From: Trichomonas tenax
Taxonomy: Eukaryota; Parabasalia; Trichomonadida; Trichomonadidae
Assembly (NCBI GenBank): GCA_023091735.1
Contig: JALKBU010000005.1
Coordinates: 62,001 to 126,000 of the forward strand
DNA: 64,000 nucleotides
Direction: 5' to 3'
A program made the position numbers and the translations under genes. Positions 1 to 64,000 of the stretch are shown here, piece by piece. Within the stretch, counting starts at the first letter, position 1. Every line of letters starts with the position of its first letter. Below the pieces are notes generated by a model. The model made no database searches. It saw only the letters and a program-made list of their open reading frames with translations, and had not been told where the DNA came from.

Positions 1-3000
1 ATTCTGGAGTTCAAAGACAAGTAACTCAACAGCAATGAAATCAGTTCCAAACATGCATGGATCTTTCTTCTTACGCTGAACGACTGGGCAAACTCTGTCA
101 AAAGCAACAGAAATATCAACCAGTTGCTGGAGAACCGTTAATGATGTTAGACGTTCGTCAATCTTCTCCCAGCTGCATTGGATTGGTGCGATACCGAGTT
201 CCGCTTTGAAGCAACTCATTGCCTTAATGTGATCTGCAAGGAAATTATCATCGAAGCCACTTTGGACATACTTTGTAACCGGAGTTAGATTCTGTAAGAA
301 TATCTCGTAGATATTGGAATCCAAGAATGACGAAAGAGTGATATGCTCGCAATTCAAACGCCTGAAGAAATCACCAAAATCGAAGAAGTCAATGTCAATG
401 ATGGTGACGAGCTCCTTTGCATCAAATAATGCACGCGATCTTCTTAGAACTTTGACTCCGGAGATCAGAGAAGAAAAGTTAGAGAACATATTTGCTTTGA
501 CAACCTGATCAATCTCATGGAAGAGGAGTGGTGAATTCTCTTTAACAAATCTTGTTTTATCGAGCAAGCTGCCAACTAATACCTTAAGCATCTTTAGGTC
601 TGGAGCGAATGTCGGTAAACCACCTTTGGCGAACAAAAGGCATCTACTCAGCCTAAAGAACGCAAATGCACGGTTTGTTAGTCTGCGGATCAGTGCAAGA
701 GGCGTGGTTTGATCTCCAGCTGTATCAGTTGCTCTGAAGATATCATAGGAAATGCCTCTGCACTCAAGAAGCGAAGGTAACCAGCAGAAATCTAATTCCT
801 TGAGTTGCGGTTGGAGTGTTGTTAAAACTTTGCTCAGGTCACCAATTTGCTGTGTCTTTGGATGCGGAGGGCATTCTCTTGGATATCCTCTGCCTCTGCT
901 TGGTGGATTGAATTCAACAAGCATTTGGAGAAGGTCATCGAACATTCGCTCACATGCCTGAACAACTTTCTCGTTAAATGATTGATAGAAGAGAGTCAAG
1001 TTCTCGTAAGATGGTTGTGAAATTTCAGAATCAATATCTGCAAGTTCAGTATCAAATGCGGCAGTGTCACCTTTCCATTCTTCTTTGAACTCTTCATAAA
1101 CTTGGCGAGCTCTGGAGTGAATCAATTCCTCGGTGTAACTTGGGAACTGAGGATGAACAGAAACATGATCAACAGAGAAAACTTTCTGTGCGAATGGAGA
1201 CCAGAGAGCTATCTCATCTTCGGAGAAAACAACTTGAGAAGCATCAACATTCACTTCTTCACCCTTTGGTTCTGTTGAGCTTGTATCTGTATTTTCAGCA
1301 TCAGATGATTCCACAACAACCTCAGGATGTGTATTGACGCGCTCGAGGAATGACAAAAGACACTTAAGCATTGTCTTCGAGAAGAAGTGGCTATTGAGTT
1401 GAGCAAACATATCTATTGCCGGAAAGAGCTGTTCAAATTGACTGGCAACTTGATTATCTGGGTGGTGCGATATGTACTGGTTGAGCATCTTCCTGAGTAT
1501 CGACATCTTGATATCCATTTCTGAAACAGTCGTACGTTTTGGAGGTGAGTGTGGAAGATTCGACAACCAGCCTGTTAACTGGCCAAGAAGTTTGCTTGGA
1601 AGAGCATCAATTTGCTCTCTCCTGATTATTGTAGCACTTGAGTAAATACTCTTATATTGAGCATTGAACTTTGTTACATAATCAGCTGATGTCCACCTCT
1701 TCAAAATTGAGGTTGCCAAACTCCTAAATTCTTCGATCTTAACGAAGACCTCATTGATATTCAAATCAAGAAGGTTAAGATTTGTGAAATAGTCAGCAAA
1801 TGGCGCAAATTCTGGCCATTTAGGAGCAAGTTCAGATGTCGATGTTGCAATGAATGAAATTTGTGCACATGTCGAAAGGTTTGCAACACCTGCTATATCA
1901 AGCTCCTCAAAAACTCTATATGCATCAAATATGATATTAAGAGATGAGTTAATTTCTGTGAAAACATGATCCATATTAACTGAAAATCCCTGTTCATATA
2001 AAATCATGGATAGTTCTCTGAGGCCGGATATAACAAGCGGAATAGTGTTCATTGTCAAGATGAACTGTTCAAGCTTCTCTTTAATACCCGAGATTGAAGA
2101 TAGCATTGTTGTTCCGGCCTTCGATACAGGAAAATCATTGAACCTATTGAGGCTGAGATTAAATAGTTCTTCCTCGATGAAACGGATATTAACACGAATT
2201 CGGGCAAAAACAGTCGTGAAATCAGCTGGATGAATAATTTGTTCATCTCCGCGACGCATTACAACGCCTTTATCAGCGAGTGCGTTCAGTTGATTTGTGA
2301 TCTTTGTGAGGCAACGGGTAATATTAAACTGAGTCTGATCAGGATCATCCGGTGGATCAGAAACAAGGAATCTGAGAGAAATAGGACGTGGCAATATCTG
2401 CGACATGTTGAGGCTGAAAATATTTGAGCCAATAATTTGGTTTCCTTTTTCAACCAAGTCAGCAATAGATTCTAATGTTTCGCCGATCTTAATTAAAGGT
2501 TCAGTGCATTTCATGAAGGCCTTTGTATCTTGGGCACTCCATCCAACAGGCTTTTTCCTTGCCTTGATAATGCTATCACTAACTGTTTGAAGATTTTCGA
2601 GGGCTCTGTTAAATTGTTCGAGGTCATTCTTCGATGAAACAAATTCAGGAAGTTTGTAAAATTGAGTGACAGCACGAGAAGCAGAAAAATAAAAATTGCT
2701 ACATTTTGTAAATACTTTCTTTGCTGGATCTTGTGGCGGCTGAATTGTAAGAATAACAAATATTATACTTTCAATGGCAGATGTGCTTGATTCAAAATGA
2801 ATTTCATTTCTAATAGCACTTTCAAAGTCGTTGATAAATTTCTGACGTGCTTCGGCATCGGGATTCTTAATTTCTTTATATTCGCTGAGAATTTGAAGCG
2901 CAGTTTTAGCGTCTGAGTTTTGCTTCGTAATCTTTGGTGCAAGTTTTGCGTTATCATTTTTAAGCGGCGGAAGTTTAATTCCATCGTCAAACGTAAAGTG

Positions 3001-3663
3001 TCTTAATAGATTTTGAAGATAAGTCGAGATCGATAAAAATCCATGAACGGCAATTATGTGTTTTATAGAGTTTTCGAGCTCATTTGATACAGAAAGAAGT
3101 GAAGTGAATGATTTGTGTGACGATGATACAGCAGTTTCGCGGAGTGAAAGGAAATCCTGTTGAATTGAGTGAAGTGTTTGTTGAATAGAATTAAATGTTG
3201 AAGGTGGTGCCTTAATGTAGGAGATTAGAAGTGATTTTGGCATCAAACTTTGTAAAGCGGAAGAAATTCTTGTCAAAGGAGCGCGATTATCGAAAATAGG
3301 TGGAAGCGTTTCGGCAAATTCATTCACTTGTTTAATAAGCTGTGCAACAAGTACCTGAAAATCTCGAATTGTACGCTGAAAGAAATGCTGGGTAGATAGT
3401 TCGACAATTTTAGGGATGTAAGGAGCCATAGCGGCGACAAATTCATTTGGCTTTTGAGTCTTAGTCTCATTGGCTGTTGTTTTTGCGTGATTTAAAATTT
3501 TGTTAAACTTTTTAATTACAGAATTTGTAAAGGTGGGTTGTGAAAGCGCCTCATTTTGCAACTTCCACAATTTATTTAGTTTACTTGATAATTCCTGGTA
3601 ATCTTGCGTCGTTGTGAATATGCAAATTGGCGGAGGAACGACTTGCTCCTGATTTTCCTCCAT
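1..3663 (-). CDS. Very large uncharacterised alpha-helical protein (partial, runs off left edge)
   Basis: The frame is open without a stop from the ATG at 3661-3663 to the first base of the window, giving 1221 visible codons; the C-terminus lies outside. The protein starts MEENQEQVVPPP and is then almost entirely predicted helix, with many short amphipathic Leu/Phe/Ile-rich segments and no membrane segment or signal peptide. A short acidic, Ser/Thr-rich linker occurs near residue 780 (the stretch opposite 1250-1330). The part nearest the window edge contains FFDFGDFFRR and CSWEKIDERL. I compared it mentally with CYFIP, NCKAP1/HEM, strumpellin, SWIP and dynein tails and found no convincing match, so no function is given. 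It is divergent from the gene at 3863, with a 199-bp promoter region carrying four TTTACATG motifs. The open frame and even codon use make it a real gene. Confidence 0.85.
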   Translation of the reverse strand, partial: MEENQEQVVPPPICIFTTTQDYQELSSKLNKLWKLQNEALSQPTFTNSVIKKFNKILNHAKTTANETKTQKPNEFVAAMAPYIPKIVELSTQHFFQRTIRDFQVLVAQLIKQVNEFAETLPPIFDNRAPLTRISSALQSLMPKSLLISYIKAPPSTFNSIQQTLHSIQQDFLSLRETAVSSSHKSFTSLLSVSNELENSIKHIIAVHGFLSISTYLQNLLRHFTFDDGIKLPPLKNDNAKLAPKITKQNSDAKTALQILSEYKEIKNPDAEARQKFINDFESAIRNEIHFESSTSAIESIIFVILTIQPPQDPAKKVFTKCSNFYFSASRAVTQFYKLPEFVSSKNDLEQFNRALENLQTVSDSIIKARKKPVGWSAQDTKAFMKCTEPLIKIGETLESIADLVEKGNQIIGSNIFSLNMSQILPRPISLRFLVSDPPDDPDQTQFNITRCLTKITNQLNALADKGVVMRRGDEQIIHPADFTTVFARIRVNIRFIEEELFNLSLNRFNDFPVSKAGTTMLSSISGIKEKLEQFILTMNTIPLVISGLRELSMILYEQGFSVNMDHVFTEINSSLNIIFDAYRVFEELDIAGVANLSTCAQISFIATSTSELAPKWPEFAPFADYFTNLNLLDLNINEVFVKIEEFRSLATSILKRWTSADYVTKFNAQYKSIYSSATIIRREQIDALPSKLLGQLTGWLSNLPHSPPKRTTVSEMDIKMSILRKMLNQYISHHPDNQVASQFEQLFPAIDMFAQLNSHFFSKTMLKCLLSFLERVNTHPEVVVESSDAENTDTSSTEPKGEEVNVDASQVVFSEDEIALWSPFAQKVFSVDHVSVHPQFPSYTEELIHSRARQVYEEFKEEWKGDTAAFDTELADIDSEISQPSYENLTLFYQSFNEKVVQACERMFDDLLQMLVEFNPPSRGRGYPRECPPHPKTQQIGDLSKVLTTLQPQLKELDFCWLPSLLECRGISYDIFRATDTAGDQTTPLALIRRLTNRAFAFFRLSRCLLFAKGGLPTFAPDLKMLKVLVGSLLDKTRFVKENSPLLFHEIDQVVKANMFSNFSSLISGVKVLRRSRALFDAKELVTIIDIDFFDFGDFFRRLNCEHITLSSFLDSNIYEIFLQNLTPVTKYVQSGFDDNFLADHIKAMSCFKAELGIAPIQCSWEKIDERLTSLTVLQQLVDISVAFDRVCPVVQRKKKDPCMFGTDFIAVELLVFELQN

Positions 3664-3862
3664 TTTTGTCACCTTTTATATTCATATTTTACATGACATA
3701 TAAACTAAAATACATTTTTACATGTCATATTCTATTTTTCTTTGACAAATAAATTTCACAAATTTATATTTACATGGTATTTATTATATTATATTTCGTT
3801 GACATATAAATTTAACAATTCTATGTTTACATGACAAAACTGGATTTTAGTATTTTGTTGAG
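3664..3862. promoter_or_regulatory. Divergent promoter region with four TTTACATG motifs
   Basis: This 199-bp AT-rich gap separates two divergent start codons. It contains TTTACATGACAT (3688-3699), TTTACATGTCAT (3717-3728), TTTACATGGTAT (3769-3780) and TTTACATGACAA (about 3826-3837). The motif is near-palindromic when written TTTACATGTCA/TGACATGTAAA, and related copies lie before other start codons in this window. A role as a transcription-factor site is inference; no matching factor is known to me. Confidence 0.4.
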
Positions 3863-6712
3863 ATGAGCAAAGAGGTGGATTCACAAAAGAATGCTGACAG
3901 TCTCAATAATAATACTTCAGGCGGTTCTCAATCAGGGTTGTCTATTTTCTTGAAAAGACCAAAAGAAATACAAGGATCTTTTCTTTGTCATCAGAATGGT
4001 ATGATAGAGTTTGGAGAGCAAGTAATATTGTACAGCAAATACAATAAAATCATCAAAAAACTCGAAAGACGAGAAATTAATACTGATAAACTTTTTTCTC
4101 GAGTTTTACGCAATAATTATTCAGCACACATATTCACATATGATGGAGTTACTATTCGCCTCGCAGACATTGACTATAAACTGATTTCAGAGGTCCAATT
4201 TGAAGGAAAAAATATCGATCAAGTCGAAATAAATCCAATTCCACAAGATTATTCAATAACACTGTTATCAGATGGTGCAATTTATATGCTTTCTAAAGGA
4301 AGAATTCTGCCAATTATTACAGATAAACAAAATTTAACAGATATTTGCATGTTTTCGAACAATTTTATGCTATACAGATCCGGAAATAAATTGTATGCCT
4401 ACAATTTAGGACAAAAGAAATCAAATGACAAAGAATTAAAATGTTTTGGCGAAAATCAAAACATTATAAAAGTGTTTTCAATAAATCTAACGATGATTTG
4501 CGTGCTATTCCAAAATAATAAGAATCCTCTACAAATAAATCTTCAAGCATTCGAGTTCGTACCAGATCATGAAGAACTCAATAACTCCTATGTATTCTGT
4601 TTTTCGATCAAAAGAGTGGACTCCATTAAAAACTTGATGGTTGCTTCGTCAATTGATTCATATTTCTTCATAATTTACTTCAGAAATTCAAATATCTATA
4701 AAGCATTTCAGTGTAATAATTGCCAATTCTTCAAAGCAGTTTCTCTGTATTTAAATCACTCAATTACAAGTATAGATTCTATTAGTTTCACTGATGATAG
4801 ACTCTTTGTTAAGACTGATAATCTTACTACTACATTTTCTATTGGTCACAACGAATACAGTGTTCCACACATATATCCACTTCCAGAGCAACCTAGAGCA
4901 ATTTTCAATGATATCCCTGCAGCAAAAGAAGTTGGATTCTCAGAACTTTCAGGCAAAGCAATTTCTGTAGATATCCAACACATTGAAGAAAAAGAAGTTC
5001 CAATGCCAGCACAGGTGGAACCAGTACAGCCACAACCCACAAAAACACAGTCCATACAGGCACAACCAGCACAGGTACAAACTGCGCAGCCACAGCCCAC
5101 GCAGGTGCAGTCAACACAGCAGCAATTTATACAGGCCCAGCCACCACTGCCTCAGCCTACACAAATTATTTCACAAGTACAGGATCAGCTTATACAATAT
5201 CAACCAATTATTTTAGATGAATTTGTTCGAAGAGTTGCCCCAATTTTAGAAAAATACTCGAATTATACTAAATCCGAATTATCAAATATTCTTGAGCATT
5301 TGACTTCTCAAATAAAGCAAACAGAGCAAAATATTGTTAAAGAATTTACTCTAAAGCAAATAAAGTCCAAGATAAGCGATGCAGGTATAATTATAACAGA
5401 AAATGGGGATGAAATACAGGATCAAAATGAATCTAGCGAAATTATCACAACTGAATACTCGGATTTTGGAAATGCCGATATACTTGGTTTGAACTATCTT
5501 TTTGTTCCTTCAGACTATGTCAAAGATCATGAAGAAGACTATATTGTTGCCACATCTCAATTTTCAAATCTAGTTTCTGCATCATTCGGTGACAACGCGA
5601 TAACATTTGAAATGGAATTCAGATGTACAGAAGAAGAAGATGTTATCTTTGGCGATGATGATAAATGTGGCAAAGGTAAAGTTAATCACTCGATAATTAG
5701 ACAGAGAAATGTTTGCAGCCTCAAGAGGACATTTATTGTTCCAACAAAATCCATGACATATGTTGCTTACATTACATCAACAAAAATTATGTTTTATGAC
5801 GACAAGAATGATAAATTGAGATTAGAGATACCTATTCCAGATAGAAATTCGGATATTTATCTAATCCTTGGCTTACCAGATTATGATGATATTTGGATAT
5901 TAAATGGAGAAAAGCTTTACAGACGTATGGTCAAAAGGACTTTGAAGTTCTCTAATTTATCTATTATAGACTTCGGTCTGACACTTGAAGGAGAACCAAT
6001 ATTTATCACAAGCGATTTGATGATATATTATGGCTTCAACAATGTAATAGCATCGTTACCTGAAGAATCGGAGATAATGCATTTCACTATTATGTCACAA
6101 AAGACATTGTTAGTGCTTTACTTAAATAATGGAAATCTTTTCATGAGATTGCAGATTATAGGAAAGAATGATTTCTACGAAGATGTTTTATTCGATGCTT
6201 TTCACGATGATTTATATGTTGCATCATCTCTATTCTCTAATTATTTCTGCGTTTGGGCACTTGGTGAACAGAATCAATACAAATACTTCGAATTTTACCA
6301 GGATAAAATCAGGGAAATTAAATTCACAGAGAATGAGCCTGCTGCGGAAAATGATAATTGCGAACCAATGTATATATCTAATTTCACTTTCATCAATCCA
6401 GACTTCATTCCAATTGATCGCAATGCTTCAGATGAAAGCTTCTCTAGCCAAACACCTCTCCTTTATACTGTTGGAGATTTCGATTTCGAATCGATTCAGC
6501 TTTGGAAGAAAGAAACCAACTACAATGAAATGATTGAAGATTGTGATGTTTTGGGTATAAGAGCATGGATTCCCGAACAGTTCAAATTTGAGGTATATCA
6601 TGATTTAGATCATTTTAGAACTAAAAAACTGAGAAAGATGATAGCAAATAAGCCAATTGTACCACCGAAGGCAATACATAAGATACCTAAGAAGAAGCCA
6701 ATTGCCAAATAA
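3863..6712 (+). CDS. Uncharacterised double beta-propeller-like protein with Gln/Pro-rich linker
   Basis: 949 residues. Roughly residues 30-370 and 510-910 are built of repeated short beta strands with loops (patterns such as FTYDGVTIRLADI and DGAIYMLSKGRILPII), as in WD40/RCC1-type propellers, although no canonical WD or GH dipeptides repeat. Between them lies a low-complexity linker at about residues 375-445 made of repeats of QPQPTQ/QAQPAQ, then a helical segment at about 450-500. The tail is basic (PPKAIHKIPKKKPIAK). Two propellers joined by a flexible linker occur in nucleoporins, mRNA-decapping scaffolds and trafficking proteins, but nothing here fixes a family. The start is the first ATG after an in-frame stop and shares its upstream region with the divergent giant gene. 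Confidence 0.85.
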   Translation: MSKEVDSQKNADSLNNNTSGGSQSGLSIFLKRPKEIQGSFLCHQNGMIEFGEQVILYSKYNKIIKKLERREINTDKLFSRVLRNNYSAHIFTYDGVTIRLADIDYKLISEVQFEGKNIDQVEINPIPQDYSITLLSDGAIYMLSKGRILPIITDKQNLTDICMFSNNFMLYRSGNKLYAYNLGQKKSNDKELKCFGENQNIIKVFSINLTMICVLFQNNKNPLQINLQAFEFVPDHEELNNSYVFCFSIKRVDSIKNLMVASSIDSYFFIIYFRNSNIYKAFQCNNCQFFKAVSLYLNHSITSIDSISFTDDRLFVKTDNLTTTFSIGHNEYSVPHIYPLPEQPRAIFNDIPAAKEVGFSELSGKAISVDIQHIEEKEVPMPAQVEPVQPQPTKTQSIQAQPAQVQTAQPQPTQVQSTQQQFIQAQPPLPQPTQIISQVQDQLIQYQPIILDEFVRRVAPILEKYSNYTKSELSNILEHLTSQIKQTEQNIVKEFTLKQIKSKISDAGIIITENGDEIQDQNESSEIITTEYSDFGNADILGLNYLFVPSDYVKDHEEDYIVATSQFSNLVSASFGDNAITFEMEFRCTEEEDVIFGDDDKCGKGKVNHSIIRQRNVCSLKRTFIVPTKSMTYVAYITSTKIMFYDDKNDKLRLEIPIPDRNSDIYLILGLPDYDDIWILNGEKLYRRMVKRTLKFSNLSIIDFGLTLEGEPIFITSDLMIYYGFNNVIASLPEESEIMHFTIMSQKTLLVLYLNNGNLFMRLQIIGKNDFYEDVLFDAFHDDLYVASSLFSNYFCVWALGEQNQYKYFEFYQDKIREIKFTENEPAAENDNCEPMYISNFTFINPDFIPIDRNASDESFSSQTPLLYTVGDFDFESIQLWKKETNYNEMIEDCDVLGIRAWIPEQFKFEVYHDLDHFRTKKLRKMIANKPIVPPKAIHKIPKKKPIAK

Positions 6713-6935
6713 TTTTTTTTATTCTTATTATTTTCTTATTTTATACAAATATATAAATAAATATACTATATTTTTATAATATATCAATAACCATGACATT
6801 CAAGCGATCTGTTTGTTCAAATGATAATAAGCTTTATAAATGATTCATCTTTAAAAAAGCCATTAGCAATGTTCTAAATTTCGAGAGATTTATGTCTTAA
6901 AAAGATGCACTGTTAATAAATTTATAAAATTAAAT

Positions 6936-7661
6936 TTAATCTTTTTCGGCAACAGCATGGAGTATCTCGTTAACCTTCTCATCTGGAAGTAAAGAGAATT
7001 TTGTGTTATTGCGTGTCATTAATGCGACTTCAACATCAGTTGCTTCGAAATCAACACCACAAACAGATTCGAGTGTAGCAAGAGCAAATTCAGATGTAGC
7101 TTCTGGTGTCTCGAAATCTTCCATTTTCTTTTCAAGGGCGCTCATTGCCTCAATCTCCTTAACACCGCAAGAAACAGCGCGATAACCGTTAGAATATCCA
7201 GAAGGCTCAACCTTGTATAAAGAGAAAGAATCTGATGGCCCATCAAAACCGAATAAAATTGCGGAGACGGCTGTTGGTCTTAATCCAGCATATTGAGATT
7301 CTATCTGATGAACTTCAGAAAGCCTTTGGGCAAGAATTGCGACTGGGATTGGGAATCCTTCCTTGAATTCGAAACGAGCAGCTTCGTAGCGAAGACGTCT
7401 GCAAATGTATAAAACATCTGGTAGTAAACCAACCAAGCAAGAACCAACAGTGTCGGTAATGCGATACATATGTGTTACTGTTTTTGGATCGATGAGTTTA
7501 TCTGCGACTTTCTTTTGAACTGCGACACAGATAGAATTCTTGCTCTTGACACCAACTGCTGTAACTTCTGCCTGTTTGACTGCCTTGAAAGCGTACTCAA
7601 CCTGCCACAAACGGCCTTCAGCGGAGAAGACAGTGAGGTAGCGATCTGCTCCTGATGACAT
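6936..7661 (-). CDS. PSMA6: 20S proteasome alpha-1 subunit (PSMA6 type)
   Basis: 241 residues, the usual length for the family. The N-terminus carries the proteasome-alpha signature: DRYLTVFSAEGRLWQVEYA, close to the DRHITIFSPEGRLYQVEYA of alpha-1 subunits, followed by the Ntn-hydrolase fold. KKVADKLIDPKTVTHMYRI, RRLRYEAARFEF and LRPTAVSAILFGFDG are alpha-subunit core elements; the set fits alpha-1/PSMA6 better than other alphas. Alpha subunits form the outer gated rings of the 20S core and are not proteolytic. The start codon gives the expected short N-terminal gate (MSSGADRYLT). It converges with the gene ending at 6712. Confidence 0.95.
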   Translation of the reverse strand: MSSGADRYLTVFSAEGRLWQVEYAFKAVKQAEVTAVGVKSKNSICVAVQKKVADKLIDPKTVTHMYRITDTVGSCLVGLLPDVLYICRRLRYEAARFEFKEGFPIPVAILAQRLSEVHQIESQYAGLRPTAVSAILFGFDGPSDSFSLYKVEPSGYSNGYRAVSCGVKEIEAMSALEKKMEDFETPEATSEFALATLESVCGVDFEATDVEVALMTRNNTKFSLLPDEKVNEILHAVAEKD

Positions 7662-8058
7662 TTACGGTTTTGACAAAAGAAGCAAAATTGGTCGAAAACA
7701 ATTTTAATTCGAATTGTTGAAGATTTGCAATGCCAATCACATATTAAATCTATATTCCTGGCTAATTTTAGTGCATATAGAGTTTTTGCAAACTTTTGAA
7801 TATATATGGTAGAGGAATATTCAATATTGTTAGGAAATCTTATGCATATAACTTAGAGTAATTATATTTTCAATGACAGTCCTCAGATCCAAGATTGTAA
7901 AATGTTCAAAAAATATTAACTATATATGGATTAAATTTTTAGCGGAATAATGATTCCTTAGTGATGCTAATCTGTTATTAGTATTACAAGCAATGATTAT
8001 TCAAAAACAGGGGTATGCATTCAGACCCTAATATTGATAAAACGTATATTATTAGTAA
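7662..8058. other. Intergenic, divergent promoter space (397 bp), nothing recognised
   Basis: AT-rich spacer between the proteasome gene and the coiled-coil gene. No ORF, RNA gene or repeat was seen; it must hold the two divergent promoters. Confidence 0.6.
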
Positions 8059-9432
8059 ATGCCACCAAGAAGAGCTGCACGTCCTATTACTCAAATTAAA
8101 AGAACGGGTGATATGGATGTCGACTTTGTGATGTTCGAAAACGACTTTTTGCAGAACAAAATCAAAACAACTGAAGAATTAATTTCGCAAAATCTTGAAT
8201 TAGCCGACCAAGAAACAATTAAACGAAGAAAAACTGAAGATAAGCAAATGCAGTTCTTTGCTGATGCACATGATGTAAGAGCTTATCTCTCTATGAAACA
8301 TAATGAAAAGAATAGGAAAAAACAGTACTACGAAAAGAAACTCCAGGACACAAGAGAAAGATACAAGAATCTCCTTACAGATCTTCAATCAAAATTAGAT
8401 AAACTTAAACAATCACAAGATATTGAATTAACTCAACTTACAAACAATTTAAAAGCAAACAAGGTCAGAAGAGATTCATTAGCAACAGTAGCAGCTCTTG
8501 AAAATCAGCTTAAACGCGAAATTGCCGAAGCTGAGCAAACAATGAAAACAGAAAGTAAGCATCAAGGAATTCAAATGTCTCAAGCTCATGCAGAATACTC
8601 TGATTTGGTGGGCAGGCATGAAAAGGAGTTGAAAGAAAGTGTTATGCGCGAAGAAGCTAAAAATAGATTGATGACTCAAGAAAATCTTGAGAATACAGTC
8701 ATTGAAATGATGATTGAAAAGGATGCCGAAAAAACAAGATTAACAAACGAGGTTAAGAAATCAAGGGCAATTGCCGAAAAGAATACAGAACTCATGGAGA
8801 AAAACAAACAGTTATACATGAATAGAGATCTTTTGCAGAGTGAATGTGACTCACTTCAGAAGAGGATTTCGAAGAATGATGAAGCAATTCGATCATATGT
8901 TGAAGAACTTAAAGCTCACGATCAAAAGCTTACTATAGATGCAGAAAGCGAAGACGTGTCTGAAGAGAATGAGGAAGCAGTAGCTCCAATCAAAGAATCG
9001 CCCAAGTCTACTAAATCGTCACCACAGTCTGATGTTGAGGTAAATAATGATACTCGTCCTGATAGAGAATCCCTCCTTAACAATTTCTTCGATGACAGTG
9101 TTAATACGCTTTGTTCCTCTATAGTTAAGATCCTCCAAGTAATTGATCAGCCGCATGCCGAAGAATATGTTCAATTCCATGATGTGTTCAACTCTTTCGA
9201 AGGCAGAAAGAAGGAGCTTAGGTTCCTTATGTCAAAACTCGGTAATCTTACATTCGAAAGCTCATCCAAAGATCTTCTTCCACCAATTGGTCTTGAAAAT
9301 ATTGAAGGTGTTGACCAAGAATTCACAAAGAAGAATCTTATCGACCCTCAGAACAAGGCTATTCTCGAGTTCGCAGGTCCAATCGGTAATGATGAATATC
9401 CAGAACTTATTGCAACGCAATTTTTCCAGTAA
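8059..9432 (+). CDS. Coiled-coil protein, possibly basal-body/axonemal (DUF4515/BBOF1-like layout)
   Basis: 457 residues. After a basic N-terminus (MPPRRAARPITQIKRTG) comes VDFVMFENDFLQNKIKTTEEL, then nearly continuous heptad coiled coil from about residue 30 to 295 rich in Lys, Glu, Gln and Leu. An acidic Ser-rich linker (about 300-335) is followed by a more globular C-terminal part with hydrophobic helices (LNNFFDDSVNTLCSSIVKILQ). The layout, with a short basic head and an early ENDFL motif before a long coil, resembles ciliary coiled-coil proteins of the DUF4515/BBOF1 group. That is a weak resemblance, not an assignment; other cytoskeletal coiled coils are equally possible. Confidence 0.85.
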   Translation: MPPRRAARPITQIKRTGDMDVDFVMFENDFLQNKIKTTEELISQNLELADQETIKRRKTEDKQMQFFADAHDVRAYLSMKHNEKNRKKQYYEKKLQDTRERYKNLLTDLQSKLDKLKQSQDIELTQLTNNLKANKVRRDSLATVAALENQLKREIAEAEQTMKTESKHQGIQMSQAHAEYSDLVGRHEKELKESVMREEAKNRLMTQENLENTVIEMMIEKDAEKTRLTNEVKKSRAIAEKNTELMEKNKQLYMNRDLLQSECDSLQKRISKNDEAIRSYVEELKAHDQKLTIDAESEDVSEENEEAVAPIKESPKSTKSSPQSDVEVNNDTRPDRESLLNNFFDDSVNTLCSSIVKILQVIDQPHAEEYVQFHDVFNSFEGRKKELRFLMSKLGNLTFESSSKDLLPPIGLENIEGVDQEFTKKNLIDPQNKAILEFAGPIGNDEYPELIATQFFQ

Positions 9433-9563
9433 TTTTGTTTATTATTTGTTTATAAATATGTTTAAAGATATTTCCAATAATTTTTGCAAACTTACATCAA
9501 AATAGTGAATTAAAAAAACAAAAACAATTTTATAAAATCATTAAAAAACAAATACAAACACCG

Positions 9564-11744
9564 TTATTCATCATCAGGACAATTAGGGAACATTTCAAGA
9601 TCTGCACTGATGTTGAGTGGGATCCTCTTCAGTCTTTCGAATATCTTCGTGAAGTTAAGCTGCGTGATATGGCTAAGATCCCTAGTGAATGCAGTCCATC
9701 TTTCCTCATCATCATAGTATTCAGGGCCATCTGGGTTCATTGACTCCCTAATAATCTGCATCAAAGCCTGGTTATTGATCTTTCTGTGAATTCTCCAAAG
9801 CTCGTGGAAGAGTTGAGTACTTTCGAAAGATTGGTCTGATTCCATATCATACCCATCATATTTATCCATAAAGATTTGAGCAACAACAATCTGCGAAAGT
9901 GCTTTTTCTGTCTCACTGTCAAAGTAGCCCTCTCTGAGGCAGGATGTGGCTATGGCTGCCAGAAGATTAAATAGGTCACAGTTAGGCTCTTCCAGATTAT
10001 AAAGGATATTATTGAGAGAATCCAGCTGCATTGTAATTGGATAACCAGGAACTGGCTGCTCATATGGGGTCTGTGTATCAAAAACGAGACGGAACTGACG
10101 TGGAATATTGTAATTCATGGTCTTGACAATTTTGTCAATGTAATTATCATAAAAATCGCATACTTCATTGAGATCATTAATCTTATTGAATTCTTCTGTA
10201 GGAAGAACCATTGTGAGGTAGTTCGACGAAATTTCAGCCCATGGAACATCAAAGTTTTTCGTTTCTCCAAGGATTTTTGGATCTGATTTCAAAAAGCGTG
10301 GATACTTCGTGCAGTTAGTAAATGTCATGTTAAGTTGTTTCAGGCTGGATTCAGCAACGCCAATGAAAACCATTCCTCCAAACTGAGAGAATATTTCAGT
10401 AGTGCCTGAGTTAGCTTTATATGCAGCAACGACGTGTGGCCATCGCTTCCATGGTGGAGCCTGTGAAACAAGGGACTGAGAATGAGCACCAATCTGTATT
10501 GCGATGTTGTCAGTGATATCATCATGAATTGTAACAGTTCCTATGACACCAGGAGGTAGCCAAAGTCCCGTAGAATGTAAAGTTTGCTCATAAACAGGAA
10601 GCTTGATGCTATATTCTTTGAATTCTCTGATCTTTGCAAGTCCTGGAAAAGTTGAGCAATCAGGAATAACAAAAAGTTTGTCAATTGGCAGCTGATTATA
10701 TACGTCGATGATAAGAACTATGATGATGTTCTGTACGATGTTAGGATCAAGGTCGCCTTCCTCATTTCGATATGGATTTTGCGATAAATAATCCCAGCAA
10801 ACGTTGAGAATGTCCGAGAGAACATTACTGTATCTCCCTTTACATGATAAGCAGACATATCGAAGTTCTGTAACGAAATCATCGATCAACTCAGAGTTTG
10901 GATTATTAATTGCCATTAACTCTTTAAATGTATTTACCATTTGCGGAAGAGGTTTGCTTTTGATGAGATCGAATGTAGGCGGTATGTTTGTTTTGATCGG
11001 TTCAGAAGTTTCCGAGTTGATTGCGCAATCCATGTAAGAAAGTCCATATTCTAGGAGTAATGGGTTCACATTGAAGCACTCTTCGTCTGTTGAGAATGAC
11101 GGTGAATAACAGCAGCAAATCGATCCACCGTTATTCGAGTAATTCAAAAGTTTAGTCATCTCTTCTTCGTTCATTTTGAGCGTGCTGGCGATAATAATGA
11201 GATTGAATTGGCTGAAATCCTTTCGGAAATCACCAATATCGACAATGAAACCAAAAGATCTAATTATTTTAACTAGCTGTAACTCATATCTGTCATTGAT
11301 GTTGAGAAGTAGAACCTTAGAAGTGAGCAGATGTTTGGATGTTAACCAAATGAAAAGATTGTGGAAGAAAGTAGAATAAGAATTTTTCGAAATGTAGTAG
11401 TTAGAAAGCATCTGTATATGACCGAGGCAGACAATTTTGCCAGGCCTTGTGATTGAAGCTGCAATAATAGGCAATTTAACGTTTGTTTCTTCATCAACAT
11501 TTATCGTAAGTGGCGCGGTCGCAATGCAGAAGCACTGTGATTCAAGAATGGCAATAGGAACCATTCCCGGTGGACAAACGATTGATTCGATACCCTTTGT
11601 GGTTGTTGTAAATTGTATCAATAATTCAGTTTTAGGGTCGTTCATGTCCAATTTCACCAGCTGCCCGTTCTTACTCGACAAAACGCGCCGTATTCTCTGG
11701 GTCTGCGTAACTTGCGGTGACTCTTTCGAGTTAGCGCATCCCAT
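9564..11744 (-). CDS. N-myristoylated M60/TCAF-like protein lacking the zinc-binding motif
   Basis: 726 residues starting MGCANS, a classic N-myristoylation signal (Gly2, Ser6) with an adjacent palmitoylatable Cys3, so it is predicted to sit on the cytosolic face of a membrane rather than be secreted. Residues about 85-300 resemble the Rossmann-like N-domain of TCAF/FAM115 proteins (PGKIVCLGHIQML, ending in GGSICCC). Residues about 365-700 resemble the M60-like region: TGLWLPPGVIGTVTIHDD, IQIGAHSQSL, PPWKRWPHVVAAY, IFSQFGGMVFIGV, then FDSETEKA and a C-terminal helical part. Where M60 peptidases have HExxH, this protein reads about DLFNLLAAIATS, with no His or Glu. The later HELWRIHR has wrong spacing and falls in the post-catalytic helical part. 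The family call follows from layout and motif order; loss of catalysis is inference. Confidence 0.85.
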   Translation of the reverse strand: MGCANSKESPQVTQTQRIRRVLSSKNGQLVKLDMNDPKTELLIQFTTTTKGIESIVCPPGMVPIAILESQCFCIATAPLTINVDEETNVKLPIIAASITRPGKIVCLGHIQMLSNYYISKNSYSTFFHNLFIWLTSKHLLTSKVLLLNINDRYELQLVKIIRSFGFIVDIGDFRKDFSQFNLIIIASTLKMNEEEMTKLLNYSNNGGSICCCYSPSFSTDEECFNVNPLLLEYGLSYMDCAINSETSEPIKTNIPPTFDLIKSKPLPQMVNTFKELMAINNPNSELIDDFVTELRYVCLSCKGRYSNVLSDILNVCWDYLSQNPYRNEEGDLDPNIVQNIIIVLIIDVYNQLPIDKLFVIPDCSTFPGLAKIREFKEYSIKLPVYEQTLHSTGLWLPPGVIGTVTIHDDITDNIAIQIGAHSQSLVSQAPPWKRWPHVVAAYKANSGTTEIFSQFGGMVFIGVAESSLKQLNMTFTNCTKYPRFLKSDPKILGETKNFDVPWAEISSNYLTMVLPTEEFNKINDLNEVCDFYDNYIDKIVKTMNYNIPRQFRLVFDTQTPYEQPVPGYPITMQLDSLNNILYNLEEPNCDLFNLLAAIATSCLREGYFDSETEKALSQIVVAQIFMDKYDGYDMESDQSFESTQLFHELWRIHRKINNQALMQIIRESMNPDGPEYYDDEERWTAFTRDLSHITQLNFTKIFERLKRIPLNISADLEMFPNCPDDE

Positions 11745-13845
11745 TGAAATTTTATTTGAAAAATATTAAGTTTCAGCATCAAATGTGACATCTATTGGTT
11801 AGAAAGATTCTAGAGATGTGGATAAAAACACAAAATCGGAAATAACGTTTTTTATAAAAAAATTGAGAAGTCCAAGCAAATCCATGAATTGAAGCAGAAA
11901 TCGGAAGACACAAACTCGGCGTGGGAGCAACCCTGCTTATATCAAAATCCGTTCGCAAATGATAATGATATGTTGTGATTAATGGTAGACAACACTTTAC
12001 TGAGCATTTCCAATACGAGAAATAAAATTACTCGTAAGTGCTAAAGTAAACTTTGTAATAATATTAGAAGTATATTCGAAGAACTAAAATTTTCCAAATA
12101 TGATTTATGTTTCTCGGCAAATAGATGATGTCAACAATCATTTTTCGTTGTTGTAGTTGATTTTTAGCAATTTTGAATAAAATCCATGAATTTAACACAT
12201 ACTAAATCTATTCAAAACCGTATGACGATATTTTTTAAACCGCATGCAAATAAACTGACCTGAATAATGTTGATATGTATTTGAGTTCCTAAGCTAGACA
12301 TTAATTCATTTTTTGAATTCATGTGTCTAAACTTTTTAAAACAGATACCAAGCTATTTCACTGTGGAGATCTATTAAATTTATTTGAAGATCATTCTATC
12401 ATTTTAATTTAGAATGTTGAAGATCATTCGACTCCTTTGATTCATGATAATATATATAAGAGACTATTTGGAAAATGGCCACATCATTCATGGCTTTCTC
12501 TCAGCCATGATGTTTGTTCCAAAATATGTACAAGAATCTGATCTTTATGTTGTTCCTCCAGTCCATTGTTTTGAAAAAACTGAACAGTTTAATGTGCCAA
12601 GTGATTGCCGGTATCATATGCGCAGAATGATCAACATTGCATATTTAGAAAATTCTCATGGAGCAGCTGCAGGTGGAATCTTTAAGCTAAGACAACTATG
12701 TCAGGTTCGTTGTTTTGAAATCAAGAGAAAGACTTCAACCTCACATTAGCCTTCCCTAAAAACGAAACTGAAATACTATAATATCTTTTCATGCTATAAA
12801 GAATTGATGTGCAGAGCGTTCCATTTGTTCAACTTTTAGGGCGAAGAAAAATTTTGAATTTTATTCTTAAGATATTTGCCTAAAGTATGTATGCATGTAT
12901 AATATATAGACGAAAGGCAGATTAATGGTAGTGTATAAATGATGTTTCTATTGAGGAAAAAATATATGTGAATTTTATTTACTCTCCAAATACATATATA
13001 ATCAAAAAGTATGAATGACAGAATCATGAAGGATATATGTGTGTTATCAAAAGCAAGTGTTGTAAAAATTATTTTGGAGTTCCAGATCATATCTCGAAAA
13101 TTTAAAATTGTAGTCAACAAAGTTTAGGATAATTGTAATATGCAGTGATACTATAATCTGAGGGATAAAGCAGCATTTTCAAGTTTCTTCGAAATTTTGA
13201 TTTTCTGAAAATTGCGGTCTTGGATCCCATTTTGAAGGCGGCAATCATAGTACATTGCTGGCATACCTCTCAATTTGATGTGGCGCTATGTTCTGATGGG
13301 ATTGATTTTAATTTCGAAATTTCTAAATCGCCACAAATGTTTTAGAGTTATAGCGTATTCTATCATATGGATACAGTACTTATGTATAGAAACATTGAGC
13401 TTCGAAGAGGAGTATGCAAAGAAGTGTCTTTCTCCATGAAGTTTTATTTGGCCGATAAACCAGAAAGCAAAATTCATATATTTTATGTAGCTTAAAATAT
13501 GATTTCTGATTTCATTGTTAAAATAAGGAAAATAATCATGTGTCAGAATTTCATTTTTTTAACCCTCAACAATGATTACGAAACTTGTAGTCATTCATGA
13601 ATTATTAATGAATATTAATTTTGTCAATATCTTGAATTTTTGGACGCTTTTTGTCTCGGAGTACCTCAATAACCATTCAATTTTGGAGTCCCCGACGATT
13701 TTTTTAGCGCATTGCGTCCCCAAATGAACGAATTTTTGATAATTAAAGTCCTACTTTAATGGCATTTAAATATGAAGAGAACTCTATGCGATAAAACCAA
13801 GATGAAATGTTTAAATACATAAAAAGTTAAAATTTGATATTTTGA
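11745..13845. other. 2.1-kb gene-poor spacer with one doubtful ORF and a repeat relic
   Basis: No convincing gene. The longest ORF is 12444-12749 (+, 101 codons), containing YLENSHGAAAGGIFKLRQLC; it has no recognised domain and could be a relic or chance. Other ORFs are short and AT-driven. Near the right end (13638-13731) lies a degenerate fragment of the MITE family described at 16135 and 62558. The rest is AT-rich sequence in which I see nothing. Confidence 0.55.
13638..13731 (+). repeat. Truncated, degenerate copy of the MITE family
   Basis: The segment starts TTTTGGACGCTTTTTG, passes through ACCATTCAATTTTGGAG, then TCCCCGACGATTTTTTT and GCGTCCCCAAATGAACG. These are, in order, elements of the left arm of the copies at 16135-16508 and 62558-62938. 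The palindromic centre of the terminal arm is shortened and the right half of the element is absent. Confidence 0.7.
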
Positions 13846-14862
13846 TTAATCATCTGCCATGAAGACCTCCGAGATTTCAAATCTCGTTTGCTGAAGGGCG
13901 CACATTTCTTCATTTTTAATATCAGCAAGCATTTTGTTTTGTTTTGATAAAATTGCAATCTTGTTTCTCAGTTCTGAGATTGAAAATTCCACATCTTCGA
14001 CACTCATTGACTCTGGAAGCAATCTCCATCCAGAAGTAACATCTGATAATGTTGGATCGTAAGGATCAAAGTCGTTTTTCATGATTTTCTTCATGCGCTC
14101 TTCAAATGTTTGCGATGTTTGTTGATTTACATCTAAAAGAACAATCTTCGACGTTGAATATTTCTTCATTGATTTTTTAAGCGAAATATGCTCGCTAGAA
14201 CTGCTATCATCTGGTTGCGAACTGAGATTAATAGCCTCCGTTGATAGTACTGCGCTGTTGATTTCGTCAAGATTCGGTCTTAGAGCGTTTGCAGGAAGAG
14301 AATTGTTGCGCTTGTTAACTCGTGGCAGTTTAACACGCTCCACATCAACTTTGAGATTCATTCCTGTTCCCTGCTGCGAATTACCCTGAGTATTATCCAA
14401 GAAATTCTGGATTGTATGAATATCGTCCTCAACCAGCGGCGAATCAACATCCACATATTTTGTTTTCTTTGGTTTCTCGCTCAAGTCCGGAAAGTCACTG
14501 CGTAAAGAATTTCTTCTAATAATTCCATTCTTCGGTGGTGCCGGCTTGTTTGGAGGCGGAGGAGGTAGCTTAGGTGCTGGCGGAAGATTGCACGATATTG
14601 GTGTCGATTTCGGATGAGCAGCCGGTAATGTACAGAATTTGGTCTTCTTTGGTGGTGGCGGAGGTCTCATAGCCGGTGGAGGAGGTAGCATGTGCGGTGT
14701 TTCGTTGTTATTCATTGTAAATGCTGGTGCTGGTTCGAAATGATTTGAGAAATTAAGCGCATCGCAGTTAAACTGGCTGGGCACGCTGTGCACACCTTCA
14801 GCATCGAACTCACTGACTGGCATCATGATGTCGTCGGGGCAGAAACTGCTGACTGTACACAT
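13846..14862 (-). CDS. Polyproline-rich protein with C-terminal coiled coil, unrecognised
   Basis: 338 residues. Residues about 55-110 hold several polyproline tracts (LPPPPAMRPPPPPKK, LPPPPPNKPAPPKN), typical profilin, SH3 or EVH1 ligands. A disordered Ser-rich middle follows. Residues about 295-338 form a heptad helix (SVEDVEFSISELRNKIAILS). This architecture occurs in actin-regulatory adaptors, but no WH2, FH2 or WASP-type element is visible, so an actin role is only inference. The start is the first ATG, 83 bp from the left arm of the large foldback element, so the promoter must abut or overlap it. Confidence 0.8.
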   Translation of the reverse strand: MCTVSSFCPDDIMMPVSEFDAEGVHSVPSQFNCDALNFSNHFEPAPAFTMNNNETPHMLPPPPAMRPPPPPKKTKFCTLPAAHPKSTPISCNLPPAPKLPPPPPNKPAPPKNGIIRRNSLRSDFPDLSEKPKKTKYVDVDSPLVEDDIHTIQNFLDNTQGNSQQGTGMNLKVDVERVKLPRVNKRNNSLPANALRPNLDEINSAVLSTEAINLSSQPDDSSSSEHISLKKSMKKYSTSKIVLLDVNQQTSQTFEERMKKIMKNDFDPYDPTLSDVTSGWRLLPESMSVEDVEFSISELRNKIAILSKQNKMLADIKNEEMCALQQTRFEISEVFMADD

Positions 14863-15125
14863 TATTTTTTGTTTTATTTTTTATCCCAAATTGTAAACAA
14901 TCTAATATTGTTTTCAGAAATAATGTACAATCATTTTTATATATCACTTGTGTTTTGCGTGTCAAAATGTCACTCTGTAAAGTGTCAGATTGTTAGATTT
15001 TTGGCATTGAAAATAGTCAAAAAACGATTAAAATAAATTCATTTTGTCAAGTAAAATAATATTTGCCAAATAAAAGCATATGCGTCATATTAGAAATTAG
15101 AGGGATGAGTATTTAAATTTGAATT

Positions 15126-15220
15126 AAAAAGCATGCTATTCGTCTATTTTTATTGCTGTGTACAACTACACCATACTCCGTGGCTGCGCGCAGCAGCAAA
15201 GCTGGACGAAAAGCACTTTT
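15126..15220. repeat. Type-A palindrome, copy 1
   Basis: Left arm 15126-15166 (AAAAAGCATGCTATTCGTCT, then a T-run and GCTGTGTACAAC). The right arm 15180-15220, read in reverse complement, is AAAAGTGCTTTTCGTCCAGC, then TTTGCTGCTG. The arms are imperfect and enclose 13 bases. Confidence 0.65.
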
Positions 15221-15260
15221 AAGAAGAAAGCTCTGCATCAAAATTATTTCGATGCAAACA

Positions 15261-15342
15261 GAGATTTCTCGCTTCTTTAGCAAGTGAATCCTTAGTAGAA
15301 CATGAAGCTTAGGCAATCTCTGCTAAAGAAGCGAGGGATCTC
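15261..15342. repeat. Type-B palindrome, copy 1 (15-bp perfect stem)
   Basis: CTCGCTTCTTTAGCA at 15268-15282 pairs perfectly with TGCTAAAGAAGCGAG at 15321-15335, around a 38-base loop. Flanking GAGATTT and GGATCTC extend the match partly. A small extra hairpin (ATCTCGG/CCGAGAT) follows at about 15338-15360. Confidence 0.8.
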
Positions 15343-15428
15343 GGTTTTGTTGCCGAGATAACTTCGATTCACAAAAAGCAAAGCTTGAAAAAAGTTTTAA
15401 ACCGGTGTTTTCTCGGTGCAGACCGTTG

Positions 15429-15502
15429 TTTTTTGCTTCTTTAGTTAATAAAACCTTAGAACTCCATGTGTGTAAGACTTTTACTAGCTAAAGAATCAAA
15501 AA
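15429..15502. repeat. Type-B palindrome, copy 2
   Basis: The left arm TTTTTTGCTTCTTTAGTTAA (15429-15448) continues to about 15453. The right arm 15479-15502, in reverse complement, is TTTTTGATTCTTTAGCTAGT. It shares the core TTGCTTCTTTAG with the other B copies; the loop is about 25 bases. Confidence 0.7.
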
Positions 15503-15535
15503 TCATGATTTTGTTCTCGATATATAATTCGAAAT

Positions 15536-15631
15536 AAAAAAAGCGTGCTTTTCATTCATTTTTGCTGTTATGTGCAACCACTATATAAAATTGTTCACAT
15601 CAATAAAAATGGACGAATGGCACGCTTTTTT
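15536..15631. repeat. Type-A palindrome, copy 2
   Basis: Left arm 15536-15578 (AAAAAAGCGTGCTTTTCATT, then CATTTTTGCTG). Right arm 15593-15631 in reverse complement is AAAAAAGCGTGCCATTCGTC, then CATTTTTATTG. It is strongly related to A copy 1; the loop is only about 14 bases. Confidence 0.8.
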
Positions 15632-15658
15632 CTTATTATTATAATCGAGGATGAAGCC

Positions 15659-15733
15659 TTTTTTGCTTCTTTTAGCTGGTGAGGATCTTGTGTATGTGTG
15701 GTCCCAAGGCTTCACCAGCTAAAAAAGTAAAAA
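15659..15733. repeat. Type-B palindrome, copy 3
   Basis: Left arm 15659-15684 (TTTTTTGCTTCTTTTAGCTG, then GTGAGG). Right arm 15710-15733 (CTTCACCAGCTAAAAAAGTA) pairs with it; the stem TTAGCTGGTGA is perfect. The core TTGCTTCTTTTAG matches the other B copies. Confidence 0.75.
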
Positions 15734-15784
15734 CATCGGCTTGCGTAGATAATTATTTCAATACAATACTTTTTTTTTCATAAA

Positions 15785-16104
15785 TGCTTTTGGTGCATTT
15801 TTGCTGATGCGTGCAGCTAAAGGGTGTGGTGTTTTTATGAACCGAAATTAGAGAAGTGAAGTGAAACGAAAATATGACATGTAAATTGTATTGATTTTGT
15901 CGCTATAAGTAAACATTTGGTGTTTAATTTTGAAGCCTTCGCGCTGGGCGGCACCTGCTTTTCAACCTGAATATTACCATAACTACTTTACGTGTCAGAT
16001 TTCTCATTTTTATCATGTAAATGTCAGAACAACATCACTTCATCTCACTTCCCTAATTTCAGTTTAGAACAGTGTAGTTGCATATAGCAGCAAAAAAGCA
16101 CGAA
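15785..16104. repeat. Type-A palindrome, copy 3, with a nested inverted repeat in its loop
   Basis: The outer arms 15785-15822 (TGCTTTTGGTGCATTTTTGC) and 16074-16104 (reverse complement TTCGTGCTTTTTTGCTGCTA) are type A. A second inverted pair lies inside: 15843-15885 (CGAAATTAGAGAAGTGAAGT, later GACATGTAAAT) against 16012-16063 (reverse complement CTGAAATTAGGGAAGTGAGA). The central 120 bases contain a short GC-rich patch (CGCGCTGGGCGGCACC). Confidence 0.7.
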
Positions 16105-16134
16105 ATCTCCTTTTTAATGTCACATTAAATTAAG

Positions 16135-16508
16135 GATGCTTTTTGCCACAGCGTCTCAGGGCGTCCCTGCTGTAAACCATTCAAAATTGAATGGTTTATG
16201 GGGTCCCCGACCAAATTTTTTTGACGCTTTGCGTCCCCAAATGAACGACAAATGCGGAAAATTTTCGATGTGTTTTCGGGCGGCGCAGCCCCCGCCTATT
16301 AAAGATGAGAGTTGGCGAAGCTTAACAGCACTTGCATGAAGCACAATCACTGAAGAAAGTACTTCTTGTTGGGTTTTATCGTCGGGGATGTTGAAGTTCA
16401 TTTGGAGACGCGAAGTCTTGAAAAAAATTCGTCCGGGAAACAATAAACCATTCAAAATTGAATGATTTACAGCAGGGACACCCTGAGACGCCATGGCAAA
16501 CCAACACC
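16135..16508 (+). mobile_element. MITE-like foldback element, copy 1 (374 bp)
   Basis: The two ends form inverted repeats of about 100 bp: GCGTCTCAGGGCGTCCCTGC near the left end, and its near-exact reverse complement near the right end. Each arm carries the small palindrome CCATTCAAAATTGAATGG, and inner arms GACGCTTTGCGTCCCCAAAT / reverse complement of CATTTGGAGACGCGAAGTC. The centre is shared with copy 2 (62558-62938), in the same orientation and nearly identical, including GGGCGGCGCAGCCCCC and AGCACTTGCATGAAGCAC. No transposase is encoded; short ORFs through it are by-products. Two near-identical copies plus terminal inverted repeats define it as a non-autonomous repeat. It lies inside the larger foldback structure. 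Confidence 0.85.
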
Positions 16509-16824
16509 CAAATTAAAATAGATATTCCCCCTTTATTAATTTTTTGACATTTTTCACTTTACGTTGAATGTCACCTTTTTCAAAATCAGATAATCTGACA
16601 CTTTACAAGGTGACTCATTGACACGCAAAACACTTGTATTTCTAGATGTTATTCTTTAAATTTTGATAATTTAACCTTAAATGTCAAATTTGTATAAAAC
16701 CCGTGAACACTTTTTTATTTCATTTTTTTGGTGTAACAGTTGCTATTTCTGCTCAAACTCGTTTAAAGTGGTTACCTGTGATGCTGCATGGTCATAAACA
16801 ACACCAAAACAAAATAACCCAAAA

Positions 16825-18171
16825 CTAATTGAGCAATAGGGAATTTGTTCCTGCAACTTCGACGGACACTAAGTTATCCTTATCCTTCCTCCTCATGATA
16901 CAGAGGATAACGATGATGAGGATAATGATTAGCAAAGCTCCTATCGAGATACCTGCTGCCTTCAAGATTGTTTTCCTTTTAGAGTTATCTGGCACAATTG
17001 TTGGTGCGGCTGTTGGAACGACTGTTGGCTTTAGTGATTCTTTTTGTACAAGTGATGGTGCAGTTGTTCTGTATGGATAAGGAACAGGAGGAGCATTATC
17101 AACTTTTCTGTTGATTGCAAAGGAGCTTGCCTTGGCTTGAGATAGTGGATGTCTAATAAGAACATCAGCAATTGTATCCCAGTACATGATTCCAGCGCAG
17201 TTTTGATCTCTCATATACATTGATCTCCAAAAGACATCATTATATGAGCTGAAATAGAAATCATATCCATCTTTGTTAGTCTGTTCTGTGTCCTTTGTGA
17301 AGTTGTCAGTCATCAGTGCCTTCAGATTTCCTTCACCTGGATAATCATCTTTGTGCTGTCCATCTTTAAATCCATATGTCGTTGTTGTGCCATAGCTCAT
17401 ACATAAATTATCTTTGCGATAACCATAATTGATTACTCTATTGAAGAAAGTCACATATGGATCACTCCTGTAGAGTTCTATCGCATTAGGACCATAGCAT
17501 TGCATTAATACTAAGTCGATCGAATTAAGGACATCAAGAGGGAATGAGTACAGATATACTTGAGGTGTGACTGATAAAATTTTATCTTTGCGTAATTTTG
17601 ATTTCAGGAGCTTCAGAAAATCACCATATGTCTGCCATTCTTACGTCGAATATGGCCATTCAAAATCGATATCACATCCGCTGAAGTAATGATTGTTATT
17701 AGTGATTTCAGCAATCTCGGATGCAGTCCTCTCCCTCTTTGTTGTGTCACTCAATGTTTTAAGCCAGTTATCATGACCAGCCCAATTTAGGATCATCCTG
17801 TAGCCTCTTCTCCCCTGATATGGTTCCATGATTTTCTTCATATACTCTACTCATGAGAATGAATCATATCCAAAGTCATCATTCTTGTCATAACGCCAGT
17901 ATGAGTCATATGAGAGGAAAACATTATGTGGTATGACTTGCTCAAACTCAAGCATTGGAATTCCGTTCATAGGAATCTTAAACAACGCTTTAGAAGTGTT
18001 GGTTGATAGCTGAATCTAAAGGATCAAATGTGTAATTCTTATTATCAAATGTTGATGATGAAATAGTTCCAACGTTTATGTATGTCCTTTGACTGTAAAT
18101 AAATTCACGAAGAGATGATATCGTATGTGAAAATAACAAACAACTTATAATATAAAAAAAAACAACTTCAT
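16825..18171 (-). pseudogene. GH18 (chitinase-like) membrane-anchored protein, broken by stops and frameshifts
   Basis: Conceptual reading: a signal-peptide-like start, then YINVGTISSSTFD, NVFLSYDSYWRYDKN, RRGYRMILNWAG, the GH18 active-site strand GCDIDFEWP (family DxxDxDxE: D-I-D-F-E, with Cys at the usual Gly/Phe-Asp position), MQCYGPNA, SYGTTTTYGF, AGIMYWD, a Pro/Thr linker, a transmembrane helix (SIGALLIIILIIVILCIM) and a short basic tail. Lesions: in-frame TGA at 17851-17853 (context FS*VEYM, where Trp would fit); in-frame TAA at 17641-17643; a frameshift near 18000-18018; and, if the ATG at 18169-18171 is the start, a second shift in the T tract (18154-18162 on the plus strand). That ATG overlaps the stop codon of the upstream gene (ATGA). 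Few lesions suggest recent decay or assembly errors. Confidence 0.8.
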
Positions 18172-19274
18172 GGTTTCGGCTGTATGGTTTGGCCTTTTTC
18201 ATAGATGCTCGACTTCTTAGCTATTGGGAGAATCAAATATGAAAACAGGGCAGCTGCTGCCAATATTGATATAGATCTAAATAAAGGTTTCAAATTATCA
18301 ACATCCCTAGCATCTAAGAAGACAGCACGACGCTTCGGCGGGCGACTGATTAAAAATGATACAATTGGCTCAGATGAAGGAACACCTTTACATGTTACCA
18401 TAAGTGTATCATTATAAGCAGACATGATTTCTTTATTTTCCAGAAAAGTTTGTTCGAGAATCAAGAATCCGTCTGTTATGCTAAATATTTCACCCATTGA
18501 GTTATTTTTGAATACGCATGATGTAAAACTGGCATTATTATAAACTGTTTGAATAAGAGACGATAATTTATTTGTGCAAAAATTGTGAATGTAAAATGAG
18601 GAAGAATCTGAAAATACATTTCCATCTATGAAGTACAAAGCAACTGAATGTGCTTTTGATTTAATAAATGCGGATGACTTTTTCGAAATTGTGCAATGCT
18701 TGTAAACTGCAACGCCACCAAGTGACTCACTCTCACAGCCATACATGAAGCAGTGCTCGAAATTGATTGAAGAGAAATATGCATTGATAGCACCTGATGT
18801 TTGTGTTGCGTAACAGCGAGAGAAATTTGTAGAAAGGAAATCAGTGCTGCAGTTACTCATTGCAACCGAGCCACCATTTTTAGCTTGATTATTTGAGAAT
18901 ATGGAATCTTTTACAATGAATTGAAGCCTAAACGCATAAATAGCGCCATCTAAATCAGTGATGATGAAATTAAATAACGTATTTTTGAGGATATTTGTCG
19001 TGTTTGTAACAATTAAACGTTCTGAAAAAATACGATTTTCATCTGACGATAATCTAATGGAATTTTTAAGTCCTTTGAATTCGCAAGAGTCAACTTCTAA
19101 ATGATTAATATCTGTGTTTAATGCTATGCTTGTTTCAAGAAATTTCGAATTGATTAACCGAAAGTCTGATCTATGATTGCTTGAAATCTGATTGTAGTTG
19201 TTAAATTTTGCTTGCGTGTATACACTTGTGTCGAGTGACTGAGAAAACTTAACAACAAAAAGAAACAAAAACAT
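18168..19274 (-). CDS. Pmp-like beta-helix surface protein
   Basis: An upstream extension exists in frame, but the ATG at 19274 gives a clean signal peptide (MFLFLFVVKFSQSLD) and is preferred; length 368 residues. The body is a right-handed beta-helix typical of polymorphic-membrane-protein-like families: repeated short units with NGGSVAMSNCS, TSGAINAYFSS, LGGVAVYKHC and CVFKNNS, rich in Asn, Ser and paired Cys. Near the C-terminus SISILAAAALFSYLILPIA is a transmembrane segment followed by a short tail, so it is predicted to be displayed outside the cell. Such proteins are a large family in trichomonads, thought to act in surface contact. The gene is divergent from the F5/8C gene with only 35 bp between start codons. 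Confidence 0.8.
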   Translation of the reverse strand: MFLFLFVVKFSQSLDTSVYTQAKFNNYNQISSNHRSDFRLINSKFLETSIALNTDINHLEVDSCEFKGLKNSIRLSSDENRIFSERLIVTNTTNILKNTLFNFIITDLDGAIYAFRLQFIVKDSIFSNNQAKNGGSVAMSNCSTDFLSTNFSRCYATQTSGAINAYFSSINFEHCFMYGCESESLGGVAVYKHCTISKKSSAFIKSKAHSVALYFIDGNVFSDSSSFYIHNFCTNKLSSLIQTVYNNASFTSCVFKNNSMGEIFSITDGFLILEQTFLENKEIMSAYNDTLMVTCKGVPSSEPIVSFLISRPPKRRAVFLDARDVDNLKPLFRSISILAAAALFSYLILPIAKKSSIYEKGQTIQPKP

Positions 19275-19309
19275 TTTTAAAATAACCTTAATTGACAAAA
19301 AGTGCCACA

Positions 19310-19852
19310 ATGACCAAAGAAAATCAATTTGATGAAACTCCACTTCATTCACTAACAGCAGAACACGGAGAAAATAACTTCGAAGGAATTTTCTTCAATA
19401 TGGCTAAACTTTGCAACAACAAAAATCCGGCGATTTTAAATATAATCAAAATAATTCCATCTGATACTTTAAATATGAATTATACGCATGTTATAGAAAA
19501 GGGATACAAAAGCCACTGGTTTTCATTTAGAAGTAATCCTTGGTTAAAATTTGATTTTAATAATATCAATATCAAAGTATCTGGATACTCGCTTAAGACT
19601 TACTCAGGTGGGGAAAATTACGCACACCTTAAATCATGGGATTTGGATGTGAGTAATGATGATCAAAATTGGACAACTATTCATTCAATGAGAGATACTA
19701 CAGATTTGAATTCTGATAGTACAGAAAAATACTATGATGCAGTTTCAGATACATACTATCGCTATTTACGTATTAAAATGGTCGGGCCAAGCTGGGCTAG
19801 TTCTGACTTCATGGTTATACGTAATTTTGAGCTATTTGGATCTACCCAATAA
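19310..19852 (+). CDS. F5/8 type C (discoidin-like) domain protein
   Basis: 180 residues from the ATG at 19310; the open frame extends to a TTG at 19292, which is unlikely to initiate. Residues about 55-178 show an F5/8C jelly-roll: NPWLKFDFNNINIKVSGYSL, HLKSWDLDVSNDDQNW, RYLRIKMVGPSW, MVIRNFELFG. In trichomonads and amoebae this domain commonly occurs alone or behind BTB domains and is thought to bind ligands or carbohydrates. No signal peptide or membrane segment, so cytosolic. The short N-terminus (TAEHGENNFEGIFFNMAK) is the usual lead-in of this intracellular subfamily. Confidence 0.8.
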   Translation: MTKENQFDETPLHSLTAEHGENNFEGIFFNMAKLCNNKNPAILNIIKIIPSDTLNMNYTHVIEKGYKSHWFSFRSNPWLKFDFNNINIKVSGYSLKTYSGGENYAHLKSWDLDVSNDDQNWTTIHSMRDTTDLNSDSTEKYYDAVSDTYYRYLRIKMVGPSWASSDFMVIRNFELFGSTQ

Positions 19853-19998
19853 CTACTTTTGTCTGTTTTTAAAATTTGAAATTTTTTTATTTTGGAAAAT
19901 TAGAAAAGCAATATCATATTCAAAAAATACCTTTATTTCTATGATTGTTAAAATAATGACAGTCAAAATAATCTAAAAATATATAATATAAACTAAAA

Positions 19999-20676
19999 TT
20001 ACTGAGCGTTCTCAAGGACTTCCTCCTCCTCTTCCTCAACAAGTTCTTCGAAGTCACTAGCATCGACGAAATCAACTGGCTCCTCACCAACTTCATCGAG
20101 AGCTTCTTCGAACTCTTCCTGGTTGAGATTGTATATTTCTCCGTATTCGCCAGCCTTAAGACGGCGCTTAAGTTCCTCTTGAACAGAGTATTCGACATGG
20201 GCAACATTAAGTGCACGCTCTTCACGAGTTGCATTACGACGCTCGATCTTCTTTTTGATTGGTAATGCCTTTACTTGTCCTTCTTTCTTACGGTTTTCAC
20301 GCATATTATTAAGAGTTTCTAATAGACGACCATATCTAAACTTAACTTTCTCGATCAGCCATTCATCCCACCACTGCATTTCAGATTCGATGATTTTGAA
20401 CGCTTCTTCTGGATTTTCAGGTAATACTGTTTTTTGCCACAATCTACTAGGCATATGTGCTCTTTCTGCTGTTTTTGTTTTAAGAATAAGCTTACCCTTT
20501 TCGAGGACGACTGTGCCGTACTGTGAGTTTGCGAGTGCACAAGATTTTCTATCGCATAAACCTGTGACGTTGTCTTCATGTCTGCAGAAAATGAGGGTAT
20601 CTGTCTTTACCCTGTAGCAGCAATTCTCGAAATTTAAAATCTCCCAAACGAGCGCATCAGAGGTTCCACACGCCAT
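19999..20676 (-). CDS. MAK16: MAK16, 60S ribosome biogenesis factor
   Basis: 225 residues. The N-terminal half matches MAK16: FCRHEDNVTGLCDRKSCALA with its conserved cysteines, ANSQYGTVVLEKGK, RLWQKTVLPEN, KKIERRNATREERAL, then LKAGEYGEIYNL and an acidic C-terminal tail (EELVEEEEEEVLENAQ). MAK16 acts in the nucleolus with RPF1 in early pre-60S particles. The length is shorter than the human protein because the acidic/basic tail is reduced, as in other protists. The start is the first ATG and gives the family's usual N-terminus (SDALVWEIL). Confidence 0.93.
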   Translation of the reverse strand: MACGTSDALVWEILNFENCCYRVKTDTLIFCRHEDNVTGLCDRKSCALANSQYGTVVLEKGKLILKTKTAERAHMPSRLWQKTVLPENPEEAFKIIESEMQWWDEWLIEKVKFRYGRLLETLNNMRENRKKEGQVKALPIKKKIERRNATREERALNVAHVEYSVQEELKRRLKAGEYGEIYNLNQEEFEEALDEVGEEPVDFVDASDFEELVEEEEEEVLENAQ

Positions 20677-20949
20677 TTTGGTCCTTTGTTTTTATTGAGA
20701 CACTTCTAAAATCTTCTTGATTTTTCTGCATAATCAGAATCCCTATTGTGTGTTGTTCGCATTTATTTTGTATGTTAGGGAAAATTTTCAATATTTTCCC
20801 AAAATATTTTTCAATCATTTGTGAAAGGTTAATTCAATGTTGTAGCCATTTAAAATTGCCTCTAGGTATGTGGTTTTCATAATGAATAGACCGATTTTAA
20901 TTGATATATTAATTTGATTATGATAACAATAAGTTTATATTATAGAAGT

Positions 20950-21849
20950 TTATTGAGGAGACATGAGTGGGGAAAACATTTGAGAGAATTTCTTAATTGA
21001 TTCGAGTCCTTTAACTTCCTCAAATTGAAGTGGGATCTGAACGATTCTGAACTCATCTCCATAAAGCTGCTCAATGTCACCTAAATATTGTTGCTGGCTC
21101 TGGTATCTTTTCCGGCAGAATTGGCAATTTCCAACTGTATTCTTATCAATGACCTGGTTAACAACGAGGCAGTGGGTTTCGATATTCTTCTCACCAAGGA
21201 ACGTAATCAAACGCTCTGTTTCGTACAGTGGAAGGAATTCTGGAAGTAATACGCAAACAAATGTGCATTCAAGAGGATTAACTAAGCGCTTACCTGCATT
21301 TTCCAAAAGATACTTGAAGCGATCCATATGGCTACCGAAATCGAAGTCGCCACCGAGCATCGACGTGATAGAAGACATTGTAGCAGAATTGAATATTCCA
21401 AAACCATCGAGGATCGAACCAGCTGTAGATGGAAGTTGAAGAAGCTTCATTGTATGTCCTGTTGGCGCTGTATCAAAAACAACAACATCATAATCATCCT
21501 TTTCGACAGAATTGAATAATGAAACGAGGGCCTTAAATTCATCAATACCTGGGAATGATGCGAGACCTGGGAGTTTTCCTTGCTCGTCATCATCATCAAG
21601 TGAATTTGGAGCTTCCATAGCCCAAAGATTTGCAAATCCGTTAACTAATGTAGGCTCGGAAGTAAAGTGCTGTTGGAAAGAGTCACCAATATTTGAGGCT
21701 GGATCTGTTGAAACTAATAAAACACGCTTCCTCTTCCTTGAGAGGGCAACAGCGATAGAACATGATGTAGATGTCTTTCCGACACCTCCTTTGCCACCAA
21801 CAAAGATCCACTTGTAAGAAGGTGCGTCTAAATATGGAAGATCTTCCAT
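20950..21849 (-). CDS. GET3: GET3/ASNA1 ATPase for tail-anchored protein insertion
   Basis: 299 residues. Deviant Walker A GGKGGVGKT at 18-26 (signature Lys20 and Lys25), switch I STDPASNIGDSF at 47-58, switch II DTAPTGHT at 126-133, a Met-containing helical region around 155-180 for client binding, and the zinc CxxC at Cys242/Cys245 in GNCQFCRKRYQSQQQYL. These are the diagnostic features of Get3/TRC40, the cytosolic homodimer that delivers tail-anchored proteins to the ER. In switch I the common DPAHN is DPASN here. The length is slightly short of fungal Get3 (about 350). No GET1/2-like receptor was noticed in the window. Confidence 0.95.
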   Translation of the reverse strand: MEDLPYLDAPSYKWIFVGGKGGVGKTSTSCSIAVALSRKRKRVLLVSTDPASNIGDSFQQHFTSEPTLVNGFANLWAMEAPNSLDDDDEQGKLPGLASFPGIDEFKALVSLFNSVEKDDYDVVVFDTAPTGHTMKLLQLPSTAGSILDGFGIFNSATMSSITSMLGGDFDFGSHMDRFKYLLENAGKRLVNPLECTFVCVLLPEFLPLYETERLITFLGEKNIETHCLVVNQVIDKNTVGNCQFCRKRYQSQQQYLGDIEQLYGDEFRIVQIPLQFEEVKGLESIKKFSQMFSPLMSPQ

Positions 21850-22096
21850 TTATGATGATTAAAAAATATTACGTTTTCACTCTTGGAAAAAAAACACTGT
21901 TTTTATTCTTATATTTCGTTTATTTGACATAATAATCATAAAAGACAACCTAAATAATATAATTTGCACTATAATAATAGCTGATGGTAAGCAATACATA
22001 AAAATTCGGATTTGATTGATATATTTGGGTTCATTTTTATAATTTTTTTGAAAAATAAGCATTTGTATTTAAAATAACTTTAATTCAATGTTGATA

Positions 22097-23221
22097 TTAC
22101 TGTACATCTTTTTCTTCTAACCATGCCTGTGAAAGAGAACGCTGGAGGATTGCAGAACGAAGCTCAAGTTGCTTAATATCTTCCTTGAGCTTGGCTAAGG
22201 CTGTCTTAATATTCATGAGAGGAGAGTTATCTGAAACCTCTTTCTGCTTCTCATCGAGGTTCTGCTTGGTGTTATTCAATTTATCAATAACATCGTTTAA
22301 TGTTGACTTGAGGTTATTGACTGTTGTAACACGCTCGTGATATTTCTTTTCGACAGTTTCAAGCTGACGGGCTCTTTCAGCGTAATCAACAACACTTGTC
22401 TGGAAACGATTGTTAAGCATCTTTTCACGGTTTTCGATAGCATCGATAGCCTTTGTAACATCAGCACCAACCTTTGTGAGGATTGGGCTAAGTTGAGTCA
22501 TAATATCGGTAATTGTCTTTTGGTGTGTATTCATCTGTGAAAAGTGTGTTCTCCAGTCACTCTTCTCGGCAGGAATACGAATCTGTAAGCGTGGAGCAAC
22601 ACGTTCAGCTTCAGCCTTTAATTCAAGGGAATCGATAACTTTAGATTGTGCATCATTGCCAAAGTCTGTAATAATAGCATCATTTTCCTTATCCTCATCT
22701 TCCTGAACGTCAACAACGTCATCAACGATATCGTCGTCATCGTCTTCGCCTCTGACTTCGACTTCGTCGTCCTTACCACCAAGGCCGCTAACGACCCTGA
22801 ATGATGTTGGATTGAATCCCTTCTTCTTGAGTGATAAACGACATAAGGCCTCAAGAATCGAGCAGCACTGGAAGCCGTGGCCGGAAATAAGCTTAGCCGG
22901 CTGGAAGTTAATCTTGAAAGAGAGTGCAGCAAGATTGTTAATCAAATTGTCAGTTACTGTAGCTGGTTGATCGTAATCAGAGGGAGTCTCGATTGAACTT
23001 CCGAGAAATGTTTGCATCATCCAAACGCAGAGCCCTGCGAAGTAGTCAAATTGTTCTTTTGGACTTTTCTGTTGGACAGCAAAATATATTGGTGTAAGAT
23101 ACGGGAGTTTTCTTTTGATTGGATCAAATTCTGTTTCGTAATTGAGGTATTGCAAAGAATCGTAGACTTGGCGCATCGTCATAAACTCGTCGCCTGGCTT
23201 GTGCCCGTCCTTCTTCGACAT
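22097..23221 (-). CDS. IFT57: IFT57, intraflagellar transport complex B subunit
   Basis: 374 residues. The N-terminal calponin-homology-like half carries DEFMTMRQVYDSLQYLNYE, DQPATVTDNLINNLAAL, LISGHGFQCCSILEALCRLS and KKGF, all recognisable IFT57/HIPPI landmarks. An acidic linker (DDDDDIVDDVVDVQEDED) then leads to LQIRIPAEKSDWRTHFSQM, the conserved junction to the coiled-coil C-terminal half, which pairs with IFT20. It marks the organism as flagellated. The start codon is the first ATG, with a poly-T tract opposite it and an Inr-like TCAATA about 15 bases upstream. Confidence 0.93.
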   Translation of the reverse strand: MSKKDGHKPGDEFMTMRQVYDSLQYLNYETEFDPIKRKLPYLTPIYFAVQQKSPKEQFDYFAGLCVWMMQTFLGSSIETPSDYDQPATVTDNLINNLAALSFKINFQPAKLISGHGFQCCSILEALCRLSLKKKGFNPTSFRVVSGLGGKDDEVEVRGEDDDDDIVDDVVDVQEDEDKENDAIITDFGNDAQSKVIDSLELKAEAERVAPRLQIRIPAEKSDWRTHFSQMNTHQKTITDIMTQLSPILTKVGADVTKAIDAIENREKMLNNRFQTSVVDYAERARQLETVEKKYHERVTTVNNLKSTLNDVIDKLNNTKQNLDEKQKEVSDNSPLMNIKTALAKLKEDIKQLELRSAILQRSLSQAWLEEKDVQ

Positions 23222-23726
23222 TTTTTTTTATATTGAAAACGTACAAAAAAGGATTCCAATTATTTTTATATATTTATGCGACAAGTTCGTTCCCATTGCT
23301 TTAAAAGCGTTATAAATGTCAACAAATTGGACCTTCACCGTTATTAAATTTAGGTTTTTATATTCATGGCAATGGGCCTAAAAAATTATGAACCAACGAT
23401 TGTACTCCCTATGGATAATTCATTTCCCAGCGAGCACATGCTATAAAATGTTTTATATAAATGATATTTTATATCACCTAAATAATATACGGAAGAACAT
23501 CATAGTAATGAACATTTAGCTCAAAAGAAGAATTTCTATAATGTGTTGCAGTTTAGGTAACTTTGGAGATTAATAAAAAAAATATCAAAATACATTTGTG
23601 TATTAATATATTAAAGTGCTAAGAAATTATTACATAGACCAATGCATGTAATTTCTATTGTATAATTAACTATATAAGATCTCTATTAGCTAGAATAGAA
23701 TACTGACTCTTTTATTACAAACAATT
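23222..23726. other. 505-bp spacer, nothing recognised
   Basis: AT-rich DNA downstream of the TRIC-like gene and upstream of IFT57. It contains ATAAAATG/TTTTATA-type simple repeats and no ORF, RNA or repeat family that I recognise. Confidence 0.6.
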
Positions 23727-24497
23727 CTAAAATTTCTTAGTTACTGTAGAGCCATGGTAACTAATGACACTAAAGATGTATGATATGCAAGTGATATCAA
23801 TTGAAGATTCGCTTCTTAAGCCATATACTATAATATTAATGACCGATATAGCTAAATATATAATAAGAATTGCAATAGAGCATTTTTCTGTTGTGTATCC
23901 AAAGAAATGATAAACTGATTGAATTGAAAGTAGAATTGAGAAGACAAAATTGCGTAAAAATGTAATGGATGAGAAATTGCGACATTCAAATTGTGCAATA
24001 ATGAATACAAATGATTCAGAAGATGAAAATATTGTCGAAATCAGAGCAAGACCGATTATATCTACTCCATACTTTATATGACCAATCTTAAGACCTTGGT
24101 AAATGTGATGAACTTGAATAACTGAGTAAAAAACGTGTATTGTTCCAAATATAAAATCGAAGTTGAGAATTCTGAAGACAATGTCGTATGGTGATGAGTT
24201 GATTAAAAACCAAATGATTAAAAACAAAGGACAGTAGATGATATTTTCGATTAAAGGGGAATTTGTAAAACAAATAAAAGCAACTATTTCCTGACCGACG
24301 AAAATCATGAAGAATGTGAACAGCAATGATTTAAACCATGGCATACGTAACGTGTGATTGCGAAATGCGATACATGTATAAATTACTCGAAAAATAAAGA
24401 AAAATGGCCTATTAAGTTCGTCAATTAGCAAAGTAATGATTTCGGAAAGCTCGCTCCGTCCTGCACCATTTATATTTGTCCAGTTAGCGTCCGTCAT
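23727..24497 (-). CDS. TRIC-type (TMEM38) cation channel-like membrane protein
   Basis: 256 residues from the ATG at 24497; the frame opens three bases earlier at a GTG. There are about seven hydrophobic segments. The order of motifs matches TRIC channels: ...RMPWFKSLLFTFFMIFVGQEIV, NSPLIENIIYCPLFLIIWFLINSSPYDIVFRIL (TRIC: W-L-I-F-x-PLD), FDFIFGTIHVFYSVIQVHHIYQG (TRIC: E-V-x-R-x-x-K-I-x-x-G) and a short Gly-containing later helix. TRIC channels are ER/SR potassium channels that support calcium release. The Glu/Arg of the vertebrate pore helix are not obvious here, and the divergence is large. If not TRIC, it is an unknown polytopic protein. Confidence 0.75.
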   Translation of the reverse strand: MTDANWTNINGAGRSELSEIITLLIDELNRPFFFIFRVIYTCIAFRNHTLRMPWFKSLLFTFFMIFVGQEIVAFICFTNSPLIENIIYCPLFLIIWFLINSSPYDIVFRILNFDFIFGTIHVFYSVIQVHHIYQGLKIGHIKYGVDIIGLALISTIFSSSESFVFIIAQFECRNFSSITFLRNFVFSILLSIQSVYHFFGYTTEKCSIAILIIYLAISVINIIVYGLRSESSIDITCISYIFSVISYHGSTVTKKF

Positions 24498-24547
24498 CAC
24501 TTTCTTTTTCCAAAAAAATATTTAAAAAGTGAATTTACAAAAAAGTT

Positions 24548-26584
24548 TTAATCAGAGAAAGTCTGAGAATCTTGATCTGGATCATTTGGAGTGGAATCGA
24601 ATCTCTTTGATCTCGATCTCCTTGAAGACTTAGAATATGTTGATTCTGTTGCTGTGGATGTATTCTTTCCCATTTGCTTTCCATCCTGGAATGGTTTGAA
24701 CTTTTCGCTATTGAAATCAGATGTATTGGACTTCATTCTTGAGTCTGTCCTTGAGTAATCACCAGATGTTGTTGAAACTTGTCCGCTATCATCAACCCTT
24801 ATCGCTCTGTGGGCATCTGATGTGCTGCTGCCGGTGCCGAGGAAATTCTCAAAGTCACCGCTGCGTGGATTAGTAGATCCACTAGCGAGTGGACCTGTTT
24901 GCTTTGTCTTTGTTGTGTAGCCTGATATTGGCTTTGTATCGCCTGTGTGTGAAGAGACTCTTGTATTCGAGCCTTGTGCCTTGCTGCCGAAATCTTTGGA
25001 TGAGACTTTTGTGCGACTTTGCTCGTCAGCAATTCCAACATCGCTAGACATTGGGACTTGATCCTTTGTGCCACCAACGTATTTATCTCTACGTCTGCGA
25101 TCTGATGAGTGAGATGATACTGAAATATTCAAGCCACTGCTCTGTGAAGAGTAGTCATCATCGTTGTGATGGTTGCGGCGTGAAGTTGGATCTCTCTTAC
25201 GCCTGTTGCTACGACTGTCAGTAGAATCTGAAAGAATAAGATCATCATTCGGATTCTGCTCTTGTGGAACAAGGACAACTGGGCGACGCTTAGCTGAGGT
25301 GGCAGTGCCCTTCTCAGTTGGCTTTGTTGATGATGTTTTAGCTTTCTTATGAGATGAGTATTCCTCACTAACAGGACCTTCGGAAGGCTCGTCAAGAATG
25401 ATGGAATCTGAGCCACTGTTCTCACTAACTGGTGCCATATGTGGACCATCAGAGAAGTCAAGAGGCTCATCCTCAACAGGTTTAGGCGACTGCTTTGATG
25501 AACGCTGTGTGGAGCCCTGTGTCTCTTCTTGGGCACGGCGACGGCGTCTGGAAGCATGAGACCCAGACTCGCTTCCTGGAAGAGTGCCAGACATTGTTCT
25601 AGAGTCGCTGGCGTCGTTTTGAAGAGTTGATCTTTGTTGTCTTGATGAAGAGCGCTTGCGTGATGATGATGTTTCAGCACCAGAGTCTTCAAGCATTTCT
25701 CTATTGATTGAGCGAGTTGTAGCATTCTTGCAGCGCTGGTAGTGGTTACCATTAACGAAGACACCAGAAAACTCAGAGCTTCCACTATCCTCTGATACAG
25801 CACCAGCGAAGGAACTCGATTGTCCTTCGTTGATGTTGTAATCACGTGAACGCTCAGAGTACTCGGAAATTGGCATTAAGACGCTACTTTCTGTATCTGA
25901 GATCTGCAGATCTTCAAGTTCTGGAATGAATGGATGCGGAATTGCCTTTGAACTTCCGGAAGCTCCAGATTCACTTTCGATATCAGCAGCAGAAGACTGC
26001 AAAGCAATGTCATTGGATGGATTGACAATATTTCGCTCCACTGCTTGCGACTTGATCTCTTCATCTTCCTCAATTTCGTAAGCTTCGGGAGTTGCGCAAG
26101 CGAAAATAGGTTTATCTGTAACTGGAGCAGCAAATGGTGATGAAATGTATTTGTTGAGTAATGGGTCACTATCTTTTGTTAAATCGACAATTGTCTGAAG
26201 AAATTCGTCTTTATTAAGGAAGAAATAAGATAATTCCATGAAATAGTTCATATAATCAAAAGTGCATGCATCAAGGTTGATAGATATGAAGTCCATACTC
26301 TGGAATTGATGCTTAACGAATTGAAACTGCGCAATTGGAAGATCTTTGTTAACAACCCACGAGCAAACAAAAATATGCTTAGTTTGCCAACACGAGACTG
26401 TTCCTGTGCTTCCTTTTGTCATTAAAACGTATCTTGTAACGCCGCTGCTTTTTGATAATAATTTATCTTCAACGCTTAGAGCATTATTCGGATTGACAGA
26501 CTCCATATTTGCGAGGAAATTGCGCTGATTTTCAATGTCAAAGAACTCTTTAGAAACGAGAGCACCAGATTCAGCACCTCCCAT
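24548..26584 (-). CDS. N-myristoylated protein with long Ser-rich disordered tail, unrecognised
   Basis: 678 residues starting MGGAES, which fits N-myristoylation (Gly2, Ser6). Residues about 1-165 look folded (RYVLMTKGSTGTVSCWQTKH, FVCSWVVNKDLPIAQFQFV, MNYFMELSYFFLNKDEF). From about 190 onward the protein is disordered and very rich in Ser, Asp, Arg and Gly, with RRRRR clusters and SS/SD repeats; it ends in RSRSKRFDSTPNDPD. The pattern suggests a membrane-tethered, heavily phosphorylated scaffold. No domain family is recognised. It lies 51 bp downstream of the TRIC-like gene's start region on the same strand. Confidence 0.85.
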   Translation of the reverse strand: MGGAESGALVSKEFFDIENQRNFLANMESVNPNNALSVEDKLLSKSSGVTRYVLMTKGSTGTVSCWQTKHIFVCSWVVNKDLPIAQFQFVKHQFQSMDFISINLDACTFDYMNYFMELSYFFLNKDEFLQTIVDLTKDSDPLLNKYISSPFAAPVTDKPIFACATPEAYEIEEDEEIKSQAVERNIVNPSNDIALQSSAADIESESGASGSSKAIPHPFIPELEDLQISDTESSVLMPISEYSERSRDYNINEGQSSSFAGAVSEDSGSSEFSGVFVNGNHYQRCKNATTRSINREMLEDSGAETSSSRKRSSSRQQRSTLQNDASDSRTMSGTLPGSESGSHASRRRRRAQEETQGSTQRSSKQSPKPVEDEPLDFSDGPHMAPVSENSGSDSIILDEPSEGPVSEEYSSHKKAKTSSTKPTEKGTATSAKRRPVVLVPQEQNPNDDLILSDSTDSRSNRRKRDPTSRRNHHNDDDYSSQSSGLNISVSSHSSDRRRRDKYVGGTKDQVPMSSDVGIADEQSRTKVSSKDFGSKAQGSNTRVSSHTGDTKPISGYTTKTKQTGPLASGSTNPRSGDFENFLGTGSSTSDAHRAIRVDDSGQVSTTSGDYSRTDSRMKSNTSDFNSEKFKPFQDGKQMGKNTSTATESTYSKSSRRSRSKRFDSTPNDPDQDSQTFSD

Positions 26585-26886
26585 TTTTTTACAATTTTTT
26601 TTAACGGAAGCAAAACGCCTTTTTAGATTCTGAAATAAATTTAATATTTATGATGTACATCAACAGGTCTGGTTAAATTTTAATTAATTAGGGTTTTGAT
26701 CATAATGTTATTTTAAATTTCGAAAATCCATTGTCAGCGAATATAATGTGTAACCATGAATTTATATTTTCATGCATTTAATAACTTTAACGTGTCTGAG
26801 TACATTTTCCCTTATATAATTACAGATAATAATTATTTTCCGTTTGAACAAGCATCATTTCATATATAATATCTTTATTCCCTATC
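26585..26886. other. 302-bp spacer, nothing recognised
   Basis: AT-rich DNA between two minus-strand genes. I see no ORF or repeat; it contains the promoter of the Ser-rich gene. Confidence 0.6.
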
Positions 26887-27894
26887 TCAATAAAAAACAC
26901 TTCTTGTTTGATGAATTGGAATATGTTTCATTTCTTCCGTATGTTCCTTAGCATATGTCCAAAGGACAAAGTCAATTAATACAGATGTGACTTTTGGGAA
27001 TGAAATGAACTTTTTCAGCTTCTCAACAGCAGCAATTGAGCATCCTCTGATTTCACACTCTAACTCTGATCCTGGAGGGAAATGAGGACGCTCTTTCAAC
27101 TCAGTCATAAGATAGTCATCATAATGAAGCAACCTGAGATAGTTTAAGGCTTGTGGAACTCGATAATCTGCAAACATTGTTAATTTGTCTAAATCTATGA
27201 AGGAACATGCCTTAGCAACATGGTTATGATCAGCAGCGAAAGCAAAGTAGAGATCAGCTGCAAATATTTGTGCTCTCTTCAAGAAGAAGCATTGACGGCC
27301 ATTGTATTCATACTGATCATTATAGGATTCAAGGTTTGACCTAACTAACTCAGCTAAAGCGACTGCAGACTTATTGCAAGATTTAATCATCTTATAAGTG
27401 CTTCCTTCAAAGTTCTTAAGAAGATATCTGCCAGCTTCTGATATTGTCTTCTGGCGCCAATCCAAAAATGGGCATGGTGTCTCTGTATCCGAAGCAAAAA
27501 CTTTTGCCCAATCTTCAACAGTTGCCTTAGCCCAAAATGATGGCTCTAAGATCTCCTCATTCTTAAGGACCTCCTTCTTAATGGCAGCACACATTGACCA
27601 GTAGCCAGTGAATGGTTCTCCGTTGTATTTAACTGTGTATGGGGTCTGACCAGCCTCAGTCCAGAATCCGTAGTTCATAGTATCGATCAGGAACACGTAA
27701 GCAGCCTTCTTTTCAGGGTCAGAGAGCTCAGGAGGGTGTAAGGGAATTTCGGACCATGATTCTGGTCTCCAGTTCTTCACTAAAGGCTCAACAACTAACG
27801 CAGCAGCTCTAAAGTCATCATCTGAGCCAAGTTTGACGCGTTTTGCACTTTGTGAAATAAACTCCGCCGATTCAACAACACGATTTTCGATCAT
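26887..27894 (-). CDS. QNG1: Queuosine 5'-phosphate N-glycosylase (DUF2419), queuine salvage
   Basis: 335 residues, the usual length. Signature stretches are VFLIDTMNYGFWTE, GEPFTGYWSMCAAIKK, EAGRYLLKNFEGS, QCFFLKRAQIFAADLY and FADYRVPQALNYL (the conserved Asp-Tyr-Arg-Val-Pro-Gln), and the C-terminal RGCSIAAVEKL and HQTRSVFY. The family releases queuine from queuosine-5'-phosphate so it can be put into tRNA wobble positions. Protists cannot make queuine and take it from bacteria or diet, which suits a mucosal parasite. The start is 44 bp from the divergent ATPase-like gene. Confidence 0.93.
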   Translation of the reverse strand: MIENRVVESAEFISQSAKRVKLGSDDDFRAAALVVEPLVKNWRPESWSEIPLHPPELSDPEKKAAYVFLIDTMNYGFWTEAGQTPYTVKYNGEPFTGYWSMCAAIKKEVLKNEEILEPSFWAKATVEDWAKVFASDTETPCPFLDWRQKTISEAGRYLLKNFEGSTYKMIKSCNKSAVALAELVRSNLESYNDQYEYNGRQCFFLKRAQIFAADLYFAFAADHNHVAKACSFIDLDKLTMFADYRVPQALNYLRLLHYDDYLMTELKERPHFPPGSELECEIRGCSIAAVEKLKKFISFPKVTSVLIDFVLWTYAKEHTEEMKHIPIHQTRSVFY

Positions 27895-27910
27895 TATAAA
27901 TCAAAGGGTC

Positions 27911-27916
27911 TCACAA
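27911..27916 (+). promoter_or_regulatory. Inr-like element for the P4-ATPase-like gene
   Basis: TCACAA, fitting TCA+1-Y-A, with the A+1 at 27913 placed 26 bases before the ATG at 27939. It sits in a 44-bp divergent intergenic space. Confidence 0.45.
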
Positions 27917-27938
27917 AATTTTAAAGGGGATCCAAAAA

Positions 27939-30900
27939 ATGGATACTGTTGTTTTTTCTGCACATGAAAGCGGCGAACATACACAAAAAGGCAAGAAAAA
28001 CAACCCACATAATAATGGATCCAGGTGGTATCATAAATTACCAACAAGTCTTATTTTAACTTTCCGAAGACTTTCAATCTGGTATTATTTGATTATTTTC
28101 TTTATTCAATGCTTTATAGAGACTTCAATGAGATTCACGATGACTCTTGTCCCGCTGATTATCACGATTTTCGGATCAATTATTATTGATTTAGTTCATT
28201 TTAAGAGAAGGAAGCGAAATATCGAAAGAATTAATAAGCTGAAATGCACAGTATACAGAGGAAATGACTGGGTTGACCTCACGTGGGGCGAAATACAGAG
28301 AGGTGATATCATCAAGATGCGAAATAATGATGTAGCACCTGCAGATCTCGTCCTTTTATTCACATCTGATGGACAGCCTATTTCTGTTGAAACACACATC
28401 ATTGATGGTTCAACACAATTAAGTCCAAGATATGGCCCAGAACTCTCTGAGTTACTGCATGAAAATAGCTTGCTCAGCTCAACATTTACAATCAGCGACA
28501 TTTCTAGAACTATGTTTGTTGAACCAAATACTGCAAAAACACAAGTCACTTCAAAATATAATTTCAATGCTAAAATTGATCTTGGCACAAAGCAGTATGA
28601 GCTCACAAACAAGAATTTCATTGAAAGATATTCTTATACATATCACAGTGGATACATTCTTGCTGGTGTTATCTTCACAGGTGAGGACTGCTGGACTGTT
28701 CGCAATACACCATATATGTCAAAGTTTTCAATGCTCGAGAATAGTCTTAACGATTCAAATTTAATGTTGATTGGATTTTCTATTTTGATTGCTATCATTG
28801 CATCTCTATTATCTCTTATTTATATTCCACAATCTAAGACATGGCCATTCCAATCTGATTTGAAAACTTCTGACTATTTCCTTGGAAATCTTTGGAATTA
28901 CTTAATATTCCTTGTTCCAATTTCACCACTTGAAATATACCCAATTCTTGATCTTATATTTGTTATCAATTCACACTTTATAATGAAATCAACTAAGAAA
29001 TCAACAATCACAAACTCTCGCATTATTGATGAGATGTCACATGTCGATGCAATTATAACTTCGAAATCAATGCTTTTAGAACACAAGCCAACACTCAAAA
29101 GAATTTATCTCAATGGTAAATCTTATGGTATGGATATTACAACTCGCCAGTTAAGCCAGAATATCGAAAATGATCTCCTTCAAAACAGAACAATGATGAG
29201 TCAGTTCTACGACTCCTCACTTAGACCAGATGAGTCAAATCACATGTTCTTCCTTTCTCTTACATTGTGTCACTCTGCATCACTTGTTGGCACATCAGCT
29301 TCATTCAATTATATCTCTAGATTCCCTGATGATGAGCATCTCTTAAGACTTGCGGCGATAAACGGTTACATTTTGATGGGCCGTAACGAAAACGAGTCCA
29401 TGGTTAGAATCAATGGAAAAACACGCCGTTTCAAGACAAAGCGCATTATCCACTCATCACTAAGACATCCACGCATTTCAATCATCGTTGAAGATGAAGA
29501 GGGAACAATATTACTTTTCACACGTGGTGTATACAAGACAATGATTAATATTGTTGACGATAACGAAAAATGCGTTCCAATTTATGATGCTTATCATGAA
29601 GAAGGTCTCCATGTCGAAACAGCAAGCTACCAATACCTCACTCCTGCCCAATATCAACAATTCGAGGAAAGAATGTCTGAATTTGGTGAAGGTAATATGG
29701 ATTTCGAGTTCTCTGTTGTTGAGTCCCTCGAAAAGCATTCTGTTTTTCTTGCTATGCTTGGTTTCGAAGATCAGCCACGCGATGGAGCACTTCTCTTCCT
29801 TGCCCGCGCAAAGAGTGGCTGCAATCAGATCATTTTGTCATCTCAGTCAAAGGGTACTTCATTGATTATTACTGGCATTGCTTTAGGTCTTATTAACCTC
29901 GGACCAGTTGTTGGAACAATCAAAGGCCCAATTATCGAAGATGTCGAAATCTCTATTTCGTACGTTCTTGAACAAGAGAATTATGATGTTCTCATCATTT
30001 CTGGTGCTTCAATTGAGTTCCTTATTCAAAGCGAATATGCATTTGAAGTTGCTCAGTTGATCAAACGCACGAAAGTTATCATTCTCCAGCGCGCTGATCA
30101 ACTTCAGGCTCTTCAGTTTATTCAATATTTGCAAGATGTTACTAATCAATGTGTCCTTGCAGTTGGACACTCAATTTATGATTCTGTTTATATGTCTGGC
30201 GCCAATGTCTCTTGCGCTGTTGCAGCCAATGATATTCAGCCATGTTCTGTCACAGCTGATATTGTTGTCAACAATTTCGAAGATCTATGCGATGTTGTAT
30301 TCATTCATGGCGTTTGGCTCCGTGAAAGAGTCAGAGGTTTTGTCAATTACATTATTCCAAGAAACATCGTTGTTGCACTTCTACCTGTTTGGTATGGCAT
30401 TTTCTGCTGTTTCTCTGGTACCCCAGTTTTCCGTGAAGGTGACTATTTCGCAATGATGTACTTCTTCACACTTGTTCCTATATTGTCTCGTGCAATTTTC
30501 AACACGAAAGAACACATGTTTACTCTTCTTTCTAATCCATCTTTCTACAAGGATGATAATGAACCAATATTATCAAAACGCAGAATCATGACATCATTTT
30601 TAGGATCAGTTCTAATATCAGCTCTTCTCCTGTTTGTTGCTCGTTTCTCAACTGATAATATTGGTACTTTCAGATCCACAATTTCATTGCCTCACTTTTC
30701 ACATGTATTGATGGCATGCATTGTGTTTGGATGCTTGGGATTTGTTCTCCCAACATTCGACACATGGAATCTCATCCATCATTTCTTGGTCTGGGGAAGC
30801 CAAATCATCTTCTACACGACTTATAGACTGGCAACTGAGTTTGAAATTGTTGGAAGAATCCGTGGTGTGACTCATGTTGTCTATTCTCGTACAGAGTCGA

Positions 30901-31013
30901 TCTTATTGATGATTATTTCTCTTTTCTTAGGAATGTTCCTTTCATCTTCTCTAGTTATCTTTAAGAAGGTTATCGCAAAGAGAAAGGAGTATTCCACAAA
31001 GAGAACAATGTAA
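27939..31013 (+). CDS. P4-ATPase (flippase)-like protein lacking catalytic motifs: probable pseudoenzyme
   Basis: 1024 residues with the P4-ATPase layout: N-terminal membrane pair (about 40-85), actuator part WGEIQRGDIIKMRNNDVAPADLVLL, a second pair (about 273-340) with VPISPLEIYPIL, a large cytosolic region, and six C-terminal helices (about 780-1015) opening with VHGVWLRERVRG-like FIHGVWLRERVRGFV and FCCFSGTPVF, as in P4 enzymes. Every catalytic motif is changed: DGET is DGST (156-159); the phosphorylation motif SDKTGT is TSKSML (Asp replaced by Ser375); TGDK is SSQSK; GDGANDV is GHSIYDS (743-749). It cannot form the aspartyl phosphate. The reading frame is intact and codon use normal, so it looks maintained. 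Membrane protein; a scaffold or regulatory role is inference. Confidence 0.88.
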   Translation: MDTVVFSAHESGEHTQKGKKNNPHNNGSRWYHKLPTSLILTFRRLSIWYYLIIFFIQCFIETSMRFTMTLVPLIITIFGSIIIDLVHFKRRKRNIERINKLKCTVYRGNDWVDLTWGEIQRGDIIKMRNNDVAPADLVLLFTSDGQPISVETHIIDGSTQLSPRYGPELSELLHENSLLSSTFTISDISRTMFVEPNTAKTQVTSKYNFNAKIDLGTKQYELTNKNFIERYSYTYHSGYILAGVIFTGEDCWTVRNTPYMSKFSMLENSLNDSNLMLIGFSILIAIIASLLSLIYIPQSKTWPFQSDLKTSDYFLGNLWNYLIFLVPISPLEIYPILDLIFVINSHFIMKSTKKSTITNSRIIDEMSHVDAIITSKSMLLEHKPTLKRIYLNGKSYGMDITTRQLSQNIENDLLQNRTMMSQFYDSSLRPDESNHMFFLSLTLCHSASLVGTSASFNYISRFPDDEHLLRLAAINGYILMGRNENESMVRINGKTRRFKTKRIIHSSLRHPRISIIVEDEEGTILLFTRGVYKTMINIVDDNEKCVPIYDAYHEEGLHVETASYQYLTPAQYQQFEERMSEFGEGNMDFEFSVVESLEKHSVFLAMLGFEDQPRDGALLFLARAKSGCNQIILSSQSKGTSLIITGIALGLINLGPVVGTIKGPIIEDVEISISYVLEQENYDVLIISGASIEFLIQSEYAFEVAQLIKRTKVIILQRADQLQALQFIQYLQDVTNQCVLAVGHSIYDSVYMSGANVSCAVAANDIQPCSVTADIVVNNFEDLCDVVFIHGVWLRERVRGFVNYIIPRNIVVALLPVWYGIFCCFSGTPVFREGDYFAMMYFFTLVPILSRAIFNTKEHMFTLLSNPSFYKDDNEPILSKRRIMTSFLGSVLISALLLFVARFSTDNIGTFRSTISLPHFSHVLMACIVFGCLGFVLPTFDTWNLIHHFLVWGSQIIFYTTYRLATEFEIVGRIRGVTHVVYSRTESILLMIISLFLGMFLSSSLVIFKKVIAKRKEYSTKRTM

Positions 31014-31129
31014 TTATTATTTATAATAAATTATTTTTATTGTGTTTGCTAATTTATGTGAATATTTAGTTGAAATATAGATAATAATATTTATTAACAA
31101 GTATAGTCAAATACAAAACAAAAAAAAAT

Positions 31130-31384
31130 TCATTGAGATATAGCACTCGAAAATATTTGCTTCGCAGCCTGTATTTCTTTGATGATTTCCTTCGATTTAT
31201 CTATTAAAGGAAGCATTGCATCAACTTGATTTTCATAAAGCTCAAGTTCATGCTCGATTTGAGACAATTGTGCGGAAAGTTCTTGAATTTGTTTAGAATC
31301 GATGGGGCTGCTTATTGCCATTTCAAGGGATAACTGAATGTCAAATATTCTTTGACACAAGTCTTCCATTACTGATGATTCCAT
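31130..31384 (-). CDS. Small coiled-coil protein, unrecognised
   Basis: 84 residues: MESSVMEDLCQRIFDIQL, then heptads through IQELSAQLSQIEHELELYENQ and KSKEIIKEIQAAKQIFSS. Almost all helix, acidic, no membrane segment. Small obligate-complex subunits (BLOC, kinetochore, dynactin type) look like this, but none can be named. Its ATG is 155 bp from the divergent B56 gene; a TGACATGTAAA motif sits at 31429-31439 between them. Confidence 0.65.
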   Translation of the reverse strand: MESSVMEDLCQRIFDIQLSLEMAISSPIDSKQIQELSAQLSQIEHELELYENQVDAMLPLIDKSKEIIKEIQAAKQIFSSAISQ

Positions 31385-31539
31385 TTTTTAAGTACGTTTA
31401 AAAATTCGTATCTTGATTTATATACAATTTTGACATGTAAAATATTTTTTAACATTCAATAATTTCTTGTTTAAATTCATATTCAAATTGAGCTGTGGAC
31501 GAAAACACAAAATTCGTTATAAATCTTCGATAAATTCAA

Positions 31540-33090
31540 ATGCAGAAGAAATCAGTTTTAACATTAGCCAAGGAAAAACCTAAAATATTGAAGCCAAGCT
31601 TTTCACCTAGAGCCCAGTCAGCAACTTCAAAGTCCGGAAGCTCGCTTTCAAGCAGACAAAAAGATCCATTGAAAGATTTGAGCAATTTAAAGCCAAATGA
31701 GAAACAGACCAAGTTATCGTTTCCACCAGCAAAGCTATTGAGATCAGTGAAAGAATCAGAAATCAAAGATTTATTTATCGCAAAATGCAAAACTTCACAA
31801 CAAAATGTTGATTTAAGTAGAGCAGACCTTGCAATATATGCTACAGGAAAAGAAGGATATTTATTCGACATATTAGAATCATTGCAGGATAAAAATTTCA
31901 AATTTCCGCAGTTTCGAGAAGTATATGAGGCAGTATTTGCGTTAGTAGCTTTCCACATTTTCAGAACCGTGAATACAATTCCTGATTTATGGAAATCAGC
32001 TCATGATGATTATTATTTTGAAATGGACACAATTACAGACCCACAGTGGCCTCACTGTGTTATTATATACGATACAGCAATTGCTTTATTCAAGAGAAGT
32101 GATTTTGACATCAGCTTATGCAAATTTTTAACGACAGATTTGCTAAAACTTGTGGTTTACTTAATGAGGACACCGAACAAGGATGAGCAGCGAAAGTTAG
32201 CTGAATTATATGTTGCTATGGTTCCAAAAATGGGCGAATTTCGATCTTTTGCACAAAATGTTACAGGTTCCGCTCTTGCGCGAATTGCTGTAAATGATGA
32301 AAATTTCATAGCTGCAAAGCCACTCTTACAAATAATTAGATCACATGCAGAAGGTTATCACATTCCTTTGAAGAAAATTCATCGCAGTTTTTATTTAGAT
32401 GTTATTCTTCCACTTCACAAACATGAACATTCACACTATTTCTGGGCAGATCTTATTGCTGCAGTCACTGCATTCTTGGAGAAAGATGCATCATTGACAC
32501 AACCTACATATGAGTTTATTGTTAGTGTCTGGCCAAGACTTTGCACAACAAAGCAGTTAGATTTCATCGATGAAATTGGAATTCTTGCAAGCTTTGTTCC
32601 TGACGATGAAACATCGAACATCACAAGAATTCTTCTTCCTCAATTCTGCAGAACAATTGTTGGCGTCAACACTTGGTCATCAAAGCGTGCACTTGCTCTT
32701 TTTGATATTAATGACTTTGTGTGGCTGATGACTGAAGTTCCCGGCGATGTATATCCATCTCTCATTCCTTCTCTGTATGAGTGCGCAAAAATACACTGGG
32801 ATGATGATTCTAGATCACTGGCTCTAGCTTGCCTCAATGTTCTCCGTGATAATAATAGAAAGATATTCTCAATCGTAGGAAAAGCAATGAAAACTCTTGA
32901 GAATCAGCGTATGCTCAATGACATCCAGCGTGCGCTCAAGTGGAAAGAACTAATTGATAAATTTGAAGTCTCCAAACGCAAAAAGCTTCAAAAATATGAG
33001 ATTTTATCTTATATATTTGATGGATGCGAAAGTTTAGCACCAGTCTTTCAAAAATTGAAGAAGGAAACTGCTAATGAAACAAAGGCCTGA
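31540..33090 (+). CDS. PP2A regulatory subunit B56 (B')
   Basis: 516 residues. A Ser/Lys-rich N-terminus (about 1-65) precedes HEAT-like repeats typical of B56: FREVYEAVFALVAFHIFRTV, WPHCVIIYDTAIALFKRSDFD, VVYLMRTPNKDEQRKLAELY, SALARIAVNDENF, HRSFYLDVILPLHKHEHSHYFWADLIAAV, FLEKDASLTQPTYEFIVSVWP and the C-terminal WKELIDKFEVSKRKK. B56 directs PP2A to LxxIxE-bearing substrates, e.g. in mitosis. Length is typical. It ends in TGA, which shows that TGA is used as a normal stop here. Confidence 0.95.
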   Translation: MQKKSVLTLAKEKPKILKPSFSPRAQSATSKSGSSLSSRQKDPLKDLSNLKPNEKQTKLSFPPAKLLRSVKESEIKDLFIAKCKTSQQNVDLSRADLAIYATGKEGYLFDILESLQDKNFKFPQFREVYEAVFALVAFHIFRTVNTIPDLWKSAHDDYYFEMDTITDPQWPHCVIIYDTAIALFKRSDFDISLCKFLTTDLLKLVVYLMRTPNKDEQRKLAELYVAMVPKMGEFRSFAQNVTGSALARIAVNDENFIAAKPLLQIIRSHAEGYHIPLKKIHRSFYLDVILPLHKHEHSHYFWADLIAAVTAFLEKDASLTQPTYEFIVSVWPRLCTTKQLDFIDEIGILASFVPDDETSNITRILLPQFCRTIVGVNTWSSKRALALFDINDFVWLMTEVPGDVYPSLIPSLYECAKIHWDDDSRSLALACLNVLRDNNRKIFSIVGKAMKTLENQRMLNDIQRALKWKELIDKFEVSKRKKLQKYEILSYIFDGCESLAPVFQKLKKETANETKA

Positions 33091-33325
33091 TTACCATGAA
33101 AGATTCTGTTTAATATTAAATTTGTATTTTTTGTTTTTGTTATTTAGAGATTCTATTACCTAGTCTAAATGTGATTTAATACAATGTGAATTAGCCCCCC
33201 GGCCTTGATTTTAAAATCAAAATTATTTTTATTGATCAACAATAAAAGATTGTAGAATTAGAAATCAAGTTTAATAAGCATATTTATATCGCATGTGGAT
33301 AAAAGTTCAAACGATATGTATATAT

Positions 33326-33811
33326 TTAATGGACAGAGCGTGTACCACCCTCAATGATATCAATAAATTGAGCTTCTGAAATACGACCGCTACCATCTGT
33401 ATCAAAAGCATCGAACATCTCACGACATTCTTCTTCTGTATATTCTAAGCCTGTTTCTTTAACAATTGTCTTTAAGTCTTCGAGGTATATATATCCTCCA
33501 GCTTCTGTGCGCTGGAACATTTTGAAAATACGCTTAATTTCATCTATTTCATCGCGTGTTTGCATCTTGAGAAGAATAACGTTCTCGAAAGCTTTTCCAT
33601 CGAGGTATCCGAGACCATTTGGATCGTTCTCTTGCATTATCTGATTGATTTCTTGTGTTGTAATATCAAAACCCATTGCGCGAAGGCCAACTTTAAGTTC
33701 GTGGCGGTCAATAGTTCCGCTCTTATCAGCATCGAAAATATCGAAAACTTCGCGAATCTCTGCCTTCATATCTGCATCAAGCATTCTTGCTGGATTCCTT
33801 CCGCGTGACAT
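33326..33811 (-). CDS. Centrin
   Basis: 161 residues with four EF-hand positions and the centrin spacing. EF1 [12 protein letters not shown] (27-38) is canonical. EF2 (63-74, [12 protein letters not shown]) ends in Ala and EF3 (about 100-111, with [11 protein letters not shown]) lacks Asp ligands, so both are degenerate. EF4 [12 protein letters not shown] (137-148) has Gln at position 12. Motifs [13 protein letters not shown] and IKRIFKMF are characteristic of centrins rather than calmodulin. Centrins act at basal bodies and in the contractile fibres of flagellates. The short N-terminus and partly lost calcium sites fit protist centrin paralogues. Confidence 0.92.
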
Positions 33812-34214
33812 CAGTTATGAAATAGTTATTGTCACTTTTCAAAAATGCGTTTTTGTCGGTTTTCGATAAAAGTGCTGCTTCTTACATCATTCTAAAAATA
33901 TACCTTCATCAATCCTATATTTTGATTATTTACTCGCAAGTCATTCATATTGCATAGAAAAGGAGTCAATAATAACGAAATTTGAAAACCGCAATTAATT
34001 TCCTATTTGAGGTCTTTTGCTTGTGGGTTACATATTACAACACCAACTATATTATATTTATTGACAATAAAAGGCTTGTTTTTAATTTTATTTCGTTTGA
34101 AAATATCACATGATAACAATGCCCGTTTACATTTAAAGGAACAATTTTGTTAAAAAGTTAGGCAAATAACTTATTTTAATTTAATAATTTTATGTTAATT
34201 AAAATTTCAAAAAT
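33812..34214. other. 403-bp spacer, nothing recognised
   Basis: Upstream of centrin and downstream of the nucleoside-kinase gene. An Inr-like TCATAA lies about 10 bases before the centrin ATG on the minus strand. No other feature was seen. Confidence 0.55.
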
Positions 34215-35780
34215 TTAATATGAAAGGTCTGAGCCACCGATGAACTCTCTGATTGTAGAAACCTTTGAGATGTTCTCAGGGTTATATGGGTAGAAGAGCT
34301 TGAGGAGGCTGAGTAGCCTCTCGACCTCACGTGTGATGACCTTAGAATCTGGGCTGTCTGGGTTCTCTCCTGGGTTTGGGAATGTGCCCTCGGAAAGGAT
34401 GACACGACCGTGGATGGCGTAGACGTTCAACTCGTAAAGAAGAGCAGAGTTGAAGAACAACTTAGCGTTCTCGTGGTATGGGAAGATGTTTCTCTCTTCA
34501 CCAACTCTGACAGATGTCCACATTTGAGCTGTTCTACGGGCAGACACACCACGGTAGTTATGATCACGGATTGTTCTGCGGATAAGACGTAAGTCTGATG
34601 TAGCAAGACGATGGTTAAGGTCGACGTGCATCGGTGTAAGGCAGCAGACGTAGATTGGTGTAACCTTCTGGAAGTGCTGCAATAATTCTGGGTTCAAGCC
34701 ATGGATGCCCTCGAGGATGAGGAAGTTCTTTTCAGGAAGGGAGATGAACTTTGTTGTGCTGTCTTCACCCTTTCCAGCCTTGAAATTGAACTTGCGAACT
34801 GGGACTTTTTCGCCGTTCAAGAGCTGAGCAACTCTCTGTGAGAGAAGTTCGACATTCATGGCTGAAATGTGCTCGAAGTCGCGTTTGCCGTTCTCATCCA
34901 TTGGAACCTTCTCTGTATCCTGGAAGTAGTCATCCATTTCGATAACTGTTGCCTCGTAACCGCTAACACGGAGCTGAATTGAGAGTCTCTTAGCGAATGT
35001 TGTCTTGTTTGACGAAGAACCGCCTGCGATTGTGATTAATCTGTTGTTCTTGAAGTCATTAGCAAGCTTTTGAGCAATTGTTGCGATCTTCTTTTCGTGA
35101 AGGCCTTCGTTGATGAGACGAAGCTCCTCCATACGCTTTGTATAGACAGCTCTGTTAATTTCTGTGATGTTGTCGGCCTTGAGAATCTTAGCCCAATCCT
35201 CGGCCTCCTTGAAGATGGAGTGAAGAACTGGACGATCCTGCCATGGAGCAATCGAGTTTGGATTCATGATTGTTGGCCAGCGAAGGAGCAAACCCTCGTC
35301 GTACTTACGAAGCTCGAAAACCTTGAGCTTGCTCTTGTCTGTGCACATATCCTCGATCATGTAATCGATAAATCCATCGAATTGAATGCATGGGATGAAA
35401 TGGTCCTGCCAGGCCTTCAAAACGCCAACCTTATCTTGGCGGTTGCATTCTTCATCGAAGAATTTAAGTAATTCTGTGCGTCCAATCTTTGGCGTCTCGA
35501 TTGGAATATCGTTGTCGATCATTTCGTGCATCTTGGCAGAGAGCGCTTGGATCATCTCATCGGTGATCTCGTACTCATCGGCATCAACGCAATAGAGGCC
35601 ATCACCCAAAGTGTGCTCAACTTTGATCACACCATACTCGAGTTTGGAGTACGCGCAGGAGAGGAAAAAGGTTAGTGTCGCCGACTGAGCAAGGAGGCGA
35701 TTTCTCGTGACGCTGTCGAAGCGTGGATCGATTTTTGGAGCTACTTCTTCAGTAGACATTAATGTCAATTTTTTCTTCAT
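34215..35780 (-). CDS. Nucleoside (uridine) kinase fused to a tRNA-synthetase-like SAD domain
   Basis: 521 residues from the first ATG; a second ATG seven codons later (35759, MSTEEVAPK) is also plausible. Residues about 20-240 resemble the threonyl-tRNA-synthetase second additional domain found fused to bacterial-type uridine kinases (HTLGDGLYCVD, FDGFIDYMIED, LRWPTIMNP). Residues 245-520 are the kinase: P-loop GGSSSNKT (253-260), with Asn where Gly is usual, MDDYFQDTE, DFEHISAMN, LILEGIHGLNP, and RLIRRTIRDHNYRG. Such fusions are widespread in Firmicutes/Bacteroidetes and occur in anaerobic protists, probably by transfer. It would phosphorylate salvaged nucleosides, which parasites without de novo pyrimidine synthesis need. 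Confidence 0.9.
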   Translation of the reverse strand: MKKKLTLMSTEEVAPKIDPRFDSVTRNRLLAQSATLTFFLSCAYSKLEYGVIKVEHTLGDGLYCVDADEYEITDEMIQALSAKMHEMIDNDIPIETPKIGRTELLKFFDEECNRQDKVGVLKAWQDHFIPCIQFDGFIDYMIEDMCTDKSKLKVFELRKYDEGLLLRWPTIMNPNSIAPWQDRPVLHSIFKEAEDWAKILKADNITEINRAVYTKRMEELRLINEGLHEKKIATIAQKLANDFKNNRLITIAGGSSSNKTTFAKRLSIQLRVSGYEATVIEMDDYFQDTEKVPMDENGKRDFEHISAMNVELLSQRVAQLLNGEKVPVRKFNFKAGKGEDSTTKFISLPEKNFLILEGIHGLNPELLQHFQKVTPIYVCCLTPMHVDLNHRLATSDLRLIRRTIRDHNYRGVSARRTAQMWTSVRVGEERNIFPYHENAKLFFNSALLYELNVYAIHGRVILSEGTFPNPGENPDSPDSKVITREVERLLSLLKLFYPYNPENISKVSTIREFIGGSDLSY

Positions 35781-37697
35781 CGTTTTTTACTCACTTTTCT
35801 TTTTTATTGCCAATACATGAAGCTCGGGTTTTCTGGATCATATTTGCTATGGATGTGCGCATTGAGTATTTTTTGATGCGCGCGGATTTTGCCGATCTAC
35901 ATTGCGAACTTGAAAACCCCCAAATATTCATTCATTACCCTGCAATATTTAAACCACCACCTGATAAAATTTGATAAACCCTATCTATTATCACCCCCTT
36001 TTTTTCTCCCATTTCCCCTGTTTTATCCATGAAAAATATCACCTTTATATTGATTTATGCCCCTTTTTAACCATTAATCTCCCTCATTTTTGTGTTCTAA
36101 CCCTGTATTTTCCCTAAAAAGTGACGATATGTGCATGCACAAATTCGCACAATGCACTCTGTGAAAGCGGTATTGCAAATAGCTCATATAAAGGAATGGC
36201 AACAAAAAAGGGCATATTTAACGAGAATCTTTTGAGATAATTTTGTTTTTCATATATTGTATATATGATTAAAGAATTATAATATACACATCTAGACAAT
36301 ATGGATGGCAGTTAATTTTTAGTTTGAAACACATGATTAAAATTATCATAGGAAAAATTTGAAATTGTGAGAAATAAATGGACGGAATCAACTACAATTG
36401 AATAGTATAGTAAGAAGGACTAACTATCAAATGAAGAAAACATAAGTATCTTGTGATGAGTTTGCATGCTCTCTTTACCAGCTGATATTAGAGTACAATA
36501 CTCACATGGATGCTGCCAATAATATTTTACTTTTATTTTAAACAGCATCAAGAAGAAGTGTATTGACTCCATTTTTGGGATTTAGTGACCAAAATTGGTG
36601 GATTTAGAATATCATCAATATGTGCGATATATACAGATGCCTTTAGTTACCCGACCAAACGGTTAGAGGCATTTTTTGTATCAATTTTTTGACACTTATC
36701 GTCTGTATATGAAATTGTGTTAGCAATGATATATTAAATTTTTAAAATTGAAATAATTTGTAAAGTTTGGATTTATTTTGAATTTTGCCTTCCATTTTTG
36801 GTTATATTCTTGGTCAATCAAGCTTAAGCTATTCAAGTGCACTCACAGCCGGACAGAACTGTCTTCTAATAATACATTTTTAACTCATAATAGTAAATAA
36901 GAAACTATATATTATTTTTTTAAATATCATTTTATATACTACTGACACATCGCTAAATGGAATACAATGATACATATATACCATTTGCTGTCTTTTTGTT
37001 GATTTAATTTGTAATTTGTTGCTAAATTGTAATTTGTGGATCAACATAAGCGACAATAGTAATATCCAACCGGATAGTGTGTATTCCTATCGTCATTAAA
37101 GTATATTGATCATACTGGCAATGTTGTCTGTGGACGCTCGAAGTCAATACACTTCTCATCAAGATTTTAATAAAACATTCATTTTTCCATTAAAAACAAT
37201 AAAATCAATCAACACTATGGATTTTTAGATTGCTTATGTTTAAAATATGGTATATATAGCTATAATATGAGAGGCTGCTCCTCAGGGTCTTTGTCACTTT
37301 TTAAGGTCAATGCTCACAACCATATATTTGCATCAAAATTAAGAGAATTTTGTGCGAACCAGTGAAGATCGATGGGTTTTGGGATTTTTCTGTCCTGTGG
37401 ATATAATCGGCTTTTTGAGAGTGTCTAAAATATATTATCTGGCGTTTACAAGTTCGAAATTCTAAAAATAATCGTTCATGAATAAAGATTTTCGCTCAAC
37501 ATACATATAACATGAATAGCTATATGTTTTTATGAATACTATTATGATTAATAATAACAAACAAAATAATATTAGAAAAGTTGATATTAATTGAATAACT
37601 GTATTGACTCAACTAAGTATAAAACACTTGCCTATGCAAGTGATATTTGTGGGACAAAGACGCACCTAATAATATTATGATTAAGCATTGAAATTGA
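35781..37697. other. 1.9-kb gene-free region with a long-range inverted repeat
   Basis: No convincing ORF. AGAAGTGTATTGACT at 36554-36568 recurs as an exact inverted copy at 37142-37156, flanked by partly matching CATCAAGA and TTTTATT/TTTTAA, about 570 bp apart. A small hairpin ATGCCTTTAG...TAGAGGCAT lies at about 36637-36671. It may be a decayed non-autonomous element. The rest is AT-rich with nothing recognised. Confidence 0.5.
36554..37156. repeat. Possible decayed element with 15-bp exact terminal inverted repeats
   Basis: The inverted pair (36554-36568 / 37142-37156) is exact over 15 bases and extends outward imperfectly (TTTTAAACAGCATCA versus TTTTATTAAAATCTTGATG, read on opposite strands). 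A related GTATTGACTCA occurs once more at about 37600. No coding capacity. Confidence 0.4.
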
Positions 37698-38402
37698 TTA
37701 CTTTCTGTTTCTCCAGTCAATTCGTGTGTCAATTTGGTTCGTATCGGTCGACCAGAGATTGTCTGGCATATCATCTGGAAAACACATTGATAGCTTGTTG
37801 GAAAAATTTTGTCCGATAAATTCTAAGTGATTTTGGCGTGAAAGTAAATCGCTTCTTGTAAGTGTAGCATTGCGAAACTGCTGAGAGTTGATTGGAAGAT
37901 CTGCAACAATAGGAAGTGCTTTTTGAATATCTTTCACAAGTTTCCACATAGATGTGTAATATGCTCTTGCAAGATTATCGCGGGCAGCAAGCATTTCTGT
38001 TTGTGCAATTGGTTGTATTGGCGTTTCTATTGGATATTCAGTTAATAAAGCTATTTCAGCGTTTTTAGTTGTAATTTTTTTGAGAGTTGGTAAGTCTAAA
38101 TGCAATTGGAATGATGGCTGAGTTTCAACAGGTGGCGGAATTGGATGTAATGGCATCGAATGCTGCCTTTGAATAATTTGATTTTGATTATCTGGAGAAA
38201 ATTGCTTAACTGGACTTTGTGGCCCAATGTTGAAGCTTGCTTGTCTTGGTGGAATAAAAGTCTTTTGATCATCTGGAATTGCACGAGGTTTGAATTTTCT
38301 ATCATATGGCTTAAACTTGTGTTTATATCCTCCGTCGTGACTAGGAGGAGATGCATCGGAAACATCATTTAAAGATCTATTAGCTAAAGTAGAAGGAAAC
38401 AT
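37698..38402 (-). CDS. Uncharacterised protein with disordered Pro/Gln-rich N-terminal half
   Basis: 234 residues from the ATG at 38402 (MFPSTLANRSLND); the frame opens at a TTG nine codons earlier. On the minus strand an Inr-like TCATTTC lies about 15 bases before that ATG, which supports the choice. Residues about 10-105 are basic and Pro/Gln-rich (KHKFKPYDRKFKPRA, FIPPRQASFNIGPQSP). Residues about 110-234 are more ordered and helical (AEIALLTEYPIE, LARAYYTSMWKLVKDIQKALP). No family recognised. Divergent from the next gene. Confidence 0.75.
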   Translation of the reverse strand: MFPSTLANRSLNDVSDASPPSHDGGYKHKFKPYDRKFKPRAIPDDQKTFIPPRQASFNIGPQSPVKQFSPDNQNQIIQRQHSMPLHPIPPPVETQPSFQLHLDLPTLKKITTKNAEIALLTEYPIETPIQPIAQTEMLAARDNLARAYYTSMWKLVKDIQKALPIVADLPINSQQFRNATLTRSDLLSRQNHLEFIGQNFSNKLSMCFPDDMPDNLWSTDTNQIDTRIDWRNRK

Positions 38403-38501
38403 AAAAAGATTTCGAAATGATTTTGACAAATTAATTTACATTGTATTAATTTACATGGCAGAATTATTAATATTGACAGAAATTACAAAAATTGACAATT
38501 G

Positions 38502-38514
38502 TCATATTTTTATT
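38502..38514 (+). promoter_or_regulatory. Inr-like element deciding the downstream start
   Basis: TCATATTTTTATT with A+1 at 38504, 14 bases before the ATG at 38518. It argues for that ATG over the one at 38455, which would lie upstream of the transcription start. Confidence 0.5.
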
Positions 38515-38517
38515 CCA

Positions 38518-38928
38518 ATGGATAGGGATTCAGATTCTAGCGATGGTTTCCAAGATTCGATCAAGCACTCTAAGCGTCAGACACTGCAGCCAACGTCCGA
38601 GCCAGTATCACGTACACGCTCATCCCCAAGGACAAATGTTGTGGATATTTTTTCAGTGCCAAAACACCATGGAGGAATGTCAAGAGGTACGGAAATGGGC
38701 TACTTTCGCATGGGAGGCATGGGACCAATGGGTGGAATGGGAGGTTTTCTAATGGAAAGCTTTGGTAACATGGATAATGACGCAATGGATTTTGAAATGC
38801 ATAAGGGAAGAAAGGGAAGCCGTAACGCTTTAGAAAAAGAACCAGAAAAACTCAAACCAGATAAATACATTGCGATGACTCCACTTTCTGAAATTATTCC
38901 ATTCACTCCTGTTATAATCGATATCTAA
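38518..38928 (+). CDS. Small uncharacterised Met/Gly-patch protein
   Basis: 136 residues from the ATG favoured by the Inr; an upstream in-frame ATG at 38455 would add 21 residues. Starts MDRDSDSSDGFQDS and continues with a basic, Ser/Arg-rich stretch, then a striking Met/Gly patch (FRMGGMGPMGGMGGFLMES), then a basic segment and KLKPDKYIAMTPLSEIIPFTPV. No family recognised and no membrane segment. Low complexity lowers confidence, but the frame and the promoter element support expression. Confidence 0.6.
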   Translation: MDRDSDSSDGFQDSIKHSKRQTLQPTSEPVSRTRSSPRTNVVDIFSVPKHHGGMSRGTEMGYFRMGGMGPMGGMGGFLMESFGNMDNDAMDFEMHKGRKGSRNALEKEPEKLKPDKYIAMTPLSEIIPFTPVIIDI

Positions 38929-39056
38929 ATCGCTATTCAAATCAAAATCTTCAAATTCGGGTTCATCTTTTAATTTTCTTTTTTGAAGCCAACCTGTTAA
39001 TTAAAAAGAATAGGGATTTAAAACAGATATAACAAGGTTTTTATATTCTATATATA

Positions 39057-40214
39057 TTAGATTTTTGAATTTAATTCCTGCAGCTTCTTATAAATTTCCT
39101 GAAGCTGTGTAAATTGTACTTTTTGTTCGTTTGTGAGTGGTGGATTATCATGAATGCTCTTATACTCACTAATTTTATTTTTCATTTCTTCAAAGTTAGC
39201 AATTTCCATTGATTTGATTAGGTTGTTTCTTCTATCTAGTTCTGCTTGTCTGGCTTGAAGTTCTTTTTGCTTTTCTTTGATAAACTCGAATCGACGATTG
39301 ATGTCCGAATTTGTTACTGATTCTAATAAAAGATAACTTCCATCTGTTTTTGCATAAACTGATTGATTGATTTTGACGAGTTGAGTATTACTGTCAAATT
39401 TATATGTCAATTTCAGTTTCAAAGTCAAAGAGTCAGAATATTCCGATGGAACAAACTGCGGGTATTCATAAACGAGGACTTCACCATTCGCCAAAGATAC
39501 ATACAAGTTCTTATTGCAAATTATAACAGAAGAAATGGAGTCATCATATTGATTAGTAATTTGGATGATTTCAGGATGGAAACCAAAACTATCTGTAGAA
39601 TATTCATCCTGATTTTCTGTAAATTGTTGCAAAATTAAATCAAAATCTTGCTCAGGGATTTGCTTCATTAATAGGTTGAATTCTTGGCTTGACATTTTGA
39701 AAGAATCTGGGTAAAATGGATTGATAGTAACAAGATATTGGAAATTTGTTGCAACAACTACTGAAAACTGATTCCAACTATTCTTTTCAAAGCAGGTTGA
39801 GAAAGATACTGGCGAGTCCACACTCATAAAATTACTAGCTCTTCCGTTTAAATCGAAGAAATAAATCAATCCATTTTCTTCGAGTATTACAAGATTTTGA
39901 CCAATTGGGGACCACTGCACATCGATAACTGCTGTAATATCATCAACTTTATCGGTTAATTCTTCTAATTTATGATCTCCAAACGAATAGATGAAAATTC
40001 CACTCTGTAAGTATATGAGAAGCTTTGACTTATTGTTAGAAAATGAGAATCTCTTGATATCTCCTTCTATTTTTATTTTAAAATTTTCGATTTTTTGACC
40101 ATTTAAAAATAACTCCCCATTTGCCGATAATTTGCATATATTATTGTCAGCGCCGAAGTCGAATGCAATGTAGTCTTGTGAAAGACTGATGGTCCTTGGT
40201 AAAGACAAATTCAT
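39057..40214 (-). CDS. Beta-propeller protein with C-terminal coiled coil (NUP88-like layout)
   Basis: 385 residues. Residues about 1-300 are propeller-like beta repeats (CKLSANGELFLNG, IDVQWSPIGQNLVILEENGLIYFFDLNG, SVIICNKNLYVSLANGEVLVYE). Residues about 305-385 form a coiled coil (FIKEKQKELQARQAELDRRN, LQEIYKKLQELN). This order occurs in NUP88/Nup82-type nucleoporins, and WSPIG plus a DLNG strand are compatible, but the coil is much shorter than in those proteins. I give it only as a possibility. Its 5' end overlaps the first ATG of the divergent ankyrin gene by 26 bp, one reason to prefer that gene's later start. Confidence 0.8.
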   Translation of the reverse strand: MNLSLPRTISLSQDYIAFDFGADNNICKLSANGELFLNGQKIENFKIKIEGDIKRFSFSNNKSKLLIYLQSGIFIYSFGDHKLEELTDKVDDITAVIDVQWSPIGQNLVILEENGLIYFFDLNGRASNFMSVDSPVSFSTCFEKNSWNQFSVVVATNFQYLVTINPFYPDSFKMSSQEFNLLMKQIPEQDFDLILQQFTENQDEYSTDSFGFHPEIIQITNQYDDSISSVIICNKNLYVSLANGEVLVYEYPQFVPSEYSDSLTLKLKLTYKFDSNTQLVKINQSVYAKTDGSYLLLESVTNSDINRRFEFIKEKQKELQARQAELDRRNNLIKSMEIANFEEMKNKISEYKSIHDNPPLTNEQKVQFTQLQEIYKKLQELNSKI

Positions 40215-40244
40215 TCTGGATGCAAACAGACCAGTTGAAAGTTG

Positions 40245-40253
40245 TCACTTTTT
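40245..40253 (+). promoter_or_regulatory. Inr element of the ankyrin gene
   Basis: TCACTTTTT, matching the trichomonad Inr TCA+1-Y-T/A, with A+1 at 40247, 20 bases before the ATG at 40267. Confidence 0.6.
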
Positions 40254-40266
40254 AAAGGAGGCAAGT

Positions 40267-41382
40267 ATGCATCAATTCGAGGAGAACATTGTGAATAGTG
40301 TTCTATGTAACAATGTACCGTCACTTACTTCACAAAGGAAGGACCTGCTAGCTGGCACAATATTTAAAATTCCTGAAGGATCAGCACCTGCATATCTTCC
40401 TAAGAATTATCTTGGCTTATTACACATTGCTGCTTATTTTGGATCTTTAGATGTTTTTGTGTATCTTCATAGAGTAGTAAAATTGGATATTAACATGAAA
40501 ACTCCTTCGAATTATACTCCATTACATTATGCTTGTGCAAATAACTCAGAGGAAGTAGCGGCGTATATAATAAGCACTGATCCATCATCCGCACGTTGGA
40601 ATACAGGTGCAAAAGAAAGTTTTTTATTTCTTGCTGTCGATGTTAATGCAAATTTAATTGTTAAACTTCTGTGCGAAAATGGAGTCATAATTGATACAAC
40701 CGATGATGAATTTTCTGCTTTGAATACTGCCGCAAGAAAAGGTAACGTTGAGGTATTAGTTCATATGTTAAAGTATCTTAAAACGCAAAATGATCATTAT
40801 GATCAGTCACCAATGATTAATGCTGTTAAATTTGGACGTGTTAAACTTGTCGAAACATTAATACAAAATGGATTTTCGCCTGATGTACTCTATAGCTTTC
40901 AATTCCCACTCCATATTGCATTATCAAATAATATAGTTGATATTAATCTGGTGAAACTTATTGTAAATAATTCGGAACTTTTAGACGTTTCTTCTGGATC
41001 ATTCGGGAAATGGACAGTTCACTATATTTGCCAATCCATGAGTTCGTCCGCTGCTTCTCTTATTTTAAAAAGTGGGTGCGTTGATGTCAATAGACTAGAT
41101 AAAAAAGGAAGACCTGGACCCTATTATTTGGAACAAAGTGATCCAATTGAAGCTGTGCAAATTTTAAACATTTTATACCAACACGGGTTTAATCCATGCT
41201 GCTATGTGGGAGACAAGCCATTAGTTCTTTCTTATACAGATCATCTTGGTGATTTCTCGCAAATTATCGCATGGTTTTTAACTCATGGAATTAGCCTAGA
41301 TTTAGTGTATAGGCTAGAACCTTTAAGAGTTCACCTCTGTTCCTATAAGTCCTCTCTGATTAAGTTGGGAGTATCATGGTAA
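40267..41382 (+). CDS. Ankyrin-repeat protein
   Basis: 371 residues from the ATG at 40267, chosen because an Inr lies 20 bases upstream; an in-frame ATG at 40189 precedes that Inr and overlaps the neighbouring gene. Ankyrin units appear from about residue 55: GLLHIAAYFGSLDVFVYLHR, NYTPLHYACANNSEEVAAYI, FLFLAVDVNANLIVKLLCEN, FSALNTAARKGNVEVLVHML, SPMINAVKFGRVKLVETLIQNG, FPLHIALSNNIVDINLVKL and more degenerate ones to the end. About ten repeats, no other domain, no membrane segment. Ankyrin proteins are a major trichomonad family; partners are unknown. Confidence 0.88.
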   Translation: MHQFEENIVNSVLCNNVPSLTSQRKDLLAGTIFKIPEGSAPAYLPKNYLGLLHIAAYFGSLDVFVYLHRVVKLDINMKTPSNYTPLHYACANNSEEVAAYIISTDPSSARWNTGAKESFLFLAVDVNANLIVKLLCENGVIIDTTDDEFSALNTAARKGNVEVLVHMLKYLKTQNDHYDQSPMINAVKFGRVKLVETLIQNGFSPDVLYSFQFPLHIALSNNIVDINLVKLIVNNSELLDVSSGSFGKWTVHYICQSMSSSAASLILKSGCVDVNRLDKKGRPGPYYLEQSDPIEAVQILNILYQHGFNPCCYVGDKPLVLSYTDHLGDFSQIIAWFLTHGISLDLVYRLEPLRVHLCSYKSSLIKLGVSW

Positions 41383-41480
41383 TTATCATGTAAGTAAATG
41401 TTATGTTTTTAGTTCGAATAGAAAATCAACTAAATATAAAAATCCAAACACTATATTTTACAAAAACACTAATATAAAAA

Positions 41481-42980
41481 TTATCTCTTTTCTTCAATGA
41501 CAGGTCGAGCCTTTGGCTTTGAGTTATCATCTGAATCATTGTCATCGTCATCATCTTTCTGATCTGGTCTCTGTGGCGTGGTCTTAGGAGCATCAAGCCA
41601 GTTGGCATCACTTGAATCATCGTCGTCATCATCATCGCCACCTCTCTTTGGCTTTTCTTTAACTTTATTGTTATCTTGTTGCTTGATTGGCTTTCCATCA
41701 GGTCCGAGTTTAGGCCTATTGGAATCCTCCCATGCATCTTCTTCATCATCACCAGCGTCATCATCATCGTTATCTTTGTCTGGAATATTCTGGTGCTTTT
41801 GATCCCAACTCTCGTCATCGTCATCATCATCCTGTCTGTCTGGTTTAATATCTGGAACCTTGTTATCATCATCGTCGTCGTCTCTATGATCTTCATCATC
41901 ATCTGGATCAATGACGATACGCTTATTAACTGCTGTAGGCTGCGGCGTAGAAGCAGGAGTTGCAACCGGTGATGGAATAGGTGTTGGAAGTGGAGAACGT
42001 GATGGTGTTGGCAACGCTGATTTGGTTGGGACTGGAGATGCTGTGGGCCATGGAGTAGGTTCTGGTGTTGGTCTCGGTGTTGGAGTTGGCTTCGGAGTAG
42101 AAGTTGGAAGGGGTGTTGCAGTGGGCATAGGAGATTTGAAGTCAATAATATTGCATACACCATGGAAAGTATTGTGATAGAATATAGATGGGAATTCCTT
42201 AACTTTCTCAGAGCAGTAAGCTTTTGTTCCTGATGTAAATGTGATATCTGTGTAACAGCCAATAAGTAAAGGATTTGAAGCCATCTCCATGAAAGTGTTG
42301 AATGTATTATTCCTGAAAATACAGTTTGTAAAACCTACAACAACGTTTGGAAGGTGGAATAAAGTTGTTACGTTATTTCCTAGAATAATTGAACTGAGTA
42401 CTTCTAATGGTCTTTCGCAGTAAGATAGCGAGATTACTGATAAGCCCGATGCATTATGAAGCATAGAATAATGCATGAAAGCTAATGTTGGAAAAACAAG
42501 CGATAAGCCAGACGGTCCACGCTCACAATAACTTGATGTACTATTCATGTCAACGAAAACATTTCTTCCTGAGTAAATAGCGATAGTTGCTTGTCCACGG
42601 CTATAATATCGATATGTGCAACCCGAAATCATAGATTCGTTGAAAAATAATTTACCCAACGGATTTGTGCAACCTTGAAAAGCATGACATTTAGAGAATG
42701 ACTCGCAATTTTCAATACATGAAGCTATTAAATTGAAAGATTCGGCTGATAAGAACATCGCGCCATTTGAAGCAACAGAAGTACACTCCTTGAATATGCA
42801 GTTATAAATTGAAGGAATTCCGTAACTTCCTAAAGAGAAATAAAGAGCACCGGGATCAGAGTGCGAATGGATCTTAATAAACTGACACATAAAGAGCTGA
42901 AGCATACTGATACTGGTATCGAATACCTGGGCTTCCTTAAACGTCTCCTTATATAAAACTTTTTGAGTGAAATTAACCAT
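41481..42980 (-). CDS. Beta-helix (Pmp-like) protein with Pro/Thr linker and Asp-rich tail
   Basis: 499 residues. Residues about 20-280 are Pmp-like beta-helix units ([50 protein letters not shown]). Residues about 284-345 are a Pro/Thr/Ser-rich stalk ([16 protein letters not shown]). From about 350 the tail is extremely acidic with DDDDD runs. No clear signal peptide or membrane helix is visible at either end, unlike the Pmp-like protein at 18168, so how it would reach the surface is unclear; the 5' end may be truncated. The acidic repeat could bind calcium. The gene is divergent from the next one with 56 bp between. Confidence 0.8.
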
Positions 42981-43036
42981 TTAAAATTTTATGAAAAGTG
43001 TCTATAAGGTTATAAAATTGTTTTATAAAAGTGACA

Positions 43037-43711
43037 ATGACAAACGAATCTCCAAAGTTTCCTGCATGGAAGACTCCATTGCCTCCATTAACAGCACAAG
43101 AGAAACGAGCCTTCCTTGCAAGTCTTAAAAATCCACAAGAACCATCTGGTGATATAACATTGATCGTTAAGTTACCAGTGGACATTCTTTCACCCGAAGG
43201 AAAGAAGAAGTGGGATGGACAAAAGAGTACAGCATTTGAACAATCGGAAATAACATCTATAAAAGAAGACGTTTTGGTTGAAGCTTCATCTGTGCGACAT
43301 ATTATCCAAAAAGAAAATGTTTTCGAAACAATGGATCAGAAAATCATGGAAAGCCGACAAATTGCGAAAAAAATCAAATCAGATTTCGAGATGTTACAAA
43401 TTCCTCCTCCAACAGAGCCAATTGAGGTCGAACCATTGTTCGTTGACCTGCAAATGCATGCGGAAAAGACTCTACCCGAGCAAGAGTCTCATACACAAAC
43501 AGATTTTGTTGCATTCAAGAAAAATCCAGCTCCATCAACTGTTTCGAGAGATAGACAGAAAGCTTTGCATACTATTCACGTTGCTGAATCTCATCTGAAT
43601 CTTAGTTTACAACCTTCACTCAAAGAGACGAAGAAAGAACAAAAGCCCCAACGTTCAAAAAAGATAAACTGGGATAAAGTTAATGAGCATGTTCTTCATG
43701 AAGATTTTTGA
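43037..43711 (+). CDS. Uncharacterised basic, largely disordered protein
   Basis: 224 residues from the ATG at 43037 (the frame opens at a GTG six bases before). Starts MTNESPKFPAWKTPLPPLTAQ. A short folded patch may exist at about 35-60 (SGDITLIVKLPVDILSPEGKKKW), followed by helical and Pro-rich stretches (IPPPTEPIEVEPLFVDLQ) and a basic tail (KEQKPQRSKKINWDKVNEHV). The QTDF and SHTQTD stretch resembles short linear motifs of dynein light-chain LC8 ligands (xTQT), a tentative idea only. No family recognised. Confidence 0.75.
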   Translation: MTNESPKFPAWKTPLPPLTAQEKRAFLASLKNPQEPSGDITLIVKLPVDILSPEGKKKWDGQKSTAFEQSEITSIKEDVLVEASSVRHIIQKENVFETMDQKIMESRQIAKKIKSDFEMLQIPPPTEPIEVEPLFVDLQMHAEKTLPEQESHTQTDFVAFKKNPAPSTVSRDRQKALHTIHVAESHLNLSLQPSLKETKKEQKPQRSKKINWDKVNEHVLHEDF

Positions 43712-44002
43712 TTTTTGTTTTGAATATATTAAATATTTCTGTTTTTATTGTCATATGATCAAATATTTAGTGAAAATCATTTACTGTATTGTAATATTTC
43801 ATATAGAATATAGTTATGCATTACAAAGAAACATAAATTTCAACATTGAATTGAATTTCGACATAATTGAGCAAGATATAAATGAAAATTAGGGCCAATG
43901 CTATTATCAAATATATGTATAAATTTGTTTTAAGAAAATGCGCTTTATTTAATTTGAAACTTGGAATTTTTTATAAAAAAATCAAAATGAAAATTGAAAA
44001 AA

Positions 44003-44015
44003 TCATTTTTCATGA
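44003..44015 (+). promoter_or_regulatory. Full-length Inr consensus at PRMT5
   Basis: TCATTTTTCATGA matches the extended trichomonad Inr TCAYTWYTCATTA at nearly every position. A+1 falls at 44005, giving a 7-base leader before the ATG at 44012, whose codon overlaps the element. Confidence 0.75.
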
Positions 44016-45595
44016 ATGCACAAATTGGAGTCAAATTCAATGATATTGATGAATTAGCCAAAATATCAGAGACATATCTCAAAGAAATACCATTTTATGC
44101 CTGTTTGTCACTTGATTCTATCAAGGAAAGCATGTATTCTCAAGTTCAGATGAAAAATGATTTATTGCCTGAAAAAACTGCAGTATTTATAAATGAACGA
44201 CAACTAAACAACGAACTGTTCGAAATTTTATCATACATATCACTGAAAGTCATTGTCTTTTCTTCTAATGAAGACAGAACTTACGAAACTGCTACAAAAT
44301 TACTAGAATATATCGTCAAATTCCCAGAAATTCGATATATATACATGTGTGATACTCCAAAACAATTTATCACATTTCATATTTTAACCAATTTTTCTCC
44401 TTTGATTTCAGCAGGGGTTACTTTGACAACAAACATTAATGATTGGAATGCATGGAAAATCCTACCATTGAGTGCTGTGTATCTAACAAAAGAGCACTTT
44501 CAAGATAAATTCATCAAAGATGAATTTATTCCTATCATTTCTGAAGCCAACCGTCGAGTCGTACCTACATTTTTAACAACAGATCTCCCAGACTTCCCAT
44601 TCAATCTTGCATCTGTTTCGCAGATTCTAGAACGTGTTGAACCAGAAATATCGAAATACATTCTCGCAAATCCTATGCAACCATTAGCAAAACAATTGTC
44701 ATCATCGATATACCAAGTATTTGAGATGGATCGCGTTAAATATGATTTATACGAAGAAGCAATGAAAAAAGCTTTCCTAAAGAAAGGAAAAGATGCAGTT
44801 TTAGCCGTTGTTGGAGCAGGACGTGGCCCACTTGTTGACAGAGTTCTCAAAGCAGGCTTCACAGATATTTATGTTGTTGAGAAAAATCACGCAGCTTCGA
44901 TCCTCCTTCAGCAAAGATGCCAAAAAGATTGGCCTAAATCTGTAGTATTCCAAGAGGGTGATATGCGAAATCTGAGCTTTCCAAAAGGTATTGATATTGT
45001 CGTTTCAGAGCTTCTTGGAAGCTTTGGAGATAATGAGCTTTCTCCTGAGTGCTTATTGGGATGTAACAAAGTTTTGAACAAAGATGCAATTTCTATTCCT
45101 CAAAATTATACATCTTACTTAGCGCCTATATGCTCACATCATTTATGGACATTGGCCAACAACAGCAATCTCGACATGATGTGGGTTGTTTCAATGAATA
45201 CATCAAATCTATTGAGTGAATTCAAAGAAGTATTCGCATTCAGACATCCATCAGATAATTCAGATTTTTATTCAGAAAAAATCCTGGAATTTCCAATAAA
45301 TTGTAATACAACTCTTCACGGATTTGGTGGATGTTTCTCATCGCAGCTATATGATGATGTAATCATGACAAACAGTCCCCTCAGTGGAACATCTGGTATG
45401 GAATCTTGGTATCAGATTTATGTTCCAATTCGCCGACCCATAAAAGTATCTGAGGGACAAGTTGTGAAGCTATGGATTGCTAGGAAGACCGATGGGAACT
45501 CCGTATGGTATGAATGGTGTGTAATAGAGCCCGAAGTTCTACCGATCCAGAATTCGTCTGGTTACGCTTACTCAATCGGATTAACTTCCGAATAA
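44012..45595 (+). CDS. PRMT5: PRMT5, type II protein arginine methyltransferase
   Basis: 527 residues from the ATG at 44012, fixed by the Inr just upstream. The N-terminal TIM-barrel-like part is reduced. The PRMT5-specific Phe of EVFEKD (symmetric dimethylation specificity) is kept in IYQVFEMDRVKY (about residue 237). SAM motif VVGAGRGPLVDRVL lies at about 265-280, the acidic motif YVVEKN follows, and the double-E loop SELLGSFGDNELSPE sits at about 332-346. The C-terminal beta-barrel ends in WYEWCVIEP-like sequence, as in PRMT5. It would make symmetric dimethylarginine on Sm proteins and histones. Shorter than the human enzyme (637) because of the compact N-terminus. Confidence 0.95.
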   Translation: MNAQIGVKFNDIDELAKISETYLKEIPFYACLSLDSIKESMYSQVQMKNDLLPEKTAVFINERQLNNELFEILSYISLKVIVFSSNEDRTYETATKLLEYIVKFPEIRYIYMCDTPKQFITFHILTNFSPLISAGVTLTTNINDWNAWKILPLSAVYLTKEHFQDKFIKDEFIPIISEANRRVVPTFLTTDLPDFPFNLASVSQILERVEPEISKYILANPMQPLAKQLSSSIYQVFEMDRVKYDLYEEAMKKAFLKKGKDAVLAVVGAGRGPLVDRVLKAGFTDIYVVEKNHAASILLQQRCQKDWPKSVVFQEGDMRNLSFPKGIDIVVSELLGSFGDNELSPECLLGCNKVLNKDAISIPQNYTSYLAPICSHHLWTLANNSNLDMMWVVSMNTSNLLSEFKEVFAFRHPSDNSDFYSEKILEFPINCNTTLHGFGGCFSSQLYDDVIMTNSPLSGTSGMESWYQIYVPIRRPIKVSEGQVVKLWIARKTDGNSVWYEWCVIEPEVLPIQNSSGYAYSIGLTSE

Positions 45596-45655
45596 TTTAT
45601 AGATGTTTGTAAATATTATATTCATAACAAATAATTCAGTAACAAACAAATGGCT

Positions 45656-46505
45656 TTATTTTCTATTTGAACTAAGAATACTTGGTTCTTTGTGAGAGCT
45701 TGCAGAGTCTCTAACACTCGAATCTCTTGCTCCACTTTGCGTTTCTCTATTAGATCCAACCGATTTAGGAGGCTCTCCGCGGCTACTCATGCTGGATACT
45801 AACTTAGATCGTGAAGTAGAAAGTAATTGAACAATATCATCAAATCCATAGCGTTTTGCAAAATCAAGTGGAGAAAACACAAAATTATTCGCTCTAGTGG
45901 GATCAGCTCCTAAACGATAAAGTATTTCACAAGCATCATAATGACTACTTTTTGCTGCAAGGTGTAGAGGTGTATATCCCTCATAGTCAACGCAGTTGGG
46001 ATCAGTTCCACCTTTAATTAGGTGCTGTATAATGTCTGCGAAACCACGAATTGCGGCTCTGTGTAGAGGAAAGAATGAATAAGTGAATGATAAATGCTTT
46101 CTTCTTGAATATTTGGATCAGCTCCTGCACGAAGTAAAGCTACAATAATTGGGACAGAGCCCTGCCAAGAAGCGAGAAGCAGAGGAGTTCTGTGATAAAT
46201 TTATGATGAATTTTAAACGAAAATGAAGAATTTTATCGATAATATTCGGTGATGCTCCATGTCTGATAAGAAAAGCGGCACAATTTGTACTTCCGAAATG
46301 CGCGCATACATGTAGGAGTGTTCCTCCGGAATGTCTAAAGCCAGAAATAAAACATTTCTTTATCTGTTGTGTTAGAATAAAAAATTCGTACGCTTGAGTC
46401 AGGCTGAACCTGCACAGGAATGAGTGCCCTTAGTTCTTCAATCTGATCCGTCGCACACGCATTTGCCGCTTTTTGGATCAATTCAAGAGGAGGCTTTTGC
46501 TGCAT
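45656..46505 (-). pseudogene. Decayed ankyrin-repeat gene with a possible short intron
   Basis: Starts at the ATG at 46505 (MQQKPPLELIQKAANAC). Ankyrin units are recognisable in three frames: GGTLLHVCAHFG, RTPLLLASWQGSVPIIVALL, FFPLHRAAIRGFADIIQHLI, GYTPLHLAAKSSHYDACEIL and FSPLDFAKRYGFDDIVQLL, then a Ser-rich tail. The first frame change coincides with a 28-base segment (minus strand, 46392 to 46365) that begins GTACGA and ends CTAACACAACAG, one base away from the trichomonad 3' splice/branch consensus ACTAACACACAG. Removing it restores the ankyrin frame. Two further frame changes (about 46185-46230 and about 46085) have no such explanation, so the gene is probably decayed. Confidence 0.75.
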
Positions 46506-46780
46506 TTTGATTTTTTCTTTAACACAACATTTCAAATCATGTAAATATATCGATACACTAAATAATGAATAATAAACACAAAATAACGAACAAAATTAAA
46601 TAGGGGGGACCCTAATCTATTTTTAAAAATATTGACCTAAAATAAACTATGCGATATGCTTTGCAACGACAATATAAGAGCATTTATAGATGAGAAGGTT
46701 CAAAAAATGAAAAAATTAATATATAATTTTGTTATTTCAAGTTGGGAAGAGAATTCCATGGTACAAAAGGAGTGAAACAT

Positions 46781-47821
46781 TTATTTTGGAAGATCTAATA
46801 TTGATTTCAGAGATTCAGCAATATCATTCATGATTGTTTTCGTCGTTTGGAATTTTGTTGGGTTAGTCTTTATAATTATATCTAAAATTATCTGGATTTT
46901 GCTGTCTGGAATCTTATAGCGGCTTCCAACATAGCATAGAAGTAAGACGGCAGCGAAAGAAACTGATAAAAACAAAATTTGCTGTGTTTGATTTGGATCC
47001 GGCCTTATTCCGTTCTTTGAGACCAACCCAGAGTGTAGTTGGAATTCAGAGAATTTGATAACTAAGTTTTGTGCCGCACTATAAATATGTTCTAAAAGCC
47101 AGTCAACAGAACACTTCTGATTTTCTATGACATCCTTCCACTCGTTCTCATCTCCCAATGGGAATCCAACATGTGTATGCAGTTGATACAAATAATCGCC
47201 TGAAACGTATCCTGGGTCGAGGCCCCTCTGGAAGAAGGCAATGAGGTAATGTCTGGTTCCATTTTCAATCTTGCTCGACAATATCCTGCAAATGTGAGCT
47301 GGACCTAATAACTTATGGACAACAACAGCTAATGATCCAATCTCAGGGTCTGGGTTATGAGCATGCGCTGGAGATGGACTAACGGTACCTTCTGATATCT
47401 TTGGGTATGTGATTATCTTTCTAACTTGTGAACCAAAATCTGATGACAATGATCGATTATTCGAGAGTTGTAATGGAGATTTATCAAGCGCTGATAGTTT
47501 TTCTGTAGGTGTCTTAAGCATTGGGACCTTTGCACGCATTTTTGGAGGTAAAATCGAGACAACGGCTGGTTCTTCTGCAATTACTAACTTTGGAGGTGGA
47601 ACAGACGCCTTTTTGGTAAGTAGCTTGTTGATGGACTCTGCGATTGACTCTGACGAAACTGTTTGATCGATTAACTGTGCGCGAAATTTTGTAATTTTTG
47701 ATTTCAGGCCTTTTGTCTCCCTACCGAGTAAATTTCCGATCTCCTTTTCAGTGAGGGTCTTAGAATTACCAAGTGCCTTCCTGATTAGATCGACTTCCGC
47801 TGCGGAAAGGCTCTCAGTCAT
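46781..47821 (-). CDS. Uncharacterised protein, faint resemblance to LIN-9/ALY Tudor-like region
   Basis: 346 residues from the ATG at 47821 (MTESLSAAEVDLIRKAL); an in-frame ATG at 47860 would add 13. Residues about 5-60 form a helical, possibly DNA-binding-like bundle (LTEKEIGNLLGRETKGLKSK). A linker of about 100 Pro/Lys/Ser-rich residues follows. Residues about 165-230 (VVVHKLLGPAHICRILSS, RHYLIAFFQRGLDPGYVSGDY) recall the small barrel of LIN-9 proteins, where a ligand strand is followed by a DRxxLG..VPD loop. The C-terminus is helical. I regard the LIN-9 idea as weak. Confidence 0.75.
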   Translation of the reverse strand: MTESLSAAEVDLIRKALGNSKTLTEKEIGNLLGRETKGLKSKITKFRAQLIDQTVSSESIAESINKLLTKKASVPPPKLVIAEEPAVVSILPPKMRAKVPMLKTPTEKLSALDKSPLQLSNNRSLSSDFGSQVRKIITYPKISEGTVSPSPAHAHNPDPEIGSLAVVVHKLLGPAHICRILSSKIENGTRHYLIAFFQRGLDPGYVSGDYLYQLHTHVGFPLGDENEWKDVIENQKCSVDWLLEHIYSAAQNLVIKFSEFQLHSGLVSKNGIRPDPNQTQQILFLSVSFAAVLLLCYVGSRYKIPDSKIQIILDIIIKTNPTKFQTTKTIMNDIAESLKSILDLPK

Positions 47822-47860
47822 TAAATGTACGTTTATTAATTTAAACATCCTGACAAACAT

Positions 47861-48169
47861 ACATTTTACCTATTTTTACAACATATGAGATATGCCCGCA
47901 CACAGGATAGCAGTTTTCCTTTAAAATATTTTGATTTCATGCCTATTTTGTTGATCAATTCAATATTACCATCAATTCCTTTAATCCTATACTTAATATC
48001 ATATACTAAAACGAATTCTATATTCCTTATAATGTAATTTCATTTATTTTGAGTATATTCAAAACAATTCGATTGTTATATTTTGCTGTATATCTATTAA
48101 GTAGAAAAGATAGGTTATGCGGTCGATTTTGAAATATAAAAAAATCCCATAAAATCTTCAATACATTAT
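47861..48169. other. 309-bp spacer, nothing recognised
   Basis: AT-rich sequence between two minus-strand genes without ORF or repeat that I recognise. Confidence 0.55.
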
Positions 48170-49819
48170 TTAATCATTGATACTGAGACTAGATTCAGTA
48201 TCTAATATACTAGACACAATTTCTCCGACACTTATATCATTCAAAGTGCTCTGTATCTTGGAGTCAATCTCAGAGTCATCATCTGAGATACCTTCAATAA
48301 GTCTGTTAATTGCACTTGTGTCAATACTAGAGCCTTCGTTGTTATAATAACTGCTTGCAGCATCACTAGGGGAGTAGCTTCCTGTTATCTGGCTGCCAGA
48401 TGTTGTTGCAAGTTCGCCATCATCTGATAACATTGATGCCAAATCAAGAGAGCTCAAGTCTTCGACATCAGATGGTAAGGCAAATATAGTGCCCAGCGGT
48501 GGAATCTCAATTCCTTTCTTCTGTGGTGGTTTAGTCTGTGGCTGCTGAATTGGTTGCTTAGGCTGCGGCTGCGGAGGCTCTAAATCCATAAACGGAGGTT
48601 CTGGTGTGGGCTGAGTGATAAGATGTGGTTGACTGAAGTTGTTTTTGGAACCAATATCAAGTTTCTGCTTGTTAGGTTTCACATCGAATGATTCTCGAAC
48701 AATTGTTTCCAATTGCAGCGTTTGCTTCTGCTTTGGAGCCGGTGTTGGTGAGATAATATCATCCTTTTGTCCACTCTCATCGATGCGAAGTGAAGGAGGA
48801 AACTCAAACTCAGGTCGATCGATATTGAAACTTGATCCGATCCTGACTGGTGGTTTATCTGGAACAGGGTTTGACACTGCTGGACCAGGAGAAATATATA
48901 ATGTGCTTTCTGGCTTTGGAGGTTGTTTGACAGGATCGATTGTTGGGCCTTGTTTAGAAACAAGCGTTCTGAGTGAGATTCTGCCTTGCGTTTGCGTTCC
49001 ATTATCGACAGTGTCAGCTGCAGAACACTGAACAGTTGCGGTCGCCATTGATCTTTCAACCGATATAGAAGTTGATGGAACATCTGGTTTCAACTGCGGT
49101 GTTGATGGCGATGTGGAGCTGCTTGTCTTTGGCTTCTGTTTTGCCTCTAAATCAGGAGCATCCCTCAAGATTTGATTGACAAATTGAAGCAAAAGATCAC
49201 CGAGAGCTTCCTCGGATGGCATCGATGAAGCAGTAAGTGGAGCATCGTTGATGATGCTCTGAATAAGTTCCATGCATCGTGCTTCGTATTGTGGAAGGAG
49301 AGCTTCTGTATTTGTCGCTTCATTTCGTTTTCTTGTTTCTTTCGTATTTGTTGCTTGTGTGTTGTACTGTATCACAGGCTTTGCGTTCTGTGTTTCGAAA
49401 ATTTGGATTGGAAAATGATATGTTGTCGTTAATTGATTTCTATAACTTTGTGTATCGCGATCTACGAGAGCAACTGGTGGTTTTGGCGGTGGCTTCTGTT
49501 CTTCGTGTTCTTCAGACTTCTTCTTGGGTTTTTCTTGAGGAATTTTTGTGAATTTCGAGAATATAAATTGATTTGTAAGCGATAGAGTTCTTTGTCTTAC
49601 AGGAATCAAGTCCTCAGAAGGTTCTTCATATAATTCTGCCTCGTCTATCTTGTATTTCTGGTTAATTCTGTTAAGCTGGTCCTGAGGAATATCTAATTTT
49701 TGGGGAATGAATTGGCTAAGAAAGTCATTTCCACTATCAATTGCAATCTCTCGCCGTGCCTTAAGATCATTCAATGATGAAACTAAATCGTGAATGATAG
49801 GTTTGTAATTTTTCGACAT
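48170..49819 (-). CDS. Long disordered Pro/Ser/Gln-rich protein, unrecognised
   Basis: 549 residues. The first 80 residues are helical (IIHDLVSSLNDLKARREIAI, LNRINQKYKIDEAELYE). The rest is low-complexity: KPPPKPPVALVDRDTQ, NTQATNTKETRKRNEATNTE, long Pro/Gln stretches (PPQPQPKQPIQQPQTKPPQK) and an acidic C-terminus with a recurring pattern of Ser, Asp and Leu (LSSLDLASMLSDDGEL, ISVGEIVSSILDTES). The repeated ATNTE/TQT and the final VGEI motif recall centrosomal TALPID3-type proteins, a weak hint only. Divergent from the ARM protein, with 103 bp between start codons. Confidence 0.8.
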   Translation of the reverse strand: MSKNYKPIIHDLVSSLNDLKARREIAIDSGNDFLSQFIPQKLDIPQDQLNRINQKYKIDEAELYEEPSEDLIPVRQRTLSLTNQFIFSKFTKIPQEKPKKKSEEHEEQKPPPKPPVALVDRDTQSYRNQLTTTYHFPIQIFETQNAKPVIQYNTQATNTKETRKRNEATNTEALLPQYEARCMELIQSIINDAPLTASSMPSEEALGDLLLQFVNQILRDAPDLEAKQKPKTSSSTSPSTPQLKPDVPSTSISVERSMATATVQCSAADTVDNGTQTQGRISLRTLVSKQGPTIDPVKQPPKPESTLYISPGPAVSNPVPDKPPVRIGSSFNIDRPEFEFPPSLRIDESGQKDDIISPTPAPKQKQTLQLETIVRESFDVKPNKQKLDIGSKNNFSQPHLITQPTPEPPFMDLEPPQPQPKQPIQQPQTKPPQKKGIEIPPLGTIFALPSDVEDLSSLDLASMLSDDGELATTSGSQITGSYSPSDAASSYYNNEGSSIDTSAINRLIEGISDDDSEIDSKIQSTLNDISVGEIVSSILDTESSLSIND

Positions 49820-49922
49820 TCAAGATTTTTTGCACGTTTAGAGATTTTGATATCTGACATCTCAAAATTACATGCCAAGAAATATAAAATTTTGCCGTGT
49901 AAAATAGAGGCAAAAATTTAAG

Positions 49923-51269
49923 ATGCATGGCGTTACATATGAGGGAAACAGGCGTGATGATAAAGCTAATTCTATCATCGAAAACCGTGGAGTTACTGTA
50001 ACACAGCATTTCGGAGTCGGTGCGATCGAAAATGAGAGTTTCGATGATATTCAAATCCAAATCAACCAACTTCATTCACCAGAGTTATCTAATAAGCTTC
50101 TCGCTGTTGAATATTTCGTTAGTTTCCTAGAAGATCAGTTTATTCCTCCTGTAATGATGGAAGATTTTCGTAATTCGATTATTGGACTCTTAAATGTCGC
50201 TGAACAACTTGACCAACATCATGTTGAAAATATACTTATTATTTTATCTTTAATTATCGAATTTTTTGAACCAGATTTCGATTATGCTTCATTGTTTAAC
50301 AGAATTTGGCAATTCTTACCAAACACTGAAGCCTTCAATTTGCTGGCTGCAATTATTAAACAATGCAGCGAAATTGCAATACAATTTCTTCAAAATCCAG
50401 AATATTGTTTAGCAATCAAGAATTTCTTAATTAACGAATCAGAAGAACTAAGAAATTCTGCAGCTTTACTCATTTTCTCACTTTCGAGCATTAAAGACAA
50501 TATTATTTTTATGCGCGAATTCTTTGACGTAGTCATTCAAAATTTAGTAAATCCAAACGAAGAATCTGATAATGCCAAGATTTACACAGCTATTTTAACC
50601 GAATTTGCATCATCAGATGCTGGTTTAACAATGATTTCCGAAGAAACACAGATTGCGACTGCATTCAAGAGTATCATTCATTTTGATGAGTTGAAATCCG
50701 ATGCGCTCAAGTTCCTTCTAGAGATTGGAAAGAGCAGCAAAAACTGCTTTAAGATATTCACAAAGTTAGAAGCCTTCGATTTCTTGATGATGTCTTTGGG
50801 CAGTAGCAACAAGACACAAATCAAACTTGCACTTCGAATTTTCTTCTGCATTGCAGAAAACGGAGAATCTGGAATTCAGTATCTTTTCGAATCAGATGTT
50901 GCAGCTTCCATTATGGCAATGAGACATCAATATGATAATGCCTGTGATCAATTAATTGTGGAGTTGCTCTGCTGCTTCTTCTATAACGGAAATAGTGATA
51001 TTATGAATAAATTGCTGAGCGATGAACTCATCCCAGAATTAATGACATATTTGGACTTAGACTCTCGTAGTTTAAGAATTTCAATCCTTAGAGCACTACA
51101 AGCCATAGTTGCTGATTTATTCTTGCAAGGAAATACAGCAGCTATTGAGGCAATCGCTGGTGATGATGATATTATGGATAGAATTTATTCCATTACAGAA
51201 GATTTTGAAGGGCAGAAAGAAGGTGTCATTGCTAACTGTATTTATAACCAACTCTCAGGAGAGCAATAG
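49923..51269 (+). CDS. ARM/HEAT-repeat protein, importin-alpha-like solenoid
   Basis: 448 residues. Starts MHGVTYEGNRRDDKANS; the first 40 residues are polar and may correspond to a short IBB-like or unstructured leader. From about residue 45 onward the protein is an alpha-solenoid of about nine 40-residue repeats (SNKLLAVEYFVSFLED, ENILIILSLIIEFFE, LRNSAALLIFSLSS, DALKFLLEIGKSS, KTQIKLALRIFFCIAENG, SLRISILRALQAIVADL). The canonical importin-alpha NLS-pocket W-x-x-x-N pairs are not visible, so it is only an ARM-fold relative, common in trichomonads. No membrane segment. Confidence 0.82.
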   Translation: MHGVTYEGNRRDDKANSIIENRGVTVTQHFGVGAIENESFDDIQIQINQLHSPELSNKLLAVEYFVSFLEDQFIPPVMMEDFRNSIIGLLNVAEQLDQHHVENILIILSLIIEFFEPDFDYASLFNRIWQFLPNTEAFNLLAAIIKQCSEIAIQFLQNPEYCLAIKNFLINESEELRNSAALLIFSLSSIKDNIIFMREFFDVVIQNLVNPNEESDNAKIYTAILTEFASSDAGLTMISEETQIATAFKSIIHFDELKSDALKFLLEIGKSSKNCFKIFTKLEAFDFLMMSLGSSNKTQIKLALRIFFCIAENGESGIQYLFESDVAASIMAMRHQYDNACDQLIVELLCCFFYNGNSDIMNKLLSDELIPELMTYLDLDSRSLRISILRALQAIVADLFLQGNTAAIEAIAGDDDIMDRIYSITEDFEGQKEGVIANCIYNQLSGEQ

Positions 51270-51333
51270 AGTATATACTATAAATAAACATATGAAGCTA
51301 TCTATTTAATAAAAACAGTAATATTTTTATAAA

Positions 51334-54300
51334 TCACTTCTTTGATTCAGGAATTGATGGTTTCGATTTCTCTTCAGTTGCTCTTTCATGCCTAACAACA
51401 CTCTGAAGCTGGGCAATAATATCAAGAATTTCAGGAGTGAGACTTTCCAAGTTTTCTTGAGGGACCTTGATCGAGTCAATATCGATGCTCGGTATCAAAG
51501 CGACTTTAACTGGCCTTTTGTCTTCGCGCGGTCTCTCTCCAGAAAATAGCTTCTTCGTACTAACTTGGTATCTTCTTCGAAGCCAATGCGCGGTTTTCAT
51601 AGCGATGAGACAAGAATACCAAGTTGGAGGTAGCAATGTTATTTGCTTCTGCTTATCACCACATACAACCTCGATAGCATTTCCAGCTTCGATAAGAACA
51701 TTATGGCAGTTCTTGCATATTGTCTTCTGGAAAATTGCACAGATATGGAAAGGTTCCCAGAGATACTCAAATGGTAATGAAATTATTACTTCACATAACC
51801 AATGGCATTTCATGGCATCTGATTTCAAGTCCATTTGGGAATATAATTTTGTGGCTAAAGTTGAAAGGATATCTTTCCTGATTATAGGATTCTTGATAAT
51901 GTTGAACAACTCAACGATTCCAGTTCGTTTGGAACGTTCTGGAAAGGCGTTGACATATTCATAGGCTGATTCAATTCCATCAGCAATCCTGGTTTTGAGA
52001 GCACTCTCAAGTGATGATATCGATGCATTTTTGAGGATTTCGGCTGCATTAGCACTACATTCTGAACTGCAGAGCATTGCAATTACAAACGGAAGTACTT
52101 CATGCGCATTAATTAAACCATGCGATAGGCTGATCTTGACTAAGGCTAAGGCGTCACTCCTGACACTTTCAAGTTGATGCCTGAAGCATTGCGTTATCTG
52201 CTTCGTATATTGGCCGATAAGAGGAGCAGCAGAGTTGCCTTTAATTTCATCGATGGCTGTAACGAAGTCTACCTTTGCTTCTTCTACCAAAAGGGTCTTA
52301 ATAAAAGATAGAGCATCGGCATCATCACCTCGTTTGAATGCCATTCCAACAAGATTTCTTCCAACTCTGATCTGGGAGGGATCTTTCAGGCATATGTCAA
52401 CAAATGCTGCAAGAACACGATGCCTAACAGCAGGAGAATCTCCCATATAGAATCTTCCCAAAATAGAGGCAACTTTATTGACATTGCCTTGCGGAGAAAC
52501 CCAGCCCGCTAATCTCAACAACACGCCTGTTACAAAAATGGCTCTGAGGACAGAATTCTCATCGACATTTGCACCAGCTGATGATTGAAGAAGAATATCA
52601 GCATATTGAATCTGCATTGATCTAACAATCGGATCCATTGGGGTGATGTTTGTGACTATATTGACAATCAGTTCAAGTGTAACTCTGACAACAGAAGTTC
52701 CTCGTGTACAAACAAGGCTTTCTAGATATGAAAGTAATAAAGAGAAACTATCCATAGCCGGGAACAAGATGTGTGGAACAATAAAATTCATTGATTGAAT
52801 AAGGAATGTAATTGAAATATCAGATTCTGCAGACATTATAGCAGTGATAAGAGATTCATGTTTTTCAGTTGCGCATGATGGAAGGACACTAGAAAAGTTC
52901 AAGCATATTCTGCTATTGATTTCAGAAGGATCATCGCATGCAACAATGACTGATTGCTGGACAATTTCTCTAACTTTTTCCGGGAATTTAACGAAGCAAT
53001 CTTTCACAAACTGTGTCCACCACTTGTTTGTCTCAATATCGATTGATTTAGCAATATCTACAAATATCGTAAATGGATCATCAGAATATTCGAATAGAGA
53101 TTGCATTAATAAAGATTTCGCCGAAACTCGAACTGCATTAACTTCATCTTCGATTTTGGAAACTAAAATATGACATAATTTTGGAAATTGTGTCTGATCT
53201 GCTGATTGTGCGAGTGAACCCATTGTTACCAATGCTTGGCGGACAATGGACGGCGAAGTGTCTTTAAGGCACTCTATAATTAAAGGGAAGTATGGTGATT
53301 TAATCTGTTCATTCTGTTCTATATATGTAGAAACAAGTCTAAGAGCCGCATCTCTAATGCTTCCACATGGATCTACAAAGGCACCTTGAATTAATGGAAC
53401 TAAATCAGGATGATAAAGGAAATTCGTATTTTTCGAAACAACTTGATCAAAGCCCTTTAATGCCATACCTCTGATTGTGGAACTTGTGTTTTTAAGACCG
53501 CAAAGCAATCTCGAAATGATCACAAGAACTGAATTGAACACGCTATAACGGGAACACATGACAACGTGTAATTGTTCAACTTCAGAGAATTTCAATGGAA
53601 CTACTTCAGGAATCTGGCAATGCCAACATTGATCTAAGAAATCAGATTCATTCTGATCCATGTTCTTCAAAGAGGACCAATGAGAAACATGGCAGAAAAT
53701 TGCTGTGTCATCTGTATCTAAAAGTTTTAGGGTTTGTTTGACAAATGACAGAATGCAAAACTCAGAGAGAATCCTATGCTTTTCGTTATCAGGAAACTTC
53801 TCATTTATCTCAACATTGCTATCTTCTATTTGAGCAACTCTAAGAATTTCGGGAGTGAATTCGATCTTAAAATCAGACTGCATTTTTTCTCTGAAAGCCA
53901 AAACGGCAGATAATCCCTTGCAAAATGCTGTGATAGCAACCCTAGTGAGTGGCGACTTCTTAGTGATATGCTTGTATAAGAGATTGAGCAAATAAGGAAG
54001 GATTGAGACAGAAGCTGGGTATTGAGGATGTGTTAAACAAATAAAAACATCGTTCGAGAACATTTCAATATATTTCGGCTCCAGTTCCTCGAGCTTGTTC
54101 AATATATCTTGGACAACATCAGAATTGCAGCAATCGCTTGAGTTTGGATAAATTGATGATGCTTGAATGATATTAAAAAGAATTGCTGAGAAGGCATTGA
54201 TCTGCACACGTTCTGTTTTTGCGAAAACAAGTGATTTTGGTTTGCCAACTTTCCTTTCTATGTTATAAAACAATTCGCCTAAAATTTGGCTCCTTTCGAG

Positions 54301-54765
54301 TTCATAACGTTTAAAAATTGCTGAAATAAGTGAACACGATGCAGCTTGTAATGGTGAAGATGATGCTGAGTTGAAATAAAATTCAACAGCAAAAGTTACA
54401 AAGAAACTTAAATGTGAGTCAGGTAAAGCGCATCTATCGATAAGTTTAGCACAAAGGCGAATTATTGGAAACATTTTATGTAGCAAAATATTGTTTTCTT
54501 GTGTTTTTAAGAAATTATCCCCGCAAAACTTGAAAATACTTCTCAATATCGTGTTCATTTGGACCTCTTTATATAGCATTGTAGGCATATCATTCGCAGC
54601 ATAAAAACTCAGACAAATTTCAATCAATTCGAATTGAAATTCATTAGTTTGCTTTATAAAATCGCATTGTTTCTGTATAAATTTCGAAATTATATTGATA
54701 TTAACTTCAGATATCTGTTTAATCCTCGCTAATTCAAAAACATGAGCTGATATTTCGCGAATCAT
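51334..54765 (-). CDS. SCC2: SCC2/NIPBL-type cohesin loader (HEAT repeats)
   Basis: 1143 residues from the ATG at 54765. The open frame extends 44 codons further to a TTG at 54897 just after an in-frame TAA, but no earlier ATG exists. The diagnostic SCC2 HEAT block lies at about residues 420-560: STIRGMALKGFDQVV, LIQGAFVDPCGSIRDAALRLV, YFPLIIECLKDTSPSIVRQALVTM, KIEDEVNAVRVSAKSLL. The C-terminal part carries ITQCFRHQLESVRSDALALV and LSHGLINAHEVLPFVIAML, matching the conserved SCC2 C-terminal region. The protein loads cohesin on chromosomes. It is much smaller than vertebrate NIPBL, as in other protists, and lacks the long disordered N-terminus. Confidence 0.85.
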   Translation of the reverse strand: MIREISAHVFELARIKQISEVNINIISKFIQKQCDFIKQTNEFQFELIEICLSFYAANDMPTMLYKEVQMNTILRSIFKFCGDNFLKTQENNILLHKMFPIIRLCAKLIDRCALPDSHLSFFVTFAVEFYFNSASSSPLQAASCSLISAIFKRYELERSQILGELFYNIERKVGKPKSLVFAKTERVQINAFSAILFNIIQASSIYPNSSDCCNSDVVQDILNKLEELEPKYIEMFSNDVFICLTHPQYPASVSILPYLLNLLYKHITKKSPLTRVAITAFCKGLSAVLAFREKMQSDFKIEFTPEILRVAQIEDSNVEINEKFPDNEKHRILSEFCILSFVKQTLKLLDTDDTAIFCHVSHWSSLKNMDQNESDFLDQCWHCQIPEVVPLKFSEVEQLHVVMCSRYSVFNSVLVIISRLLCGLKNTSSTIRGMALKGFDQVVSKNTNFLYHPDLVPLIQGAFVDPCGSIRDAALRLVSTYIEQNEQIKSPYFPLIIECLKDTSPSIVRQALVTMGSLAQSADQTQFPKLCHILVSKIEDEVNAVRVSAKSLLMQSLFEYSDDPFTIFVDIAKSIDIETNKWWTQFVKDCFVKFPEKVREIVQQSVIVACDDPSEINSRICLNFSSVLPSCATEKHESLITAIMSAESDISITFLIQSMNFIVPHILFPAMDSFSLLLSYLESLVCTRGTSVVRVTLELIVNIVTNITPMDPIVRSMQIQYADILLQSSAGANVDENSVLRAIFVTGVLLRLAGWVSPQGNVNKVASILGRFYMGDSPAVRHRVLAAFVDICLKDPSQIRVGRNLVGMAFKRGDDADALSFIKTLLVEEAKVDFVTAIDEIKGNSAAPLIGQYTKQITQCFRHQLESVRSDALALVKISLSHGLINAHEVLPFVIAMLCSSECSANAAEILKNASISSLESALKTRIADGIESAYEYVNAFPERSKRTGIVELFNIIKNPIIRKDILSTLATKLYSQMDLKSDAMKCHWLCEVIISLPFEYLWEPFHICAIFQKTICKNCHNVLIEAGNAIEVVCGDKQKQITLLPPTWYSCLIAMKTAHWLRRRYQVSTKKLFSGERPREDKRPVKVALIPSIDIDSIKVPQENLESLTPEILDIIAQLQSVVRHERATEEKSKPSIPESKK

Positions 54766-54908
54766 AGAGTTAGAAAGAATGTCAACTTCAGAATATTTCT
54801 GGAGAATATCCGAACAACGTTTGGCTGGTGTTACATAGTTGCTTTCCAGTTCAACTTTGGGTAAATCAGCCGACAATTTATTTTGTGAGCTTTCCAATTA
54901 AAAAGGGT

Positions 54909-54914
54909 AAAAAA
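54909..54914 (-). terminator. RNA polymerase III terminator of tRNA-Pro
   Basis: Six T residues on the minus strand directly follow the 3' end of the tRNA gene, as expected for Pol III termination. Confidence 0.8.
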
Positions 54915-54986
54915 GGGGCCAACCGGGAATCGAACCCGGGACCTCACGCACCCGAAGCGCGAATCATTCCGCTAGACCATTGACCC
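54915..54986 (-). tRNA. tRNA-Pro (anticodon CGG)
   Basis: 72 bases, read on the minus strand. The acceptor stem GGGTCAA pairs with TTGGCCC (one G-U pair). The anticodon arm CGCGC/GCGTG encloses loop TTCGGGT with anticodon CGG. The T arm is CCGGG-TTCGATT-CCCGG. The A box (TGGTCTAGCGG) and B box (GGTTCGATTCC) are present. No intron, no encoded CCA. It sits just upstream of the cohesin-loader gene on the same strand. Confidence 0.95.
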
Positions 54987-55300
54987 ACTCATTGAACTGT
55001 GAACTTTATATATCAAAGATATCAAAAGCATGATTAATGAAATTCTCAAGATCAGTCCTTCCAAATGGAACGTTTAATTTCATGTTACTTCTCTTCAAAG
55101 CATTGATTTCTCTTCATTTGTGTATCATTTTGAATTCTTTTATTGACAATCATTTGAATACAAGGTAATTACGCCTTTTTAAAAGACGTTACGCCTATCC
55201 GAATGTTAACGCAAGATCTGAAGCACACTTTGTAGGGCATATTCTCTAATCAGCTTCTACATGTGATGTTCAGAGTAACATAGTCTGCTGGCTAATAGCT
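54987..55300. other. 314-bp spacer, tRNA upstream region
   Basis: Contains TTACGCC twice (about 55168 and 55190, around a short AAAAGACG) but nothing that I recognise as a gene. It includes the promoters of the membrane-protein gene and upstream tRNA flank. Confidence 0.5.
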
Positions 55301-55348
55301 ATGCGTTGGCCATTCAGGGTGTCGAAGCTTTTCAATGGCAACATCAGA

Positions 55349-56245
55349 ATGAGCAATGTTAAATTAATAAGGTTATGCATTTCTGTGGTGTTATTAATCT
55401 TTTTCTTACTATCTTTTCGGACACACAATCCAATAGAGATCGATGGTGAACAGTACACAATACCGCCATTTGATCAGTTGGTACCAGGAAAGAAAAATCC
55501 TTTCATGGATAAAGTTAAAGAGATTGTGAAATCTCAAGACAAAGAAAAAATTGCAAAAATTATGTCTGAATTTATCAGAATTGACGAACCTTTTATTGAA
55601 TCAAAACGAAATGTTAAATTGCCTGATTGTGGAGTTCAAAATACAATTAAACTTGATGATGGATCTTGCAAATGCATCGAAGGATATATCCACGAAGGCG
55701 ATATTCTATCTACAGGGTGCTGGAAATGCGATCATTGTCATAGAAACGCATCTTGTATATATCCTGGAAAATGTTTGTGTAAACCTGGTTTAATTGGTGA
55801 TGGAATTGATTTTTGTGATGCTCCAGAGCCAATGTTGCTGAATGCAACATTAAATCGCAATCGAATTGAAATTTCATTTGAAAAACCGGAAAATTATACG
55901 CCAATTGAAGTATATTGCCGTTGCGGAATGAATGAAATGCATGGAAATCTTACTAATTCCACAACGGGTACTTGTTTATGGATATCAAATGATAAACCTC
56001 AGTTTGTGAGTATTTCATTTGATCGAAACTCGTGGTCATCTACAAGAGTTCTCATTGATACCACACCAAAGTTCAAAATCGGAAAAATTATTTTTGGTTT
56101 TGTCTTGGTTGCGATTGCCCTTGCTGCTTATGCTATCATTGGATCTCGAAGAAGCAAAGAGCTTAAATCGGATGAGGAACAGCCATTCATTCCCAAAGAA
56201 GAAAAGAAGAAACTTGAACTCGTAAGAAGACGTGATGTTCTCTAA
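55349..56245 (+). CDS. Type I membrane protein with Cys-rich EGF-like ectodomain
   Basis: 298 residues from the ATG at 55349, which gives a clean signal peptide/anchor (KLIRLCISVVLLIFFLLSF); an upstream in-frame ATG at 55301 is possible. Residues about 90-165 form two Cys-rich EGF-like units (DGSCKCIEGYI, CWKCDHCHRNASC, PGKCLCKPGLIGDGIDFC). A beta-sandwich-like stretch with several N-glycosylation sites follows, then a transmembrane segment (IIFGFVLVAIALAAYAIIG) and a basic, acidic-spotted tail of about 30 residues. The tail end (EQPFIPKEEKKKLELVRRRD) could hold sorting signals. Predicted surface or endomembrane glycoprotein. Confidence 0.82.
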   Translation: MSNVKLIRLCISVVLLIFFLLSFRTHNPIEIDGEQYTIPPFDQLVPGKKNPFMDKVKEIVKSQDKEKIAKIMSEFIRIDEPFIESKRNVKLPDCGVQNTIKLDDGSCKCIEGYIHEGDILSTGCWKCDHCHRNASCIYPGKCLCKPGLIGDGIDFCDAPEPMLLNATLNRNRIEISFEKPENYTPIEVYCRCGMNEMHGNLTNSTTGTCLWISNDKPQFVSISFDRNSWSSTRVLIDTTPKFKIGKIIFGFVLVAIALAAYAIIGSRRSKELKSDEEQPFIPKEEKKKLELVRRRDVL

Positions 56246-56782
56246 TGTTTTTATTCGTATATTTTGTTTATAAACTATCCTATATTTGTGGTAAGATTCA
56301 TGAATAGATTCACCCGAGAAAACATAGCAATTATGTTTTTAAGCATATCGTTTTCCATGAAAATAGGGCCTCCGGCGACAATGGTGTCTAGACACACTTT
56401 AGTTGGGGGGACCCCTTGTAACGAAAAGTGTCATTTTAAAAGTGAGTGCATGATCCTTCAATTGTCATGCTTTGTACAGCGACCTTCTCACTTGGAAGTG
56501 AATGTTATCACCTTTTTAGCATCTTGAAGCGTTTAAATGATGCCGATTTAACATATTAAAACGTTTTCGGAGCCATTTGGCTTTATAACTTACAAATAGT
56601 CATCTGCGACGAATAGCTGTCGCGTTTCTGCATTTAGAATACAAGCCGAAACCCTTTTTGTCTTCGATCGAACTCATTTCAATATGAACAGGTTCTTTGT
56701 CCTTATTACTTACAGTCAGTCAGCTGCTATGGCCTGTCGTAATGTTTCTACCTTTATTTTACAAATAAACATTTTTTAATTT

Positions 56783-56898
56783 TGATATTATTAAATATTT
56801 CCAGAATTGCTCAATTTCTGGTTGATTTTCTACAGAGCCTCGCTTATATTGAGGAAATCAACCACAAATTAAGCAATTTTGAAAATACTTAATAATAT
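56783..56898. repeat. Long near-perfect inverted repeat (~48-bp arms)
   Basis: The left arm 56783-56830 contains GAATTGCTCAATTTCTGGTT; the right arm 56851-56898, in reverse complement, contains AAATTGCTTAATTTGTGGTT. Matches extend through both arms (ATATTATTAA...GATTT). The loop is 20 bases (56831-56850). Confidence 0.8.
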
Positions 56899-56990
56899 AT
56901 CAAATGATATTTATGGTATTTTGTAGGATAAATAAGAGAATAACATGCTGGCATCAACTAGATATCATTATGTTGTGTTCTAAGTAAAGA

Positions 56991-57112
56991 GTCGAAATCG
57001 TTTGAAATGTGATAGAAAACATCTGATTTCTGGCTCAAAATATGCTGCTAGTTATATAGCAGGATATAGTGAGCCAGAAATCAGGTGTTTCCGATCAAAT
57101 TTGTCGAAATAA
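56991..57112. repeat. Inverted repeat (~55-bp arms, tiny loop)
   Basis: The left arm about 56991-57049 holds CATCTGATTTCTGGCTCAAA. The right arm about 57058-57112, in reverse complement, holds CACCTGATTTCTGGCTCACT; both begin with GTCGAAAT/TTTCGAC-type ends. The loop is under 10 bases. Confidence 0.8.
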
Positions 57113-57119
57113 TGCGTTT

Positions 57120-57233
57120 TGAAATAAATTTCGACCTGCAGGAGCCATAAATCGTCCTGCTGGGCACATACACTTGCACCGTGCTCGTTCAGTAAGACAA
57201 TTAACGGCTTTTGTAGATCGAAATTTATTTTGT
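57120..57233. repeat. Inverted repeat flanking 80 bp of GC-richer sequence
   Basis: AAATAAATTTCGA near 57122-57134 is exactly inverted as TCGAAATTTATTT near 57218-57230. The enclosed sequence (CTGCAGGAGCC...GCTCGTTC) is less AT-rich than its surroundings. Confidence 0.7.
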
Positions 57234-57641
57234 ACGATTGTGTTATGCTAAAATGACTGACTTTCAAGAAGCATACTTCCTAGCTTGCTTGTGTGCTAGG
57301 CAATGTGTAGTGATAGATAGTTATTGTAACTGAATTTGATAAAGCGTAAATCTGTAATCTATTTAGCTCAATAGAACGAGTACATGATGTTGGATTGGGT
57401 CAAAAATTACAGACATCAATTTTCGTTGCCATGATTGCAATCTAAGAATAGTTGAAACCATATACTAGAAATGAGCATGCATTGTTCTGGCAAAAGAGTC
57501 TGATGTGCTCCTAGCCCCTTGACATCAAGCCAAACTAGAAATATCCATTACAAGATTTGCAATGAAAATATTAAGCATGATTCTTCATGCGATATTGGCT
57601 TAAAAGGGTAAATAATAGTTTGTTTTGGGAATGGGTAAAAT

Positions 57642-57714
57642 TGTGGGTATCTGGACAAGCAGTTTTACACCCTCAAAATTGAATGGTGTCTGGCCAAACC
57701 TCCAGACACCCACA
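57642..57714. repeat. Short hairpin related to the MITE arm
   Basis: TGTGGGTATCTGGA (57642-57655) pairs with TCCAGACACCCACA (57701-57714). The loop includes CTCAAAATTGAATGG, resembling the small palindrome in the MITE arms. Confidence 0.55.
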
Positions 57715-58597
57715 AAAAAAGTTATGTTGCATGATATGCATGCTTATATAAAATAAAACATATTGGCTGAATTAAAATTGCAAAATAAAGATTTTTTTCT
57801 AACAGAAAAAGACTTTATCAATAAATATTTTATTTTTTCGACAGACACAACATATTAGACAATCACACAGCTTTTTTGACATAAGATTCCTACTTCCAGA
57901 ACATGCTTATGTTTTTAATACTAGCATAAACTGCTCATTAAAATTTGGGATTGATAGGAAATTGAGAAACCTCATAGAAAAATTCTATAATTTTATTTAA
58001 ATTTTGTCAGAACCTTAAACATGTATTTTTATTTTTTTACATAATAGAGTTTATATATATAAAAATACCTAAGAAGATGTCAGCATTGATAGGGTGCATA
58101 CCATCATCACATACTGTTAGATTAAAAATGCTGCGAATTGAGAGAAATGTCATTGATTGCCATCAAAACTCTACAACATTATACTGTATAGGTTAATAAT
58201 TTGATGCAAAGCATAAATGAAATGTTCTCGATGAAATCAAACAAGTTTTCATGAGAAGCTTAATATCAAATCGTGGACTCAGCAGAAAATACAGCTTCTG
58301 TAGATGAATAAGGATTCGACCAAAATCACGTCCAAATATAACAACTATTACGTACCTGATAAGGAGATTTGATGTTGAGGATAATGAGTTTTTGGGCAAA
58401 ATATTAACCGAATAAAAGTCTATCTTAATTACATGATGATGTAATAATAAAGCCCGAAAGCTATTTGAATGCGTATAATCGAGCAGGAATTGAAGGCAGA
58501 TTAATGTATAAATTTCTGGACTTTTTGATCTAGAGTCTTCGCCTATATCTTCGGGATCAGCCGTGAAATGACTTATTTTGATTTTTAGTTTAACATT

Positions 58598-59836
58598 TTA
58601 TTTATTTTGTTCATCTAAAACTTCATTGAAGTCGAATTCTGTCTGATCATCTAAAACTTGATTGAAGTCAAATTCTGTATCATTCCTTTGTGGACCTTGA
58701 GGCTGATTTTGGATTTGATGGTTATTGAGGTTTTCATATTGATGCTCATATACATGCTCGTGTCGATGCTCACGTTCAAATTGATGCTCATGTTGATGTT
58801 CACGTTCATGCTCATGCTCGTGTTGATGCTCAGGATGATTTCCGAATGTTATATATTGATTACAAATAGGACATTTATTGTGAGTTCCGACCCATTTGCT
58901 AATGCAATCTGCATGGAAATAATGTCCGCATGATAGCTTCTTAACGGGTGCTTCATTGAATTCTAATCTACAAATGATGCATAAATCTGTTGGATCCTCG
59001 GGCTCTACAGTTGGCAATTCTTCGATCTTCTTGCTGAGAATCCTTGCATCAACGAATTGTTTGAAGGAATTGTAAATGCCAAGGAAAATAAAAATAATTC
59101 TATTCATATCTATGTTATTGTTGATCTCTCCGCGCATATATTGAGGCAAAATGATTAACAAAAACGCAACACCGACAGATGACTTGCATATAATATCGAT
59201 TAACTGCAGTTTAAGGAAAGAATCTTTTGAATTTCCTTGAGATTCATAATCGCTTAAGAAAATGAAATGTAAGAGGAGGCCTTTGAGATTCACAGCAACA
59301 AGTGGAATATACATAGCTTTTTTCGGATTCTTAAAGAACATTGAGAATGATAGGAAAATTAAAATCAGTGAATACGCGATCATTTTCAAATGCTGCATTG
59401 GCGTAGGTAATTTTGTTCTAATTCCAAGCTTCGAAATCTTCTCTGCAATGTAGTTTCCAAATTCATAAAATAATATGTAATTAAAGAAGGTATTATTCCA
59501 TTTAGCATCTGCTGTCATGAAGATAAACATTATATTGAAAAAATCGGACAACGAAAGCAGTAAATTTTTGACTTGGAATTGCTGTTTATCACAGCTAAGC
59601 CATTTGAACAAATGATAGTAGATCAATCCCGACCATAAGAAAATGCAATAATCAACATTGCTTAATCGGTAAAATTCATCTGATGCAACAATGTAGTAAC
59701 AGAATTGTGAACATGCTGAATAGAATGATTTGCTTTGCGTCAATTTTCCCACATCCTTTATTGAGGCGTATAGCCTGTAAGTGAGAAACAGCGTGATAAG
59801 GAGGTAAAAGGAATAGAGAAGATCAGATATCTTCAT
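58598..59836 (-). CDS. HRD1/gp78-like ER membrane RING-H2 ubiquitin ligase
   Basis: 412 residues. About five or six transmembrane segments lie in residues 1-255 (LLYSFYLLITLFLTY, FNIMFIFMTA, LILIFLSFSMFF, FLLIILPQYM, RIIFIFLGIYNSF). RING-H2 at 286-325: CIIC, then CGHYFHADC and KCPIC, with the C3H2C3 ligand order. The tail (about 335-370) is a run of HE/EH repeats (HEHEHEREHQHEHQ) and ends in two near-copies of the motif TEFDFNxVLDxQ (387-397 and 399-409). The topology and the FxxFxxxR-like segment before the RING fit HRD1/AMFR-type ligases of ER-associated degradation. The His/Glu tail could bind metal. Substrates are unknown. Confidence 0.88.
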   Translation of the reverse strand: MKISDLLYSFYLLITLFLTYRLYASIKDVGKLTQSKSFYSACSQFCYYIVASDEFYRLSNVDYCIFLWSGLIYYHLFKWLSCDKQQFQVKNLLLSLSDFFNIMFIFMTADAKWNNTFFNYILFYEFGNYIAEKISKLGIRTKLPTPMQHLKMIAYSLILIFLSFSMFFKNPKKAMYIPLVAVNLKGLLLHFIFLSDYESQGNSKDSFLKLQLIDIICKSSVGVAFLLIILPQYMRGEINNNIDMNRIIFIFLGIYNSFKQFVDARILSKKIEELPTVEPEDPTDLCIICRLEFNEAPVKKLSCGHYFHADCISKWVGTHNKCPICNQYITFGNHPEHQHEHEHEREHQHEHQFEREHRHEHVYEHQYENLNNHQIQNQPQGPQRNDTEFDFNQVLDDQTEFDFNEVLDEQNK

Positions 59837-60517
59837 TTTATTTTAGTGATTTTTGACAAAAAAATTCCTTTGAATAGTTTATTTGGTTGCATGATTTCAA
59901 ATTTATTTGGTTGCATCTTCGGATGGAAACAACATGCCCTATGCTCCTTCGTACTAAATTTTATTACAAATCATGTATTTGGGAATTTTGACAAAGCATA
60001 GTTTACATGCCAATATTTTAACTAAGAATGGTTTTTGGCTGTGTTAACTGCCTAGCTTCCTTGTGCACTATTTTGCTGACAAATATCTCACCAAAAACCC
60101 ATTTTGGAGGCCTTGGATATCAAAAATAGGAAATTGAATAAACAGAATTGTTCATTTTGTTTATGAGGGGAACTAGACATTGCCAACAAAACCAAAACAA
60201 AAGTAATTCCAATAAGTCTTGAACTGTCATTCTGCAAAGAAAGGCTTTGATGAGTGCTTTAATGAAAAAGTCTTGCACAATGGAGTCATAAGTGATACTA
60301 TCTATATGTATATCAAATTCTCTAAAAATACCCATTCAAATAGTATGAAATTCTTCACGTGAAGAAAAATGTTAAAATTGTTCTCACTTTTGTTTAATTT
60401 TGAGAGATTGAGAGGATTATTCAGATAAAACCGCTTTTTCTTTTTGGACAAAGAATTCTATTGTTTGAATATAATAGTTTTATAAAAATTTTGAAAATCA
60501 TAAATTTAATCGAAAAA
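59837..60517. other. 680-bp spacer, nothing recognised
   Basis: Contains a short direct repeat of TTTATTTGGTTGCAT (about 59880 and 59901). No credible ORF: 60120-60335 on the minus strand is likely chance. Confidence 0.5.
60498..60507 (+). promoter_or_regulatory. Inr-like element
   Basis: TCATAAATTT, with A+1 at 60500, 18 bases before the ATG at 60518. It supports that start over the TTG-initiated longer frame. Confidence 0.5.
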
Positions 60518-61567
60518 ATGCCTGAAACTGATAGTTACATGATAATTTTCAATGTCAATGGTCGAGAAATTGCAATGTCAGCCGAAATGAAGGACAAAAA
60601 TAAGCCTGAGCAGATGAAAATCATAGCCAAGCAAAAAGATATTGAAGATATTTCACAGATATGGATTTATAATGCAGAGAAACAAGTTTTTGCGTTGCTT
60701 TCAAACATATTGTATGTGCTGACAGAGGAGCCAATTGATGAAAAAAATTCGAAATTATTGCTCAAAAAATTGGACAAGCAGATCCAACAGTTTCAAACAT
60801 TCTACTTTTGCAACAACTTGATAACAAACTCCAATCTAGAGAAATTCATAATTCTGACAGATATATTGAATGAAACATTTATTTTATCATCGAATGTTCC
60901 CGAACACATCTCATTTGAGTGCCAGAATATCGATATATCATATCACTGCCTTCCTTATCCTATTCCTGATATTCCTTGTGCAATCGTTATTTCGATAGCT
61001 GCTGAAGAATATACATTGACAAAAGAATCTCAATTTAAAGAAAACGATGGTCAAAATAAATTAAAGTTCTTGTCTTTCTGACCTGAATTAGAAATTAATC
61101 AATATTGGTTTTATTTCCCCAATCACAATTCATCTTTCTTCTCATGTTCTGAGCCAGATATAGTCATAAAGGCTTCATGTGAGAGCGGGAGCACAAAAAT
61201 AATATTATTGAAATTTGATCCAAATAAATCAAATCAAAGTTGGCAAATAACCGATCACAGCATATACTCAAGAAAGTATGATGGATTTATTTCATATAAT
61301 GAACAGACGAGCACTCTAAACTTAGAAAATGAATCTACCAAAAATATATTCTTTGTTCCTCTATTTAAGAATATAAACAACATGCTCTGTCCTAATATGA
61401 TTGTTGCTCAATTAGATGATGATTCGTGCGATTCTTATAGCTCTACCACTTCAGATTCGGAATATTCATCTGCACAAGAGTCAGGATATTCATTTTCTGA
61501 GAGTGATGATCCATTTGAAGATGACTATGAAATGGTAGATGAGTTAGATTTATTTGATGAAATATAA
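60518..61567 (+). pseudogene. Uncharacterised acidic-tailed protein interrupted by one in-frame TGA
   Basis: Reading from the ATG at 60518 (MPETDSYMIIFNVNGREIAM), the frame is open to TGA at 61079-61081, then continues without any other stop in the same frame to TAA at 61567. Codons after the stop are sensible (PELEINQYWFYFPNHN, then IVIKASCESGSTKII). The C-terminal third is highly acidic and Ser-rich (DDDSCDSYSSTTSDSEYSS, DPFEDDYEMVDELDLFDEI). No family recognised. One stop in a frame otherwise intact over 350 codons suggests a recent nonsense mutation, a sequencing error, or readthrough. TGA is a normal terminator in this genome (e.g. at 33088), so a changed code is excluded. Confidence 0.7.
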
Positions 61568-61730
61568 TTTTTTGTTTTTGATCTAAACATGGTGTTGTTA
61601 TTTGATGCTATATAGTTTTACATGTATAGTGTAATAATAGGTTAGAAAGAGAAATAAAGTTGCGGTATAATATATTATAATATAGCAAATCTATAATTTA
61701 ATTGTATAAATCTCTATGTATGATACTTGC

Positions 61731-62387
61731 TCATTCCTTCCATTGAACAATAACAATTTCACGCTTAACATTCACGCCTGGATCTTGAACATGATGCATC
61801 TCATACTTGAATGTAGAACTAATTTCACGTGTAAAGTCAAAGACACTTCCAGAAAGACCGAAATATGTCCTCTTTGCGGCAATTAAAGCAATTCCATTTG
61901 GTACCAAAAGATGTTTCATTGCGTTGATGAAATCAGGAAGCTGTTCCTTCCTATAGATTGTTTCGGAAGCCAAAACAAAATCATACTTCTTGTTTGGGAA
62001 CAAATTCTCACAATCTTTCCAAGCACTTGCAGAAAACTGAATAATATTCTCTGGGCATCCATTCAAATTGCAGTTTGGTATGGTAAGCTTCTCAATGACA
62101 TCTAAATTGTAATCTTGAAGAACAACTGAAGCTGCGCCATGAAGAGCAGCGTAAATGCCTGGAAGACCACGTCCACAGCCAAGCTCAAAAACGTGCTTTC
62201 CAGTGAAATCATATTTTTCCATAAATTTAAGGAGATCAACAGTGCATTCCCATAACTGGAAGCCTCCTTCATATTTACCGGGAACGACATCAGCAGGAAC
62301 AGTTCCTGATGCTGGGACGTAAGATTTCAGACCGTTATAAGACTTCTGTGTCCAAGATTGATCCAATCTATCAACAAATTCAGCCAT
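61731..62387 (-). CDS. METTL18: METTL18/Hpm1-type protein histidine methyltransferase
   Basis: 218 residues from the ATG at 62387; the frame opens three bases earlier at a TTG. Conserved family stretches: DVVPGKYEGGFQLWECTVDLL (human VSGVYEGGLKIWECTFDL), SAM motif I HVFELGCGRGLPGIYA, VVLQDYNLDVI, FVLASETIYRKEQLP (family ILTSETIY) and AKRTYFGLSGSVFDF (family AKAHYFGVGGGV). The enzyme modifies a histidine of ribosomal protein uL3 (RPL3). Length is shorter than the human protein because the N-terminus is reduced. The upstream DNA carries three ATGTAAA/TTGTAAA-type motifs (62408-62457). Confidence 0.92.
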   Translation of the reverse strand: MAEFVDRLDQSWTQKSYNGLKSYVPASGTVPADVVPGKYEGGFQLWECTVDLLKFMEKYDFTGKHVFELGCGRGLPGIYAALHGAASVVLQDYNLDVIEKLTIPNCNLNGCPENIIQFSASAWKDCENLFPNKKYDFVLASETIYRKEQLPDFINAMKHLLVPNGIALIAAKRTYFGLSGSVFDFTREISSTFKYEMHHVQDPGVNVKREIVIVQWKE

Positions 62388-62407
62388 CAAAAATTTTTGA
62401 TTATGTC

Positions 62408-62457
62408 ATGTAAAGTGCAAAGTTTGTTATGTAAAGTATCAAAATGCCTTGTAAAAT
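62408..62457. promoter_or_regulatory. Three spaced TGTAAA motifs before METTL18
   Basis: TCATGTAAAG (62408-62417), TTATGTAAAG (about 62428-62437) and CTTGTAAAAT (about 62449-62458) occur at a spacing of about 20 bases. They resemble the TGACATGTAAA motif seen in other promoters here. Function is inferred only from position. Confidence 0.4.
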
Positions 62458-62557
62458 ATTTTTGCCAATTGGGATGTTTTTTGACTCAACAAAAGGGACC
62501 AAAAACAATGAATTTATACAATATAAAACTTAAGTGTGAATGTTGACTGGATTTTTT

Positions 62558-62938
62558 GGACGCTTTTTGCCACGGCGTCTCAGGGCGTCCCCGCTGTAAA
62601 CCATTCAATTTTCAATTTTGAATGGTTTATGGCATCCCTCACGAATTTTTTTTGACGCTTCGCGTCCCAAAATGAACGACAAATGCGGAAAATTTTCGAT
62701 GTATTTTCGGGCGGCGCAGCCCCCACCTATTAAAGATGAGAGTTGGCGAAGCTTAACAGCACTTGCATGAAGCACAATCACTGAAGAAAGCACTTCTTGT
62801 TGGGTTTTTCATCGGGGACGTTGAAGTTCATTTGGAGACGCGAAGTCTTGAAAAAAATTTGTCGGGGACTCCATAAACCATTCAAAATTGAATGGTTTAC
62901 AGCGGGGACGCCCTAAGACGCCGTGGTAAACCAACACC
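62558..62938 (+). mobile_element. MITE-like foldback element, copy 2 (381 bp)
   Basis: Same orientation and nearly identical in sequence to copy 1 at 16135-16508. Outer arms: CACGGCGTCTCAGGGCGTCC and, at the right end, the near-complement ending in CGCCGTGGTAAACCAACACC. The small palindrome in the left arm is lengthened (ATTCAATTTTCAATTTTGAAT). The element ends only 38 bases before the ATG of the cullin gene. The inner sequence carries GGGCGGCGCAGCCCCC as in copy 1. No transposase. Confidence 0.85.
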
Positions 62939-62976
62939 AATTTTTTTTCCATTTGCTAATTTTTCAATTTTTTTTC

Positions 62977-64000
62977 ATGCCGAGAGCAGTCACTAACAAC
63001 ACGACCAATGACAAAGATTTAACGAACATTTCCGAGAGCATCAAAGCAATCCTCGGAAAGACGCACTCCAGACTGAGTTTGAGCCCTCTTCATGCTTCAG
63101 TGAACAGATTGGTAAACAATTCTTGTATGCAGAAACTCACAGAAACTCTCAGAAATCACCTTAAGGATCATTTTGAGTCATGGTGCAATGACATCGACCA
63201 GTGCGGTGCCGGCCAGTCACTTGTTTCCAAATTTTCTGGTTTTTGTTCCGATTTTAATTCTTTTTGCGATGTTTTGCCTAAACTTTACAGCCAATATGAT
63301 ACAAAACTTTCTGATAAAGATGAGAACAGGACAATAGCAATTCTTAATCAAAAATTTAAACAAATTATTCTTGACGGAAAAGGTGATACTAAAACTGGAG
63401 GCCAGAGCCGTATCGACTCAGTCATCGAGTCAATTATTGTTCAAATAAATTCAGAAAGAGGCGATGGTGAAATTAGTGATAGAAATACAAAAACGCATCT
63501 CAAGACCATTATAGCATTATTCTACGACTTCAAGGATAAGAAGCCCGATCTTATTCAAAATTTCCTCAACAGATTAGAGAAATCGACGGAAACATTCTAC
63601 GAAACAACTTATGCTTCATTGAAACAAGAAAAATTCAACGAATTCCTTATGAAAATGAAAAAGAGGCTCACCTCCGAAGAAGCTTTACTAAAGTACATTC
63701 TCAGGGAAGATGCTGATGTTATTCGTATTTTGAACAAAGCTCACGAATATGCATTATTCAAGAATGAAGAAATGCTTTGCAATTACGATGACGAAGGATA
63801 TCCTAAAATTTACGCCGCTGTGGCTTCCGATAAATGTGTTAATCTTAAATGGTTAATTCGTGATAGCTACATCAGATTCCAGAGGAAAGAGTACGTTCAA
63901 AAGCAAATTATCACTAAGATTTGCAAAGCTATCGAAATTGAGATTTCCAAGTTCGAATTAGACAAAGTGAAACCACATGAAACAATTGGTAAGATTATGG
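62977..64000 (+). CDS. Cullin (5' part; runs off right edge)
   Basis: 341 visible codons from ATG at 62977-62979 (MPRAVTNNTTNDKDLTN) with no stop before the window edge. The N-terminal cullin-repeat pattern is clear: a helical first repeat (LTETLRNHLKDHFESWCND), FCDVLPKLYSQYDTKL, DSVIESIIVQINSERGDGE, TIIALFYDFKDKKPDLIQNF, FYETTYASLKQEKFNEFLMKMKKRLTSEEALLKYIL, as in cullins 1-4 (FYxxES...FL...RLxEE...YL). The C-terminal cullin homology and neddylation site lie outside. Cullins scaffold RING ubiquitin ligases. Which paralogue it is cannot be told. The leader is very short because the MITE ends 38 bases upstream. Confidence 0.85.
   Translation, partial: MPRAVTNNTTNDKDLTNISESIKAILGKTHSRLSLSPLHASVNRLVNNSCMQKLTETLRNHLKDHFESWCNDIDQCGAGQSLVSKFSGFCSDFNSFCDVLPKLYSQYDTKLSDKDENRTIAILNQKFKQIILDGKGDTKTGGQSRIDSVIESIIVQINSERGDGEISDRNTKTHLKTIIALFYDFKDKKPDLIQNFLNRLEKSTETFYETTYASLKQEKFNEFLMKMKKRLTSEEALLKYILREDADVIRILNKAHEYALFKNEEMLCNYDDEGYPKIYAAVASDKCVNLKWLIRDSYIRFQRKEYVQKQIITKICKAIEIEISKFELDKVKPHETIGKIM

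Follow-up and report, generated by a model that had tools for sequence, protein, structure and literature searches.

A clade of probable P4-ATPase-fold pseudoenzymes in Trichomonas tenax

Degenerate P4-ATPase modules and a P4-like gene of T. tenax

P-type ATPases are textbook pumps. The protein described here shares its predicted fold with the P4 flippases among them (Drs2p, ATP8A1, ATP8B1; PF16212, TIGR01652); however, it lacks their phospho-Asp, the Glu of DGET, the Asp of TGD, the first Asp of GDG, the ATP contacts and the PISL motif. Within the parts of the literature available to us, the nearest known case is GC-beta, which likewise carries a degenerate P4 domain: that of P. falciparum is described as degenerated (PMC6592433), while binding to CDC50A is documented for the GC-beta of P. 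yoelii, which is degraded when CDC50A is missing (PMC9426505). In PMC7858053, which likewise refers to a stabilising CDC50, the catalytic Asp of the related GC-alpha is reported not to be replaceable, so that CDC50-bound protist P4 modules, as far as this source goes, are not non-catalytic as a rule. The P4 domain of GC-beta is fused to a guanylyl cyclase, whereas the clade is stand-alone, multi-gene and has fixed replacements of its own. Among the matches listed in the open-access literature, no stand-alone family of P4 pseudo-pumps appeared. In view of GC-beta, the remark in the first-pass annotation that dead P4-ATPases are not well described has to be qualified. A proteomics study of T. 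gallinae (PMC6812828) includes a flippase-family protein, with no match to the clade established from the available part of that paper.

The window analysed is a stretch of 64,000 nucleotides of T. tenax DNA, and the gene of interest occupies exactly 27939–31013 on the forward strand, an ORF of 1024 codons in the standard code (Table 1). At the base composition of the window, the chance of 1024 open codons is 3e-33. The codon use of the ORF (mean log odds 0.202) lies above the values of the 11 other window genes taken for comparison (0.060–0.192), and four alternative reading frames over the ORF score −0.053 to 0.032, in agreement with the earlier description of a long frame kept open with normal codon use. 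Matches to a TCAYW-type motif, which we take to be an initiator, are scattered in the upstream regions of 28 window ORFs and give no information on promoters.

The Pfam scan placed a single domain of the ORF above cut-off, the P4 C-terminal domain PF16212, and revealed no guanylyl cyclase domain in the protein, which ends at 1024 aa. The score with the NCBIfam flippase model TIGR01652 falls below the cut-off of 431.25 bits; the ordinary paralogue L007, used as a control, scores 1075.9 bits. Sequence matches in the PDB at E ≤ 0.001 comprise 20 distinct solved sequences, all of them named P4-ATPases. Comparison of an AlphaFold2 model with P4-ATPases, a check put forward in the first-pass annotation, gave the overall P4 fold together with the C-terminal membrane domain as predicted features of the window protein, with the best fits among E2P structures (rmsd 3.1 to 6roh). 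This fit is no evidence of a frozen E2P state, an idea that was dropped: when the active paralogue L007 is modelled from those 43 proteins, re-aligned with L007 in first place, 6roh is again the closest structure (rmsd 2.6).

Table 1. Positions of the gene and of its altered or retained features in the window
Feature	Residues	Positions	Strand	Basis
Whole gene, probable pseudo-P4-ATPase	1024 aa	27939..31013	+	ORF; AlphaFold2; PDB matches; TIGR01652 259.5 bits
TM1 Gln	57	28107..28109	+	Gln in 28/32 clade members, 13/23 ordinary P4s
A-domain loop DGST for DGET; Asp-Gly kept, Glu lost	156–159	28404..28415	+	Catalytic panel
TM4 PISPLEI; PxxPLEL replaces PISL; Glu332 at Ser position	327–333	28917..28937	+	Clade alignment
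TSKSML for (S)DKTGT; Ser375 at phospho-Asp	374–379	29058..29075	+	Catalytic panel
N-domain HPR for RKR	510–512	29466..29474	+	Domain-wise alignment
RGVY for KGAD	529–532	29523..29534	+	Catalytic panel
SQSK for TGDK	635–638	29841..29852	+	Catalytic panel
Ala at P-domain Lys of 'QK'	724	30108..30110	+	Lys 0/32 clade, 23/23 ordinary P4s
GHSIYD for GDGxND; Gly and last Asp kept	743–748	30165..30182	+	Catalytic panel
PF16212, phospholipid-ATPase C-terminal membrane domain	772–1012	30252..30974	+	Pfam 102.5 bits, cut-off 28.3
TM5 Arg808-Asn809, basic residue kept	808–809	30360..30365	+	Lys/Arg in 30/31 clade rows, one row gapped

Clade membership and catalytic residues

Three protein searches and a search of the source genome yielded a clade of 32 proteins, defined as every match above a wide score gap, irrespective of motifs, among the matches listed. 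In two of the protein searches, the last relatives had E values of 1.4e-128 and 5.6e-172, and the next matches 2.0e-34 and 2.8e-74, respectively; in the source genome, the corresponding values were 5.2e-140 and 4.9e-51. The absence of a species among the matches listed is uninformative, because every search scored a limited set of just under 8,000 candidates; for this reason TVAG_480150 surfaced in one of the three protein searches. Five members are intact paralogues in the source genome (the window gene and L002–L005), which also holds 11 ordinary P4-ATPase genes with DKTGT, and 27 are from elsewhere. The latter include TVAG_480150 of Trichomonas vaginalis (P0055), recorded as a 'hypothetical protein', and a protein of Histomonas meleagridis (P0013), recorded as 'phospholipid-transporting ATPase IB isoform X2'. 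Both display the same losses, and the activity asserted by the name of the Histomonas record finds no support in its residues. The 32 proteins form 21 clusters at 60 % identity, and the clade is ancient and apparently parabasalid, an affiliation suggested by its two named members from T. vaginalis and Histomonas.

The clade has one origin and is split into several lineages. All 32 members lie on one side of a single branch in a 55-row tree (support 100), and the same branch was recovered with support 100 in a 54-row tree after removal of nine motif stretches and omission of L014, which has a long branch. A careful tree of 26 of the 56 rows, 12 of the 32 clade members among them, returned support of 100/100. 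These trees are unrooted and fit a clade either nested in the P4s or sister to the sampled ones. The fragment P0067 (509 aa), which has another altered motif, was excluded from the panel counts and trees; P0013 measures 812 aa and lacks aligned TM5–TM10, and the L002 row lacks the first Met.

In the catalytic panel, the 32 members were compared with 23 ordinary P4s (11 genes of the T. tenax genome and 12 chosen homologues). An earlier panel of 17 clade members and 19 ordinary P4s, the latter overlapping the later set of 23, had given an unchanged picture. Residue roles follow the sections of the review PMC11460456 available to us, according to which ATP is held by the N-domain Phe, its phosphate is bound by the Asp and Thr of DKTGT and by an Asn and an Asp of the P domain, and the Asp-Gly of DGET bridges the A and P domains in E2P. 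All 32 members, the 27 from elsewhere included, have lost the phospho-Asp (Ser in 30, Thr in one, Pro in one), which is present in 23/23 ordinary P4s; relatives sharing this loss, of the kind that the first-pass annotation had proposed to look for, therefore exist. The Lys of DKTGT persists in 29/32, with Arg in the other three. At the Glu of DGET (Ser158 in the window protein), the clade has Ser in 30 members, Lys in one and Glu in one (P0054), against Glu in 23/23 ordinary P4s; the preceding Asp and Gly are kept in 31/32 and 32/32. The Asp of TGD (Ser637) is found in no clade member and in every ordinary P4, while the Thr before it is Ser in 29 and Thr in three members. The first Asp of GDG (His744) is again universal in the ordinary P4s (23/23) and occurs in one clade member (P0049), His taking its place in 25/32; the Asn of GDGxND (Tyr747) is kept in 2/32 and the last Asp (Asp748) in 32/32.

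The ATP-binding N domain is similarly altered. The Phe (Ser506) remains in 1/32 members (P0051) versus 23/23 ordinary P4s, and the Lys of KGAD (Arg529) is Arg in 31 members and Lys in one (P0051), versus Lys in 23/23. Arg is kept at the LRTL position (His558) in 7/32, and Arg512 in 32/32. The first-pass annotation had every catalytic motif replaced. Key residues of each are indeed lost, but some motif residues remain in the window protein, namely the Asp-Gly of DGET, Lys376 of DKTGT, Arg512 of the N domain, Gly743 and Asp748, with Ser635 replacing the Thr of TGD. No intact DKTGT occurs anywhere in its 1024 aa, which settles a doubt raised at that stage. Since an aspartyl-phosphate would not be able to form, the window protein should not pump, and it probably lacks ATPase activity. 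We are close to certain that the product of 27939..31013 is a P4-fold pseudoenzyme in a well-supported family.

Selection and the remodelled sites

In all ten pairs of the five pseudo-P4 paralogues, differences were fewest at second codon positions (0.35–0.47), intermediate at first (0.49–0.59) and most frequent at third (0.62–0.70), and six ordinary P4 paralogues followed the same order in each of their 15 pairs. This codon-position divergence shows purifying selection on the pseudo-P4 paralogues. It was used alone because dS is saturated (by NG86, undefined in five of the ten pairs and ranging from 2.3 to 6.0 in the rest), leaving no quotable dN/dS. Three of the paralogues have close counterparts elsewhere (L002–P0009, 84 % identity; L003–P0010, 78 %; L004–P0056, 80 %); therefore, separate pseudo-P4 paralogues appear to be maintained outside the source genome too. 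Together with the shared losses and the single origin, purifying selection supports the earlier proposal of a selected, non-catalytic P4-like protein.

As the clade and the ordinary set differ in breadth, mean pairwise identities are meaningful as a between-domain contrast alone: the clade exceeds the ordinary set in the A domain (41 % vs 33 %), the N domain (38 % vs 30 %), TM3–4 (34 % vs 27 %), TM5–6 (36 % vs 33 %) and TM7–10 (26 % vs 21 %), is level with it in TM1–2 (34 % vs 35 %) and falls below it in the P domain (38 % vs 44 % for residues 353–395; 38 % vs 42 % for residues 601–780). Within residues 601–780, columns conserved at 90 % or more number 36 in ordinary P4s and 9 in the clade. 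The clear loss of constraint is thus in the P domain, compared with the A, N and membrane parts.

Within the P domain, the former phosphorylation pocket is the best-conserved part. Conservation at the 90 % level holds for 6/13 pocket positions and 7/210 others (Fisher p 1.5e-5), with 6 vs 23 at the 80 % level (p 0.003) and 8 vs 38 at the 70 % level (p 0.001). When the three residues that active P4s also have are set aside, the 90 % comparison weakens to 3/10 vs 7/210 (p 0.007), and all of these tests are inflated by sequence kinship. The pocket has therefore been changed and then largely fixed, rather than drifting, and its conserved residues may be kept for fold stability alone. In the AlphaFold2 model, Ser375, Ser635 and His744 each lie at the C-terminal end of a predicted P-domain strand or immediately beyond it.

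The membrane site has also acquired new fixed residues. The first-pass annotation listed VPISP as retained; instead, the conserved TM4 Pro is P330, within the motif PLEI, and the PISL substrate motif itself has been replaced. Pro327 and Pro330 are each present in 29/32 clade members, and Leu-Glu-Leu is the commonest sequence after the latter (PLEL). At the Ser of PISL, the clade has Glu in 29, Gln in two and Asp in one of 32 members, against Ser in 22 and Thr in one of 23 ordinary P4s. The Asn of TM6 is found in 1/32 clade rows (one row gapped there) vs 17/23 ordinary P4s. In the available sections of PMC11460456, the Ile of PISL lies at the central hydrophobic gate and a TM5 Lys takes part in a hydrogen-bond network that positions TM4. 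This Lys probably corresponds to Arg808 of the window protein, and a Glu–Arg pair between TM4 and TM5 is plausible from the residues present.

Possible roles of the pseudo-P4 proteins

At least 14 CDC50 matches occur in the source genome; the frame is open in 13 of them and interrupted by a TGA in the other. Pairwise identity among 12 CDC50-length frames is at most 52 %, and these are therefore not allelic copies; in this comparison, the longest frame of L021 is not the CDC50 frame, and L045 is cut by its TGA. Four of the 11 ordinary P4s (L011, L013, L015 and L016) have their group or GDGGND in common with sequences that we take for the Neo1/ATP9 type, which is not known to need CDC50. On gene counts, there may therefore be more CDC50 subunits than active P4s dependent on them, leaving room for partners among the pseudo-pumps.

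The reading that we favour, to which we give an even chance, is that the window protein is a CDC50-associated membrane receptor or scaffold with a ligand at the remodelled TM4–TM5 site and/or the altered pocket. On this view, the flippase architecture (membrane domain plus A, N and P domains) is kept without pumping, and the partner would be CDC50, for which the gene counts leave room. The acidic TM4–TM5 site might hold a ligand such as a lipid head group, a ligand might also or instead occupy the former phosphorylation pocket, and the conserved A and N domains could provide a docking platform.

Pseudoenzymes commonly end as non-catalytic partners, and the pseudo-pumps might instead regulate active flippases: by competing for, chaperoning or retaining CDC50, or by pairing with active P4s, they would govern the abundance and traffic of these proteins. 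The coexistence of so many CDC50 matches with 11 active-type P4s in one genome would suit such a regulator, as would a predicted fold the same as that of an active P4 of the source genome. However, new fixed residues in the membrane site and old pocket would be superfluous in a pure decoy, and the clade is old and comprises several lineages; on balance, we regard this role as unlikely. We are more sceptical still of passive transport, in which the TM4–TM5 path, with its buried Glu and basic TM5 residue, would form a scramblase or an ion or proton pathway. The TM4 Glu and the extra Pro327 (29/32 each), the TM5 Lys/Arg (30/31) and the near-absence of the TM6 Asn are compatible with a path of this kind, but the cytosolic A and N domains are conserved beyond the needs of a mere channel, and pairing of the Glu with the Arg may shut the path.

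Conversion to another enzyme, with Ser375, His744 and Asp748 of the old pocket as a new catalytic or metal site, seems very improbable. Ser, His and Asp do occur together in 24/32 clade members, and Ser375, Ser635 and His744 sit close to predicted strand ends, but eight members lack the set (Ser-Ser-Asp stands in L002, P0009 and TVAG_480150, and five more deviate as well). As a catalytic triad should be invariant, a new active site common to the whole clade is disfavoured. That the gene is a decaying pseudogene, an assembly error or a still-active pump is hardly credible. The changed catalytic motifs and the missed TIGR01652 cut-off might be read in one or other of these ways, but the five intact paralogues and 27 outside relatives without the phospho-Asp, the normal codon use and the purifying selection stand against them, as does the joint loss of the nucleophile, the Mg-site Asp and the ATP contacts.

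Stated for the whole clade, our proposal is more tentative, and we would sooner bet against it than for it: parabasalids may have evolved, once and early, a P4-fold class that does not pump, with both working sites rebuilt and fixed by selection: in the membrane, an acidic PxxPLEL opposite a basic residue of TM5, and at the former phosphorylation site, a pocket of Ser/Lys/Ser/His/Asp. If true, the class would represent a novel type of membrane receptor for lipids or other ligands, or else a passive route for lipids or ions, and would have outlived its ATPase activity. In practice, 'phospholipid-transporting ATPase' and similar database names mislead when given to members of the clade. Kept in several paralogues, the clade would show a selected use of the flippase fold without ATP and would offer a natural system in which lipid or CDC50 binding is separated from pumping.

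Neighbourhood of the window gene

The window gene is flanked by genes for a queuosine salvage protein and a PP2A B56 subunit, the former being divergent from it with the start codons 44 bp apart, and no functional link of the window gene to either neighbour was seen. Elsewhere in the window, the IFT57, ArsA-type ATPase and TRIC-like genes are closely grouped.

Features in the window and in the same genome (G000)
Feature	Position	Strand	Remarks
IFT57, ArsA-type ATPase, TRIC-like channel	window 20950-24497	(-)	TRIC-like match just below Pfam cut-off
Queuosine salvage protein	window 26887-27894	(-)	neighbour of window gene
PP2A B56 subunit	window 31540-33090	(+)	neighbour of window gene
L040	C1068:3606-3788		match to L002
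CDC50 match	C1394:13405-14043		in-frame TGA

Related sequences in the genome

The 183-bp match L040 lies ~1.1 kb downstream of the intact clade paralogue L002 and displays 97.8% identity to nt 663-845 of its coding sequence, of which it is a small gene-fragment duplication. Genes for CDC50, the P4-ATPase beta-subunit, form a large set in this one protist genome, where at least 14 matches occur and one of them contains an in-frame TGA.

Variation within and beyond the clade

Three clade members (P0045, P0046 and P0048) carry ~260-275 additional A-domain residues, inserted after about residue 215 of the window protein; a Pfam scan of P0045 returned no known domain in its extra stretch. The A-domain Glu is kept by P0054 only (1/32 members; motif NGE). 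P0054 may be the least altered member, and has a long branch in the trees. Finally, the P4-like fragment P0067 (509 aa) encodes DPGAL at the DKTGT position and is possibly another altered lineage.
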